Shown: positions 1-64,000 of the stretch, in pieces
How positions within the stretch are numbered: position 1 is the first letter of the stretch
How the letters are laid out: the number at the start of each line of letters is the position of its first letter
Assembly: GCF_019649055.1 (NCBI RefSeq)
Contig: NW_026570332.1
Span: forward strand, 310,001-374,000
From: Paramacrobiotus metropolitanus
Lineage: Eukaryota; Tardigrada; Eutardigrada; Parachela; Macrobiotidae
Length of the DNA stretch: 64,000 bases
Direction: 5' to 3'
Notes under the pieces: model-generated
The model's input: the letters and a program-made list of their open reading frames with translations, nothing else
Told to the model about the DNA's origin: nothing
Database searches by the model: none
Program-made: the position numbers and the translations under genes

Positions 1-370
1 GTTACTCGTCATCATCTCGTCAAAAATCTGTCACTTTTACGTGCGAATGTCGCAAAATTTATCGTACACGTAACCGGCAGTAAGATATCCTACTGCAGCT
101 CCACATGCAATTCCCGCACCTCCAGCATGGATGACTCCCAGTGGTCCCGGGACCATTTCGCGTGCGGCCATCTTCGCGGTAATTATTCCTGCTAAATGCT
201 AATCCACCACCGAATCCTCCGAAGAGTATTCCATCTGCCTGCGCTTTGATCTCGGATTGTTCGGAAAACTTGGCATTCACGACACCCATAACGATGCCAC
301 CCACGTACCCTACAGCTGCACCGGCGACACCTCCGAGTCGGACCACAGCTGGATTCGCCAGCATTTTCAT
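1..370 (-). pseudogene. Broken copy of a glycine-rich small membrane protein gene
   Basis: This is a paralogue of the intact gene at 7290-7652. Reading begins at the ATG at 370 (MKMLANPAVVRLGG...) and follows the intact copy through the first glycine-zipper segment and the GILFGG motif. Near 194-203 a 7-base duplication (GCTAAAT-type) shifts the frame, so the second half of the protein is lost. In the original frame the 3' part also carries a stop where the intact copy reads through (ACG TAA after the conserved KFCD). With two independent lesions it is best called a pseudogene, although a 100-residue altered protein could in principle be made. The pairing with the oxidase gene next to it is the same as in the right-hand copy, so the two genes were duplicated together. 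The window edge cuts the 3' end. Confidence 0.7.
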
Positions 371-397
371 GGTTAATATTTTCTGCTGAAGATCCAA

Positions 398-1505
398 TAC
401 TGAAAAAAACGGTGTACAAGAACAGACGGTTGTCTTTAATCAGTTTAACGAATCTGCATTCTGCATCGATCGCAGCGAGATGATGCAATAATTAAGGTGA
501 TGTCGATGGCAAATTTTTGTCTGTACTCTGTATACAAAAGGTGTACTTAGATCTAGGAGTGTAGAGTAACACTTTTCCAATTCCTCAAACCAGGCATTTC
601 CATTCCAGTAATATTATGGGAGCTCGCTTAATTGTTAAATTGTTCCCTCACGCGCGAACTGGGACCGTTTTTTCCATTTAACCTTGCTGATTTCTTTTTT
701 GCGGCGCTGTCCATTCCAGTTAAGCCGATTAAAGTATATGTATCGAGGCATACTCGTAGTCAGAGAAATTCATATCGTCCGGGCTTCTGTCAATCCTACC
801 GGTGCCAGGAGTGAATGGTGCGATGGTTTCGAATGCGGCCTTCATATGACCTCGCATTAGTATTTCCGGTTCGAATGTTTGTTGCCGTTCCCATGTCTAG
901 CCCGCAAGCACATGCGGTGACCGTTGCGATAACAAAGAGCCGCCTATTCTACGCCCCTCTGTTTTTAACACCGTTCTCTGACCACATCCACCCCGTTTGT
1001 CTCACATCTAGTAAAACTATATGACCATTAGGCGCTCCGTTTTCACCGCGAAATCCCAACCCAAAAATCGGCTAATAATTTTTGAAGAAATCTGAAATAC
1101 TTTAAAAGGAGAGAATTTAGCCGTGCACACAGCCAAACTCGTTCCCTAACCCCGTGCGCGCAGCTAGCCTGCTTTGAAGTGTATAGGACATGTTTTGTTT
1201 TAAAAGCAACCATGCTGTGGTTTCCAGTACATGCGTTTATTTAAGTTCAACTTTATTCACAATCACAGAGTTATATAAGTTTTCGCCGACTAACGAGATG
1301 AAAAACCCATACAATACGGTTGTAATAAAACAAATGCTGATATAAAAATAAAATTAAATCCCGCCACATTGCACGATTTTTGCATGCAGTAGCTAGGCAC
1401 ATCAGCTGCATAATGCGATACCAATAAAAAGTATCAAATACATATATAGATATAATATATAGGTATAATGAAGCTGAACATAGAATGTAACCGGCTGCAA
1501 GATAT
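398..1505. other. Intergenic spacer, no gene seen
   Basis: Only short unconvincing open frames occur here. AT-rich stretches near 1320-1480 lie immediately downstream of the oxidase stop codon and presumably hold its 3' untranslated region. No repeat or RNA gene was recognised. Confidence 0.5.
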
Positions 1506-4500
1506 TCAGAACGATTCTTTGAAAAACCGGAAATCGTACTGACTGCTGTAGCGGCGAAGATCTCTACTCAGCGGATGTGGCCCACAGTAGAATACCGACA
1601 CATGACCGCGACGGTTGTCAGCCACGTTTTTAAAAACCTGAAATATTTTACATTGTGGCGTTTAAACAAATTACGAACAAATATTTACATTTATGATCAG
1701 ATACACTTTTCTCTAACTAACAATATTCGCAAACTACATATTTTCAAACAATGTTTTCAGTATTAAACTGTAACCTGGTACAGTATTTATGCAACCATGA
1801 TACGAGTATATAGACTTCAGCACCGTTTAGTTACCGTGTTCCAGTCTGGACGACCATGCTTCGCTCGTGCAGCGATTCCGGTAATCAAATCCCGATTATG
1901 CTTTTTGTAAAACGTTTCCAAAGCCGACATCAGAGCAAAGGCATGCAGATCATCCATTTTTGTGCAAGAAGTCAAATAAATCTGTATATTCAGGAATTGG
2001 TGAAACCGCTCCTCTTTATACTGCTCGGCATCCAATCCCTCCAGCAATTCCATAAACCACTCCAAATTCCGCTGGTTTTTAACCACCCAGATAAAATCAA
2101 CCTTAAAATTAGTCGCTGGTTGTAACCCACAACCAAAACTCACCACTTTAACTGTGAGTATACACAATACAAAACACTATGAGTATAAAAGTAACACTCT
2201 CTACATTTTAAATTCTAATGCAAAAAACTAGAAAGGGAAAAAATATGTTTCTACTTCTGCTGTTGCAGTACCTCGTTTCTCAACTTTTCTGCTTTCAACC
2301 ATCTATATTTTCCTTAAAGCATGTACGACAGCCTTGATTAAGAACAGCAGAACATTATGCTTTTACATAAAAAATTTTCAGTCATCCAGCAAACCTTTTG
2401 CAGTTTTGTGGTGTTTCCCAATGAAATCGGTTCGTGTGACTGAATAACGTTGTGCGATAGGGCATTGCGATGACGAATAACTATGCTCTGAAGTATAGAT
2501 GAAAAAGGGGTGACCCCGATGCCGGCACAAATGAGCATAGCATGTTGAGCTTGGAAGATCTTTCCGGATGGTGTCCCGTAGGGACCTTTAATGTGGACCT
2601 TGAAAACAGCCAACTTCCTTTTATTACAAGTCTCTTTCTCGTAAGATCGCAACAATTTAGATTGTATCAGCTTAACGTTAACTGTATAATAATGCATTTT
2701 ACCACGGTACTGATCGGTTTGACGAGAATTTGACCGGCTTCCGATAGACGCTTTTTATAGAAGATAGACACTCGAGCACGCCGACTGGAGCGGTTAACAA
2801 CAGATTGCCGCAAAGAATTAGTCGAAGGTTTATGACTGATGGCAAACGTAGATGAATCACGTAAATGGGCGGCAAAGTAATTGTATAATCGCCGAGTCCA
2901 ATCTCCAGCCGTCCGTATGTGCAAAGTCAGGAAATCTATATTATGGATGTCAAGATTAATGCAAAACCGTTGACCTCGAATATTGCTGCAATAACAATCT
3001 GCGGAAAGCGCATATGCTTATACATATTCAACCCAGCACTTACTTTTCTCTTCCGGACAACTGCTAATAGTAAACGGATGCCACTCAAACCATGCGAGAG
3101 CGGGTATTTTGATCTGAATATAGTCACCGGGATTGTAAACAAAATGTGCTGGACGATCCACGGTAAGCTGGGTCACCTGTAAAAAATCTCTAATTGTAAT
3201 TAACAGAAAGGGCAAGACGGCTGTGATTTATCGTTGAAAAACCTAATGTGGACTTACACCGGATGGCCACTGGACGACTTTCCTTATCATCACCTTATAT
3301 CCCGATTTGCGGTGAATCATCCAGCTGGCGTATGCCTTTTCGACTATGTACATCGTTCCCGGAACAATTATGAATTGCCAAAATTTATGATGGAACGTGT
3401 GCAGCAAGAGTGCAATATAGAAGGTGACGTATCCGGAAAGATGGGTATAAAAAAAGACCTGGCATAAAAAGATGGGTATTGCAAACTATCTTTGTGGAGT
3501 TAACATTAACAAGTTTAACCCAACGGAAAAAAAGCAACACCCATCATATGCATAACTCAACAAATGTTAAACCAACAAAATTTCTGGTTGCACAAATTTT
3601 TCCTCTCGTTTCTACTGATTGCATTTCGAGATTATTTTTGAATGATAGACTTGTTGCAAATCGTTCGGCATTTTAAGGAAACAACGTAGTATTTACGACA
3701 AAATACTGCAGCGGTCTGTTTACCTCGAAATGGCCAGTTCTTCTCACGCAGGGTAATGATCCAGTGAAAATAAGCAAGGTGGCGGCGAAACTGAACCAGC
3801 CAGAAATGATATCCAGCGTAGGCGATAAGATTGTGCTCGTATTAGTTTCACCGGCACTGGAATAGTTCAGCGAGGCTAATCCACATAACTTAACACAGCC
3901 TAAAAAGGAGTAGAGCACCAGTAAAAGCGCGAAGTGCTGATGAAACTGTAATTATGAGACTACGCAAATCTGTTAACAACAAACAACGGAACTAACCGTA
4001 TGTCGCAAAATGCATGATGATGTGACAGAATATTGCGACAACCAGAACATAACCATTGACTTTATGGATATACACCATCGAGTCCACTGGAACGAAACGG
4101 CCAACCGATGTACTACGCACAAAGGTCATGCTTTCTTTCAGCATAAACACAACGGCCAGGGTTGATGTCCAGTTGATGGCATTGCCAAATCCCTTTGCTG
4201 TTAGGTAATAATAAACGCAAGGAGATCCGTAATACTCATCTGAAATATTTTCGAAGTCTATTTTACAACTTTTAAACAGGAAAGCTGGTTGGTGGTAATA
4301 GAAATTTACACTTTCGGTATCCAGCAGATACGGCTCCGTACGTGAAAAAAGCGACGACAGATACCAAAAACAGCCATCCCCAGACAAATTCGCATGGATG
4401 ACGGTGCATATAAGAACATGACAATAACGGAAAATGCCTCTTTTTTAAAGGGCCCGAAACTTCAAAATCCGGTATTCGTGGTGGGCGCAAAAAGCGCGAA

Positions 4501-5693
4501 ATTCTTCAAAGATAAATTGATTTTACAGAAGCCTTATACACGACCGATGTGAATGGTAAGCGCAATGGACACTTCACTCACGACACTTGCAGACTGTCCA
4601 GTAGTTCCGGTGAGCTGTCCAGAAATGCACGGAACTCGTCGAAGGATACCACATCATCCATATCCTTGTCGATGGCATCGAAGAGCGTTCTGGTAAGATA
4701 CTCCACCTGTTGCGTGCTCAACGACAGCGAATTGCCGGCAATAGAGCGTGTCAGAATGGCATTAAATTCTTCTTGATCAATGGAACCGTTTCCTTCAAAT
4801 TATAAGCTTAGGTGTGCTACCCGGCTGAAAACTAATGTGTGTACTGTTCTGCTAAATAATTTAAACGTCGAAAACATGATTTACATGTGGAAACCAGATC
4901 GGCTGTATAACAATGCGGTCACGGAGAAGCTGTAAATCCGTCATTCGCTAATAAATTAAGATTTATGTCTACAGATATTTTTTAACTCCACCAATTATCG
5001 CTTGCTTTATTAGTAAATCGTAATTCAATACAAGTTAAGGTGGAGGAGGTTTTTTGAATCATGCACTTACCATTTGCATCGTAGATATCGAACAATAACT
5101 TAAACTTCCGACACAAACAAGCGCTGGCCAAATCGGTCAATCTAGATGTCAATTCATGCGGCAGCAAGTAACCATGACCTTCACTATCCAGGATGCAAAA
5201 AAAGCGATCAGCATAAAACTCCTGTAAAGTGTTCTCGAATAATAATCAGGATAGCAATTTCTGCTTCTTCGTTTTACAGTAAATCAGTAAATTTTGGTAA
5301 CCGAATGTAAGTCAAAGAAACGTGCTCACCTGCTCAATTCCCAGCAGATTCTTAAAGACAGGAAGCGAAACAGGATCATGCGGCAGCAAACCTTGATTTA
5401 CGATCCGCTGATTTACTGAACGCACGTATTCCAAATCAACATCGGCGGATCTGGTTAGATTTCGAATTTTACTGACTGTATCAATGCTTTACGGCTAAAT
5501 GCTACCTGTGTGGTCGATAGCTTTTTCGGCGCGTGCCCTTTCCCGAAGTAGATCCGCAGCGGCACATTTGCCCGTGTTTACTGTTTCCCAATCCTTCGCT
5601 AGATATATCACCACTTCCTGCATCTCCTGGCCCAGTTGGTGGATATGGCTCCAAAACCAGAATGCTGGTATCTTCCAATACTGACGCGGACAT
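1506..5693 (-). CDS. Nox5: Nox5-type calcium-regulated NADPH oxidase, complete multi-exon gene
   Basis: Transmembrane oxidase that moves electrons from cytosolic NADPH through FAD and two haems to oxygen, making superoxide. Exons read (minus): 5693-5506, 5471-5330, 5221-5071, 4792-4582, about 4507-4317, about 4190-3995, about 3918-3743, about 3445-3255, 3179-3046, a region within 2924-2700, 2598-2395, 2101-1835 and 1637-1506. The N-terminal half holds EF-hands: a degenerate one (ILDSEGHGYLLPHEL), one split by an intron (FDIYDANG then NGSIDQEEF) and a canonical DKDMDDVVSFDEF loop. Membrane helices follow, with haem-ligand histidines in FCHIIMHF and THLS...LLLH. Then come the FAD motif WHPFTISS, the nucleotide-binding stretch GPYGTPSGKIF...GIGVTPFSSIL, and the family C-terminus VFYCGP...FRFFKESF. 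Calcium EF-hands plus the oxidase core without a peroxidase domain indicate Nox5 rather than Duox. The ATG at 5693 is the first in frame. The first intron would be only 34 nt. Confidence 0.88.
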
Positions 5694-7289
5694 TTTTTAA
5701 TTTCAACGGTGAGAACTAAGAAGTCGGTCGAAATAGTAAAATGTTTGTTATAGATTTAGAATTAAACTACAATAAACAGTTGGATACAGATTGGGCATGC
5801 CTTCGCATAATGAAATTATCAACTTAAGAACAACAAGATTAATGATCCATCCATGATAATGATTTTGATCCATCCGTCAGCGTGATGAAGTGACCAGAAT
5901 TAGGATACTAGTAAATACTTCGAATGTAAAATGCCAGAACAGCTGACATGACTTCGTTGTTTGCATATACATTTTCTCCTCCTATGCATCGGATGCATTT
6001 TGCATGTACAATACGTTAGTAGGAGTAGTGTTTAATAACATATTTTTACGTTCGGCTTATTTGTCGTCAAACTCGAATCAGTTGCTGGACCTAGTAGTAG
6101 TTGGTAACTTGGTATGTTTATTTCTAATACAGCACTCATCTTGCTCCACAGTAGCGATAGTATTTGTACGAACGATAAGACCACCCAGTTATGATTCATC
6201 ACTCCATCGCGATATGAATTGTCCACTTTACCGGCTAGTTTCCTTTCTCATGAATTTCTAGAATTCAGTCTTGTACTCAGCTTGCTACAGCTTGCACCAT
6301 TCACACAGTTTGTACTTGATCAATTTTGCCCTAAACCTTGCTCCGTTTCTTGAACGCCGTTGTCATTAAACATGCCTTGAGTTACGTTGTTGTGTTTGAC
6401 CGCTTGGGACGAACCTGTGTCATCCCAATCGGAGCCACCTGTGTAATTGCATTACATCAGTAAGAGCGTCCTCGGCCAGCATCGTTGCCGGCCGTGCCAC
6501 CTTTCATCCCAACAGTCGCATAATCGTGGTAAAGGCTGATCGCCATGAATTTGATATTGCCAGATTCGCAATGAAAACTTATATCAGAAATGTTGAAAGA
6601 GCGACACAAGACGACAGAAGAAATATCTCATAAGTCAACTTATTTTCAAACGTGTCCGAACTTGGCGTAGCAGGGCTGTAGTCTCTGTTCTGCAGAGACG
6701 GACAAGTTCTGCTGCTGATGCAGCATCCCGTCAGCAAAAACTTAAGATGTGTTTTGTTCCTGTTATGATGCAATGTCACGCTGCTCTGTTCTCGCCAGTG
6801 ATGGCGCCAGATAAATTGTACAGTACAATTTGTACTTAATTAAAATACCGCCACCCGGTTCCTTGCTACTCGTATTTAAATAAACGCAGTGTCATTTGCG
6901 AATTGACCACAGGTATTTCGGATGTGGTTTTGACGTTTTGCACGCTCGCTATAGTCTGCGAAAACCGAACGTCCACATGTACTTACTCTTACTGTAAGAG
7001 TCTTACACTAAAGTTGACTAAACTATTTTGTAAATACAATGAATTCAATGTCACTGTGAACAGGGACGTGAATGGGAATTTAGGTAACAGCTGGAACGCC
7101 TTATTCAGCATTCATCTATACCCGATTCTGCAACTATACCGGAGACAGTCAAGAGAAATCTGCTGCTTTCGAGAGAAACAGAACGAAATTTAGAATCGGA
7201 AGCCGCTTACAGCTTACTGGCTTAACCAGAATAGGGAGAATACTACAGAAATAATCACCAAAAGATGTGGAGTGTAAACCCACAGTAAG
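5694..7289. other. Upstream region of the oxidase; partly duplicated, otherwise featureless
   Basis: The first 250 or so bases match, with many changes, the region just upstream of the right-hand oxidase copy (10428-10650), so the duplication includes oxidase promoter sequence. The rest shows no coding signal. Open frames on either strand lack splice-consistent extensions or family resemblance. Confidence 0.5.
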
Positions 7290-7652
7290 TTACTTGATTC
7301 CATCTTGTCGAAAATCTGCCACTTTGACCCCGCGACTGTCGCAAAATTTATCGTACACGTAACCGGCAGTAACATATCCTACTGCGGCTCCACACGCAAT
7401 TCCCCAGCTTCCAGCATTGATGATCCCGAATGGTCCCGGGACCATTTCGCGTGCGGCCACCTTTGCGGTAATAATGCCTGCTAATCCACCACCGATACCT
7501 CCGAAGAGTATTCCATCTCCCTGCGCTAAATCCTTGGATTTTTCGGAAAATCTGGCATCCACAACGCCCATGACGATCCCACATACACATCCGACAGCTG
7601 CACCCATGACACCTCCCAATCGGACCACGGCTGGGTTCGCCACTGCATTCAT
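7290..7652 (-). CDS. Glycine-zipper small membrane protein, intact copy
   Basis: A single-exon frame of 120 residues starting at the ATG at 7652. I do not recognise a named family. The protein is glycine- and alanine-rich with three hydrophobic segments built on GxxxG spacing: GGVMGAAVGCVCGIVMGVV (about residues 13-31), GILFGGIGGGLAGI (about 47-60) and WGIACGAAVGYVTAGYVY (about 83-100). Such glycine zippers are typical of tightly packed membrane helices or oligomeric membrane proteins, including small mitochondrial inner-membrane proteins; that placement is inference. A short charged loop (DARFSEKSKD) separates the first two segments and a hydrophilic tail ends the protein. The broken paralogue at 1-370 keeps mostly conservative changes, which supports a once-coding pair. 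It sits beside the truncated oxidase copy. Confidence 0.6.
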   Translation of the reverse strand: MNAVANPAVVRLGGVMGAAVGCVCGIVMGVVDARFSEKSKDLAQGDGILFGGIGGGLAGIITAKVAAREMVPGPFGIINAGSWGIACGAAVGYVTAGYVYDKFCDSRGVKVADFRQDGIK

Positions 7653-7934
7653 GGTTACAGTACTGCTTTCTGTTCGAGTTGAAATAACGAAAACAATAAG
7701 ACATAAGTCACAGAAACAATACAGACCGCAGATGATTCTTGAACAAAGGGAATTAAAGCTCAGTTATTTACTTCTAGTTAATATGAGGTTCTCGAAGATC
7801 CACTGTTCCATTCAAAATTAATTTCAAAGTCCTACAGTACAGTACTCTTCTAGAGCGTTTGCGACTGTTCTTCACAGCAACCGCCTCAGCGCGTGATGCA
7901 GCTTACGGTATGTTTTCGAATGAAATATTCGTTG

Positions 7935-10427
7935 CAAATTGTTCGGCTTTCTAAGGAAACAACACCCTATTTACGACAAAATACGCAGCGGTCTGTTTAC
8001 ATCGAAATGGCCAGTTCTTCTCACGCAACGTAATGATCCAGTTAATATAAGCAAGGTGCCGGCGAAAATGAACCAACCAGAAACGATATCCATCGTAGGC
8101 GACAAGATTGTGCTCGTACTTGTTTCACCGGCAATTGAATAGTTCAACGAGGCTAATCCACGCAACTTAACACAGCCCAAAAAGGAATAGAGCACCAGTC
8201 AAAGCCCGAAGTTTTATGAAACTGTAATTATTAGACTACGCACATCTGTTAACAACACACAACGGAACTAACCGTATGCTGCGAAATGCATGATGATGTG
8301 GCTCATAGCCGCGGCAACCAGAATATAACCATTGACTTTATGGATATACACCATCGAGTCCACTGGAACGAACACCAGTAAAAACGCGAAGTTTTTATGA
8401 AACTGTAATTATCAGACCACGCAAATCTGTTAACAACAAACAACGGCACTATAGCCGTATGTCGCGAAATACATGATGATGTCACCGAATGTTGCGACAA
8501 CCAGAACATAACCATTGACTTTATGGATATACACCACTTGAGTCCACTGGAACGAGCCGGCCTACCGATGTACTGTACTACGCACAAAGGTCATGCTTTC
8601 TTTCAGCACAAATACAACGGCCAGGGTTGATGTCCAGTTGATGGCATTGCCGAATCCCTTTGCTGTTAGGTAATAATAAATGCAAGGAGATCCGTAATAA
8701 TCATCTGAAATATTTTTGAAGTCTGTTTTACAATGTTTAAACAGGAAAAGCTGGTTGGTGGTAATAGAAATTTATACAGTCGGTATCCAGCAGCCACGGC
8801 TCCCTACGTGAAAAACGCGACGACAGATACCAAAAACAGCCATCCCCAGACAAATTCGCATGGATGCCGGTGCATATACAACATGACAATAACGAAAAAT
8901 GCATCTTTTTTAAAGGACCCGAAACTTCAAAATCCGGTATTCGTGGCGGGCGCAAAAAGCGCGAAATTCTTCGAAGATAAATTGATTTTACAGAAACCTT
9001 ATAAACGACCGATATTAATGGTAAAGGCACGACACTTGTAGACTGTCCAGTAGTTCCGGTGAGCTGTCCAGAAATGCACGGAACTCGTCGAAGGATACCA
9101 CATCATCCATATCCTTGTCGATGGCATCGAAGAGCGTTCTGGTAAGGTGCTCCACCTGTTGAGTGCTCAACGACAGCGAATTGCCGGCAATAGAGCATGT
9201 GAGAACGGCACTAAATTCTCCTTGATCAATGGAGCCGTTTCCTTAAAAAAACCGCGGTTAAACAGGCTATCCCACAGGGAAACAAATGCAATGTACTAAG
9301 TAATTTGTATTGTGATTGTCCTTTCCATACTCTTTATTCGATGTAATCTGTTCTTTATATATTCTTTTTTTAAAATACCAAAAAAAATCCATGTGTAAAG
9401 TAGAGGAGAGCAAGCGGTCTTTTTACCTTATTGTTGCTTCCGTTGCACGAGTTTTGTTTACAAAACTTTGAAAAAAGAATAGGTTATGCGTGCCTTTTCC
9501 CCTAATTTGTAATAGGGGTTTTTTGCCGCATAACAGCAAACGGAACTCAATAAAGGTTGAGATATATATATTGATATGCTACCGTACATAATATAAATGT
9601 CGAAAACAGGATTTACATGTGGGAATCAGATCGGCTGTATAACAAGCCGGTCACGGAGAAGCAGTGAATCCGTCATTCGCTTATAAATTGTGATTTCTAT
9701 TTACATTTACCATTTTACTCCACCAATTATTGCCTGCTGTTTTCGTAATTCAAACTGCAATAGAAGTTACGGTGGAGGGTTTTTTTTAATCATGCACTTA
9801 CCATTTGCATCATAGATATGAACAATAACTTAAACTTCCGAGTTCCGACACAAACAAGCGCTGGCTAAATCGGTCAATTCGTGCGGCAGCAAGTAACCAT
9901 GATCTCCATTCTCCACTATCCAGGATGCAAAAAAATCGATCAGCATATAAATCCTGTATAGATGCTCTTGAGTAATATTGAAAATAAACAGGATAGTAAT
10001 TTCTCTTCTTCGGGTTACAGTAAATCTTGATAACCGTATGTAAAGTTAAAGAATAAAGCTCACCTGCTCAATTCCCTGCAGATTCTTAAAGACAGGAAGC
10101 GAAACAGGATCATGCGGCAGCAAACCTTGATTTACGATCCGCTGATTTACTGAACGCACGTATTCCAAATCAACATCGGCGGATCTGGTTAGATTTCGAA
10201 TTTTACTGACTGTATCAATGCTTTACGGCTAAATGCTACCTGTGTGGTCGATAGCTTTTTCGGCGCGTGCCCTTTCCCGAAGTAGATCCGCAGCGGCACA
10301 TTTGCCCGTGTTTACTGTTTCCCAATCCTTCGCTAGATATATCACCACTTCCTGCATCTCCTGGCCCAGTTGGTGGATATGGCTCCAAAACCAGAATGCT
10401 GGTATCTTCCAATACAGACGCGGACAT
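7935..10427 (-). pseudogene. Truncated, frameshifted second copy of the Nox5-type oxidase
   Basis: This copy aligns to the 5' two thirds of the gene at 1506-5693. The first-exon frame from the ATG at 10427 is the same as in the intact gene, and the EF-hand and membrane-helix regions can be followed to about 7971. Homology stops near 7935, in the position of the intron after the exon ending RRTGHFE, so the FAD and NADPH domains are absent. The split EF-hand exon (about 9800-9960) carries several indels relative to the intact copy, including a net frameshifting 7-base gain. A segment of about 183 bases is tandemly repeated at 8190-8371 and 8372-8555, duplicating the helix-3 exon. Without the flavin domain it could not act as an oxidase. 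A short EF-hand protein from the first exons cannot be excluded. Confidence 0.8.
8190..8555. repeat. Tandem duplication of about 183 bp inside the oxidase pseudogene
   Basis: Two adjacent units (8190-8371 and 8372-8555) each begin with ACACCAGT...GCGAAG, contain the shared GAAACTGTAATTAT stretch, the CATGATGATG haem-helix region and ACCATTGACTTTATGGAT, and end at TCCACTGGAACGA. The intact gene has one such unit (about 3918-4095). Confidence 0.75.
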
Positions 10428-10920
10428 TTTAAAATACAACGGTGAGAACTGAGAAGTCAGTCGAAATTCGAAATTTTTATTATCGGTTCAGGATTAAACT
10501 GAAATGAACAGTTAATAGATACACATTGGACAGGCCGTCCCATAATGAACTGCGCACAAGAACAGTAAGATTAACTGAAACGATCCTTCCGTCAGCTTGA
10601 TGAAGTGACCACAAACAAGCATACTACCGTAGTAAATAACCGAAGCAGTACTGTTGTTGTTTATTTCTAGTACACTGTTCAGCACTCATCAGTCTCATCT
10701 CGATCCGCAGTACGGTAAGTACTTCTATTGCGGGGGCATTATTAATTTTACAGTGCATGCTCGTAATGCGAGTACCATAGTACTGTACTAGTAACTCCTC
10801 CCGGCTCCAAGCCTCCAACCGATTGAGCGACTTCTGAATGTTTTCGGCTAAACCAGAAGGTTATTCAATAATTTCAATCTACTTCCAAATATTTCTTTTC
10901 GAAAGTCAATGTCTCGATTA

Positions 10921-11276
10921 AGAATTCATTCCGGTTTATAGCGAAAAGACAACGTTCGAAAAACAACTGCAAAAAGGCAGAACTCTGCAAAACAGCCAGG
11001 GTGGCCAGACTTCTGACCACCCTGGCGCTGCTGCGGAAGCCGCTGAAATTCGAAAACTGGGAAAATATGAGAAGTTGAGGGATCGATACATTGTCCAGCC
11101 TTTTGCTTTCGAAACTATGGGATGCTGTGGACCAAGTACCAGTGGTTTTATTTCGGATTTGGCCAAACGTATTCGGGAGCAAACTGGAGAAAGCCGTGCG
11201 AAACAGTTTTTGTTGCAGCGTTGCAGTTTAGAAATACAACGGGGCAATGCTGCTTGTGTTCTTGGTACAGTTTAGT
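10921..11276 (+). mobile_element. C-terminal remnant of a non-LTR retrotransposon ORF2
   Basis: An open frame reads ...AAAEAAEIRKLGKYEKLRDRY, then PFAFETMGCCGPSTSGFI, SDLAKRIREQTGESRAKQF and LLQRCSLEIQRGNAACVLGT before a TAG stop. The pattern of a 'FxPxAxET' segment followed by a polar helix and a final 'QRxSxxIQRGNAAxxLGT' is the familiar end of the reverse-transcriptase ORF of many invertebrate non-LTR elements. No reverse transcriptase motif is visible upstream, where the frame is closed by a TAA near 10918, so this is a 5'-truncated fossil, the usual fate of such insertions. It lies just beyond the end of the right-hand oxidase duplication. Exact clade is not assignable from this fragment. 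Confidence 0.7.
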
Positions 11277-11651
11277 GCAGCCGCAATCTTGATAAACTGT
11301 TTTCGGTTTTCTAATTTACTGTGTATTTAAAGTTGACGATTTTGCTATTTCGGGATCAATTAATGGAGCAAGTTTGTTTTGTGACATTTACAGCATGCAG
11401 CCGAACAGCGAACTCTACTAAACATTAAGAACAATTTAACGAAAGATGGAACATACATACACACATAATACACGTTACATGTATCTGTCTTAAACCACAA
11501 CACAGTTTAATACACAAGAGAATTATCCAACCCTATGTCATATGATACAAACTCCGGAGCTCCGGTACAGTTACAGATCAAGAAAAGGAAATGCAGTTAA
11601 CGCTAAACCACTGGTTTCAAAAACAACAGAAACACCTCACCGATGAGAGAA
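11277..11651. other. Spacer downstream of the retrotransposon remnant and polymerase beta-like gene
   Basis: No coding signal. The minus-strand part presumably contains the 3' untranslated region of the polymerase beta-like gene. An 11460-11520 ACATACATACACACATAATACACG tract is simple-sequence-like. Confidence 0.4.
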
Positions 11652-13275
11652 CTACACGTTCCGATCTTCCGGTTTCACATACTCCATGTCCAACTCTTTG
11701 AAGATATCCTCCTCACTGTCCACTTTGACGACATTATCCGCTTTGTCGCCACTACCTCGATGCCGGTACAGTCCGAACTCATTCAACAAGAATCCCTTGG
11801 CTTTGGCTTTGGAGCTAATCTCCTGCATGAAGACATCGTTGCCCGTCCAGTGCAACACAGCCGCAGCTTCCTGGCTCTCGGGATACATGCACAGCAGTAA
11901 CATGTGCTGCTCACCATGCTTTTCCTCATCCGCCGCAGATTCGTCATCATCCTTTTTCGCTTTTTTGCGAGGACTGCTGCGTTCAGGTTTCTTCGGAGAA
12001 TGGGCAGCCGGCAACTGGCAAATGCCTTTAACGCGATGGTTGCCTTCGGTCATGGTCTCTGGAAGAAAACCAGAATGCTTCAGCTTTTCGGTTAGTTCGT
12101 GCAGCAAATCCTTCGTTTTGTTTTCGGAAGCACTATGAGTGATGACAGCAACCAATTCCAGTACGGTAGCCTCATGACGGCGATAGGCGCCACACAGTGT
12201 CACTTTGAACCGACCATCCAAACCCTAAAAACAAAAAGATTTATTTACAGTTGTTAATTTATTTTAAAAACCGTAGAAGAAAGGTGATGAAATCCTTTCT
12301 GCAAAAACATTTGGAAACTTTAGCATGGCCAGAATTCTCAAAATATACTGAGTAATATTCTGAGAAATACACTAATAAAATATCTTTCACAGCATTACTA
12401 CTTCTATTGCATAAATTGCCATAGAAAATTTTTTGCCATATGTCCATGCAAACAAATATACAGCATTAAAAGTTTTAATGATATAAATTATATAATCTTG
12501 TAATATCTGTTCCCGTTTGTAACAGAAATCGGGACAAAGCGAATGCTTGCTGTATCCAAATACTGTTAAAAAGTAAAATCAAATCTGCAGTAATTTCAGC
12601 TAATTGCAAGTTTTAAAAAATGCAGTAGACAGGCATGACAAATCGCCAATTAAAGCTTACCTCTAGTTGCTGTTCCAGATACTTCTTGATTTTGTCCGCC
12701 TGCTGCTTGTTTATGGGAGACTCAATAGCGTCCAAGTTCTTCAGGGACTTCTGCAGCTGTTCGGGCAGAAGGTCCGGATGCTTCTTGAGATCCTCAATGC
12801 TTTTAATGCCCTGATCGTACAATTCTTTGGCCCGCGCATGGCCAATTCCGGGCACCCGTGCCAAATCCGCCAGTATCTTGGCTGTGTCGTCGTCGCGAGC
12901 CTCCTCCACTTTCTCCATCTTGCCCGTCTTCAGGAACTCATCAATCTTGCCTGCAATGCTTTCCCCAATTCCCGGCAGCTTCTGCGCTTCAGCACCGCTT
13001 TTGATGCGGGTTTTCTGTTCAGCCAGCGTCTGCGCTGCTTTACGGTACGCGAGGTATTTATACTGCTCGCCGCTGGCAACTTTCTCGTATTCAGCCAACT
13101 CCATCAGCAGCTCGCAGATGTCTGCGTTAGGATTATCGTCGGTGGTCTTGGATTCCTCGCGCTTGCGTTTGCCCATCTCAGCTGACTTGGTGTCCGCGTC
13201 CGGGCTGCTTTTCTTCCCTGGGGAAGCTTTCCGGGGGCTCGGACTTTTGGATTTGGACGAGCGCTTCGGAGGCAT
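11652..13275 (-). CDS. DNA polymerase beta (family X) homologue lacking polymerase catalytic aspartates
   Basis: Two exons, 13275-12661 and 12224-11652, join in phase 0 (…KKYLEQQLE + GLDGRFKVTL…) with a GTAAGC donor and a TTTTTAG acceptor, giving about 395 residues against 335 in human Pol beta. The first exon has a basic Ser/Lys/Pro leader, then the 8-kDa lyase domain and both helix-hairpin-helix motifs (LPGIGESIAGKIDEF and VPGIGHARAKELYDQ). The lysine matching Schiff-base Lys72 is present (GKIDEF). In the second exon the palm motif CGSFRRG...GDMDV is CGAYRRHEATVLELVAV, so Asp190 and Asp192 become Glu and Val. The strand holding Asp256 reads QHMLLLCMYP, so that Asp is lost too. A basic linker (SPKKPERSSPRKKAKK) is inserted before it. 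The rest (WTGNDVF, KGFLLNEF, VDSEEDIF, KPEDR) aligns with Pol beta. The frame is fully open, which suggests a maintained protein with lyase or scaffold function in base excision repair; this is inference. Confidence 0.85.
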
Positions 13276-13550
13276 GATAGGTTGACTGCTAAATGTAGCA
13301 AATGGGGAATGGTAAACACAGGCAGCGAATTCCTAGTGCCAGATAACCTAAAATCTGATGAAAGAAATATCCCAATAAAAATAATACGTCCAAAATTAAA
13401 GGAAAACGTAAAACACAAAAAGTACAGCGAAAGTTCGGAAAAAAAAACAAAAACTGGCAAAAAGGCCAAAACGTTTTGATGTCAAAGTTGATTGCAAACA
13501 GTAAACTGCTGTTAAATTGCCAGTCTAGTTTTAGGCGAACTTTCACTTAA

Positions 13551-14204
13551 GGGAAGTGGGCCGGTACATAGTACCGAATTCGTGTACATGCACGGAAACT
13601 TTAACTTTCGCGCACTCCCAAACATATTTTTGTTTCGGTTTATGACGTTTTGTAGCCAGATGATTTGTACACACGGGCGTGAAAACCGTTTGTGCGCGCA
13701 ACATCCGCTTCGGGAGTTAAGGCTATTAGGAAATCCCAAAAAGTTTAAATGCGTTCAGGTGTACCAAAAGTCTCATTATAGACCGATCTCTCTCAAATTT
13801 TGCACGTAAATGCGCATGTCCATGAAGATCGTTTTTACACCGATCCAGACCTCCATGATTTTTTTCAAATTTTAAAATGAATTTTAAAATTTTTAAAATT
13901 CATTTTAAAATTTGAAAAACATGCTAGAACAGTGGATCGGTGTAAAAACGTTTTTCGTGGTTATGTGCATTACGTGCAAAATGAGGAGATCGGTCCATAA
14001 TGAGACTTTTGGTACACCTGAACGCATTTAAACTTTTGAATTCTGTAACAGCCATAACTCCCGAACCGGATGTTGCGCGCAAACGGTTTTCACGCCCGTG
14101 TACAAATCTTCACAAAACGTCATAAACCAAACAAAAAATGTTTGGGAGTGCTAAAGTTTTCGTGCATGTACACGAATTCGGTACCATGTACCGGCCCACT
14201 TCCC
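13551..14204. mobile_element. 654-bp near-perfect palindromic element flanked by TTAA
   Basis: The two halves are inverted copies of about 300 bp each. The left end starts GGGAAGTGGGCCGGTACAT and the right end finishes with its complement (ATGTACCGGCCCACTTCCC). Outside both lies TTAA (13547-13550 and 14205-14208), a possible target-site duplication. The centre (about 13865-13920) is an A+T-only stretch of TTTTAAAATTT type. Arms differ by scattered substitutions and small indels. There is no transposase frame. TTAA duplication and long inverted ends fit a non-autonomous piggyBac-like or foldback element; the class is inferred from the target site alone. Transcription through it would give a long RNA hairpin. 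Confidence 0.7.
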
Positions 14205-14208
14205 TTAA

Positions 14209-17200
14209 CAAAGCAATGAGCGGAAATTTCCCAGTGCTTGATTCAAGGACTGTCGTTGCGGGCCTTGCAGAACGTATGCGGTCTCCTTTAGTACTTCTAC
14301 ACGAACAGCTAGCGCGATAATTTACAGGTTACTTTGAATTCGGTGATTTTTTAAATTCGATATATTGAAGTTAGTAGAAAAACTATCGGGTATATAGATT
14401 TCTCGAAGAAAATCTTGCCAAAATACTCACTATATATCATCGACAACCAAATTGAAATAAACGGCCGAAGCAGGGAATAGTCCAAATTAGCCGAAACTGG
14501 CGCTGTTCCCAGGGTGGAAGGTACGTCATGTTGGAGTTCATTATTCCACAATAGATCTGCTGGCGATGGCGTAGACTGACCTTTGTCCGCGTCTCGCTTG
14601 TTTTTCGACGGATCTTTTCCCGACAGTGCGGCGATCCAACGGGAATGGTCCGAGCGTTCGAATCTTTATTAAATTTCATGCGGAGTATAGTAAGTATACT
14701 GACTGTTTTATGATGCTCGGCAAATCAGTGACATTAAAACACAGGTTCGTTCGGTCCAAATATACTCGTACATGCATAAATAATACGGCATTGCAGAACA
14801 AAACTTACACATCTGTAAACTGTATGTATGCATACAAATTAATGATACAATAACTATTGGTACTTGTAAGTAGCACTTACATTAGTGACGGTCAAGTTGT
14901 AAACATGTTCCTTTTGTCTTTTTTTTTACTGCCAGGTGGATGATTCTAAATGTCCAGTGTCCATTCATCTGCTGACCATGAGTGCTACGAGTTAATGATT
15001 GAGAATTCCTGTATAGCAACAAAAAGTACAGTATATAGAAGCATAATTTTGTAAGTGGAGTGTTTTTTTTCATACCGATCATTTATTACGCCACATAATC
15101 ATATCCTATGCAGTGCAAAAAAATCTTACAATGATATTGTCCTGTCACTACCGCTGTAATGTACTTGTACTTGTATATTGCTCGTATCTTATAAGTGTTA
15201 TTAGGAGACTGTTTAATGTTTTTTATATCTTATTCAAAACCCATTCTCGAGTAAATTATCATTTTTACCAGCTGTAATCGGTTTGTAGGCCAAGTGTACT
15301 CAAACATAAAAGACGGCATAAGATCGTATTTCCTGCAGACCAACCATTTTAATTATTGGGGCATTACCGGCCGTATTCTTGCACTTCCGGTAAATTTGCA
15401 CATCGGCGTCATGATACGATATCAAACAATGGACTTAATGCACACATCGCTACTAATGTATAAGGTATACCTAGCATAAATTCAGCAAATTCGCCAATAC
15501 TTGCAGCTGCAAAATTAAACTTATCGAGAAGTTTGTGGTGATGTTTGTTGGCTGTCATTTATCAAATTAAAGTGCGTATAATGTATGTCGACAGACGTCT
15601 GCAGTCTCAACCATTCCGGATAAGATTTCGCACCTCTGTTTGCACAAATAATTCATACGCTACTCCTTGTGCCACCACATGTCATTTTATCTATTCCATC
15701 CTGCGGAATAAACAAAAAATTGTCGCCAAAACCAGCAGAACTGTTAGCTGAGAGCTGAGGTTATCGGACCAGCAGGGTCTGAAAAGATATACCATTAATT
15801 TTGATTTTAAGTTGTCGTCCATTCGCCAATAGTTTATTTATTTTAAGGAATATTTTACATCTCATGGGTGACCTTAAATTAGAACGATATGCATTAGCCC
15901 TAAATCGCAATTATAAAAGGATGTGCAAAAACTTGAAATTATAAAATCTTTTTGGGCGCCAGTGACGCACTATTCGGGAGCTTCCAGCAAAGAAGCAACG
16001 CCGGTAGTAATATCCTTTCAGATAGTAACACAGAATTAGAAATATCTTTTTTGTTACGAATATTGTTTGAGAATATGTGTTTGCAAATCGTCGATCTGTT
16101 GTACCAAATGCGAGCCGATCTACAAAAATGAATAGATAAATTAATTACAGACACAGACGATCAATGACCTTTTGAGAAACAGCACTTATTGAATAAAGGT
16201 TGCCGATAACCGCAATGTCGGCATTTTGAGATAAAGGTCAATCGGTTAACCGTGAAACAAATGAACGGTATAGACAATATTCCGATTAATCTATTGTTTT
16301 AGTGAACTAACGGACAATGATGACTGCCGCACTGGCCTGCCTGCATAAAAGAATTTATCAAAGCTGCCTACGTTTGAGAGGGCAATTAAATTTGCACAAG
16401 CTAGATAAATTAAACCTGTAAATGTCGATTAAAACTGACTTTCGCAAACAATAAGCAAAATTAATTTTAGGTTGCAATTTGCAGTAAAGGTACATAACAT
16501 GTTTCTCGTTCCTTGACTGTGAAATATAAACCGCCGCTCGATCAGCACGAGTATAATTCAAATGCACTGGCTGGACCAATTTTGATCCCAAAATGAGTGC
16601 TCCATAGACTCTACCGTGGTCAATTTAACGGGAAGCTGGAAAGGGTGCGCAGCTTGTTGAAAACAACCGTTGTTTTTTTCATGCTGACTAAATCTGTCTT
16701 GTGCATAAATAAGCTGCAAAGAAAACGTTTACGGATTTGGTTAGAATGACTGCTGTTAACTTAGTATCAAAAATAATAAACTGGCAACAATGGCGCCGAT
16801 ATACCGGTCCTTCTGCTAATTATCGGATAAAATTCATTACTTTATCAGATACGTTTATCTATTTGGTCTTAGTATTTCCGATGTTAAAGCTACCTCACTG
16901 TATGACGACTTTGGGGAACTTAAATGACATACAATGACGATGATAACGGCATTTATGGTGTTTATTTTACGATGAAACCCATTTCATGACTATCTTGTGC
17001 TGTTTACCAAAAGCGTCTACAAAGAATTAGTTCGCTCTTTTACAATACCAGAGATAAAACCAGATTATTAGTTTTATATTTCATTTCTACAGAAACCGAC
17101 ACTCAGCGAACTCCGTATATAAGCGTGCCCACGCAGTGGCGTTGCATTGCGGTTTGGAACATGTTCGCAAATAGCTTTTTACTCTTCGAGTTGCATTCCC

Positions 17201-20200
17201 AAATTTAGTTCGCTCAGCCTCGAAAATTTTAAATAACATTGTTTACATTTCCGTATTGTTTATTCCCTGACCTCTTAAGGTAAAATTTACGGAAGTGCTT
17301 CATAGCCGTAATACTACTAAACCCAGTTTGTTTAGTAATATTATGGCATAGCGTATATTTTGCATCAAATTTTATAGGTAGTATTGATATGCCGCAACGT
17401 GGTAGTCGATCACATTTCACAACCGTGTACACCTCACATCAACACGTTGATCAAACGCGAACGCTTGCTCAATTTTAACTATGCGCGGTAATGATTCTAA
17501 ACATTTTGCCACAAAATAGATGGACAGTTTTAATTTGCGCCAATTTTTTTAGCATAAAGCTGCGTAATTGTTATATGAATACTAATCATCTGTGCCAGGA
17601 CTTTGGCCCCTCTCCTTTGAGGCAAAGGATCTCGGCTTCTACTTTACCAATTTTGCTGCTTTAAAGTACATCAGAATTCTCTCAATGTGGCGGTGGATCA
17701 TAGATTGTTGATTTTTTGCTAAAATCATTTGGCTACGTCCAGTGGTCAGTCGTAAGCTTGTTACCATGGACACGATAAGAAATGCATACACATCTAACCC
17801 GACCTGACCCAGCGGAACACTAGCATTCTAGCAGTATCTTTGCTCGTATTTTAGTACAGTACAAAGTATCAGCGTAAACTATGTGTAAATAACTTCTGTA
17901 CACTATTTAGCCAGTCCGTGTTGCGATAAACATAAGTATGTTCATTACGAGTATGTAAGAAAACGAAAAGCAAAGCATCTTTGTGTGTAATACTGATAGT
18001 ACTTACGTAAAGTATGTAGGCAGGTCACTGAAAACTATAATATCGCTCATTCTGATTGTTTCTTTAGTTTTACCGGCATAATACATAAAACTGTAGAAAT
18101 TAAAGCATTGCAGTTAATAATGGTCGTACAAGCCAATATTCATCCGTGCTCAGCTTGTTATACGTTATACGTGGGCCACGTTGAGCCGCGTTTCGCCACT
18201 TACTGATAATTCTGCATAATACTGTTGTAGAATGTCGGCGTTTTCGGTCAGTTGTACAGTACTCAGTAGTGTTGTACACGGGCATACTAATGTAAAGACT
18301 AAAGAGTATACCCACGCTTAACCGATAAACTTCAGCGTAAGACAGAAGTGGCGGCATATCTCATGTTATTTACGTAGGAAAATTAATTCCAATTATATGA
18401 CAAAGAGCAAGATAATCTAATAGTGCAGGAGAGAAAGACAATTGTCGAACGGTAACGTTTGATATTCTTCTTTGATAGACAGAGCGAGACCGCAGCTACT
18501 AAAATATTATATTATCGTTTGATTGTCTTTGCGGCACGTGCCAAAATACGGGCATTACTCCCTTAGAATCGGCAAGTGATGAGTAGCTTTAAACTCTTTA
18601 AAAAGCACTTATTTGTCTTCCAGTCGCCATTTTAACTACAGTACATAAATCGCCTTATCCTTATCCAAACACTTCTTGTCATCCTTCAAACAAAACCGAC
18701 CAAAGGTTTGTTTGCACTGCCTCGCTGCTGACTGACTGGCAAACCTCGTCTTCGCACCTCGAAAACAAAGGAGGCAATGAATTATATTTTATCATTTTCC
18801 GGTCATCCCGGAGTTGAAGCCATTTGCGGCATACTTAGTAATCTCCACACAATTTTATTTTCGACGATAATTAGAATACAACAAATGCGTCGATGACATG
18901 ACATACAATGCTATTTGCATTAATGCTGCGCGGCCGCTACAATAAGCAAAATGAAGCCAGCAGGATTACGCAAGTCATGCCTGTATACCGCGCAGGCAAA
19001 TTACTGCATGATTAAGTAAATTTGAAATTCTACTTGTTATCCTAACATGCAACGAATCCATTTTCATATAAACTAAAAAAAAACTGCACATGTGAAGGAT
19101 TTCATACTGTAGATTAACAACATGGCACTAATAAGTCAGAACGCTGACTTTTTTTACTTCATGAGTACGATAATTAGTTTTATTTTGTGACCGACCACAT
19201 CAAATTAAAAAGCGACAGATAATAACAACTTTTTAAGAATTTTCCAGGTCAACGCTTGAACGAACTGTAAAAAGACTTATTTTGTCATTTCATATTTTTG
19301 CAGTCCGTAAGTACATTTTCTATACTTTTGCCACGGTATAGACCGATTAGATATAGACATGTATTATTATATATATATTTATATATGCACTTTTTTCCTT
19401 TTAATATGCCTTTAATTTGCGTCAGTAATTTACTTTGACAAGAAATGCTACATAAAATTTTGAACCAACTTCTTAGCTAAACTTATTTGGTCGAACCGAT
19501 TATTTTGTAGGCTAAATTTGTTTAGAAACACCAAGATAACTGCAATAAAGAAAGTTTGAACGTCTGCCAAAAGTGTGGTCCAGATTTTAATTTAGGTCAT
19601 TTAACAGTATACAACGATAAGTAGTCGTCAGCGCTTCATGATATCCCTGGACGAGTGCGGACAGTTTGCCGACATTCTCTGAACGTTTGCGGCAATAAAC
19701 CGCGATAATCGGCGAAATGTGTCGCATCGTCCACACGAAGAATCTTAATTAATGACAAGGTTCCGAAACTGGACTGTTATTCCATTGACTTTGTTGGTCA
19801 TTAGCAACGGTGCGATAAGAATGCGGCCCAGGTCAATCTGCTAATGACCAGAATTTTCTTGTAGTTAAAATTACGCTTAATTGTCCAAATCTTATATGGT
19901 GCCCTTTAGAGACCAGTTGTACTGTGACGTGCATCCGCTGTCTGCGTTAAACGACGCTAGCGCTGTGCAATCAAGACTTTAAAATCACACATCACTCAGA
20001 ATGTCTCAAACAGAGATAAATAATACTTACCGCTAATTTCCTTTGCCGGATTCTTATTGGTGCTTTGCCGCTTATCTTATCGGTAAACGTGGCGGAGACG
20101 AGCGCCCAAATGATCAATGCAAACACCGTCGCCCTGGCAAGTGACCTCGGGCTGCATATAAACTCATCTTCTTTTGACGCGGCTGAGTTAGTCACATTTC

Positions 20201-20851
20201 ATGTGTGAAAAGTTGACAGTTTATCAAAAGCTGAAAAATGGCTCCTGTGTTTAAAACCGCTGGATATCTTGAGAATCGGTTGTCTGCAGATCGAGGTAAA
20301 TTAGAATTCCCACAGGAAGTTGCGTTAGCGCTCTGCAATGTATTACTTAATGCAGTACTGTTTCCGATACTGTATACAGCCTTAAATTGCACAGCATAAT
20401 TAGCTTGATTTTCAAAGTACATTTATAAGCAAATAAAGTATCTTAAAACCATTGCCCATTTCATAATTAAAGGCTATTATTTGGCAACTTTATGTTTCCT
20501 TATGTTTGCGCAAAATTATTTATATTGGGAAGATCCAACAGCGTATTAGTTAAGTTAATTATGTGCGTACCGTAACTGGTGTTATCATCAGCAATTTTAA
20601 CTGCGTGCATTTGATTTATTTAAAATACGCTTGAAACTATGAAATCTGATTTTATGATATTATGATAATCATGCTAATTATAGATCAATAACTATCAAAT
20701 CACATTTCAACATAAACTAAACGCGTGTACTATGCATTAATATCGAACGCATCAGAGTGGCAGTGTATCAAGCAAAGCTGAAAACCTATAATCTTTTAAT
20801 TAATAATTAACGATATATGTAATAGCAGTACAGAGCTTTCAATTTCCATAG
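14209..20851. other. Gene-poor region upstream of the TGIF-type homeobox gene
   Basis: About 6.6 kb without a convincing exon on either strand. Open frames are short and show no family resemblance. A diverged dispersed repeat occupies 17571-18160. Short TA-rich and GTAC-rich tracts are common (for example near 19355-19395). The first exon of the TGIF-type gene and its control elements are expected here or further upstream, but none could be picked out. Confidence 0.4.
17571..18160 (+). repeat. Diverged copy of the 0.6-kb dispersed element
   Basis: The start (TTATATGAATACTA), middle (CCAGTGGTCA...AAGCTTGTTACCATGG) and end (CAATATTCATCCGTGCTCAG) match the elements at 22699-23322 and 23882-24505 in the same order and orientation, with heavy divergence in between. 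It is a third location of the family, 5 kb from the main cluster. The terminal TACGGATGTAGA repeats are not visible here. Confidence 0.6.
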
Positions 20852-21447
20852 ACCGCAAAGATAGCCAAGGATATTCAGCCTCCGATTCCGAAGACAACGA
20901 TAGCCAACGCGAATATGACCCCGTTGACCTTTCGGAATCCAACCTGAAAAAGCGCCGCGGCAACCTTCCGAAGGAAGCCGTGAAAGTGTTACGCTGTTGG
21001 CTATACGAACATCGCTACAATGCCTATCCATCCGATGCGGAGAAAGCCGAACTAGCCAAACGGGCCAATCTAACCGTCCTCCAAGTGTGCAACTGGTTTA
21101 TCAATGCCAGACGCAGAATACTACCGGAAATGATCACACAAGAAGGCTTTGATCCACGTGATTTCACCATCAGTCGTAAGAACGGCCGCACACGTCGTCT
21201 TCTGCCGGAACTGCAGGCGCGGCTGATGCACGAAAGTCGGAAACGGCTGCAGCTGTACAGTCAGTACGCACCGGTACACGCCCCTCTTCCCACGCATCCC
21301 GTGCGCCCCACGCCCTTGCCGGGATGGTATTTTCCCACGTGGAACTCCATGTATTCCGCTGCATCTCTGAGTGTCCCCTGGCATCCGTTGAACAGTCTAA
21401 CGTCAACAGCCGATTTATCCTATCGACAGGCTATTGCACACCATTGA
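20852..21447 (+). CDS. TGIF: TGIF-type TALE homeodomain protein, 3' exon
   Basis: The exon begins after a TTTCCATAG acceptor at 20850-20851 in mid-codon and ends with TGA at 21445-21447. It reads an acidic leader ([20 protein letters not shown]), then [40 protein letters not shown] and [17 protein letters not shown]. The three extra residues between helices 1 and 2 and the WFINARRR recognition helix define the TALE class. [18 protein letters not shown] and the downstream FTISRK place it with TGIF, a nuclear repressor that binds TGACA-type sites and antagonises SMAD and retinoid signalling. About 90 residues of Arg/Pro-rich tail follow. The N-terminal exon with the start codon was not found; at least one base of the first codon comes from it. 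The acidic leader resembles that of vertebrate TGIF1. Confidence 0.85.
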
Positions 21448-22160
21448 GTATGCAGTTTTGTCTTACGATTAATAACCTCATAATGCACGTATCGCACCTA
21501 TTCTCATCTCATTCTATATTCTTTTTGTTATTGCGCTAATCGTATGATACGGCATCTTTTGATGACATCAGCTATCAGGTACAAACGTTAACGCTCAGTA
21601 TAAGGCATGTGGTAATATAAAGTTTTAAATTTGAACTTAGCTGAAAAATTGTTTGTACATGTCGGAGTGCGATACCCGTATACAGCCGAAGCACCGCCTT
21701 GTATATATTTGTAATAATAAAAATGCATTCAAATCGTGGCCGATGATCAATTTGAATTGCAATCTAAACTTGTTTTAATGGCTTGATAAAGAAGGAGTTT
21801 GAGTATGCACAACCTTTGAAAAGCAACATAATTTAAGAGCAATTGGCGAATTTGGCGTATATATAGCAGCACATAGGGACGATTACAACCTAAAGTATGT
21901 CGCCTAATTTAATTTTTCTTGAATACCGAAAAGTCATAGAATGATTTCGCTACGTCGCATTATTCTTTCGTAGTTTTTAACATAGCAACCGTACAAGTAT
22001 CGATAGCGTTAGAAATATAACCGTACGTATATTGGCATTTAGTTGCAAACGCTACTAGCAACAAGCGTTATGGTAAAAAATAATTGTGCAAGAACAGTTT
22101 TCAAAATGATCACATCCAAAGCAGCTGTTTATAATAAGTTTAATTAGCGCGCAATAGAAC
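21448..22160. other. 3' flank of the TGIF-type gene
   Basis: Contains AATAAA-like signals near 21715-21722 (AATAATAAAAATGC) that could end the transcript. No other feature was recognised before the repeat block. Confidence 0.4.
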
Positions 22161-22452
22161 TGGTACAGGTTTCTTAGGCTTCTTATGTTTTTTAGGTCTC
22201 TTAGATTTCTTAGGTACGCCCCAAAAGGGAAGGAGTAGCCCCAAAAAAACAAATTGTTACCATGGGCCCCCATAGACATACATGGTAAATGCATTGTCTG
22301 TTCGCGGACCGTTCGGAAAAACCGAGACAGACCGCGGCCTTCGGCATCGGCACGTTACAAAGTATTGAAAATTTTAAAAACATGTGCAAAAATTAATCGC
22401 AGTCAATCCCACCAGCGTGATCGGTATACCCCGTATTCTTTCATATACGATA

Positions 22453-22625
22453 TTTCTTAGGTTTCTTAGGTTTCTTAGGTTTTCTTAGGTATTCTCAGGT
22501 TTCTTAGGTATTCTTAGGTTTCTTAGGTTTCTTAGATTTCTTTGGTTTCTTAGTTTTCTTAGGTTTCTTAGGCTTTCTTAGGGTTTCTCAAGTTTTCATA
22601 GATTTTCTCTTTCTTAGTTTTCTTA
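22453..22625 (+). repeat. TTTCTTAGG-type microsatellite, array 1
   Basis: Imperfect tandem repeats of a 9-10 base motif (GGTTTCTTA with variants GGTATTCTCA, GATTTCTTT) decaying toward the 3' side into CTTTCTTAGTTTTCTTAG. The same decay pattern recurs in the other two arrays. Confidence 0.85.
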
Positions 22626-22698
22626 GCGGCTGGGACCAATGCGATCAACCGTTGCGAAGTGTGCATTGCGTAATAAACTTGCGCCGCAAAAGTTTGTG

Positions 22699-23322
22699 TA
22701 CGGATGTAGATCCCGTAAACTGGTTATATGAATACTAAACATCTCTTGCAGCCCTTCGGCCTCTCCTGGTTGTAACGCATGATCTCCGCTTCTACTCACT
22801 CGATTTTTCTGCTTCAAATTGCACAAGAATCCTCCCAGTGCGGGGAGTGTTCTTAGACTTTTGACCTTTCGGCTTCGCGATCGCGGTAAGCCCAGTGGTC
22901 ACTGAAAAGCTTGTTACCATGGATGCCATAGGGCTAAGATGGGCAGCTCTGTTGCCACGGACATGATAAATCAGAACAAGAAAAATTTTTGGCTTCGCCT
23001 CTGCGTTTCTTGTGCTCCCCTGGCTGAGTGAACACTTTACAAATCACCTCGCCCACTGATAAACCACTACAGTAGCTTCTCAGATTCGATAGAATTCAGT
23101 AGAATAAGCAGAAACTTAGCAGCTGAGCCATGAACCAAAAAACTTTAGGGGCAAAAGGTCAATACTCCACGATTCTCACCGCAGGCAACCATCCTGAATA
23201 AGTAGCTGTCTGGCTTTGCCATTCTGACTTTGCACCACAATCCAACACATGCAGATACGACGTAATTTTAAATAGTCGTTAGCCAATATTCATCCGTGCT
23301 CATCTTGTTTTCTACATCCGTA
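22699..23322 (+). mobile_element. 0.6-kb element with imperfect terminal inverted repeats, copy 1
   Basis: The left end TACGGATGTAGA (22699-22710), followed after some 20 bases by ATGAATA, is matched inverted at the right end: TATTCAT...TCTACATCCGTA (23311-23322). There is no transposase frame. The layout fits a non-autonomous DNA transposon that has been carried along in the tandem unit. The class is unknown and no clear target duplication was seen. Confidence 0.5.
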
Positions 23323-23660
23323 ACCACGTATACACGATTGATAATGTAGCCAATGTTTGGGCGAACGGCTGAACCGATTTCGACGCGGCCAAGTGCGTTA
23401 AATTCGTCTCAACGGCGCGAATGTTCTTAAGCTATTGCGCCATCGATACGCCCCAAAAGGGAAGGAGTAGCGCCGAAAAACAAATTGTTGCCATGGGCCC
23501 CCATAGACATACATGGTAAATATATTGTCTGTTTGCGGATCGTTCGGAAAAACCGAGACAGACCGCGGCCTTCGGCATCGGCACGTTACAAAGTATTGAA
23601 AATTTAAGAAACTTGTGCAAAAATTAATCGCAGTCAATCCCACCAGCGTGATCGGTATAC

Positions 23661-23812
23661 GATATTTCTTAGATATTCTTAGGTTTCTCAGGTTTCTTAA
23701 GTTTCTTAGATTTCTTGGGTTTCTTTGTTTTCTTAGGTTTCTTAGGCTTTCTTAGGGTTTCTCAAGTTTTCTTAGATTTTCTCTTTCTTAGTTTTTTCAG
23801 TTTTCTTAGCGG
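23661..23812 (+). repeat. TTTCTTAGG-type microsatellite, array 2
   Basis: Same motif and same decay series as array 1, ending immediately before the GCGGCTGGGACCAATG boundary of the next tandem unit. Confidence 0.85.
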
Positions 23813-23881
23813 CTGGGACCAATGCAATCAACCGTTGCGAAGTTTGCATTGCGTAACAAACTTGCGCCGCAAAAGTTTGTG

Positions 23882-24505
23882 TACGGATGGAGATCCCGTA
23901 AACTGGTTATATGAATACTAAACATCTCTTGCAGACCTTCGGCCTCTCCTGATTGTAACGCATGATCTCCGCTTCTATTCACTCGATTTTTCTGTTTCAA
24001 ATTGCACAAGAATCCTCCCAGTGCGGAGAGTGTTCTTAGACCCTTGACCTTTCGCCATCGCGATCGCGGTAGGCCCAGTGGTCACTGAAAAGCTTGTTAC
24101 CATGGATGCCATAGGGCTAAGATGGGCAGCTCTGTTGCCACGGGCATGATAAATCTGAACAAGAAAAACTTTTGGCTTCGCCTCTGCGTTTCTTGTGCTC
24201 CCCTGGCTGAGTAAACACTTTAAAAATCACCTCGCCCACTGATAAGCCACTACAGTAGCTTCTCAGATTCAATAGAATTCAGTAGAATAAGCAAAAACGT
24301 AGCAGCTGAGTCATGAACCAAAAAACTTTAAGTGCAAAAGGTCAATACTTCACGATTCTCACCGCAGGCAACCATCCTGAATAAGTAGCTGTCTGGCTTT
24401 GCCATTCTGACTTTGCACCACAATCCAACACATGCAGACGCGACGTAATTTTAAATAGTCGTTAGACAATATTCATCCGTGCTCATCTTGTTATCTACAT
24501 CCGTA
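23882..24505 (+). mobile_element. 0.6-kb element with imperfect terminal inverted repeats, copy 2
   Basis: Near-identical to the element at 22699-23322, with the left end TACGGATGGAGA (one change) and the right end TCTACATCCGTA. It was duplicated with the tandem unit rather than inserted independently, because flanking sequence is shared on both sides. Confidence 0.5.
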
Positions 24506-24867
24506 ACCACGTATACACGATTGATAATGTAGCCAATGTTTGGGCGAACGGCTGAACCGATTTCGACGCGGCCAAGTGCGTTAAATTCGTCTCAACGGCG
24601 CGAATGTTCTTACGCTATTGCGCCATCGATACGCCCCAAAAGGGAAGGAGTAGCCCCAAAAAACAAATTGTTGCCATGGGCCCCCATAGACATACATGGT
24701 AAATACATTGTCTGTTTGCGGACCGTTCGGAAAAACCGAGACAGATCGCGGCCTTCGGCATCGGCACGTTCCAAAGTATTGAAAATTTAAAAAACATGTG
24801 CAAAAATTAATCTCAGTCAATCCCACCAGCGTGATCGGTATACCTCGTATTCTTTCATATACGTACG

Positions 24868-25586
24868 ATATTTCTTAGATATCTTAGGGGCGCCCTATCA
24901 TTTTGGCCACCATTCATTTTGGCCACCATTTATTTCGGCCACCATTCATTTTGGCCACCACTGATTTTAGTACCGCGTTCGATTGTCAGCTAATACGAGT
25001 ACATACATTCATTACGCTGTGAGCCTGTGATCCAGCAATGTTTCCTCAATAAATAAAACATAATAAAAATAAACACAAGAAAACATAAGGAAAACAAGTA
25101 AATTTAATAACATAAACCTAAAATAGTAAACACACCAAAAAACCGAGGGCAAGAAAACCTAAGAAACCTAAGAATAACCTAAGAAACTTAAGAAAACCTA
25201 AGAAGACCTAAGAAACCTAAGAAAACCTAAGAAAACAAAAAAACAAAAATCGAACGCGGTAACCAAATCAGTGGTGGCCGAAATGAATGGTGGCCGAAAT
25301 GAATGGTGGCCAAAATGAATGGTGGCCAAAATGAATGGACACGATCTTAGGTTTCTTAGGTTTTCTTAGGTTTCTTAGGTTTCTTAGATTTCTTAGATTT
25401 CTTAGGTTTTCTTAGGTATTCTCAGGTTTCTTAGGTATTCTTAGATATTCTTAGGTTTCTCAGGTTTCTTAAGTTTCTCAGGTTTTTTAGATTTCTTGGA
25501 TTTCTTTGTTTTCTTAGGTTTCTTAGGCTTTCTTAGGGTTTCTCAAGTTTTCTTAGATTCCTCTTTCTTAGTTTTCGTAGCTTTCT
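24868..25586 (+). repeat. TTTCTTAGG-type microsatellite, array 3, split by an insertion
   Basis: The microsatellite runs 24868-24895 and resumes 25347-25586, separated by the inverted-repeat element at 24899-25333. The resumed part is the longest of the three arrays. Confidence 0.8.
24899..25333. mobile_element. Inverted-repeat element with four 16-bp iterations in each arm
   Basis: The left arm holds four copies of CATTTTGGCCACCATT (variants TATTTCGGCCACCATT), then CTGATTTTAGTACCGCGTTCGAT. The right arm is the inverted equivalent, again with four iterations, so the arms pair over about 85 bases. The interior is A-rich and includes 25145-25243, a run of AACCTAAGAAA-type repeats: the complement of the surrounding microsatellite. 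No protein frame. It looks like a miniature inverted-repeat element inserted in the microsatellite of tandem unit 2. Target duplication is unclear. Confidence 0.7.
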
Positions 25587-25661
25587 TAGCGGCTAGGACC
25601 AATGCAATCAACCGTTGCGAAGTGTGCATAGCGTAACAAGCTTGCGCCGCAAAAGTTTGTG

Positions 25662-26130
25662 TACGAATGTAGATCCCGTAGGCTGGTTATATGAATACTA
25701 ACTACGTAACCAGGGTCCTCGACACTTTGCCGTTGTAACCAATTTTCTCGCGTTCCACACATCCAATTTGCCCGCTCTAAAGTGCTACAGAATCCTCTCA
25801 GTGTCGAGAGTGTTCCTGCGTCATCAGTTTTCTGGAAAGCCCAGTACCCACAGTCCAGTGGTCACTCAAAAGCTTGTTACCATGGTGGCCATTAGCTTAA
25901 CATGGGCTAACTGTAAATCCCCAGATTGTTACTATGTGTTGTTATATCGAATTGCCATTGAAATTAGCGAACTGCGAATAAGCAAAATAACAGGTACTGC
26001 TCACGCCTGTTTATTTTGTTCGTGCCTCCTTAACGTAATAGACATCGTGCCATTATTTAATACATATACAGTTAACCTTTATACATGCTCGAAATCCTAA
26101 GACATTATTCATCCGTGCTGGGCTTGTTAA
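25662..26130 (+). repeat. Decayed third copy of the 0.6-kb element
   Basis: Starts with TACGAATGTAGATCCCGTA and retains GTCCAGTGGTCACTCAAAAGC and the ATTCATCCGTGCTGGGCTTG terminus, but is shorter and much diverged in the middle. Confidence 0.6.
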
Positions 26131-26752
26131 CGGAGTATCTATTCAGTGACCTTCCGGTGCATAAGCAGCCATAAGCAACGTGATTAATCGCGTAAATGCA
26201 AAATTCTTTCCATTCTTCGAAAAAATGCAATTAGCTTTGCATAATTTTGTTACAGATTACAGAATTTCACTCTGTTATTATCATGAATGAGTACACGAAA
26301 TAGGATTTACAGTAACAGACGAAATACACAGTTGCTCAGATGTGCATGTTTTGTTTAGATATGTCATCGTATGTGGTACACTCATCCTGCTAAATAATAA
26401 AACTTAGAACTTTGAGTCGTGGACAGTACTATACAAATAAGCGAAAATTAAACGAAACTTATTTTTATTGCAAATGTTATAATGGTCACTGGCAAATGAC
26501 TTGTAAAACTAAAAAGTTCTATATCCATTCCCAACTCTCAAAAAATATCACTGCCAAACCATTCAAAAAACTTCTCACATGTGGTTTCGTTCTAAACATG
26601 GAACCGAGTTAGAATCTTATCAATAAAAAAGAACGACAGCAGCAAAACCGTAAAATAAAAGAGAAAACCATCACCCAATTTGGATTTTGTTGAAGTTATC
26701 AGGCATTGTCAGGAGATAAATTAGCGAGAACACCGCATCGACGTCATAAACT
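26131..26752. other. Spacer downstream of the BRCA1-like gene
   Basis: No gene recognised. The minus-strand side presumably carries the 3' untranslated region of the BRCA1-like gene. Confidence 0.4.
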
Positions 26753-29700
26753 TCAAACTTCGTCCTCGTTCTCCTCCACGTCGATATCATTCAGTCGGTA
26801 TGTCTCAATACAGTCCAGTATCCACGACGGCATTATGTATACTCCTCCGTGATCCAGAAGATCTTGACTCACTGCCGGCTCATCCTGAACAATGAAATAG
26901 CGACAGTTATATATCTTCGCATCACTTCGAGCATGAGGTAGTCCGTCCCCTTTCTTCATGCTGCGCTTGGTCGGTTCGCGGGCCAACAGTTCCCCTCCAC
27001 CCAGCTTAATCAGTTCTTTGTATTCTTTAACCATGTTAGCATTTTTGAAGTCGCCTTTGAAAAAGAACGAGCAGTTCTGGAACAATTTCTGTTCCTGCAA
27101 GAAAAACAAGCGAAGACGCATATCAACGAAGAATTAAGAAGCGAAACCATGTCAGGCGTAAAATAATACATAATAAATTACAGAAATCCTAAATCAGCCA
27201 CCATGACCTTTAACGAATAAGGCATAATAAGACACGTTAACTAATAAGCCATAATTTCCTGCGCAATGAAGGACAGATTTTACGAAACTCAATAACGTTT
27301 AAAGGTTGACTTGGCCTTAACGAAATATACCCCGTCCTCCAGACTTGTTCGCGCTCGAGCTGGTCCACCTTTTTCACCATTGCTAACCATGCCCTTGACC
27401 TCATATTTCTTTGGCTCTAACAGCTGGTTGTTCTTCTGGGAATCAGTTAGCCCTAAAAAATCACAATTACAAAACACCGAAGAGGGAAATTCACGTAATA
27501 ATTTCAGTGAAAATATCGCGTGACTTGCATTTTGAAGCAACGATCCAACACCCAGAAAGCACCGCCTTCAACAGCTTGATTGTGCGCTTGGGAAGCTTGG
27601 ATGCTTCTTCCAAGGTGACCACGTAATACTGAGCGCCCTCCTTAAAATCCCGATAGAAGTGGCATCCGAAATCGTCCGCAACTTTCTCGAAAGATGTAAT
27701 GATAGCCGGATCCACAGTCGTAGAACAGCACACAATATCAGTGACATCACCATCGTTCGATTTCGACGCTTTTGATTTTGCATCCACTTTCGGAGATTTT
27801 TTCGGTTTTTCAGTCGACGCACTTTCTGATTTGCGTTTCCCCTGTCGACTGTTTGATTCGCTCGGAAATTTGGCTACCGGGACCGCCAAACTAATACGCG
27901 ATTTTCGTGGATCTGCTTCCTTTTTGGATGTTTTACTGCCTTCACTGGTAGTCTCTTTGGTAGATGCATCACCATTATTGTCGTCACCTTTCTTCGAGGT
28001 TCGGGGCGCAGCTTTTTTCTGAATCACCTTACTAGATGGCTGTTCAGTATGGGCATCCGTCGATTTCGTGTTACGTTCGGCAGCCTGGCTTCGGCGTGGA
28101 GGACGCTTATTTGTAGTTGGCACAGGATCGTCCTCAGTAAATTCATAGTCAGTTTTGGATTCTTTTCGGCTTGCAGAAGCACTCTTATCGTCACGTTCGT
28201 CGTCTGAAATCTCCGAAGCTGCACCCTTCTTAGCAGTTCCTCGACCTTTGACGGAGAGATTCTTTGCGACAGATACAGATGGGCGGGATTTCGTAGTCAG
28301 TTTTTCCTCAGCCGCACTTTTCGACGAACGTGGCTTACTAACTTTAACTTCTTTCGCCTGAGGCTCCAGTGATTTCTAAAAATTACCAAGTTCAAAAATC
28401 ACCAGTCACTGAGTTGGTTATTTAATATTCACCTAGTTTGATTACTTAGCAAGTAAACCGATCTCTCGAAGGTACAATTTTTGAAGTACTTCATCTCAAC
28501 TGTAACATACAGCATACCGTAGTGTAGTTTTCCCTTCTTACTAACCTCCGCCGCCACATTTTTCGCAGCACTATTGCCAGATGGTTCCTCTTCGTCATTT
28601 TTCTTCTGTATATCATTCAGCGTCTCCTTAGCGGTTCGTTGGGCGCTGCCCTTATTAACTTTTTCGCCATGTCCTTTCGCCGATTTTTTACTGGCCACCT
28701 GCTTTTTCACTGTGGTAGTCTCAGAATCAGACAGAACTTCCTCCACATTACTCAGTTTCTTCTGCGGGATGCTCTTCATGGCCGCCACTTTTGTTTTGAC
28801 AGTGCCCATTTCTTCCTTGTCTGAATGATCAGATTGCTCCGCTTCGTCAGACTGTGCAGCTTTTCGCCCTTTCGGAGCAACGCCTTTCTTGGTCACGGAC
28901 GACGCAGCAGCGCGACTACCCCGAGCTGAGCTAGTGGAAGGCTGAACATCCGTATCCATCTCCTCCGATTCGCTCGCCTTGTTCTTGGCCAATCGACTCC
29001 CCGGTCGTCCCAGTCCCAGTGTCTTCGTCCGCGGCTTGGAAACATTAGTGAGACTATCCTCCCCATTATCCGATTCCTCTTTTTCAATGATTTTCAACGA
29101 GCCTTTGGCAGATTTGGCAGTGCTGTCATCCTCACTCGCCGAGTCATCACTCTGTCCTTTTTTCTCTTTCGGTGATTCCTTGGCAGCATTCACGGCCTTC
29201 TTAACAGCGCTGGATCGCGGTGCGGCATACGTCTGGCGTTTCTTGGCTGAAAACATTTCCTCCTCCGACACATGACCATTTGTGGCGTTAGATGAAGGTT
29301 CAGTGTCTTTAAGGCCAGAAATGTTGGTTTTTTTCACGCCAGACGATGTTTTTTCGATAGCGCCCACTGGTGAACCATTTTGCACAACTGGAGACTTTTC
29401 GTGAGTGCTGACATCAGCCACTTTATCGCCGTTAACCAGAGGCTTTTCTGCTGATTTTGGCTCATGAACAACTGTCATCTTTGCTGGAACAGGAACCTTA
29501 AAAATGTCAGGCTTATTCAAACGCATCTTATCGCGGATCTTCCCCATCAAATTAATGGAATCTTGGATCGCTTCCATTTCTTCCTTAAACTGACGTAGAA
29601 AATTGGTAAACTGATCCCCGGTGATTTTATGCACACCAATCGACAACTGCTCGATGAGAATTTCTGTCGATCTGCGAAAAAGGGAAAAACATAGAAAATA

Positions 29701-30447
29701 CAACACAATGAAAAATAAATAATGTAAATAACGAATTAATATTATACGCTTTAAAATCGATGCATGTAATAAAGCGTAAAAAATATTTATAATTTATTAT
29801 TATTAACTATTTATTTCCAAGGCTTCAATGCCAATATGCCACTAACGTCAAGAATTCGGGAATTTTGCTGAAAGGCTCCTTGATAGCCGCCAAAAGATCT
29901 TGTGTTTCCTGAATTTCAATGGTATCGCGAATCATCCCCGGTGACTCGGGCTGATGAAGGACCGAGTCGTCGCTTTTATGACCGCCATTTGTCAACTTGA
30001 GCGCTGTCTTCTCCTGGGTCGTATCGGGGAGCTCGGAAATATCCATAGGCACACCGGATTGAACGGTTGTGTTCTTGGAGGTATTGTGCAGATCAGGAGT
30101 GGGCCGCTTGAGCGTTGTGCTGGGCTTATCGTCAAACATGTCCATATCGCTGGCTTCGAGGTCCTCGGTGGGTTTGACGAACATCTTGTCTGAGTCAAAG
30201 CTGTCGCGGGTCTGCTTCTCTGTTTCGTCAGAATCAACTTCCATGTCTGCAAATGTTCAGGCTTTTATTCAATAACGAATACTACAATGATCGTATTCGT
30301 TAATGATCGTATTCCGGGTTACAACCCGGAAAGTCACGTTTCAAACGCCTCTCTGCCTGTGTTTTGAAGTCTGCAATATTTTTATTCTCACGTAGCTCTA
30401 GACAGATGCCATTGTTTACAAACACCCCAACAAGCACATTAACAAAC
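26753..30447 (-). CDS. BRCA1-like protein with C-terminal tandem BRCT repeats, no RING seen
   Basis: Exons: possible 30447-30326, then 30244-29847 (continuing from about 30249), 29671-28546, 28375-27529, 27452-27331 and 27094-26753. All junctions keep frame; one intron uses a GC donor (TGCAAGT after 27529). From the ATG at 30244 the protein is about 944 residues. It begins acidic, has a coiled-coil-like stretch (TNFLRQFKEEMEAIQDSINL), then a long Lys/Ser/Glu-rich disordered middle. BRCT1 runs TDIVCCSTTVDPAI...KRTIKLLKAVLSGCWIV, keeping the serine and lysine that match phosphopeptide-binding Ser1655 and Lys1702 of human BRCA1. The linker KKYEVKGMVSNGEKGGPARA strongly resembles FEVRGDVVNG...GPKRAR of BRCA1, and BRCT2 ends in WILDCIETYRLNDID. 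BRCA1 acts in the nucleus in recombinational repair with BARD1. No C3HC4 RING was found upstream. BARD1 is the alternative, but its linker fits less well and no ankyrin repeats are present. Confidence 0.75.
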
Positions 30448-31715
30448 CTGAAGTGAATCCGCAGTGCGGAGGGAACAAAAGCAGTTCAACTTGAATCAGT
30501 AAAGAAAAAGGAAGAAAAAATACAGTTACACAAAGATATTAAAACTGGAAAAAAGGGAATTTCTGACGATGAAAATAAAAAAGACACAACATGACAAATC
30601 AGTTTTGTGTGAGGTCTTCCTGAGTTGAGCGGGAAATGCAAACTTTCTTTGAACGGCAAACGGTAGTAAATGGTGCGCTCTACGCAATTAGAAACTTCTT
30701 GTTCAGGGGCTGCTGTACGCTGCTTACTACTTACTGTCAAAAATTAAGCTTTCTTTTGATTTAATTTGGTTCCGAAAACAGTCTCCAAATTCAAATATTC
30801 TGCAGTGCAAACTGAGAAACTGTCAATTTCATATTCAGTTTTTCTGATTTTTTAAGTACATAGTTTTTGTTCTTCTTTATCGGTATTGGTTGCTTCCATC
30901 AAGATAACAGCTACATATCAATTTATCAACATACTTCCAAAGTTTCAACATTAGATTAGAACTGAGAGTGCCAAGCTTGCACTTGTACCTTGAAATTTTC
31001 TGCGTTCTCTATGCAATACATTTTATGCAGGGGAATCGGGATTATCTGTATAATACTTACCTGCGAAAGGTCACGAAATGGGATCAGTAAGGCCCCTAGC
31101 TTACGCAATATATTATCTGGATAATCGCAAAATTTTAAACATAATAATGTGCCATTACATAAAGTCGAAAAGCTTATCAAATAATTAATACTTACAGTTA
31201 CATCAGTTACATGTTTACTGATTTCGTCATTTACCGTTTATACAAGTTCAATTCGTCGGTACTTTCCGGCATAATCCGCTACCCTTCTCTTGTTCTGGTA
31301 AATTAATAAGCTTACAATTAGTTCAGGGTCCTTAAATTAAATTGCTGCATTACCATTTACGTGTTTTACCGAAGCGTTGAACGTGACAAAAAAGCATATG
31401 CCTTTTCTCCAGGTTTATTGACTTTATTCCAAACACCGTAACAGTTCCGTGATGCAGTACCATGCAGCAGAAATGAATATTTCGTAGAAGTGCTTTACTT
31501 CTGTACGATAATGATATAAAACACAACGAATGTCGGAATAGAATGAGTGCGGTATGACTTTTTATGTTTTTCTTCTACCGAAAAGCCGTTTCTGTTGCAT
31601 GGCAGGCAGTAATTCCGAATCACAACCACCGAGAAACATTTAATTTAACTGCATCCAAAAAAAGTATCAAATATGGCGGCTTCATTAATAAAGTTGATCC
31701 ATAAAAAACGAAAAA
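30448..31715. other. Region between the BRCA1-like gene and acid phosphatase A
   Basis: A first exon of the BRCA1-like gene may lie here, because the candidate exon at 30447-30326 begins in mid-codon after a TTCACTTCAG acceptor. I could not identify its partner with a matching phase. No zinc-binding cysteine pattern was seen on the minus strand. Confidence 0.4.
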
Positions 31716-34104
31716 TTACCCTTGTTGATAGGGTCCCTTTGGAGTCTCGAAGGGTTTGGTTTTGAGTGGAGGCGGCGGAAAGTGGATTGGTCGCTTCACC
31801 CTAAACCTTTGCCGGGAATGATTTTCACATTCTCCTTTCCATACATCATCGCTGTCCGGTTGATATTCCCTTGTAAGCTGGTCAAGTTTGTCCAGTGGGC
31901 AGTAAACATCGCATTCTGGATGCTTCAGGACGATGGGATCTTTGCTGGTGAAATCATCTTCAGTTGTGCTACAAGTACGTCCGATATTAAAGAATAAAAT
32001 ATTTTGGTATATACAGAGTAAATTGGGCCGCCCCAGTATAATCCGATTATGTAACTGCGCGCTAAAATTCAAAGCACTTACTCGTTTTTATGAAGAATTC
32101 TCACGGTGTTGTCATTGTAGAGCTCAAAAAGCAGCATATTCTACCAATAAACCAAATTGTGTATTTTTTTAAAAATATTATTGAAGCAGCAATGTGCAAT
32201 CGAAGAATTTAAACATGAGGCAGTGTTCATACGTACGGCATAGAGCGGGATATGGGCTACGGGATTTCTGAGGTCATAATCATATAAATCCAAGCAAGAT
32301 AACAAACCTCCGATCGAATTGTCATGCTGAAAATCAAATTATAGCCATATACATTACCAGGGTGGTACATATATAGTACATACTTCGTAGTTTGTAGCAA
32401 TCGTACTTCTGCTGTTCATTTGGGCTCAAACGGTTATTCTCTAGCTTACCGATGCGTAGGCGTAGGCTTTGTATTCTTTCATTACTTTGGTGACATTGTT
32501 AATTTTATTCCGGAAACTCGTAATAAAGTGTCGTAGAAGTTTTCCTGCGTTAACGCGCGCTCGCTGAACATCTCCATTCCCACCGACCCAAACATGGAAT
32601 CTGGACCACAGATACGAAATGCAATCTATCGCTACCGAAGTCGCACGCTTATATGCGACAGCGTAAGGCAAGTCAGGTTTACCGAAGGTTGTCTAGATAT
32701 TGGATCTTATCGTAGACCTCATCTGTAACCCATTCTGGAAGTTTCACACCGTTGTATTTTTGGCAACGCAGAACATCAGACACTTCTTCCAAGCCTTTCT
32801 GTACGCGCATGTTAGGTTCTCCGCTTTGACGTCGAACGTGATCTAAAAACTCCTACAGAAACACGCTATAGGTCAAGTTTCTATTAAATTACACGAGTAT
32901 GGTGAACTGCACACGCACCGTAGTTAATTTGTTTAGTAAATTTTACGTAAGTAATATTTTGCGACAATGTATATTTGATGAGGTATACAGCTGCTGAGTT
33001 GGTGGACAATAATTGGTGCGATCGTTGAGTTCGAAATTATACGAGATAATGTGAATAAGGGTGGTTTCTACATAAAATATCTAAACAATAAAATTATATG
33101 AAAATAATGTGGACGTACACGCTATAGGTCAAGTTTCTATTAAATTACACGAGTATGGTGAACTGCACACGAAAATAATGTGGATATACTACAGTACATA
33201 ATTATTTAACTGAGATAGGGTAAATGTTGGTGATCAGCGCATTTCCTGCGCTGATGGTGAGATAAAATTGCACTAACTTTATGTTCAAACTCAATGGTGT
33301 CGAAAATTTTCTGTAGATCCGGCCGTCCGCGGTACGCTTTGTCATCAATGCGTTCGCAGTCAGTTTCGCCCAGCAAAGTGGGGTCATCCGCCAGTCGCAC
33401 CGGGAAAGGTCGCCACAGTTTTCCTAATGCGGTATTGGCCCAGACATCGGTGGCAGCTGGCGGAAACCAGCCAGCCATGTTGGCCATGGCGCTCTGAATT
33501 GTGCGGTCATAGTTGGTAGCTCTGACATAAATCTGGCATAAAAACGACAACCTTAATTAACGATCGACTAATCCTTATGAAATATATCGTAGAAACTGCT
33601 GTTCAACCTCTTTAACGGCACGCTTTGGGTTGATGTATCCATCGTACCTACACATTATAAACAAACATATTGGGCCATAATAGACCAAAATAATAATTAT
33701 TTTGGTCCATAATTATAAGAATAATTATTTTTTGATTGAATGATGTTATTTGTTAACTGTAATATGTGTTTAGTACCGCTGACGAAGGTAGCTTCCCAGC
33801 TTGTAATGCTGCTGAACGCCGCGAGGGGTCAAGCTGCTGAATCCGGATGGCCAAACCGATTCTCCGTGGGGATCGTTCTTATATGTATATGCGGTTGCTC
33901 GATATCCATGGCGAAAAATCTGGATGCAGCAATAAGCAGCTTTCAGTTTACAAGTTAGGTACTACCAAACAATTCAAAACATGTTCCAAGTTTTACCGCA
34001 ATCAAAAATTTCAAATTTTTTCCAACTTTTTCTAGCCCAGCGGTTTCGCCTACTAACAGCACCGCTATTGCAGCTACAAGTAAGCCGGCCGCAAGTCGCG
34101 CCAT
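31716..34104 (-). CDS. Secreted histidine acid phosphatase, tandem copy A
   Basis: Acid phosphatase of the prostatic/lysosomal type, hydrolysing phosphomonoesters through a phosphohistidine. The ATG at 34104 opens a signal peptide (MARLAAGLLVAAIAVLLVGE). The next exon (33929 down to about 33777) has the active-site RHGYR followed by WPSGFSSLTPRGVQQHYKLG, matching RHGDRSP...WPQGF..LT..G..QHYELG of human ACPP. The proline of RHGxRxP is threonine here. Later exons give IYVRATNYDRTIQSAMANMA with the family YDRT, then CQKY, FHVWVGGNGDV, and HDNSIGGLLSCLDLYDY carrying the catalytic HD pair. NMLLFELYNDNTVRILHKNE and CDVYCPLDKLDQL follow, the cysteines matching the C-terminal disulphide of the family. 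The C-terminal tail is basic and proline-rich with no membrane anchor, so it should be secreted or lysosomal. The exact end of the middle exon near 33210-33260 is uncertain. Partner gene B lies directly upstream. Confidence 0.85.
32861..33184. repeat. 55-bp intronic sequence copied nearby, bounded by 14-bp repeats
   Basis: The 55 bases at 32861-32915 recur exactly at 33117-33171. The second copy sits between two copies of GAAAATAATGTGGA (33100-33113 and 33171-33184). Both are in the same intron region of acid phosphatase A. Confidence 0.85.
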
Positions 34105-34185
34105 GGTCAGATGTCGCGCAGCTACGCTTAGTACCGACGATTTAATCCGCAACAAACTGAAAACGAACTTTAAAGGTATAGTCTG

Positions 34186-34193
34186 CTTTTATA
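34186..34193 (-). promoter_or_regulatory. TATA box of acid phosphatase A
   Basis: TATAAAAG on the minus strand, about 85 bases upstream of the ATG at 34104. Confidence 0.5.
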
Positions 34194-34905
34194 CGTTTAC
34201 ACAATCTTATGGTTACTTATTTGCCAAAAAACCAGATGGCTGTAACAGATAATTGATTTAAAATTTACGTTAACATGGTGACCTTTGATCATGCATGTAG
34301 TTCAAGGCAGCTTTGCAGGAAAGAAATTATTGCATGCACTGGTATACATTGATTCTAGTATCGTGATTTTAATACCAAAACTACAAACTATACTTGTTTA
34401 TGGAATGTGCCTTTAGTTTCTGCAGCATGAATTTTGAAGTTACGCAGTTCATGAAATTCATAGGCAATAGCCACCTAAATAACAATATGCAGTAGCTCTA
34501 GCGCGGGTACATTATTACTTTCCTGGTTAAAATAAAGTACGTACAGTAATTACATGGAGTTTTGTAAAGGTGACTTGGGGTTTTGTACAACTCAATACTC
34601 GTACAGACGCAATCATTATACATATGTAGCTTAAAGATTTTAAATGAAAGCCTGCTTCGCCCTGTTTTGTTTATTTCATTGTAATCTTGTACCTAGGTCG
34701 CAATTGTAAACTTGTTTTCTAAGTCAGAAGCGTGTATTGTACGGGCTACATGTGCGGCTTTTTTCCTTTTATGTCAACATCCAAATCTTGCAATTAACAG
34801 CATTAAAACTGCGCAAGCTAAAAGGGTTAGAATTGTCTCATCAAGATTTCAAGCCCGTCAAAACAGTTCAATCTAGTACAGTAAATGTGGAAATTTGTGA
34901 AAAAT

Positions 34906-37646
34906 TTACTGAGGAATCCTCACTGGGCGTTTCACAGGGAATCTTCTTCGGGATTTGTCCTCACATTCCGTCTCCCATTCCTGTGTTGTTGGCAAATAAT
35001 CTTTGGTCAGCTCCACCAGTTTTGTAAGAGGACAGCGCACATCGCATTTAGCGTGCTTCAGAACGATTGGGTCCGTGTTCTCGAAGTTATTTTCTGTCGT
35101 ACTAAGACAAAGAGCGCATGCAGCGCGTTAAAAAGAAGGGTATATATTTACGTAATATATGCATTATATGCGTACATAATTATGTATATATTGTACATTC
35201 TATAACGATGTAGGACGATGCATACATTTTTAAAGAACTAATTTCTTATAAACTTTTGAAACTACAATGAGAACAGGGGCACCAAAATAGACAGCTTATT
35301 CTGACCTCCGGGCGTAGCTTGCGTTTAGTATTCGAAAAAATATACTACTTTCGGTTATTTTTATCGTGAAGTTCGACGAAACGCTTCTGAGTTCATCTAT
35401 CATCTATAAACTACCGGCATGTATAACTATGAGTACTTGTACTTATATCTATATGACTATATTCACTGTCAGTGTAGCTTACGATTAATACGAGTATAAT
35501 TATATGATGCAGTTAACATAAGAGATTGCACTTACTCATTCTTGTGAAGGATGCGAACGGTATTATCTTTGTAAAGCTCAAACATCAATGTATTCTGTAA
35601 AATAATCAAAATTATAGATAAGACTCATAAGAGTAACATTATATCCGTCAATATTCTCAATTGTAAAATTAATAATTTTCTAGTTAGTTGTCAACTTGTC
35701 ACCATCAAGTTTTTCGATCGTACCGCATATAAGGGGATCGCCATGTTTTTTTCTATATTGGTCAGGCCGTAGTCGTATAAATCCAAAACAGAAAGCAATC
35801 CACCAACGGAGTTATCGTGCTGTCAAAAGTAAAATTAAAATTTCCCAAATAACTTGATCTAATTATGTAGGTCTGAATAAATTCTGGCCATGAAATATTC
35901 AGAAAGTTTTTCTATTTTGGATTCCTATATTAAGCAAGCCAAATTTCTAGTATAATATAAGACAAAAACATTCAGTTTACATCGTGATACACACAAGTGC
36001 ATTACATGCAGCCAACACCCTAGCTTACCGATGCAAAAACATAAGCTTTGCGCTTTTGCAAATCTTTTGCATTCTTGGTTTTGTTTGCGAACAAATCCAT
36101 AAAGTATTTGAAGAGTTTTCCACCGTTAACTCGCGTTCGCTCGACGTCGCCATTGCCACCCACCCATATGTGGAATCTGCAAATAAATACAAATTCATCC
36201 CAAACACGGGTAATACAGCTTTGTACAACAACATTTGCGCGTAGATCTATCCGTTAAAATCAGTCAACAAAAAATTTCTGATTGCTCGATATTACCGCAG
36301 GTTGTCCAGATACTGGATCTTGTTGTATACATCTGGTGTGACCCAGGCTGGCAGCCTTATACCAGCGTACTTCTGGCAGCGCAGAACATCTGACACTTGT
36401 TCCAAACCTTTGGCTACCGTCATAGTGCTTTCGCCGCTGTTTCTGCGAACCATGTCCAGGAATTCCTGTAGGAAATTCAGCAGTTGCAAGATATTGTTAA
36501 GTGACCTTTTCGTCGTCTGTCATATAATATGGCGGAATACGAACTTTGTGTTCTTTCTCAATGGCGTCGAAAATCTTTTGCAGATCTGGTCTGTACGGTC
36601 GCTTATCGATGACCTCACAGTCAGTCTCCCCGAGCAATGCAGGATCGCTGGACATTCGCACCGGGAAGGGTCTCCATGCTTTGGCCAAAGGAGTTTTGTC
36701 CCAGACTTCGTTTTTTGTGGGCGGAAACCAGCCCGCCATATTGGCTGCGGCACTTTGCAAGGTGCGATCATAGTTGGTGGATTGCGTATAAACCTGTGTT
36801 TATATACATAACATAAGCACTCAAGACGTTAATTTTTTATGCAGTTCTTGCAAAAATTATTGTGAGATGTGATATACCGTATATAGGACCGATATGAGAT
36901 TACCTCGCGAATAGCGCGTTCCTTATCGATGTAGCCTAAAGGAATATGCATACCCCTTGTGAAATTAGGTGGCTTACATCATAATTATACGGACGCTACC
37001 GGGTTTAGTTACCGTCGTATCGCTTAGCCAAGTATTTGCCCAGCTTGTAATGCTGGAGCGTTCCTCCGGTTGTCAAACTACTAAAGCCACCAGGCCACAC
37101 TTTTTCTCCATACGGGTCGTTCTTGTAGGTATACGCGGTTGCTCGATATCCATGGCGAAAGATCTTAAAATTTGCAAATCAACGCTTTTATGACAATCAT
37201 TGTGCATGACTTGTTGCTCTTGAGATACTCGTATAATAACAATATTGTAGTGCAGTAGTGAATTAATGTCACGCGAACGCACCTTTTATTGTTCTGATTG
37301 TATCTGTCAGATACAAATAAACTCTAGATCGATAGAATATCCATTCATTGTCAGTGATCTAATTTTAAAAACAGTTTACAGTCATATGAATTTTGCCATC
37401 AACAAATAATATGAAGTGATTTTCCTTTTGTTTTTAGTTTCTCAACGTTTCCCATTACTACAACATTATCTGCTTGTATTACATAGCAATGCCACACCTG
37501 CATAATATTCCATTACGTCACCTTTTAATTACGAGCTTACCACAATTAAGAACTGGAGATCATTGGTGTTCACTTTCTCCAAGGCATGGCTCGCAACCAC
37601 GAATAAGCCGGCAATGGCCACAGCTAGCAAAAAAGGGCGATACATA
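34906..37646 (-). CDS. Secreted histidine acid phosphatase, tandem copy B
   Basis: Paralogue of the gene at 31716-34104, same strand and same exon plan. The ATG at 37646 starts a signal peptide (MYRPFLLAVAIAGLFVVASH). The active-site exon (about 37165-37013) reads IFRHGYRATAYTYKNDPYGE, then WPGGFSSLTTGGTLQHYKLG and KYLAKRYDG. The next large exon has YDRTLQSAAANMAGWFPPTK and ends near 36490 (YYMTDDEK). Then come EFLDMVRRNSGE...DVLRCQKYAG, FHIWVGGNGDVERTRVNGGK, HDNSVGGLLSVLDLYDYGL with the catalytic HD, and NTDPIVLKHAKCDVRCPLTK; the frame ends ...RRRFPVKRPVRIPQ with stop at 34906-34908. Arg-His-Gly and His-Asp catalytic elements are both intact. Shared exon borders and about 60-70 percent similarity by eye indicate tandem duplication of a complete gene. 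Divergence shows it is not recent. Confidence 0.85.
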
Positions 37647-37771
37647 TTGCTTATTGTCTGAGCGGCTTATTCTTGTTGATTGTTCCTACACGGAACTACA
37701 ATTCTAAGAGCGCACCTGTTGGGCGCAAAAAAAGTGGCTGCACTGGCACGCTTAATGGTGAAAATTGTGCG

Positions 37772-37779
37772 TTTATATA
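37772..37779 (-). promoter_or_regulatory. TATA box of acid phosphatase B
   Basis: TATATAAA on the minus strand, about 130 bases upstream of the ATG at 37646. Confidence 0.45.
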
Positions 37780-37799
37780 CTGCTCCACATATGGACCAT

Positions 37800-39312
37800 C
37801 CGTGTTTCGCTGGATTAAGATGACAACGGGCATCATCATTAAACTTATGCCAAGTAACCACTAATAACCGGAATCTAGGCACATGTTTACAGTATTGTAC
37901 AACGTTGGCTCACCATCATTTTATGGCATTCACTGCATTATTAGCGATATGTGATTAAATTGAGTCACCCGATGGCCTAGAATTCCCATATGCACAAAAA
38001 TACTTCTTTGTACGGCAGTGAACAGCGAAAGTTTAGAAAGCTCTCATTGTAGTTTTGAACTTTTAATACTTCGTGCAAAATTTTTAGCTTACCGCTTTGT
38101 AATGTGTTTCTGTATATATTGTATGTGCAGGTTCATGTGTATACAAGGCTGTTTTTAGCGGTTACAGATAATATATGCACATTATATTATAATGTACTGT
38201 ACCAGAAATGCACCAGAAATATATTATAATGTACCAGAAATGCCGGAAATCCCGATCACTTGCAGATAGACAGTTTTATGGTTTAATTTCTGTCGACCAG
38301 GTCCATTTGTGCAAAACCCTGCTTAATGTTTGTAAGAACTAAGAACTTTATTTAACGCTCTGGCGTTTTCAAAATCTACCCCATACTAAACTGTTAATAT
38401 AATCGAACTCCAAGAAAATCCCAACCCGTGATATTACAAAATACTACACGAAGATGATCCTTGTATTTAGATCTGAAGTATGCAAATTAAAAGTATTAAA
38501 TTGTGTATCTGCAGAGTATCTACGAGTATTGCTAGATATTCATTGGCCGGAGCTGTTGTTTTATCGATGGTAACTTTTAATGGGTTTCTGTTTGGCGATG
38601 CGTGCCGGCGAAATGCAGCAGATGGACGTAAAGATTTACATGTTTTATTATCATTGCCTCAAGTGTTTTCTCATTAAATTCAACCATAAGTTTTTCAACA
38701 AACATTTACAACGTCTTGTCGCATGGGCAAACACGATGTCCAGGCATTTACGTCTGTCGATCATCCATTAGAACGACTGGTACAAGTCGCATAGACAAAC
38801 AGACGGGATATATCTGCTTTTATGATCGATGCTGCAATACATACTCGCCGTAACTGTTTTCTTTAGCGTTTTTGTTTAGCATCATTTGTCGCGTTTAAAA
38901 AATAAAGAGCGCAGCATCGGCCCACATAAATGTACAGATACATAAAATAAAACAACATTATTTAATTAATAAAATTACTTCAGATACCAACATTTGCATA
39001 AACATATAGTCAGCTGAAAATGTCAATATGCACAGAGACAATACAAAGAAAATTGACAATTTTAGCTATATATTCAACAAGTCAGTTGTAATCGACATGA
39101 AATATCATGCTGGACAGAATAACAACGCACAATACAAGAAGACTATAAAGGACTATAAGGATCTTTTAGATGCCTTCCTACTGCAAAGAATGTTCTTTAC
39201 TTCTGTGAAGGAACATAAACACAGGGGAGGTTTGCAGGTTAATCAAAAAGGGGTGTATGCATGGTGTTTGAAAATATACAGAGTATATAATAATGAGAAG
39301 GGCGCTTAATGC
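37800..39312. other. Spacer between acid phosphatase B and calbindin
   Basis: AT-rich, no gene recognised. A short imperfect direct repeat around TATTATAATGTAC...CCAGAAATG lies at about 38182-38245. A 93-codon plus-strand frame at 39028-39309 is AT-rich, without homology, and lies in the presumed calbindin 3' untranslated region. Confidence 0.4.
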
Positions 39313-42300
39313 TTATCGCATGCTCAAACCTGTTTCATCCGCCATCACTGTCAGGATCATGGAGAGCTCCCGTAGGTTTATTTTTCCATCACTGTTGGAA
39401 TCACAGGAACTTAAAAGGGCTTTCTTCGTATCCTCCAAATCATTTATGTCGTACTCCACGCAGTAATAAGCTAACAGGTCTTTTACCAGGCCCGTCAACT
39501 CCTCGCCTTCGATTGTGCCACTCCCATCCTAATGAGAAACTCAGGTCTTGAAATTTTGTCTTGGATATTTATGACATTTTTTCTATTGAAGGATTGGATT
39601 ATTTGCGTGTTTGTTGGAATACAGTTAATACCGAAATATTAGCTTAAATCTTGAAAGGAATAACGCCTGCTGAGCTATATGCAACTGTGCGGGCACTGCC
39701 CGGCTTAAAGGCAGTTAATCATAATAATTTTATACCTACAGTATGTATATATAGAGATCTAACCTTATTGTACTTTATAACTTACTTTGTCATAGACTTT
39801 CAACACTTTCTTTACATCTTCTCCTGAAAGCTTTCGTCGACTTCCCTGTAATTAGTATCAATTTTCTTGATGGCGATATTTGCCTTACAAATAACAGACG
39901 TCGGCGCGTTACATAGGCTATACGTGAGAGTGACCTTTTTAATCGCAGCGTTGAGGAATGTGGCATTGACCGGCAAAAGTCTGCAATTACAGTGGCATAA
40001 CTCGAGTTTATAGCTGTGTTACACTGACGTGCATGCAAACTCTATTGAGAAGGAAATACTTGGACATTTCACTGAGCTTCAGTTTTCCTGTTTTAGTTGT
40101 GTCGTAAATCTTCATCTGTAGGATAAGTGTTACACTTTACTACGAAAAACCGTTTCAAATGTCAATGAATTCAGCACGCATTTTCTTAAAAGTAAATGAA
40201 ATTGTTCTTACTATTGTATCGGCGTATTCGCGCAGTGTGCCGTCATCAATCTCCACTCGAGGTTTGGACAAAAATATGAGCTGCCTTAAAAATTCCTGTA
40301 AAGGTTCCCAATGTATAATGCACCATATTGACCCGTATAAAGAAAACTGTCACGAAAAGTATAGCAGGTCGGGCTAGCATTAATATTAAAAACAGATTGC
40401 CAATACCGATTATGAAAACGGAACTACAAAAGTAGGCTTTTTAGTACCACAAACAGACATTTCATGTGAAAATAAAGTTGTTAATACTTTATAAGATTTT
40501 TTATGTACAACGTTATAGCGTAGGCAATATTCTTGTGTAATGCTGACCTTTAATTCTGTGACGTCAATTTGCCCGCTGAAGTCTTTATCAAATCTTTTCC
40601 ATATCTGTCAAAGTCGCCGGTGTTCGCTGTTTATTCAATGTTTAGCAGTGTACGCAAACTCAGTTTATGCTTCGCGACAACTCACCCGTATAAAATCCAC
40701 TCCGGATTCTAAAGGGACATTATAGCGAAAAATAAGGAAGAAGTTCTCATCCAAGGGCAGCAGTTTGGCAAGCTATAGAAAATGCATCAAACGCATGAAC
40801 ATTTCTTTACCAGGAGCACATTGAAATATGGCACACTGCACTTGCCTCCTTGATGTCAATTTTCCCATCACGATTTGCGTCATGCAGCTCGAGAAAGCGT
40901 TGTTTCAAGGCCTGCAGTTCTTCGGCACTTATGGTTTTCTAGAGAAACCGAGTAATTCGATAAATATGGTATGTCACGAAAATGAGCCTATTTATACTAG
41001 TGGCTAATAGTCGCATACACATAAATTAGAAATGATTATAGGGTTTCACAACAATTTTTACAAGCATTTTCGTTTAAATTTTCGCTCGGTGGCATTCGTT
41101 GATCAAGCCGGAGCATTTTTTGTACAGAAGAGCCTATGAAAAATAAATCTTGTTGTCCGGATCTCGTACAATAAATTATTTATTATTCGCTGAAGTAAAC
41201 TAAAATTTTATATTGTTTTAATTTGTTTGGAAAGCGAATGAATAATGGAGTGAAATTCAGGACACAACCATCAGCAGCTGTTCCATTCAATCAGCATAAA
41301 TGCTACATGAACTAATATATAGTTACCCTTGTATTCTTTTTTCTAACATGTTTCTAAAATAATCGGATAATGACATTTGGCACTCAAATTACCATGTTAC
41401 TCGTTAATAGCCAATTACCCTGTTATCGAGTAAACAGCACTGCTTTCGCCCGATCAAAATACTAGCTAGGTACAAACAGACACCTCGTTAATAATGTGCA
41501 ATCCGCACTCGATCTCTTGCCACTGTAAAAAGTCCAAACCATAACTAATTTTGCTAAATTCTGCTCATTTTATACTAAAGCGTCAGAATTACATGACCGA
41601 GTTTTATATTCACTTGGAGCACCCGGGCGTGCATGAATGTATCAAGGAGGATTTTATTGTTGTATAATTTATTACTTGGTATTATATGCTTGGTGAATAA
41701 TCAGTTTTTATATACAGAAACTTCAGTACGTTATGCCGCGCGAGCTTTTGTTAGCAAAATTCCAGCATGCAGGAGGTCTGAGCCGTAGATAGGCGAATAA
41801 TTCAGTTTTGTTATGTCCGATACTATTAAGATGCAAATAACCAATAAAAATTCCAGCCCAACTGGTGCTGACATTTAATTAAAATTTTTTGAATAAATAG
41901 ATCCGTAGGGATACAAGCGATAAAAAGTGAGGCCGTGCATGAGTTTCAATGATAGAATTGTAACACTGCCGGCTTTTCGTACATTACTGCGTGCGTAGCC
42001 AGTGTCTTTTCCGTCAGCAATTTTGAATCACTTGGGAAAACGGCTTACAGATCCAGCTGAGCGCGCACTTTCAAGTGAATGTTCAAGCTAATTATTTGGA
42101 ACAATTAGAGAACAAGCAAATTAAAAATTTTCCAAAGAGGATTTCTGGTGATAAAGCGTCGAACCGCACTGCAGCAGCGCAAGACGACGGTTACATAAAC
42201 TGCGTATTTTTGACAGAACATAAAACAGAACACCCGAATAGCGAATGTCTGAAACAATGGATTGCATGAAATTGTCTGAGTTGGGCCAAATTTGTGACAG

Positions 42301-44495
42301 CTGTAAAGCGATAGTACCGCGGGCAGTGTTACACTTTAGAATGTAAAAAATATGCATGATGGAACGTAAGCTAAGGCAGGTAAATATTTAATGAGCTGTT
42401 TCAGTGTGTACAATACACGCCACCTCGTTTGTTCATAGTAAGTATTATACAAAGTATCTCGTTTGTTCGTAGCAAGTAATAAGTATGATATCTGCACAAT
42501 AATTATTAAATCCAGATAATACAGGCAAATTTTTGTAAAGTACCAATAGTTAAATGCACCTTATTGTATTTTCATATACGTACTTTGCACAAACATTCTC
42601 AAGCATATACGGAACTCTGTTGTCGTGGCTAATAAATGCCCTGTAGTGCATATCCCAAAAATCTATCATAAAATTTAAGACGTAATAAAATTCCTCAAGT
42701 TTTTTCCAGCTGTTTTATATACATAGTGGACAAATTCTGGCTTAATGATGTTTCGCCGGCTTTAATAAACATATAGATTCCTATTATTTCGAAGGCAAAA
42801 ATACTTTCCAGAAAGCCGGCTTTGGGTTATACTGTTGCCGACAAGCGGTATTTTCTACTATTTGCAAAGATTCAAAGCACATTTTGATGCATTACAATCA
42901 CAATTAATCTGGACCAAACGTGGACCCGCTCACGCCTGCTGTGCGCGACAGTGCATGGAAAGACAGGAGGTCTCAGTCAAAACTATGATGGTGCAATTGA
43001 TTATTCAAGTGCATCCAGCAATGCCGTTGTCGCATCCCGCGTGTTAAACGCATTTTTCCTTTTCAGTCGCACCATTCTGACCAGTACAACGTACTCACCC
43101 CTTGCGCCCCGTGTTCCGCTAGGATGAAGTCCTTAAGGAATTTCTCCAGTTCCTTCCCCTCGATGAAGCCGTTTCCTGTTAGAGAATACCATGTAGCTGC
43201 ACTTAGCGTTTATTTAGAAGCAAATTTACTGCCGGTCGCAATCATAAATACGATGCATAACCCGTGTCCAATCGATCATATTTTCCTCCCGTTTGTCTAA
43301 CATATTTTCATGTGTCCATACTCCAAAGTTTATCACTGTACAACATCGATCTAGTCATCACTACAATGTGGCCAACCATACTTTTTTATTGTTAGGGATA
43401 ACGCTGTATATTTACCATCGATGCGGTCTTTCTTCGGCGCAAAATGGATCTAACTTCGTTAGTATTAATCAGACAGTGGGAAGAATAAGGTCACCGCTGT
43501 AGCATTTTATCTCTATTTTTCTTCGATTGAATCTGGAACTGACAGTGTGGACCGTGCCAATTGTTTCATTTAGAAACATCAAAATTTGGATAAACAAATA
43601 AATAAACATAATGTTTTAAAAATTTTAACCAAATTATCGCAGCGTATTGCCGAATCGTCTTTTGTTGAATAACTGTCGTGGTTTTTACTATAGAGGTAGC
43701 CCTAAATATAAACTCGTATGTATCTCTCATGTAAAAAGTCTAATGAGCTGCTCATTGATTATCGACGGTGCCACTCACTAGATCACTACGATGGATTTGA
43801 TTTTTCCTCGGCTTATAATGCACCTCTATTCACAATGCCGCCAAATTTAGAGGCGACCGGCATCGATCGCAGCCATGCATACAAATTATGCGCGTTACTT
43901 ATGCACTCGTAACGGTCAAAGCCAATCCTTAAAAAATTGGATTATGACGCTAATGTGTGCGTAAAGCTCATACACAGCCCTTTCACGATGCCGATAAACT
44001 TATTTTTTGCCGTCCGGAAGAAAATTCACAAAAACAGCACGCTAATTTTACTTCCTCACTTTCATATTGCAAAACACAGTAAACGTGTGCATATTCATTA
44101 TTTTTGTTGCAAAATCCTATGCTAATCACTGAAACTCATCGATCTTTACTAATCGTAGTCAGCATTCAACGACATACTGGTGGTCGAATATTTGCACTAT
44201 ATTAATTTTTTGGAGCAACAACCAATCTCCCTACACAAAGGTCTACATTCTCGTCTTTAAACAGGGGACTTAGTTACGGGAAATTAAGTAGGTAATCACG
44301 TAATGGCTATTGAGCAATTATTAACTGCAATCAAAAATGCATTATGTTATCGTTACAGCACGCGATGTACGTACCATCTCGGTCATAGTTATTCCATGCC
44401 GTAATAAACTGAGAGGCCGTTAGAGCTTTGAAAGTACCATCAGCTTGTCCCAGTAACTGCTCGAGGTAATTCTGTGTTGGTCGGCTGCTTGACAT
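39313..44495 (-). CDS. Calbindin/calretinin-type protein with six EF-hands
   Basis: Cytosolic calcium buffer and sensor, closest by eye to Drosophila calbindin-32 and vertebrate calretinin/calbindin. Nine exons: 44495-44375, 43175-43099, 40938-40846, 40772-40686, 40604-40548, 40295-40212, 40115-about 40029, 39845-39786 and 39528-39313, all in phase. EF1 is YDRDGNGFIEGKEL, EF2 HDANRDGKIDIKEL, EF3 FDKDFSGQIDVTEL, EF4 YDTTKTGKLKLSEM, EF5 YDKDGSGTIEGEEL and EF6 CDSNSDGKINLREL. EF1, 2, 3, 5 and 6 have usable loops. EF4 lacks the acidic residues at positions 3 and 5 and is probably inactive. LAKLLPLDENFFLIFRYNVP between EF2 and EF3 is the family signature. Total about 260 residues plus linkers, the usual size. 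Introns 1 and 2 are long (1.2 and 2.2 kb). The third exon ends at a GC donor (GAG|GCAAGT). Confidence 0.88.
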
Positions 44496-44571
44496 GGTGG
44501 TTGGAGTAGCTCTCGATATAAACGACACACACGACTCCTCTTTTGACCGACTCCTTCCGTATCCCGGATCG

Positions 44572-44579
44572 TATATATA
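44572..44579 (-). promoter_or_regulatory. TATA box of the calbindin gene
   Basis: TATATATA on the minus strand about 80 bases upstream of the ATG at 44495. Confidence 0.45.
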
Positions 44580-47044
44580 TCACACAACAACCACGTTGGG
44601 CAACAACAACAACAGTCGGCTAAGAATAGCCAACACACGCCGTCACTCTATCGCCGCAATCCACAGGTTACCCGGTGGTAAAAAAGGCAAATGTGCAATT
44701 TACAAAGAGAACATCAACATTACCAATACAGCCAATATTCTACGAGTGCTATCCACGGCATGCGGTGCTCTGGAGTGCAAGACAAAAACTATACTGTATA
44801 GCTCAACGTGTACGCGGTTGTGTATAAGTATGTACGCGATCCCCCAAATGTGAACAATAAAGTGAACCGTCCGGAAAGGACCACATAGCCGTAATGGCCT
44901 GACAACCGGCTTAAAATGCAACGGTTAATGCTGGGATGATATCGCCGGCGCTGACGGAGGAAACACAGGGAAGAGCGCGCGATGGCGGGCTATATAAATG
45001 TGTGAGATATAAAGGCTCGCTGGGTATTTGATCCTCTGTGAGTTATTGATCGTTTACCCATGTTGAGTCCTTATGGTCTGGAGTATTATAAGCGCGCGGA
45101 AAGAGAATGTACCCAACGTTAAACTTTTCATGTCATCCCGTGTCGTTGCCTGCTGCTGATGCGACACCGGGCATACGGTGGAATTATTTGTATTTTGCCG
45201 CGATATATACAGTTCCCCCTCCGACAACTGCGGCTAAACACCACTGAGGATAATCCGCCTTAATATCACGTCATAATAATGAATTTACGCCTCGACGTAT
45301 GAATGGTAGCGTTACACTTTGTTGCGTAAGCAAAGTGAAATATCCTGACGTCAACTGTTGACTTTGTAGTCAATGCTTTCTACTGCACTTGCCTTTTATT
45401 TAATTATTGCCAGAAGCTTTTCTTTTTCCATACATAAACTGCAGATAAATATTATAGGCAGTACAAGTTCTGCCAGTATTATCATTTCTTTATCTTTACA
45501 CAAATCCTGGGAGATTTAGGTGATGTAGCTTTAAGTCTGTGGACAATGGGCAGCAGATCGTTTACATGATGAAGACATCGAAACCGTAAACCAGCCAGGA
45601 TTAATTCGATCGTTTACAACCGGCCTCGCGGCACAAGCAAATAGTTACTGTATCACATCATCCCATTCGTCGCCAGTTGTAACTGTAGAAGATAACGCTA
45701 TTTACGTCTAAAAAATAATTCCAACATTAATGAAACTGCGGTCATTTCTCAATATCGACAGTGGTTATTCCAGTAAAGATCGTATAGGAAATCTTATTAA
45801 CATTAAAGTGTAATAATCTTAAGCTTATGGCCTTATGATATCATTTCCCCACGTGCACTGCGCGTAAAAAATTTTACATCAACGTTAACCTGACAGTAGT
45901 ATTAATTTCTGCGAAAAGGAACGAAACAGTTACGTCTGTTTTATGGAAAAGTTCTTCCTGAACGGAGAACGTGCCCTTCGTGCAACGAAGGTTTGCATAT
46001 TGCTGTCATCTGATATGTTATTAACATTTGATTTTTGTACTCAATACTTCGGAAAACAACAGGCAGCTGCGTTGATGAAATACACGTGGAAACTCATAGC
46101 ATCGCTGAATGCGGTTTTACATGGATGTACAAGTAAGCAGCTAGGTGCTGCAAGCTGGGTTTACATCAGGTAGAACCCAATCGCTACTTAAGAGTTTGTG
46201 AAACCAGTTGGCAAAATTTAATAGGGCAAATAGAGTACATCCTACAGTAAGCACTGTGTGAACATTCGGGGATGAGGCCGGATGTTGTTGAACTGCTGGA
46301 TGCATATCTGTATGCACGAGTATATGCAGCTATGCATATAGCGGCAGATGTGTCTCTATAATTAAATTAGGCTCGCATAAATTCTACCTGCGGCATTTCA
46401 GTTATTCCAGAGAACGGTACGTACATCTCTAACCTAAGTTAATCATGCAAGAGAGCTTGACCATGATAACCTTGATACGATCATTGCGACAAATTAATGG
46501 TGGACGTCTAGACAGCCGAAAAGCACACATGACACATACAAATAATTACTCCAAAAGCGTTACTTAAAAATGAACCAAAGAAAACTTGTAATAAACACCA
46601 AAACACCCAGTCCATGGATCTAACGAGAAGGCATAAAAACAAGTTCAACTTTCAAACCTCGATAACGAACATTCCGGTCGAATGAAACCCATAAACTGCG
46701 TTTAATCGCACCAAGTGACACAGTCATATCCCATATCCGCATAATAATGCAAAATTTATCATTAGATGAACACGAACAACTAAAACCACAAACATAAAAT
46801 CAGAACCCTTTATACAAGCAAATCACTTCGCTACAGATTAAATCACTATTCTAAGTACATAAAACTCTCTGCTAAAACATAATCTACGATCATATACATG
46901 CTTATTATCCACAAACAATTAAAAAAGAAATGGGCATTTCAAAAATGTAACCCATAAACCCACACGGCGATGTATGACTAACGGAATAACTCCGTTTTTT
47001 GTCCATATTCGTTGGATGCAGTCGGATCACCGTGTGCGTGTCAC
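44580..47044. other. Spacer between calbindin and RNF19
   Basis: No exon recognised on either strand. A plus-strand TATATAAA at 44991-44998 in a GC-rich setting could be a promoter reading away from calbindin, but no downstream coding sequence was found. The right side holds the RNF19 3' untranslated region. Confidence 0.4.
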
Positions 47045-50000
47045 TCATGGCTTCACTATTCCTTGATCCACGTGGTTCAATGAACACTGTTGAGGACTTT
47101 TCTCCCCAGTCGTCTCCATCTGGACATGACCCCTGCAGATGATTCAGATGGTACAAATCGTTTCACACACGATTATTATGTTGCTTGCTGGCTCAAAGAA
47201 GTCCCTCACCTTTCAAGTTATATAATTCGCTCCCATAGACAAGAAAAAGATATTCACCTGTGCCCAATAATGGATCCCGCTAACGCTTTTGTGCTGGCGT
47301 TATCTTGCTCGACAGTGTGTTCTGCAGTGTCCTTGCCATAGGCTGTGGTCAGATATTCCAGATCGGTTGACAATGTTTCCAAAGTGACACGATCACCCAT
47401 GCTATAGTTCACTGAATCGCTGCTGGCACTTTGTCGGCGCCTATGACAATACACAAGATGGAATTACTCTGCAGCGCATCAAATGAAAATCAACTAAAGC
47501 ATTTTCAAAACTTAACACAAAAAACACTACAAAATAGTCTACCGGTTCAAATTTCACCGTTAACTTGAAACTTAATTTCGAAAGGCAGTGGTAAAATTTT
47601 TACTTTCCGCTTATGCTGACTTACGCGGAAAGATGCAAGGCTAAGGCAGAAGCGCTATCAAAACTAGGTTTGCCCTCGGTATTGAGCCGAATCCGCCCGA
47701 TACCGCTCTCAGTTCCCACTGGCACTCCCGTCCCACTATCTACATCGGCTATTGAGTGACCGGACGGATCCAACAGTACCAAATTCCTCCGGCTATGAAC
47801 ATCACAGGAATCCATGGAGAACTCTCCAATGGACGCATTGGCATGATCCACCTGCTGGTTATGATTGATTTCCGCGCGGTGTCGAATACGCGCAGACGTT
47901 CCGCTGACACTTTTGGAATCGGTCAAACCGTCCCCGGTGTGGTTGACAAATACCACATCGTTTTCGTCCAACACCATCATCATACGCAGCATCAGATGTT
48001 CATCGGGGCTCTTGCTGCCGTGCAGTTGTTGGGTGATAATGTCCAGCGAGCCAGTATCAGCCAGGCTGGAGTTGCGTAAATGGAGACCACCAGATAGTTC
48101 ATCCTCAGCGTGGTTTGTTACGGCATTCTCCGATGATAGATTGGAGGTCGAATTGGCAATGGAATTTCCGGAGTTCGAGGCAAACCGACACGTCCCACCG
48201 TTCCGGCATAAGGAAAAGGGAACAACTCCGTAAACGTATGCTAGCATCAGAGGCACACCAAACCCTGCAAAACAACGTCGGTGATTCAATTCAGGCTCTG
48301 CAATATGTAATGTGCAGTGCAAGAATTAGGGAAATATATGAAGCCTTCCATGTATGAGACCAATAAATAACACGAAAAAACCAACGTGACAACAAAATAA
48401 CTGCACTGTATTACATAACTATAATTTTAACCATGAACTTGCATTAAACACCGTATTTTCGAACAAACAGAAGTATCTATTATCTGCGTTCTCGCGAAAG
48501 TTAACATTTGGAAGTCATACCAACAACTAATGCAGCCACAGCTGGGGAAAGCAGAACCGCTCCCGTAACTCCACTGGCGATGGCCAAATTACGCTTGTAC
48601 CGCTTGCTCAACGTCATCTTCCGATGAATTTTTCGCCCAACCCAAATGGGAATCCCAATGATCATGGATGGAATGGCTACACCCGCCACCAGTGCTATTC
48701 CCACCGGAGCGCCAATCAATGTTCCCAACTGACATATGAGTTTCTTCTTCCGACTCCATGGCTTCTTGCCCCAGAATGTGCATCCCGTTGGCCTGTAACA
48801 CATAATCGCGTTAATTTCCATTACAAACAAATAAGACGTTTTTGCGCCCATAATTACGAGATAAAAACGATATCCAATTACAAAACAGCCATTTATTTAT
48901 ATAACACCGGCAACTAGTACTGAAACGGTTGAAAATGTTGTTTTCTTCAACCGAAACTGATTCTTGATATTGTTATCGCGTTTTTGGAAATAAAATTATT
49001 AATTTCACTAGTATTACGGAATTGTTCCTAATAATTATCTGTCCCTTACGAGAGAAAGTGCAAATCGGATATCTCCTTCATGCACAACCAGCAGAAGTCT
49101 GCGCCGCAAATGGTGCAGGTCATATGGTTACACGACCCATCGTCCATTTTGGCAATGAGGGCTTTACACCGTGGACACGGTTTAATCTTCCCTAACAATG
49201 ACGAAGGAGCCGCGGAAAACAAGGCATTGGTTGTGCGTCGAAAGGTGACCCCGGCTGCACTGGCCGCCCCCACGGCGGCCATGTTCAGACCGAAACGTTG
49301 CGCACGCGCTTCATCACATGTGGAGACCGGATGCCACACGCCGGCACAATGGTAGCAAAAGGCCGTCCCACATTCCTCGCGCTCACACACTAGTCGAGGG
49401 CACTCGGCACATCCGGCGGCTATCACAGCGTATCTTCAACAGGAAAAATAATTAAATGCACGTCTGGAAATCCGTAACGATGCACAGAAGTAAGTAGTAC
49501 AGCAGTAAAACTTTTACTCTCTGCCATCTAGCCCGTTCTCTTTTACAGTAAGTACTTTTTCAGATTTTTTTTGCAAACCTGCCTTTTTTATGCAGCGGTT
49601 TCTTATACAGCAGTGGAAGTGCAAAACGATAACAGTAGTATTGACCTACCCGCAATCTGGAGCAGGGCACCACCGAGTATCCACTTCGGATGCCAATACG
49701 CGTCGTATCATAAACTGTTCATATTTGCTGAGCAATACAGGATCATCCAGGATTGCCTGGATATCGTTGGGGTGCAGCATGACATCACATTCCGGACAAG
49801 TAACATCGATCTATGCAAACAAAAGAACAATCACTGATTTATGGAGCCTATTACCGATCAGATACCCACATGATTCAATTAAACCAATACTGAAAAAAAG
49901 TCTTCTAAAGGAAATAAGGTCTTTCAATTTGCTTTTGTCTGCAAAATCCGCCAGTACAAGAGGATTAATGTCGCACAATAAATAAAGCAGACTGTAACAC

Positions 50001-52301
50001 GGTTAAAATACGTTCAATGCAGAGAAGCTTTACGCTTTACACAACACTCAATTAGTCCTGAAATCGGCATGTTTGAGTTTAAAAATCATTAATGAAAGCG
50101 GGTATTAAAAAACGCCGTGGTCTCCCTTCGTACTCTCTTCCGGTTTCAAAACGTATCAGTTATCACAACAAACAACCCCAGATTATTATTTACGCACCAC
50201 CCAACAGTGTCCGCCTGCAGCACATTAATACCAGTACCAACAAAAGGTAACGTATGCCATCTCACGACTTACACGACTCTCGGTAATCTGCACGGTCAGA
50301 TACAATCGATAACATTGCAAGCAAGCGCTGTGCTTGCATTTCATATTTTTATCCAAGACCGGAAAGGCCGAGGTAGGGAATAATCCATAGCACACAGAGC
50401 ACTGTTTTTGATGTTGCATCTGTGCATCTTCAACAGTGGCATTAGTAGATGAATGCTGCCGTTCCACTGCTGACGACGACCTTGCGTTATCAGGCAGTCC
50501 AATCAGGCTGGCCGCGGCGAAATTTTCAGGGATCGTCGATGAGAAGACACTGCTGGTCGGTGTTGGCAGAACCTGTGGCAGTCAAAACACAGCACACATT
50601 AATTGACAATTTGACCACATCACGTGCGCGCCTATATATCGTGAGACTGGCCAGAGGGAAATCAGTTGGAATTTTAAATCCATTATTATCGAATCGATAA
50701 TCATTATTCAGTGCGCTTTAACGATACGACACATCGTCATAAGTTGCCGTCTCACAGATATGCAAACACACCTCGCAAGTCAGTAGCATTCCTTCGAAAT
50801 GCATGCTTCACGATACGACGTCAGGGTCGCACTGCAGCGGCTAAGGTTTATCATTTAAATTCATGCAGATTCACAAGTATTAGTACTTCTTATTGTTAAT
50901 AATCACAAAAAAGATATGGGTTAAAGCTCTTCGTACTAATTTTGTAAACCACAGATTCCTGCTTTTTTATACCAACTTCAAACACAGTAATAGCAATCAA
51001 TACAATTATGACCATATACTGGAAAATGATCAATAATCTCATTAAGTTTTCACAATGCGCGCGCAACGGAAGTGACAACTGCACCAGCCATGCTGGAGTT
51101 CTTTCAATGCCATTGGCATAACACCATGTTAGCACTACAATCTGTCAATACAGCCAATATACAACAGCATAATAGAAAACCATTAAGAATTGTAAGACTC
51201 TGCATAGGCATTTGTACTTCTCCCTAACTCAACTAGCTCACGGTTTGGTCTTCTAAAATTTTGTACCTCTGGGGTCTACACAATTCTGGAACTCACAAAA
51301 TCACTACTTCTGTACCAAATTACCAACCCACACATTATTATTCAAAAAATACAACGTAGTTATTTTCTTAATTTTTACAAAAATCCTTTCGGAAGAATTC
51401 AGACGACTCCATCTTTTCCACCATACTAGTACAGCCCCATATCAAATTAACTTCGAAGCTTTAGCTAAAAACGTATTTTTAATTAAAAAAATTGGCGACT
51501 ACGCTGCAAAAAATTCTGAAAGCAAACCGTAACACGGTCATAAGAAAACCTGTTTTCATGAGTAATGTATCTGCCAACATAAAAGATTCACAATACTTCG
51601 TGTCCAGAAAAATGTAAATAGTTTAAAGTAAGATATCAGCCTATCATGTAATTGTATCTCTAGAAAAACCATCTGGGACTAAGCAAAAACATCTTAAAGG
51701 CAACGCACACGACTCGAGTGTCGAGTCTCCACGTTTATCTTCTGTGGTTTCCATAAGATGTGAGATCTCACTGACACAATCTTTAGTTTACCTGGAGAGC
51801 GTTGGGAGAAGATCTCGAAGAAGCAGTTGAAGATTTCCTATCTCGTCCCTTCCGCGTTTCCTTCTCCGTGGATGAGGCAGTGTTGGTCTTCTTAGCCTTC
51901 GTCGAACTACTGCCATCCCCATCATTCACGGGAAATAACGTTCGCGAGATGAAATTTCGCAGTGATAGACGATCGCGATTCCGCCGTTCCTTGGTACTGG
52001 ATGATTGTAAACTCGGATTGGATTTACGGATATTGTTCTCCGACTGTGACGGTAGAATTCTGCTGATGCTGCCCGATTCATGTTTGGCGCTGCCGCGTGA
52101 CAGGGCCAGATTTTCGTTATTAGTGGATAATCCGCGCTGCCCAATGGAACCATTGGAGATGCTCCCATTGTACATTGATGTATTATCCGTACTTAAAATT
52201 GAATTCCCCTGCAGGAACGTGTGGCTGGAATCGGTGAGGGATTTCTTACTACAGCTGCTGGCACTGGCGCTGCTCGAGGGACGCGTTTGACGTTTATTCA
52301 T
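47045..52301 (-). CDS. RNF19: RNF19-type RING-between-RING E3 ubiquitin ligase
   Basis: Membrane-anchored RBR ligase. Exons 52301-51792, 50572-50273, 49810-49650, 49433-49050, 48792-48521, 48264-47625, 47440-47258 and probably 47132-47045; phases agree throughout. A Ser/Asn-rich N-terminus of about 220 residues precedes RING1 (CSVCYGLFP...[14 protein letters not shown]...TCPEC). The IBR follows ([39 protein letters not shown]), then RING2 ([32 protein letters not shown]), whose Cys in CNHMTC is the position of the catalytic ubiquitin-accepting cysteine. [20 protein letters not shown] and two hydrophobic helices ([20 protein letters not shown]; about [20 protein letters not shown]) with [18 protein letters not shown] are diagnostic of RNF19A/B (dorfin), which resides at the endoplasmic reticulum or Golgi. 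About 300 low-complexity residues end the protein. About 845 residues against 838 in RNF19A. The last exon is the least certain. Confidence 0.9.
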
Positions 52302-54710
52302 GGTCAGATCAAGCGAGAGCAGAAACCAAAGATCCAACCGCCGAGATCAAACACCATTCATATTACGTTAAAAAATGTAAGAATGGTGAGAGAAAGACAA
52401 TTAGGGATAAGTAACAGCAAACACGAGTACCGAAATTAATCTAGCCGTCCAAACACTCATCCAATAAGCGAATGCATCAGAACGCGCGACTTATGACAAA
52501 TGTTCGATCACATTTCTGATACTGTCGATTACGAAGAAGCGATTAAATATTCACTGGCATATCCACGTCGATTGAAGTTAACAAAGTTCCCATCAGACAA
52601 ACGCAATTATTCACTCAAGACAATATTCCCGTTAAATTTCCATTTTGAAGTTATCAAAAACAAAGAATACTCAAATAAGGATACTCCAGGCTAAATTACT
52701 TATTATGAGGGAAGATTGAAGAACTTCGCAAATCATGATCTTCGATTTCCCTACGCTGATTGCACAACACGAGGTCGGAAAGAAGTTGCAGATGGCGCTG
52801 CTGTCACACAAACGGGAAACCGGAAATTCCGGGTTAGAGCAAAGCCGAATGTTATCTCGTGGTCAACACTGTACTGGATTCTAATTTTTTTGTTTTAACT
52901 TCTGGAGCTAACAAAACAAAACAAACAAGCTAACAAATTTGAGTATAACTGCAACTGCTTCCTTTCTTTGGCCTGACACACTGCACCTTAAGAGATCTAA
53001 ACTTACGACTGAGAGCTGCTAAGAGCTTTCAAACATGTCGAACTAACGCGATGAAAGCTATGTACTGTACATTGTTTTTTTTATCCTTTACGGAAACAGG
53101 ATCGCGGACTCGTGATATCTGTAGATAACTGTATGGAGAAACACATACGACATGCGGTACGAGCACAACACATCACAATACGCTTTCCAACAAATTTGCT
53201 GTCAGAGAATAATAATGTTTGTTACTGTTACAGTACTTATCTATTTAATATCCATATCTATATAAGCACCCTAAATTAGCTATAGTTGATCTTACACTTG
53301 GCTTCTTTGAGTTTGCAACAAAAATATCAAAATCTCCAGCTTAGTTTTGATAAGATATCTTTTCATATTAGTGTATTACAATCTGTCAACAAAAACAGCT
53401 GATTTACACACTGACTCGCTGAGTAATCGTTTTGCTGCTGTATCTACTCGTACATATGTATTTTATTTTACACTTAATTATACGGCTTATACCCGATTAA
53501 ACAATAGTAGTGAACAACGGCAGGGTCATTCGCCAGAGTCGCCAGACCTCCTACTCGTACAGTGTAGTTTAGGACTATGTACAGTGGTTGTGGTGTTTTT
53601 CAAAGCCCAAAGGTAATCGCAACTTATATTCCAAAAATCTTGTCAGGCTTCCGAATCTTCATTCGGAACTCCTAGGTAGACGATTCAGGTGCAATATGAT
53701 GCGTACTTATTTACTTATTTGCGTATGTCGATTCGATTCTGTCGATTCGACAGAGATGGGTCGAAATTGCTCATGATATCAGTTGATTTGTGATTAATGC
53801 TGGAGTTACTGAATTACGTATTTATGGAATTAATTGACAATTTTTGTCACTTGGTGTAAGCCTTAATAAAATCTAAGCTGCAAACATTTCCCTTAGGTAA
53901 TATACAATTTTGCTATATTTAAAGAGTCAAATGTAGATACATGTGGGTAAATAATATTTTAAATAATCGTTTAAGGCTCGCACTTTATTGGGAGCTGCAG
54001 CTTAAAATGTTAATTTATGCTAAAAAGGTCCTAGGAGAAATGCGGAATATGCAGATCAAGAAGCGGTAATCTTTAAGCTTTCCGGAAAAATACGAATTTA
54101 TGTGCAGTTCTATTTCCTGTGTGCAATAAATGAGGCCGAAGCGCTTGCTTTATAAATAATTAGCGTGCCTTCAGTTTTGGGCAGGTATTGTACACTAACC
54201 CTTGCTTAAAGATGCTGTATGGTCAAATTTCCTCAGTTTACCGCCATGTCCGTATTAAGCGCCTACCCTCGCAATATCTGCTATGTACAGAGTACAGACC
54301 ATCTTTACAAACTTCACCTTTTCGAAAATAGTAAATCTGAAATACATAAGTGCCCCTTTGAGACCTGTGTGAAGCCTGGTCGTTTGTTTAGAAAAACAAA
54401 GAGACGGTATATCTCTACAGTGAAACCTTAAGCTTTATATCGCAAACCTCTAATATTCAATTGCACGCTCGCAATGGTTTGACTTCGTTAGCGAAACCGA
54501 TTTGAATCGGAACATCACATCATTAAAGCGTTCAATACGTATTCATTTCCATATAAGCATAGAAACCAACAATATCTGCTCCCCAGATCCAACAATTCCG
54601 GTGAATGCCCGGCCGGTGCAGCAGAGGCTTCGCAATAATTATCATTACTATTAGTGAAAGCTGATTTTTCAAAACGGTTTCTAGTAATGACACAAACAAT
54701 CCGCGGTTGA
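52302..54710. other. Spacer between RNF19 and SCHIP1
   Basis: No gene recognised. The right side probably carries the SCHIP1 3' untranslated region and the left side the RNF19 promoter. Confidence 0.4.
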
Positions 54711-57700
54711 TTACTGTAAAAGACTTCTAATCCGTTGGCGGAAATTTTGTAAACTCCCGTTAAGCGAGGTTGGAGTGGTCACAGCTGGTTCTGGTGAGTG
54801 GTGTTGATTAATCTCATCGGTATTATCATTGTGTGATGCGGATTGTGCCTTGAGGCGGGAAAAAAACGCCGACGACGGATTTGGGGAGGACTGCCGGCAA
54901 TCGCCTTGTGCGGAGTCCTTACAGCGGGACGACACCATCCATAGTTCCTGTAATCTCCTAAAAAACACCGAAATCCATTCCATAAAAACGTCAAAAGTCA
55001 TTAACAATTCATGCGCGACGGAATCAATCGAGCAAACAAACGTGCCTTGACAAATCGTCGATATCGACCAACTTGGAATCTTGCTCCATGTGCAATTCAT
55101 CGCGCTCTTCCAGATACCGTACAAGTTCCTCGTTCAAGGCTAAAACAATTACGTGAAACGTTAACGAAATGGCAAATACTGATGAAGGACACAATCACTC
55201 GTAAATAATTTAACTAAAGTGCACCGCCATTACTCTAAAGTAAAATTAACAGAACTGCATAAGATGTATACATTGGCATACTTTTGGGCGCATCTAATCC
55301 ATCTCACCATCAGTTACGATAGAAGTACACGACACCATTGAGTGCTAATGAAGCAAAAAATTTTGTTTAAGCTTACCAATAGAGTTGTATACGCGTAAAG
55401 AAATACGGATCTGCATTGTACTGTACTGTACACGAAACTAACTACACACACGAACTATACACTGTAGTGACTGTACTACTTTACACGAAATACAGTTTTG
55501 GAGCTATTGAATCACTTTGATCTTTCTTTGACATTAAATATACAGATTTTTGTAAGTCTTACTTTCGATTTGACAGTGGAGATCGTTAAGGATCACTTGC
55601 AGGTAGGCAATATTCAAATCGCTAAGGAATTGCCGGTCCAGTCTAGTCTTTCCATGAGGAAACTGCACCTACAGTAACTTAAATTTTATTGTACGAGTAT
55701 TTCACGACGATGCATTATTTAGTTGTTACTGCATTATTTAGTTGTACACCCAAAGTATCCATAATGTAATTTTATGTGCATAAACTTAGAGAATAAACAA
55801 TAAACAAAGTACTGCTCCTAGTACCCACTTTTACAAACAGTATCGGCATTTAGCTGACATGCAGACGCGGGATTTTTATCAAATTTTTATGCTCTAAAAC
55901 ACGCAGTTTTTATCGTGTCACAGCACGTGCAGCTGCACAAGGGCGTGGTGCTAAAATATGTTGATGAGGCTTATTGCGGAAGGTCATCTGGGACTATGGG
56001 GAGCATCATTAATATTACACATTCTGTTTCGCTATAATTATTTCATGTGAAAGAAAATTCAGGGATGCCTGTCGGTGCATGATTTAGAAGTCTTTAGCAG
56101 TACGCGGAGCAGGCACAAGCATCACACTAGCCTTTTTTCTTAACGTGGTGCACAAGACAATCTATTAAATGTTTTAACGTAATTAGTTTCCTAGTATATA
56201 TGACAGATAATTAAAGTAGAATATTCAAGTCACAGGACGTCTGCCATGCATAACAACTGTGTGCGGATGCGCAGTGCTTTCTAATAGCCGAGCGTTCTTT
56301 GTATTACAGAGTTTTATTGTACCCTTCCGTGAGCTATTAAAGCACTTTACAGACATTTTATCGTATTTGTAAATTCATTGTGTAAAGGCAATAAAGCGCA
56401 CGATAATGCCACTGGTGATGGCCAGGAAGCGGGAAGTACGGGTGCATTGTACGACTGTCATTCACAGTCCTTCGAAATTCTGGGAGAATCGATCGATCCT
56501 GTCGCCTGTTTAAATTTCCCTCCAAAACGGTATGCTAAACACGTCCATGCATAACAAACTTCCGGTTTCATAGCAAATACAACGAAATGTAATTTTCACA
56601 CCTTTCTTCTGTGCCAGATATTTTTTTCTGTGTATTTGCTTGAATTATGGCTTGTATTCTTTCTGCTTTATGATTCACTTTGAATTTCAGAATTCTGCAG
56701 CTGAATTTTCAGTTACAAGCGCAACCCAGTGAGTAACTGTTTGCATGCTCACCTTTGTCGTTATGGGAAATCTTTTGCGCCGCTTCCGTTGGCGCTGCAT
56801 TTGCAGCCGGATATTTTGATGCATATGCTGGATTTTATTGCGCATCTGCTGCTTCCACTGAAATTCCAGGTCCTCAAACCGCATTGACAGTAATTTATCC
56901 AGTTTCTGTTTTTCTGTGTCCATTTCGAACATGGACTGCGATTTGGGCATCACAGACGTCGTCGCCACCGGTCGGCCGGACGGCTCAGCGGGTGGCGACC
57001 AGAAATCCTGCCTAAACATTGTTGGCCCCTCTGACATATTACTATGATTGGCATTATTCGGCATCACCACCGGATTTCCCGATTCGGAAGACGACCGGCC
57101 CGAAGACGATGAATTGATGCGCTGTACAGACCCGGGAAGCTCGTTGAGGAAGCATATCTGTAGATCCTTTTGGTTCTGGATTCTGGTCTTGAGATTTGGT
57201 CGGCTCTGTAAGGGGCGCACCACCAGCTGCGGGGGCGTGTGCCGTGCATGGTGCGCCGCGTGGCCGTTGTCAGCCGTGCTGGCCGCACCATCAAGGTCAG
57301 CGTCGCGCGGGGCGGTGCCGGTATTGCTGCTGAGTTTCTGTATGGTTATTTTTGTGGAGAATTCATGATTGAGGTAGAATTCTTTATCGTCATCCCCGTC
57401 GTCCACCGATGTCGACGATGAGCCATCGGTCAAGGGGACTTCCACTAATTCCTCGTTGTCCGATTCGGAAGACGAAGTTTCGTCCAAAAAACCGCTCTTG
57501 CTTTTCCGCATATTGCCGTTGGGAGTCTTTTTCGCGTCATCTTCGGCCAACTGTCGTCTTATTTCCTCACGCAAATTCAGACAATTCTGCAAAACGAAAT
57601 GAAAATCAATAAATTACAAATAAAACAGCAATTTGCTGTTTCATTGTAAAACATAAGATCCCGAACAAACCTCAGAGAAACATTTAAGCGCTCGCAGGTT

Positions 57701-58744
57701 GATAATTAAATTTGTTGCATGTACTGCCACTGTACGGTCACTTTTTACCAACACAACAAAAAAAGGAATAAAAAATGCGCTCAGAATTGTTTTATCTCAT
57801 GTTTGCCTGCACAGTATACGAAAAAATAGTACTTAATTAATGGTTACTTAATTACAAGGATAGTAGATAAAGAACGATTCCATTACCTAAACAAGAGTGC
57901 CCGGATAATTAGCATTTGGCGACGATAAGTATGCATAATTTATTATGCATATTTATCGCGATGTGCACTGATGTGTGTGTAACTGTGTATTATGCATCCA
58001 TTATATATTTATATATATGCTGATTATAGATTTAAACTGTAATTAATTATTTCTTATTCCGTATTTTCACCGGGCATTTGCATCGTAAACATTAGGAAGA
58101 CGGCATGAAAGTTTAATTTATTATGCCCCTGAATCCATAACATTATATTCGCCCATAATCAATTAGAAAAGAATTTTCACTGTACAATCTATGTATCTCA
58201 AGTTAACATTAAGCCCTGAATTATCATAATTCTCCGTATCCTTCTTAACCGGGAATATGTACGTACTAAAGGCGATTATTGGTGTAACGGCCTTGTTTTC
58301 CGTTCGGTTCTCTTGGTGCACCATCTGTGTATAATCCCAACGAAATTAAACAGGAAATCGATCGATTTTCAAATTCCCATCTCTCAAAGCGATGTGTAAG
58401 CAGATTTCACAGCTTTAATTGGTTACTTATAATAGTGAAAGCCTGTGTGCGTTTTGTCTGAAGGAGTGTGTTTTTCCTACTACGCGTACAACTTCAGCTG
58501 CCGGTTCACCACTTCACACCAGGGAAATCAATACGCGAAGGTTATAATCAAACTGATTATGCAGTAATCTTACCAGCAATCGCGAACCGTCGCTTTTCTT
58601 CTTTTTCGATAGAATCAGCTCCTGCTCCAACTGTTCCCAGTTCACCATATCCAAATCGGAAGCGTCATCAATATTATCCTCGCAAATTGTACGATTTCCA
58701 TTGTTGACACAGGTTTTCGCCTGCATAGTTACACACGGTTCCAT
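54711..58744 (-). CDS. SCHIP1: Schwannomin-interacting protein 1 (SCHIP1) homologue
   Basis: Cytoplasmic coiled-coil adaptor, known in vertebrates to bind merlin/schwannomin and to act at the axon cortex. Exons 58744-58574, 57586-56753, 55668-55563, about 55155-55070 and about 54953-54711. The first ends ...[20 protein letters not shown] at a GTAAGA donor; an upstream in-frame ATG at 58765 is also possible. The second exon encodes 278 residues with a Ser/Asp/Glu-rich part, [20 protein letters not shown] (the SCHIP1 signature) and the helix [20 protein letters not shown]. The third encodes [18 protein letters not shown], and the fourth [20 protein letters not shown] followed by [12 protein letters not shown], the conserved leucine-zipper coiled coil that ends vertebrate SCHIP1. 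Here an extra exon adds about 80 residues ([12 protein letters not shown]...RIRSLLQ) after the usual C-terminus. Confidence 0.85.
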
Positions 58745-59840
58745 GTCGGCCGATTGGCAAAACATAAACAAAACAAAAGCAGAATCTACTGCAGTTTTCA
58801 GTTAGCACTTTGTAAGCTGGTATCAGCAGAATTCCAAGCTGACTGATTGATCTTAGATTTAAATCATTTAATCGCCAGCGCAGCGCACGGAACTGGCATC
58901 CATTGCTCCTTGCATAATGATATTCCAAGTATGAATTATTACGCGTTAGGTTAGGCGGCCAATCCGACAAACATAACCCCAATAATGTTGCAAAATGTGA
59001 TGAGTCCCAGTGCAAGACAAGTTGCACGGAACCTATTACAGCATTGCCGCATCTCTAGCGATGATGTTGAGTAGTGTTTGGAAAGGCAAATCTCTTGTAC
59101 AAACAGAAGTCGTGATCGTCCGCTGCAGCAGCCAGCGCCGAGCAAATGTGTGTCTTTCTATTTTCATACATAACCCTAAAACATAGCAGCCGCGATGGAA
59201 ACAAGTTAGCAGCGGCGGTGTTCCTCCCTGTGCAAGTGTGTACATTTTAGCCGGTCGTCGTCTCTCGCTCTCTCGCATCCTTCCCTGGCTGTTTGGCTGG
59301 TGTCCTGCTCTCATTTCCCTAACTTCGCCAGATTGGTTCTGCCACGGGCTACTATTCCACTAGGCGAATGTCTGTACTTGTTTGTATAGGGAGGGTGAAT
59401 TGAAATCCGGTGGTGCGTACGAATTTGCCCTGCTCGTATACGTACAATCATTGGCGCCACACTATGTGCCACCGGAAATGATATAGTTGTCCCTGTGAAG
59501 TTTGGCAAAAAAGTAAATACTTGAATGTATAGGTGCAGACCGATTCGTACACTTAATGTTTTCAAAGCATTTTAAAAAAGAGTTAGTTATTCAAGAGCAA
59601 CCACCTATGTGGCACCACAAAAATCGAAACATAAAATATTGTTATATGCCATAATATTGTAAACTGCCGATGTACAGAAACTTTGAGCACATCGAGATAC
59701 ATGCATAGCAGACATGAACATGGCATACCACATTGCCATGATATGAGTATAAAAATTTTAGGTATGCGAAATGCCTTTTGCACTATAAGCGGTTGTGCTA
59801 TCTGTGACCTTTTGCGTAATAAGTGTCAAATAACTTCAGA

Positions 59841-59843
<3 letters not shown>

Positions 59844-59882
<39 letters not shown>
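59844..59882. repeat. (TA)n dinucleotide microsatellite
   Basis: Uninterrupted TATATA run of about 39 bases, expected to be length-polymorphic. Confidence 0.9.
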
Positions 59883-59885
<3 letters not shown>

Positions 59886-59902
59886 CTCAAGTCTTTTCCC
59901 GT

Positions 59903-60218
59903 TTATTTAAAATCCGTTGAAGGATACATATCTTCACAAAAACATCTGGTTAGATATCCGCGTGCCACATTTACAGGATTAATGTTTAATTTTAAAAGGT
60001 TGCGAAAAAATCGCTTATAAAATGCAGGACTTTTGAATGTTATATATGTCTCGGTGCAAGTACCATTTAATTGCTGACTCGTTTGCGCACCGCAAGGGAC
60101 CGAATTAGTACATGTTAAATTAGCTGTTATTGCAGGCCGGCAAGTGTTCTTTCGCAGCATCCTAGTGCAGCTTTCAATATCTTCCAGCTTCTCAACTTGA
60201 ATGTACAATGTATTCATC
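59903..60218 (-). CDS. Doubtful cysteine-rich open frame
   Basis: From the ATG at 60218 the frame has about 104 residues with eight cysteines, several clustered (ANLTCTNSVPCGAQTSQQLN, then GTCTET, later RCFCED), and an N-glycosylation-like NLT and NGT. There is no clear signal peptide, no recognised family and no supporting splice pattern. It lies 190 bases upstream of and divergent from the receptor gene. It could be an exon of an unrecognised secreted protein or chance; the cysteine density is the only argument. Confidence 0.2.
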
Positions 60219-60407
60219 AAAGCGAAAAGCGTGACCAAGCTATCTGCTTTAGAACAGTAAATTAAGACTGCGCGTGCATCATGATCATACGGATGTGTTC
60301 TACAGTTTATATTTATATTGCCTAATCATCAGGAATAGTGTGAAGGCATGTTTATAAGTCGTCGTCGATTTTGCTCAAAACAGCAACTTAACTAATTATT
60401 CGGAAAC

Positions 60408-63400
60408 ATGATTTTCATTTTTCTGTTGTCTGTACCGAACGTACTCGGTGGTAAGTCTGTTGCAGCGGATGCAATTCCGGCGATGGTAAATTACCGCGCC
60501 GATTTCGAGGTCAAGCATGACGATAATGACGACGCAGTAACGATTTCCATAATTTCCGTGGGCAACTATTATTCTACATCGATCTCCAGTTTCCCATATG
60601 TTGGACCAGCCCTGGACATGGGCCTGGAAACACTAAGGACAACGTTTGAGCACTTCTCTAAGCGAAGGGTTATCTTCGATCACACTTACGTGTACGGCAA
60701 ACAATATCACACCTGCGAATCTGTTACGGATAATGTTGACCACTTTGTTGCGGAATATTATTACAATCGGGAATCAACACCAAACATGACAGCGTTCATA
60801 GCGCCAGGTAAATACGAGTAAAATACTCGCATACAGTAAAAAACCAAACCATAGGTGAAAACTCTGCAGCATATAGAGCCAATTGTAAACAGCTATGGGC
60901 ATATATATTTGTCGTTTTATCTGAAAAATATAGAACTATCCGTAGAAGTTTTACTTATTTCAGGATGTACGGAAAGAATTAACCTGGCAAAGCTGGTACA
61001 AGGTAAGACCATTGAAGGCGGTTCACCAACGTGTTCGTACCGCGATTCTTCCAATATTTGTTGATGACCTCTTGCGTGTTTACATTTTTTGTACTAATTC
61101 ACAAATTGTCGATCCGATCATTATCATTCAATTTTGTACAGGATGGAACTGCTTTATGATGGTGGGGTAAGACCAAATCCGATGACTACGAGTACCGTAA
61201 TTGTCAAATTATAAGCTCCCTCGAAATACAGGCTTCCCCTAGGGGAAGTCTGCGACTGGAGCTCCCATAGAAGATGTGTTCCCCCGAAATAGACGCCCAT
61301 GGGCTAAAAAATAAACACGGCAAAATATAGTCTTTGTTTGTTTATACGGCAATCTTGTAATAATAATTTTAATAAAGGCGCATTTTAAATTTAAATGCCT
61401 ACACAGATGCAAAAAAAATCAGAAAAAAATCTACAATTCTGTTAGTTTCTCGTCTTTAAAAAAATTTTGTCGATGAAAGCTTGAAAAGTGCTCAGCTAGA
61501 GCATCTATTTCCTTCAAATTTTTATTAGCCCATGCCAAGAAAGTTAGTTCGCAAAAAAACACCAATCCCGTAATACAAGCCCATGCCCGTAATTGAACCC
61601 CCTCCTTGAGACAATCGAAATATTTATTGCCCAGAGTTCATAATTGGATAATTATGGCATTTTCAAGATTATTTATATCTCGTTAACCACTTGTAAACGA
61701 TTTTTGAGTTAGGCCTTCCTTGTTGTATAAAAATGGAGGAAAAGGAAATGTATATTTTTGCATAGATTCTATTTTTGTGGCTTTTACAGTGGAAACGGCG
61801 AGCCAGTATTTCGTGATAAAGCGCTATTTCCAAATTTGGTCCTTGCCGGCGAAAATGCAATTCAAAGCTATGTGAACTTTTTTTCCACACTACTACATCG
61901 ATTCCATTGGAAAGATGTTTACATCGTACTCAACAAGTCTGCCAAACCGTTCCATACGTTGCTAGCGCCAAGTTTACACGGCTTCTTAAGAACGCAAAAA
62001 GATATTTCTGTGACCTTTTCAAAAACCGGCAATGATACCAGAGAGGAAAAGCTTCCAAAGCTTTTAGAAAATATAAAGATATCTGCCCGAGGTACGTACA
62101 CAGAGATTTTGCACATATGAATATCACTTATAAAACTGTTAAAAATGTGTATCAGCAAAGGGTGATTATTAAAGTAACATGTCATTCAACAAATTTGTGA
62201 CCGAGGTACACTATCGTTGCAGTTGTGATATATTTGGGGCTGGCATCAGATCTGAGGAACTTTTTGGTAATCCGGCTCCGTCATACACTTTGCATTAACA
62301 GCATATTATGTCAAAATTTGTAAAATATCAAAATTATATGGGACGATAAAAGCACCACGATTCTCTTCTTCCAGTTACTTGCTCAATCTTATGGGATGGC
62401 AAATGGAGATTACGTAAGTCTACGGCAACTGCAGTTTGGTGTGTGGATGTCTTTTGTTTTTGATAAACTAAACCATGTTTGTTAACTAACATTACCTAAA
62501 TTTAGGCATACTTTGCGGTGGAGCCATTTAAACACAAGGATTATGGGAATATTTCATGGCAGTATTACGATGGCTATGATGAGGTAACACAGACAATTTA
62601 TCAACTTAAAACTCCATTTCATTGCTATTAATTTTTGTGATTGAATAATCGATTAGGCGGCGCAGACAGCATACAAGTCGTTGTTTGTGATAACTGCTGC
62701 GTCGGATAATTCTAATGTTTCCGAGCGATTAGCCTTTTACAAAGAACTGAAGTTCCGCTCAAAGCGAGATTACAATTTTTCGTACGCTGACGGAGAGCAG
62801 GTGAGGATAATGCTACCAAGCGGGAAATTATAATAACTAACATTGATTCAATAAAAAAACAGAACTACTCAACTTTCGATATTGTTTACGAATGCTGTTA
62901 GTCGGTTCACCTGGCGGTACATACTCGACTCGTAGAACGAAACTTTACTTTTCAGCCAAATCCATTTGTTGTGGCCAGCTTCGAAAGTCTATTGATGTTC
63001 GGCAATGTAAGTGCTTTTTAGCTATGATCTAGCACTGAAAAAAATGTTGGTCCGAGCAATTAAATGCACCTTATTAGTGTTTTTAAAGGTTTTGTTAGAG
63101 AGGTTAAACGAGACAGGATTCGATTTAGCCGACGGAAGCGCATTCGCTTCGGAATTTTGGAATCGGTCTTTTGTGTTGCCTTATTCTGGAAATGTTCAGT
63201 TTGACGATGTCGGGGAACGCCAAACCAATCTCGTAATGCAACAGTTTATGAACAACTCAACCGATGTGACTGATATCCTGATCTTTAACGACACGACCAG
63301 CGAAATCCACTTCCTAAGTAACATTCAGTGGAATTCGGTATGGCCCATTAAAAATGAACCCGAATGTGGATTTCTCGGTACCGCTCAACGGTGCCGTGAT

Positions 63401-63674
63401 TTGGGTAAAATATGCTCCATTTTTTCCGTTTATTTATACGTTTAACGTTGTTACCTGCAGAACATTTCAACGTTTCCGCTGGTACATGTGGCCTTTGGCA
63501 TTCTTTACAGAATATAGAGCGAATGTAAGAATCTTGACATCTTCCATTGTTGGAAGTATTCTGGTGATCTGCTGCATGATCACTGGAGCAATGAGGTACA
63601 AAAGCTTCAGCTGCCGGCATTATCGCGCTAACAAAAATGCTCCTGTTCTTCTTAATAACGAAGCTAATCAGTGA
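60408..63674 (+). CDS. Natriuretic-peptide-receptor-like protein with short cytoplasmic tail (NPR-C-like)
   Basis: Eleven exons join in phase: 60408-60807, 60964-61002, 61142-61166, 61790-62091, 62223-62266, 62375-62413, 62506-62583, 62657-62800, 62956-63006, 63089-63404 and 63511-63674, giving 533 residues (human NPR-C 541). A signal peptide (MIFIFLLSVPNVLGG) precedes the ligand-binding domain of the periplasmic-binding fold. Family landmarks are APGCTERINLAKLVQGWNCF, FPNLVLAGENA, VVIYLGLASDLRNFL, AQSYGMANGDYAYFAVEPF, YDEAAQTAYKSLFVI and a juxtamembrane PECGFLGTAQRC that matches PKCGF...C of vertebrate receptors. One helix (ILTSSIVGSILVICCMITGAM) is followed by only about 27 residues and a stop, so there is no kinase-like or guanylate cyclase domain. 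The layout is that of clearance receptor NPR-C, which removes ligand and may signal through Gi. Several N-glycosylation sites (NMT, NNS, NDT) are present. An alternative last intron acceptor at 63462 would end the protein early. Confidence 0.82.
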
Positions 63675-64000
63675 TTAACACTGCAGATCTGCAACACGCA
63701 AAGCGATTATTCCAGAAAACAACCTTTGGGAAGTTAAAGGCGGCCTTATTAGGTAAATCACCCTTCGTTTCGCATGGTATCAAACTGCTTTATGGGCTAA
63801 GGTCATGCACGTGACAAGGACGGACTACCATGGATTTACAAAATATTTTGCGCTTCCGTTTCAAAGGGTGTGAGGTGTAATTGATTAGATAATTTTAGAT
63901 GTTTACCAGTCATTATGGATGCTGATCGCGGCAAAAGTATCATTACCAGTGTAAGTAGCGATATATACTCGTACTACAGTTCGTGCACGGACAAAATTAC
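63675..64000. other. 3' flank of the receptor gene
   Basis: No further gene is recognisable before the window edge. Confidence 0.4.

Follow-up and report, generated by a model that had tools for sequence, protein, structure and literature searches.

In mammals, 5'-deoxyribose-phosphate (5'-dRP) removal and gap filling are combined in a single protein, Pol beta. In prokaryotes, noncanonical members of family X (PolX) have been described in which the polymerase is dead and a PHP exonuclease is the remaining activity (Prostova et al. 2022, PMC9226535). These proteins carry a substituted catalytic triad and dNTP site, keep the 8-kDa domain and generally hold an active PHP domain; they include Deinococcus proteins, and some of the genomes also hold a canonical PolX. 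A dead polymerase is likewise retained as an architectural part in the Pol epsilon module and in ImuB, which belong to families and have partners other than those of the protein presented here.

Pol beta itself has been deprived of polymerization in laboratory constructs. Indeed, the polymerase-dead D256A mutant keeps its lyase and lessens the MMS sensitivity of rad27 yeast, and a lyase-dead triple mutant brings no such lessening in yeast without Rad27 (PMC3483300); furthermore, the affinity of the isolated lyase domain for 1-nt gaps in nucleosomes comes close to that of the full enzyme (PMC11914125). Hence lyase or gap binding without polymerase suffices for part of the function, and a Pol beta whose tasks are confined to capturing gaps and removing the 5'-dRP is workable. 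These are laboratory constructs, whereas the gene considered here is natural. Concerning tardigrades, a survey which lists POLB in the base-excision set reports its absence from Echiniscoides cf. sigismundi, a heterotardigrade (PMC6652013), and POLB is among the manually annotated genes of two eutardigrades (PMC6797769); the accessible text of both papers makes no mention of the state of its active site. Polymerase-dead family X proteins are thus known in bacteria, but the open-licence literature searched (topics of tardigrade POLB, BER, PolX and pseudopolymerases) yielded no description of an animal Pol beta with a dead polymerase site.

The DNA analysed is a stretch of 64,000 nucleotides from Paramacrobiotus metropolitanus (contig NW_026570332.1), hereafter the window. 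On its minus strand, from 13275 to 11652, it carries a two-exon Pol beta homologue of 395 aa. The first-pass annotation had described a frame open over both exons with clean splice sites, and this holds: a single open frame flanks a 436-bp intron whose borders are the sole GT-AG pair in the boundary ranges tested. The features of the gene are the following.

12661..13275, minus strand: exon 1, coding for the N-terminal tail, the lyase and the D/fingers domains
aa 1-47, exon 1: SPxK-rich N-terminal tail
aa 48-128, exon 1: 8-kDa lyase domain with the first helix-hairpin-helix motif (HhH1) and the Schiff-base lysine, Lys110 (human Lys72)
12946..12948, minus strand: codon of Lys110, the Schiff-base Lys72 equivalent by alignment
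aa 129-205, exon 1: D/fingers domain with HhH2
12225..12660, minus strand: intron, 436 bp, GT...AG
11655..12224, minus strand: exon 2, coding for the dead-site palm, the inserted linker and the thumb
aa 206-278 and strand 312-318, exon 2: palm, the thumb then running to aa 395
12147..12161, minus strand: LELVA, aa 227-231, aligned to human GDMDV 189-193
11907..12005, minus strand: inserted linker, aa 279-311, SPKK...SPRKK then acidic, of low confidence in the predicted model
11886..11906, minus strand: HMLLLCM, aa 312-318, aligned to human RRIDIRL 253-259 (R254M, D256L, R258C)
11652..11654, minus strand: stop codon TAG
start about 140 nt downstream of the stop TAG: ATTAAA hexamer

The first 33 codons (13177-13275) stand ahead of a Met-Gly-Lys-Arg-Lys that aligns to the start of human Pol beta, Met1-Ser-Lys-Arg-Lys. 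Since this Met34 is Ile in a partial copy of the gene on another contig (C154b, see below), where the upstream ATG is kept, the longer start is the shared one. A foldback palindromic element (13547-14208, ~ 85% self-complementary) precedes the start codon at a distance of about 270 bp, and given that homology to C154b stops at 13499 and restarts at 14208, the element was apparently inserted into the 5' flank at a later time. Elsewhere in the window, Pfam searches with eight other open frames named a single one, a homeodomain frame at 20800-21447 on the plus strand (Homeobox_KN, 7.4e-20).

The protein matches the Pfam families HHH_8 (1.3e-23), Pol lambda fingers domain, Pol beta palm (7.2e-10) and thumb (2e-18), in the order 8-kDa, D, palm and thumb as in Pol beta; among the Pfam families listed there was no match to BRCT nor to a C-terminal PHP domain, and the protein ends with the thumb. 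With phmmer the best PDB chain match is Pol beta (E-value 1.7e-61, versus 2.2e-31 for Pol lambda) and the similarity spans nearly the whole 395 aa, in keeping with the earlier statement that the rest of the fold can be aligned. Of the 18 relatives fetched, 16 entered the exon 2 alignment, whereas the alignment of exon 1 and the tree contain 14; neither alignment includes L045 or L044, whose translated stretch is identical to that of L043, and L042 and L043, which cover palm and thumb only, were used for exon 2 but not for exon 1 or the tree. In a 19-sequence tree the window protein joins human Pol beta rather than Pol lambda with a support of 0.864, on a branch of 1.00 compared to 0.39 for human Pol beta. 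The products of the two exons were folded separately, so that the predicted structures are of each half. The exon 1 product contains an AlphaFold block of pLDDT 88-98 over aa 51-180, with Pol beta in all of the best 50 matches listed. The predicted exon 2 structure retains palm and thumb (mean pLDDT 78, best VIA-align Z 17.8), the top matches being Pol lambda and Pol beta. Judged on these comparisons, the gene is a true Pol beta orthologue. It has in common with vertebrate POLB the domain order, the HhH motifs, the lyase lysine and the fold, but is without the three catalytic aspartates and many of the dNTP contacts, has an altered V303 loop and possesses an extra N-terminal tail and palm linker. 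In contrast to the noncanonical prokaryotic PolX, it has no PHP domain and falls inside the animal Pol beta branch.

The catalytic aspartates of the polymerase site are substituted (D190E, D192V and D256L), on which the phmmer pairwise, the 4-sequence and the 19-sequence alignments agree; a two-sequence MAFFT alignment misplaced the D256 strand, and hence R254, and the other three were used instead. GDMDV has become LELVA (G189L, D190E, M191L, D192V, V193A) and the strand of the third metal-binding aspartate reads HMLLLC for RRIDIR. No polymerase aspartate is left, as had been noticed from the sequence, although one of the three catalytic positions is still acidic with Glu228 at D190. The pocket is further changed by R149P, S180A, G189L, R254M, R258C, Y271H, F272W, N279M and R283S. 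Taking R149, S180, R183, G189, Y271, T273, G274, D276, N279 and R283 to be the nucleotide- and template-contact positions of Pol beta, four out of ten are kept (R183, T273, G274, D276). With these four and the glutamate, one could envisage that polymerase or nucleotidyl transferase activity persists in a residual or altered form, with Glu228 and further residues as ligands, and a B-family group predicted to be inactive later proved active (PMC8764526). However, D192 and D256 are gone together with the nine other pocket residues, and D190, D192 and D256 are all present in the 14 prokaryotic PolX compared (14/14), which makes such an activity very improbable in our view.

The whole assembly (169.8 Mb, 533 contigs, the window copy being on C112) was searched with family X profiles, giving 5 palm, 9 8-kDa and 7 thumb matches, with sub-threshold matches besides on C1 and C20 (L020). 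The five palm matches correspond to three copies of the window gene and to two intact Pol lambda-type genes (C6 and C147), and no intact Pol beta was found with the palm, 8-kDa and thumb profiles. Three further copies of the window gene are present in the assembly, all broken or partial.

C154a, on C154 at 142 kb: exon 2 contains an insertion that introduces two in-frame stops, and the N-terminus is different
C154b, on C154 at 125 kb: limited to exon 1
C222: frameshifts and stops, with the 3' part ~ 21 kb from the rest

Downstream of the broken C154a copy, the open frame L005 (2767-3222) displays tandem repeats of ~ 35 aa (EPSEPMEPHGTSVKPQVNQVHSHLLTRCHTTALPL, identified by eye).

Both other palm-covering copies, C154a and C222, have the same dead site (VLELVA, VMELVA, HMLLL), so that an assembly error is unlikely. 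Moreover, the splice sites flank a single open frame, and all five palm matches are accounted for by this gene and the Pol lambda-type ones. That an intact exon is hidden by an error of the assembly or of the gene model, for which no supporting point was found, is hence scarcely credible. An alternative exon supplying GDMDV was likewise sought among the five palm matches and rejected, the GDVDI of C6 and C147 being of Pol lambda type. These two genes are the family X polymerases with intact aspartates for which a search had been proposed, and both resemble Pol lambda more closely than Pol beta. The C6 gene bears a YFTGS motif and keeps its own lyase lysine. The C147 gene (L002 and L024, ~ 33-37 kb) displays GDVDI, RRLDII and GWTGS, the last of which we take to be typical of TdT and Pol mu, and has a His at the lyase lysine. 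It is possibly the counterpart of a Ramazzottius PolX with TdT activity (PMC12828229). Outside family X, the Glyco_transf_20 profile matches the assembly at exactly three places, which equals the number of TPS-TPP genes published for Paramacrobiotus sp. TYO (PMC8277472).

Between the window gene and the C154 copies, the differing sites amount to 5.9-6.6% in exons, 8.7-10.3% in the intron and 14-17% in the flanks. The corresponding dN/dS is 0.157 over 395/395 codons (Nei-Gojobori; 0.09-0.25 in 1000 codon bootstraps), and 0.191 (bootstrap 0.11-0.31) with a transition weight of 2. By part, it is 0.131 for exon 1, 0.186 for exon 2 and 0.129 for the palm, the sub-domain counts being small. The dS of 0.198 exceeds the distance of the intron (0.111) and of the flank (0.153-0.171), hence the constraint may be weaker than dN/dS suggests; relative to the intron distance the ratio becomes ~ 0.28, still well below 1. 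Since the dead site is common to the copies, the constraint acted after catalysis was lost. A neutral dN/dS had been named beforehand as the result that would indicate a pseudogene, and a neutral pseudogene is ruled out by the value obtained and by the open frame with its one intron. Together, the loss of the three aspartates and this dN/dS support the earlier reading of the protein as a pseudopolymerase, and one preserved by selection.

It could be argued that this constraint is past and that the gene has recently become dispensable, the window copy now drifting like its broken relatives. Indeed, the other copies are all damaged, the palm is just 23% identical to that of human (25/108 positions, the lowest of all domains), and the later pair C154-C222 gives a dN/dS of 0.53 (0.24-1.39). 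Against this, the window frame is fully open, and the upper bootstrap bounds (0.25 and 0.31) allow a neutral share of no more than roughly one fifth to one quarter of the C112-C154 path, which without an outgroup is assessed as a whole. Furthermore, 4.4-5.2 stops would be expected on a neutral branch of K=0.1 and 2.2-2.6 on one of K=0.05, the probability of seeing none being 0.006-0.013 and 0.07-0.11, respectively; none is present. Dispensability is therefore judged unlikely, a very recent release of the window copy from selection being compatible with these figures.

The lyase half exhibits a different state of conservation. The 8-kDa domain has the highest identity to human Pol beta of all domains (42/75 aligned positions, 56%), followed by D (25/64, 39%) and thumb (26/73, 36%), whereas in the C6 gene compared with human Pol lambda the palm is the best kept (65/100, 65%) and the 8-kDa domain reaches 25/69 (36%). 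The dRP-lyase lysine and both helix-hairpin-helix motifs remain, as the first-pass annotation had reported. In the lyase pocket K35, Y39, K72 and K84 are kept, and four residues differ from human (H34Y, K60Q, K68S, E71G), K60, E71 and K84 being likewise pocket positions of Pol beta. S68 occurs also in the C6 gene and in 12/14 prokaryotic PolX, proteins which retain all three aspartates, G71 in 2/14 and Lys72 in 14/14, these counts being biased given that the 14 prokaryotic sequences were picked by a pattern fixing part of the lyase-lysine motif. In Pol beta, the residues holding the 5'-phosphate are K35, Y39, K68 and K72, and H34 is stacked within the gap (PMC11914125).

Concerning the inserted linker, most of it shows pLDDT blocks of 46-56, as for disordered segments. 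It had been described as basic, but the net charge over 279-311 is 0, with a basic half (279-294, net +5) followed by an acidic one (295-311, net -5). Each of the two added segments contains SPxK-like motifs (aa 13, 18, 281 and 289). A scaffold role towards XRCC1 had also been suggested, which does not fit the known V303 docking loop: L301, V303 and V306 are replaced by Arg, Ser and Lys (L301R, V303S, V306K, in an alignment with a one-residue gap just upstream), and this resembles the L301R/V303R/V306R mutant of Pol beta which shows no XRCC1 binding (PMC6614843). Docking of XRCC1 through this loop is thus unlikely from the sequence, and recruitment would probably proceed by other means, for which the SPxK-type tail and the linker are candidates. 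As for XRCC1 itself, the XRCC1_N profile matches the assembly at two places, C18 (L021), where a stretch that looks BRCT-like by eye comes after the match, and C13 (L022), which looks like a truncated duplicate with an N-terminal exon sequence near-identical to that of C18.

Given these features, we consider there to be an even chance that the protein binds gaps and 5'-dRP ends and is probably still a lyase, with gap filling left to Pol lambda or to long-patch polymerases. A Pol beta orthologue would have lost nucleotidyl transfer, and its gene would then have been duplicated. The 8-kDa and HhH domains would capture the 5'-phosphate or 5'-dRP side of a gap and Lys110 would probably remove the 5'-dRP, while the dead palm and thumb may persist as a folded unit that holds DNA. 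Another enzyme, for example the Pol lambda-type polymerase of C6, or else long-patch synthesis would supply the missing nucleotide. This explanation rests on the sequence, the predicted folds of the exons, purifying selection, the finding of no intact Pol beta and the presence of Pol lambda-type genes; from these we infer DNA binding, lyase activity and the hand-over of gap filling. Counting against it, H34, K60, K68 and E71 differ from human, and a Pol beta serving as a lyase alone would overlap in part with the C6 gene, in which the lyase lysine is also present. A non-catalytic gap binder, which would shield gaps and 5' ends or tether repair factors through its SPxK tail and linker without lyase chemistry, draws on the same four pocket changes, on the SPxK-like motifs and on the preserved HhH motifs and predicted fold. 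However, Lys72, Lys35, Tyr39 and Lys84 are kept in the most conserved part of the protein, and such a binder is in our opinion somewhat unlikely.

Starting from the lyase reading, a broader and rather doubtful proposal may be put forward, namely that eutardigrades, or at least Paramacrobiotus, turned their sole Pol beta into a dedicated polymerase-free lyase capturing gaps and 5'-dRP ends. This would uncouple end cleaning from gap filling in base-excision repair, would parallel independently the dead PolX of radiation-resistant Deinococcus, and might aid the handling of very many single-strand breaks. In any case, the listing of POLB as present in tardigrade gene sets does not necessarily imply a working gap-filling Pol beta. 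The gene would offer a lead on how single-strand break repair is arranged in a desiccation-tolerant tardigrade, and a natural animal Pol beta kept without its polymerase half would directly test which half organisms need.
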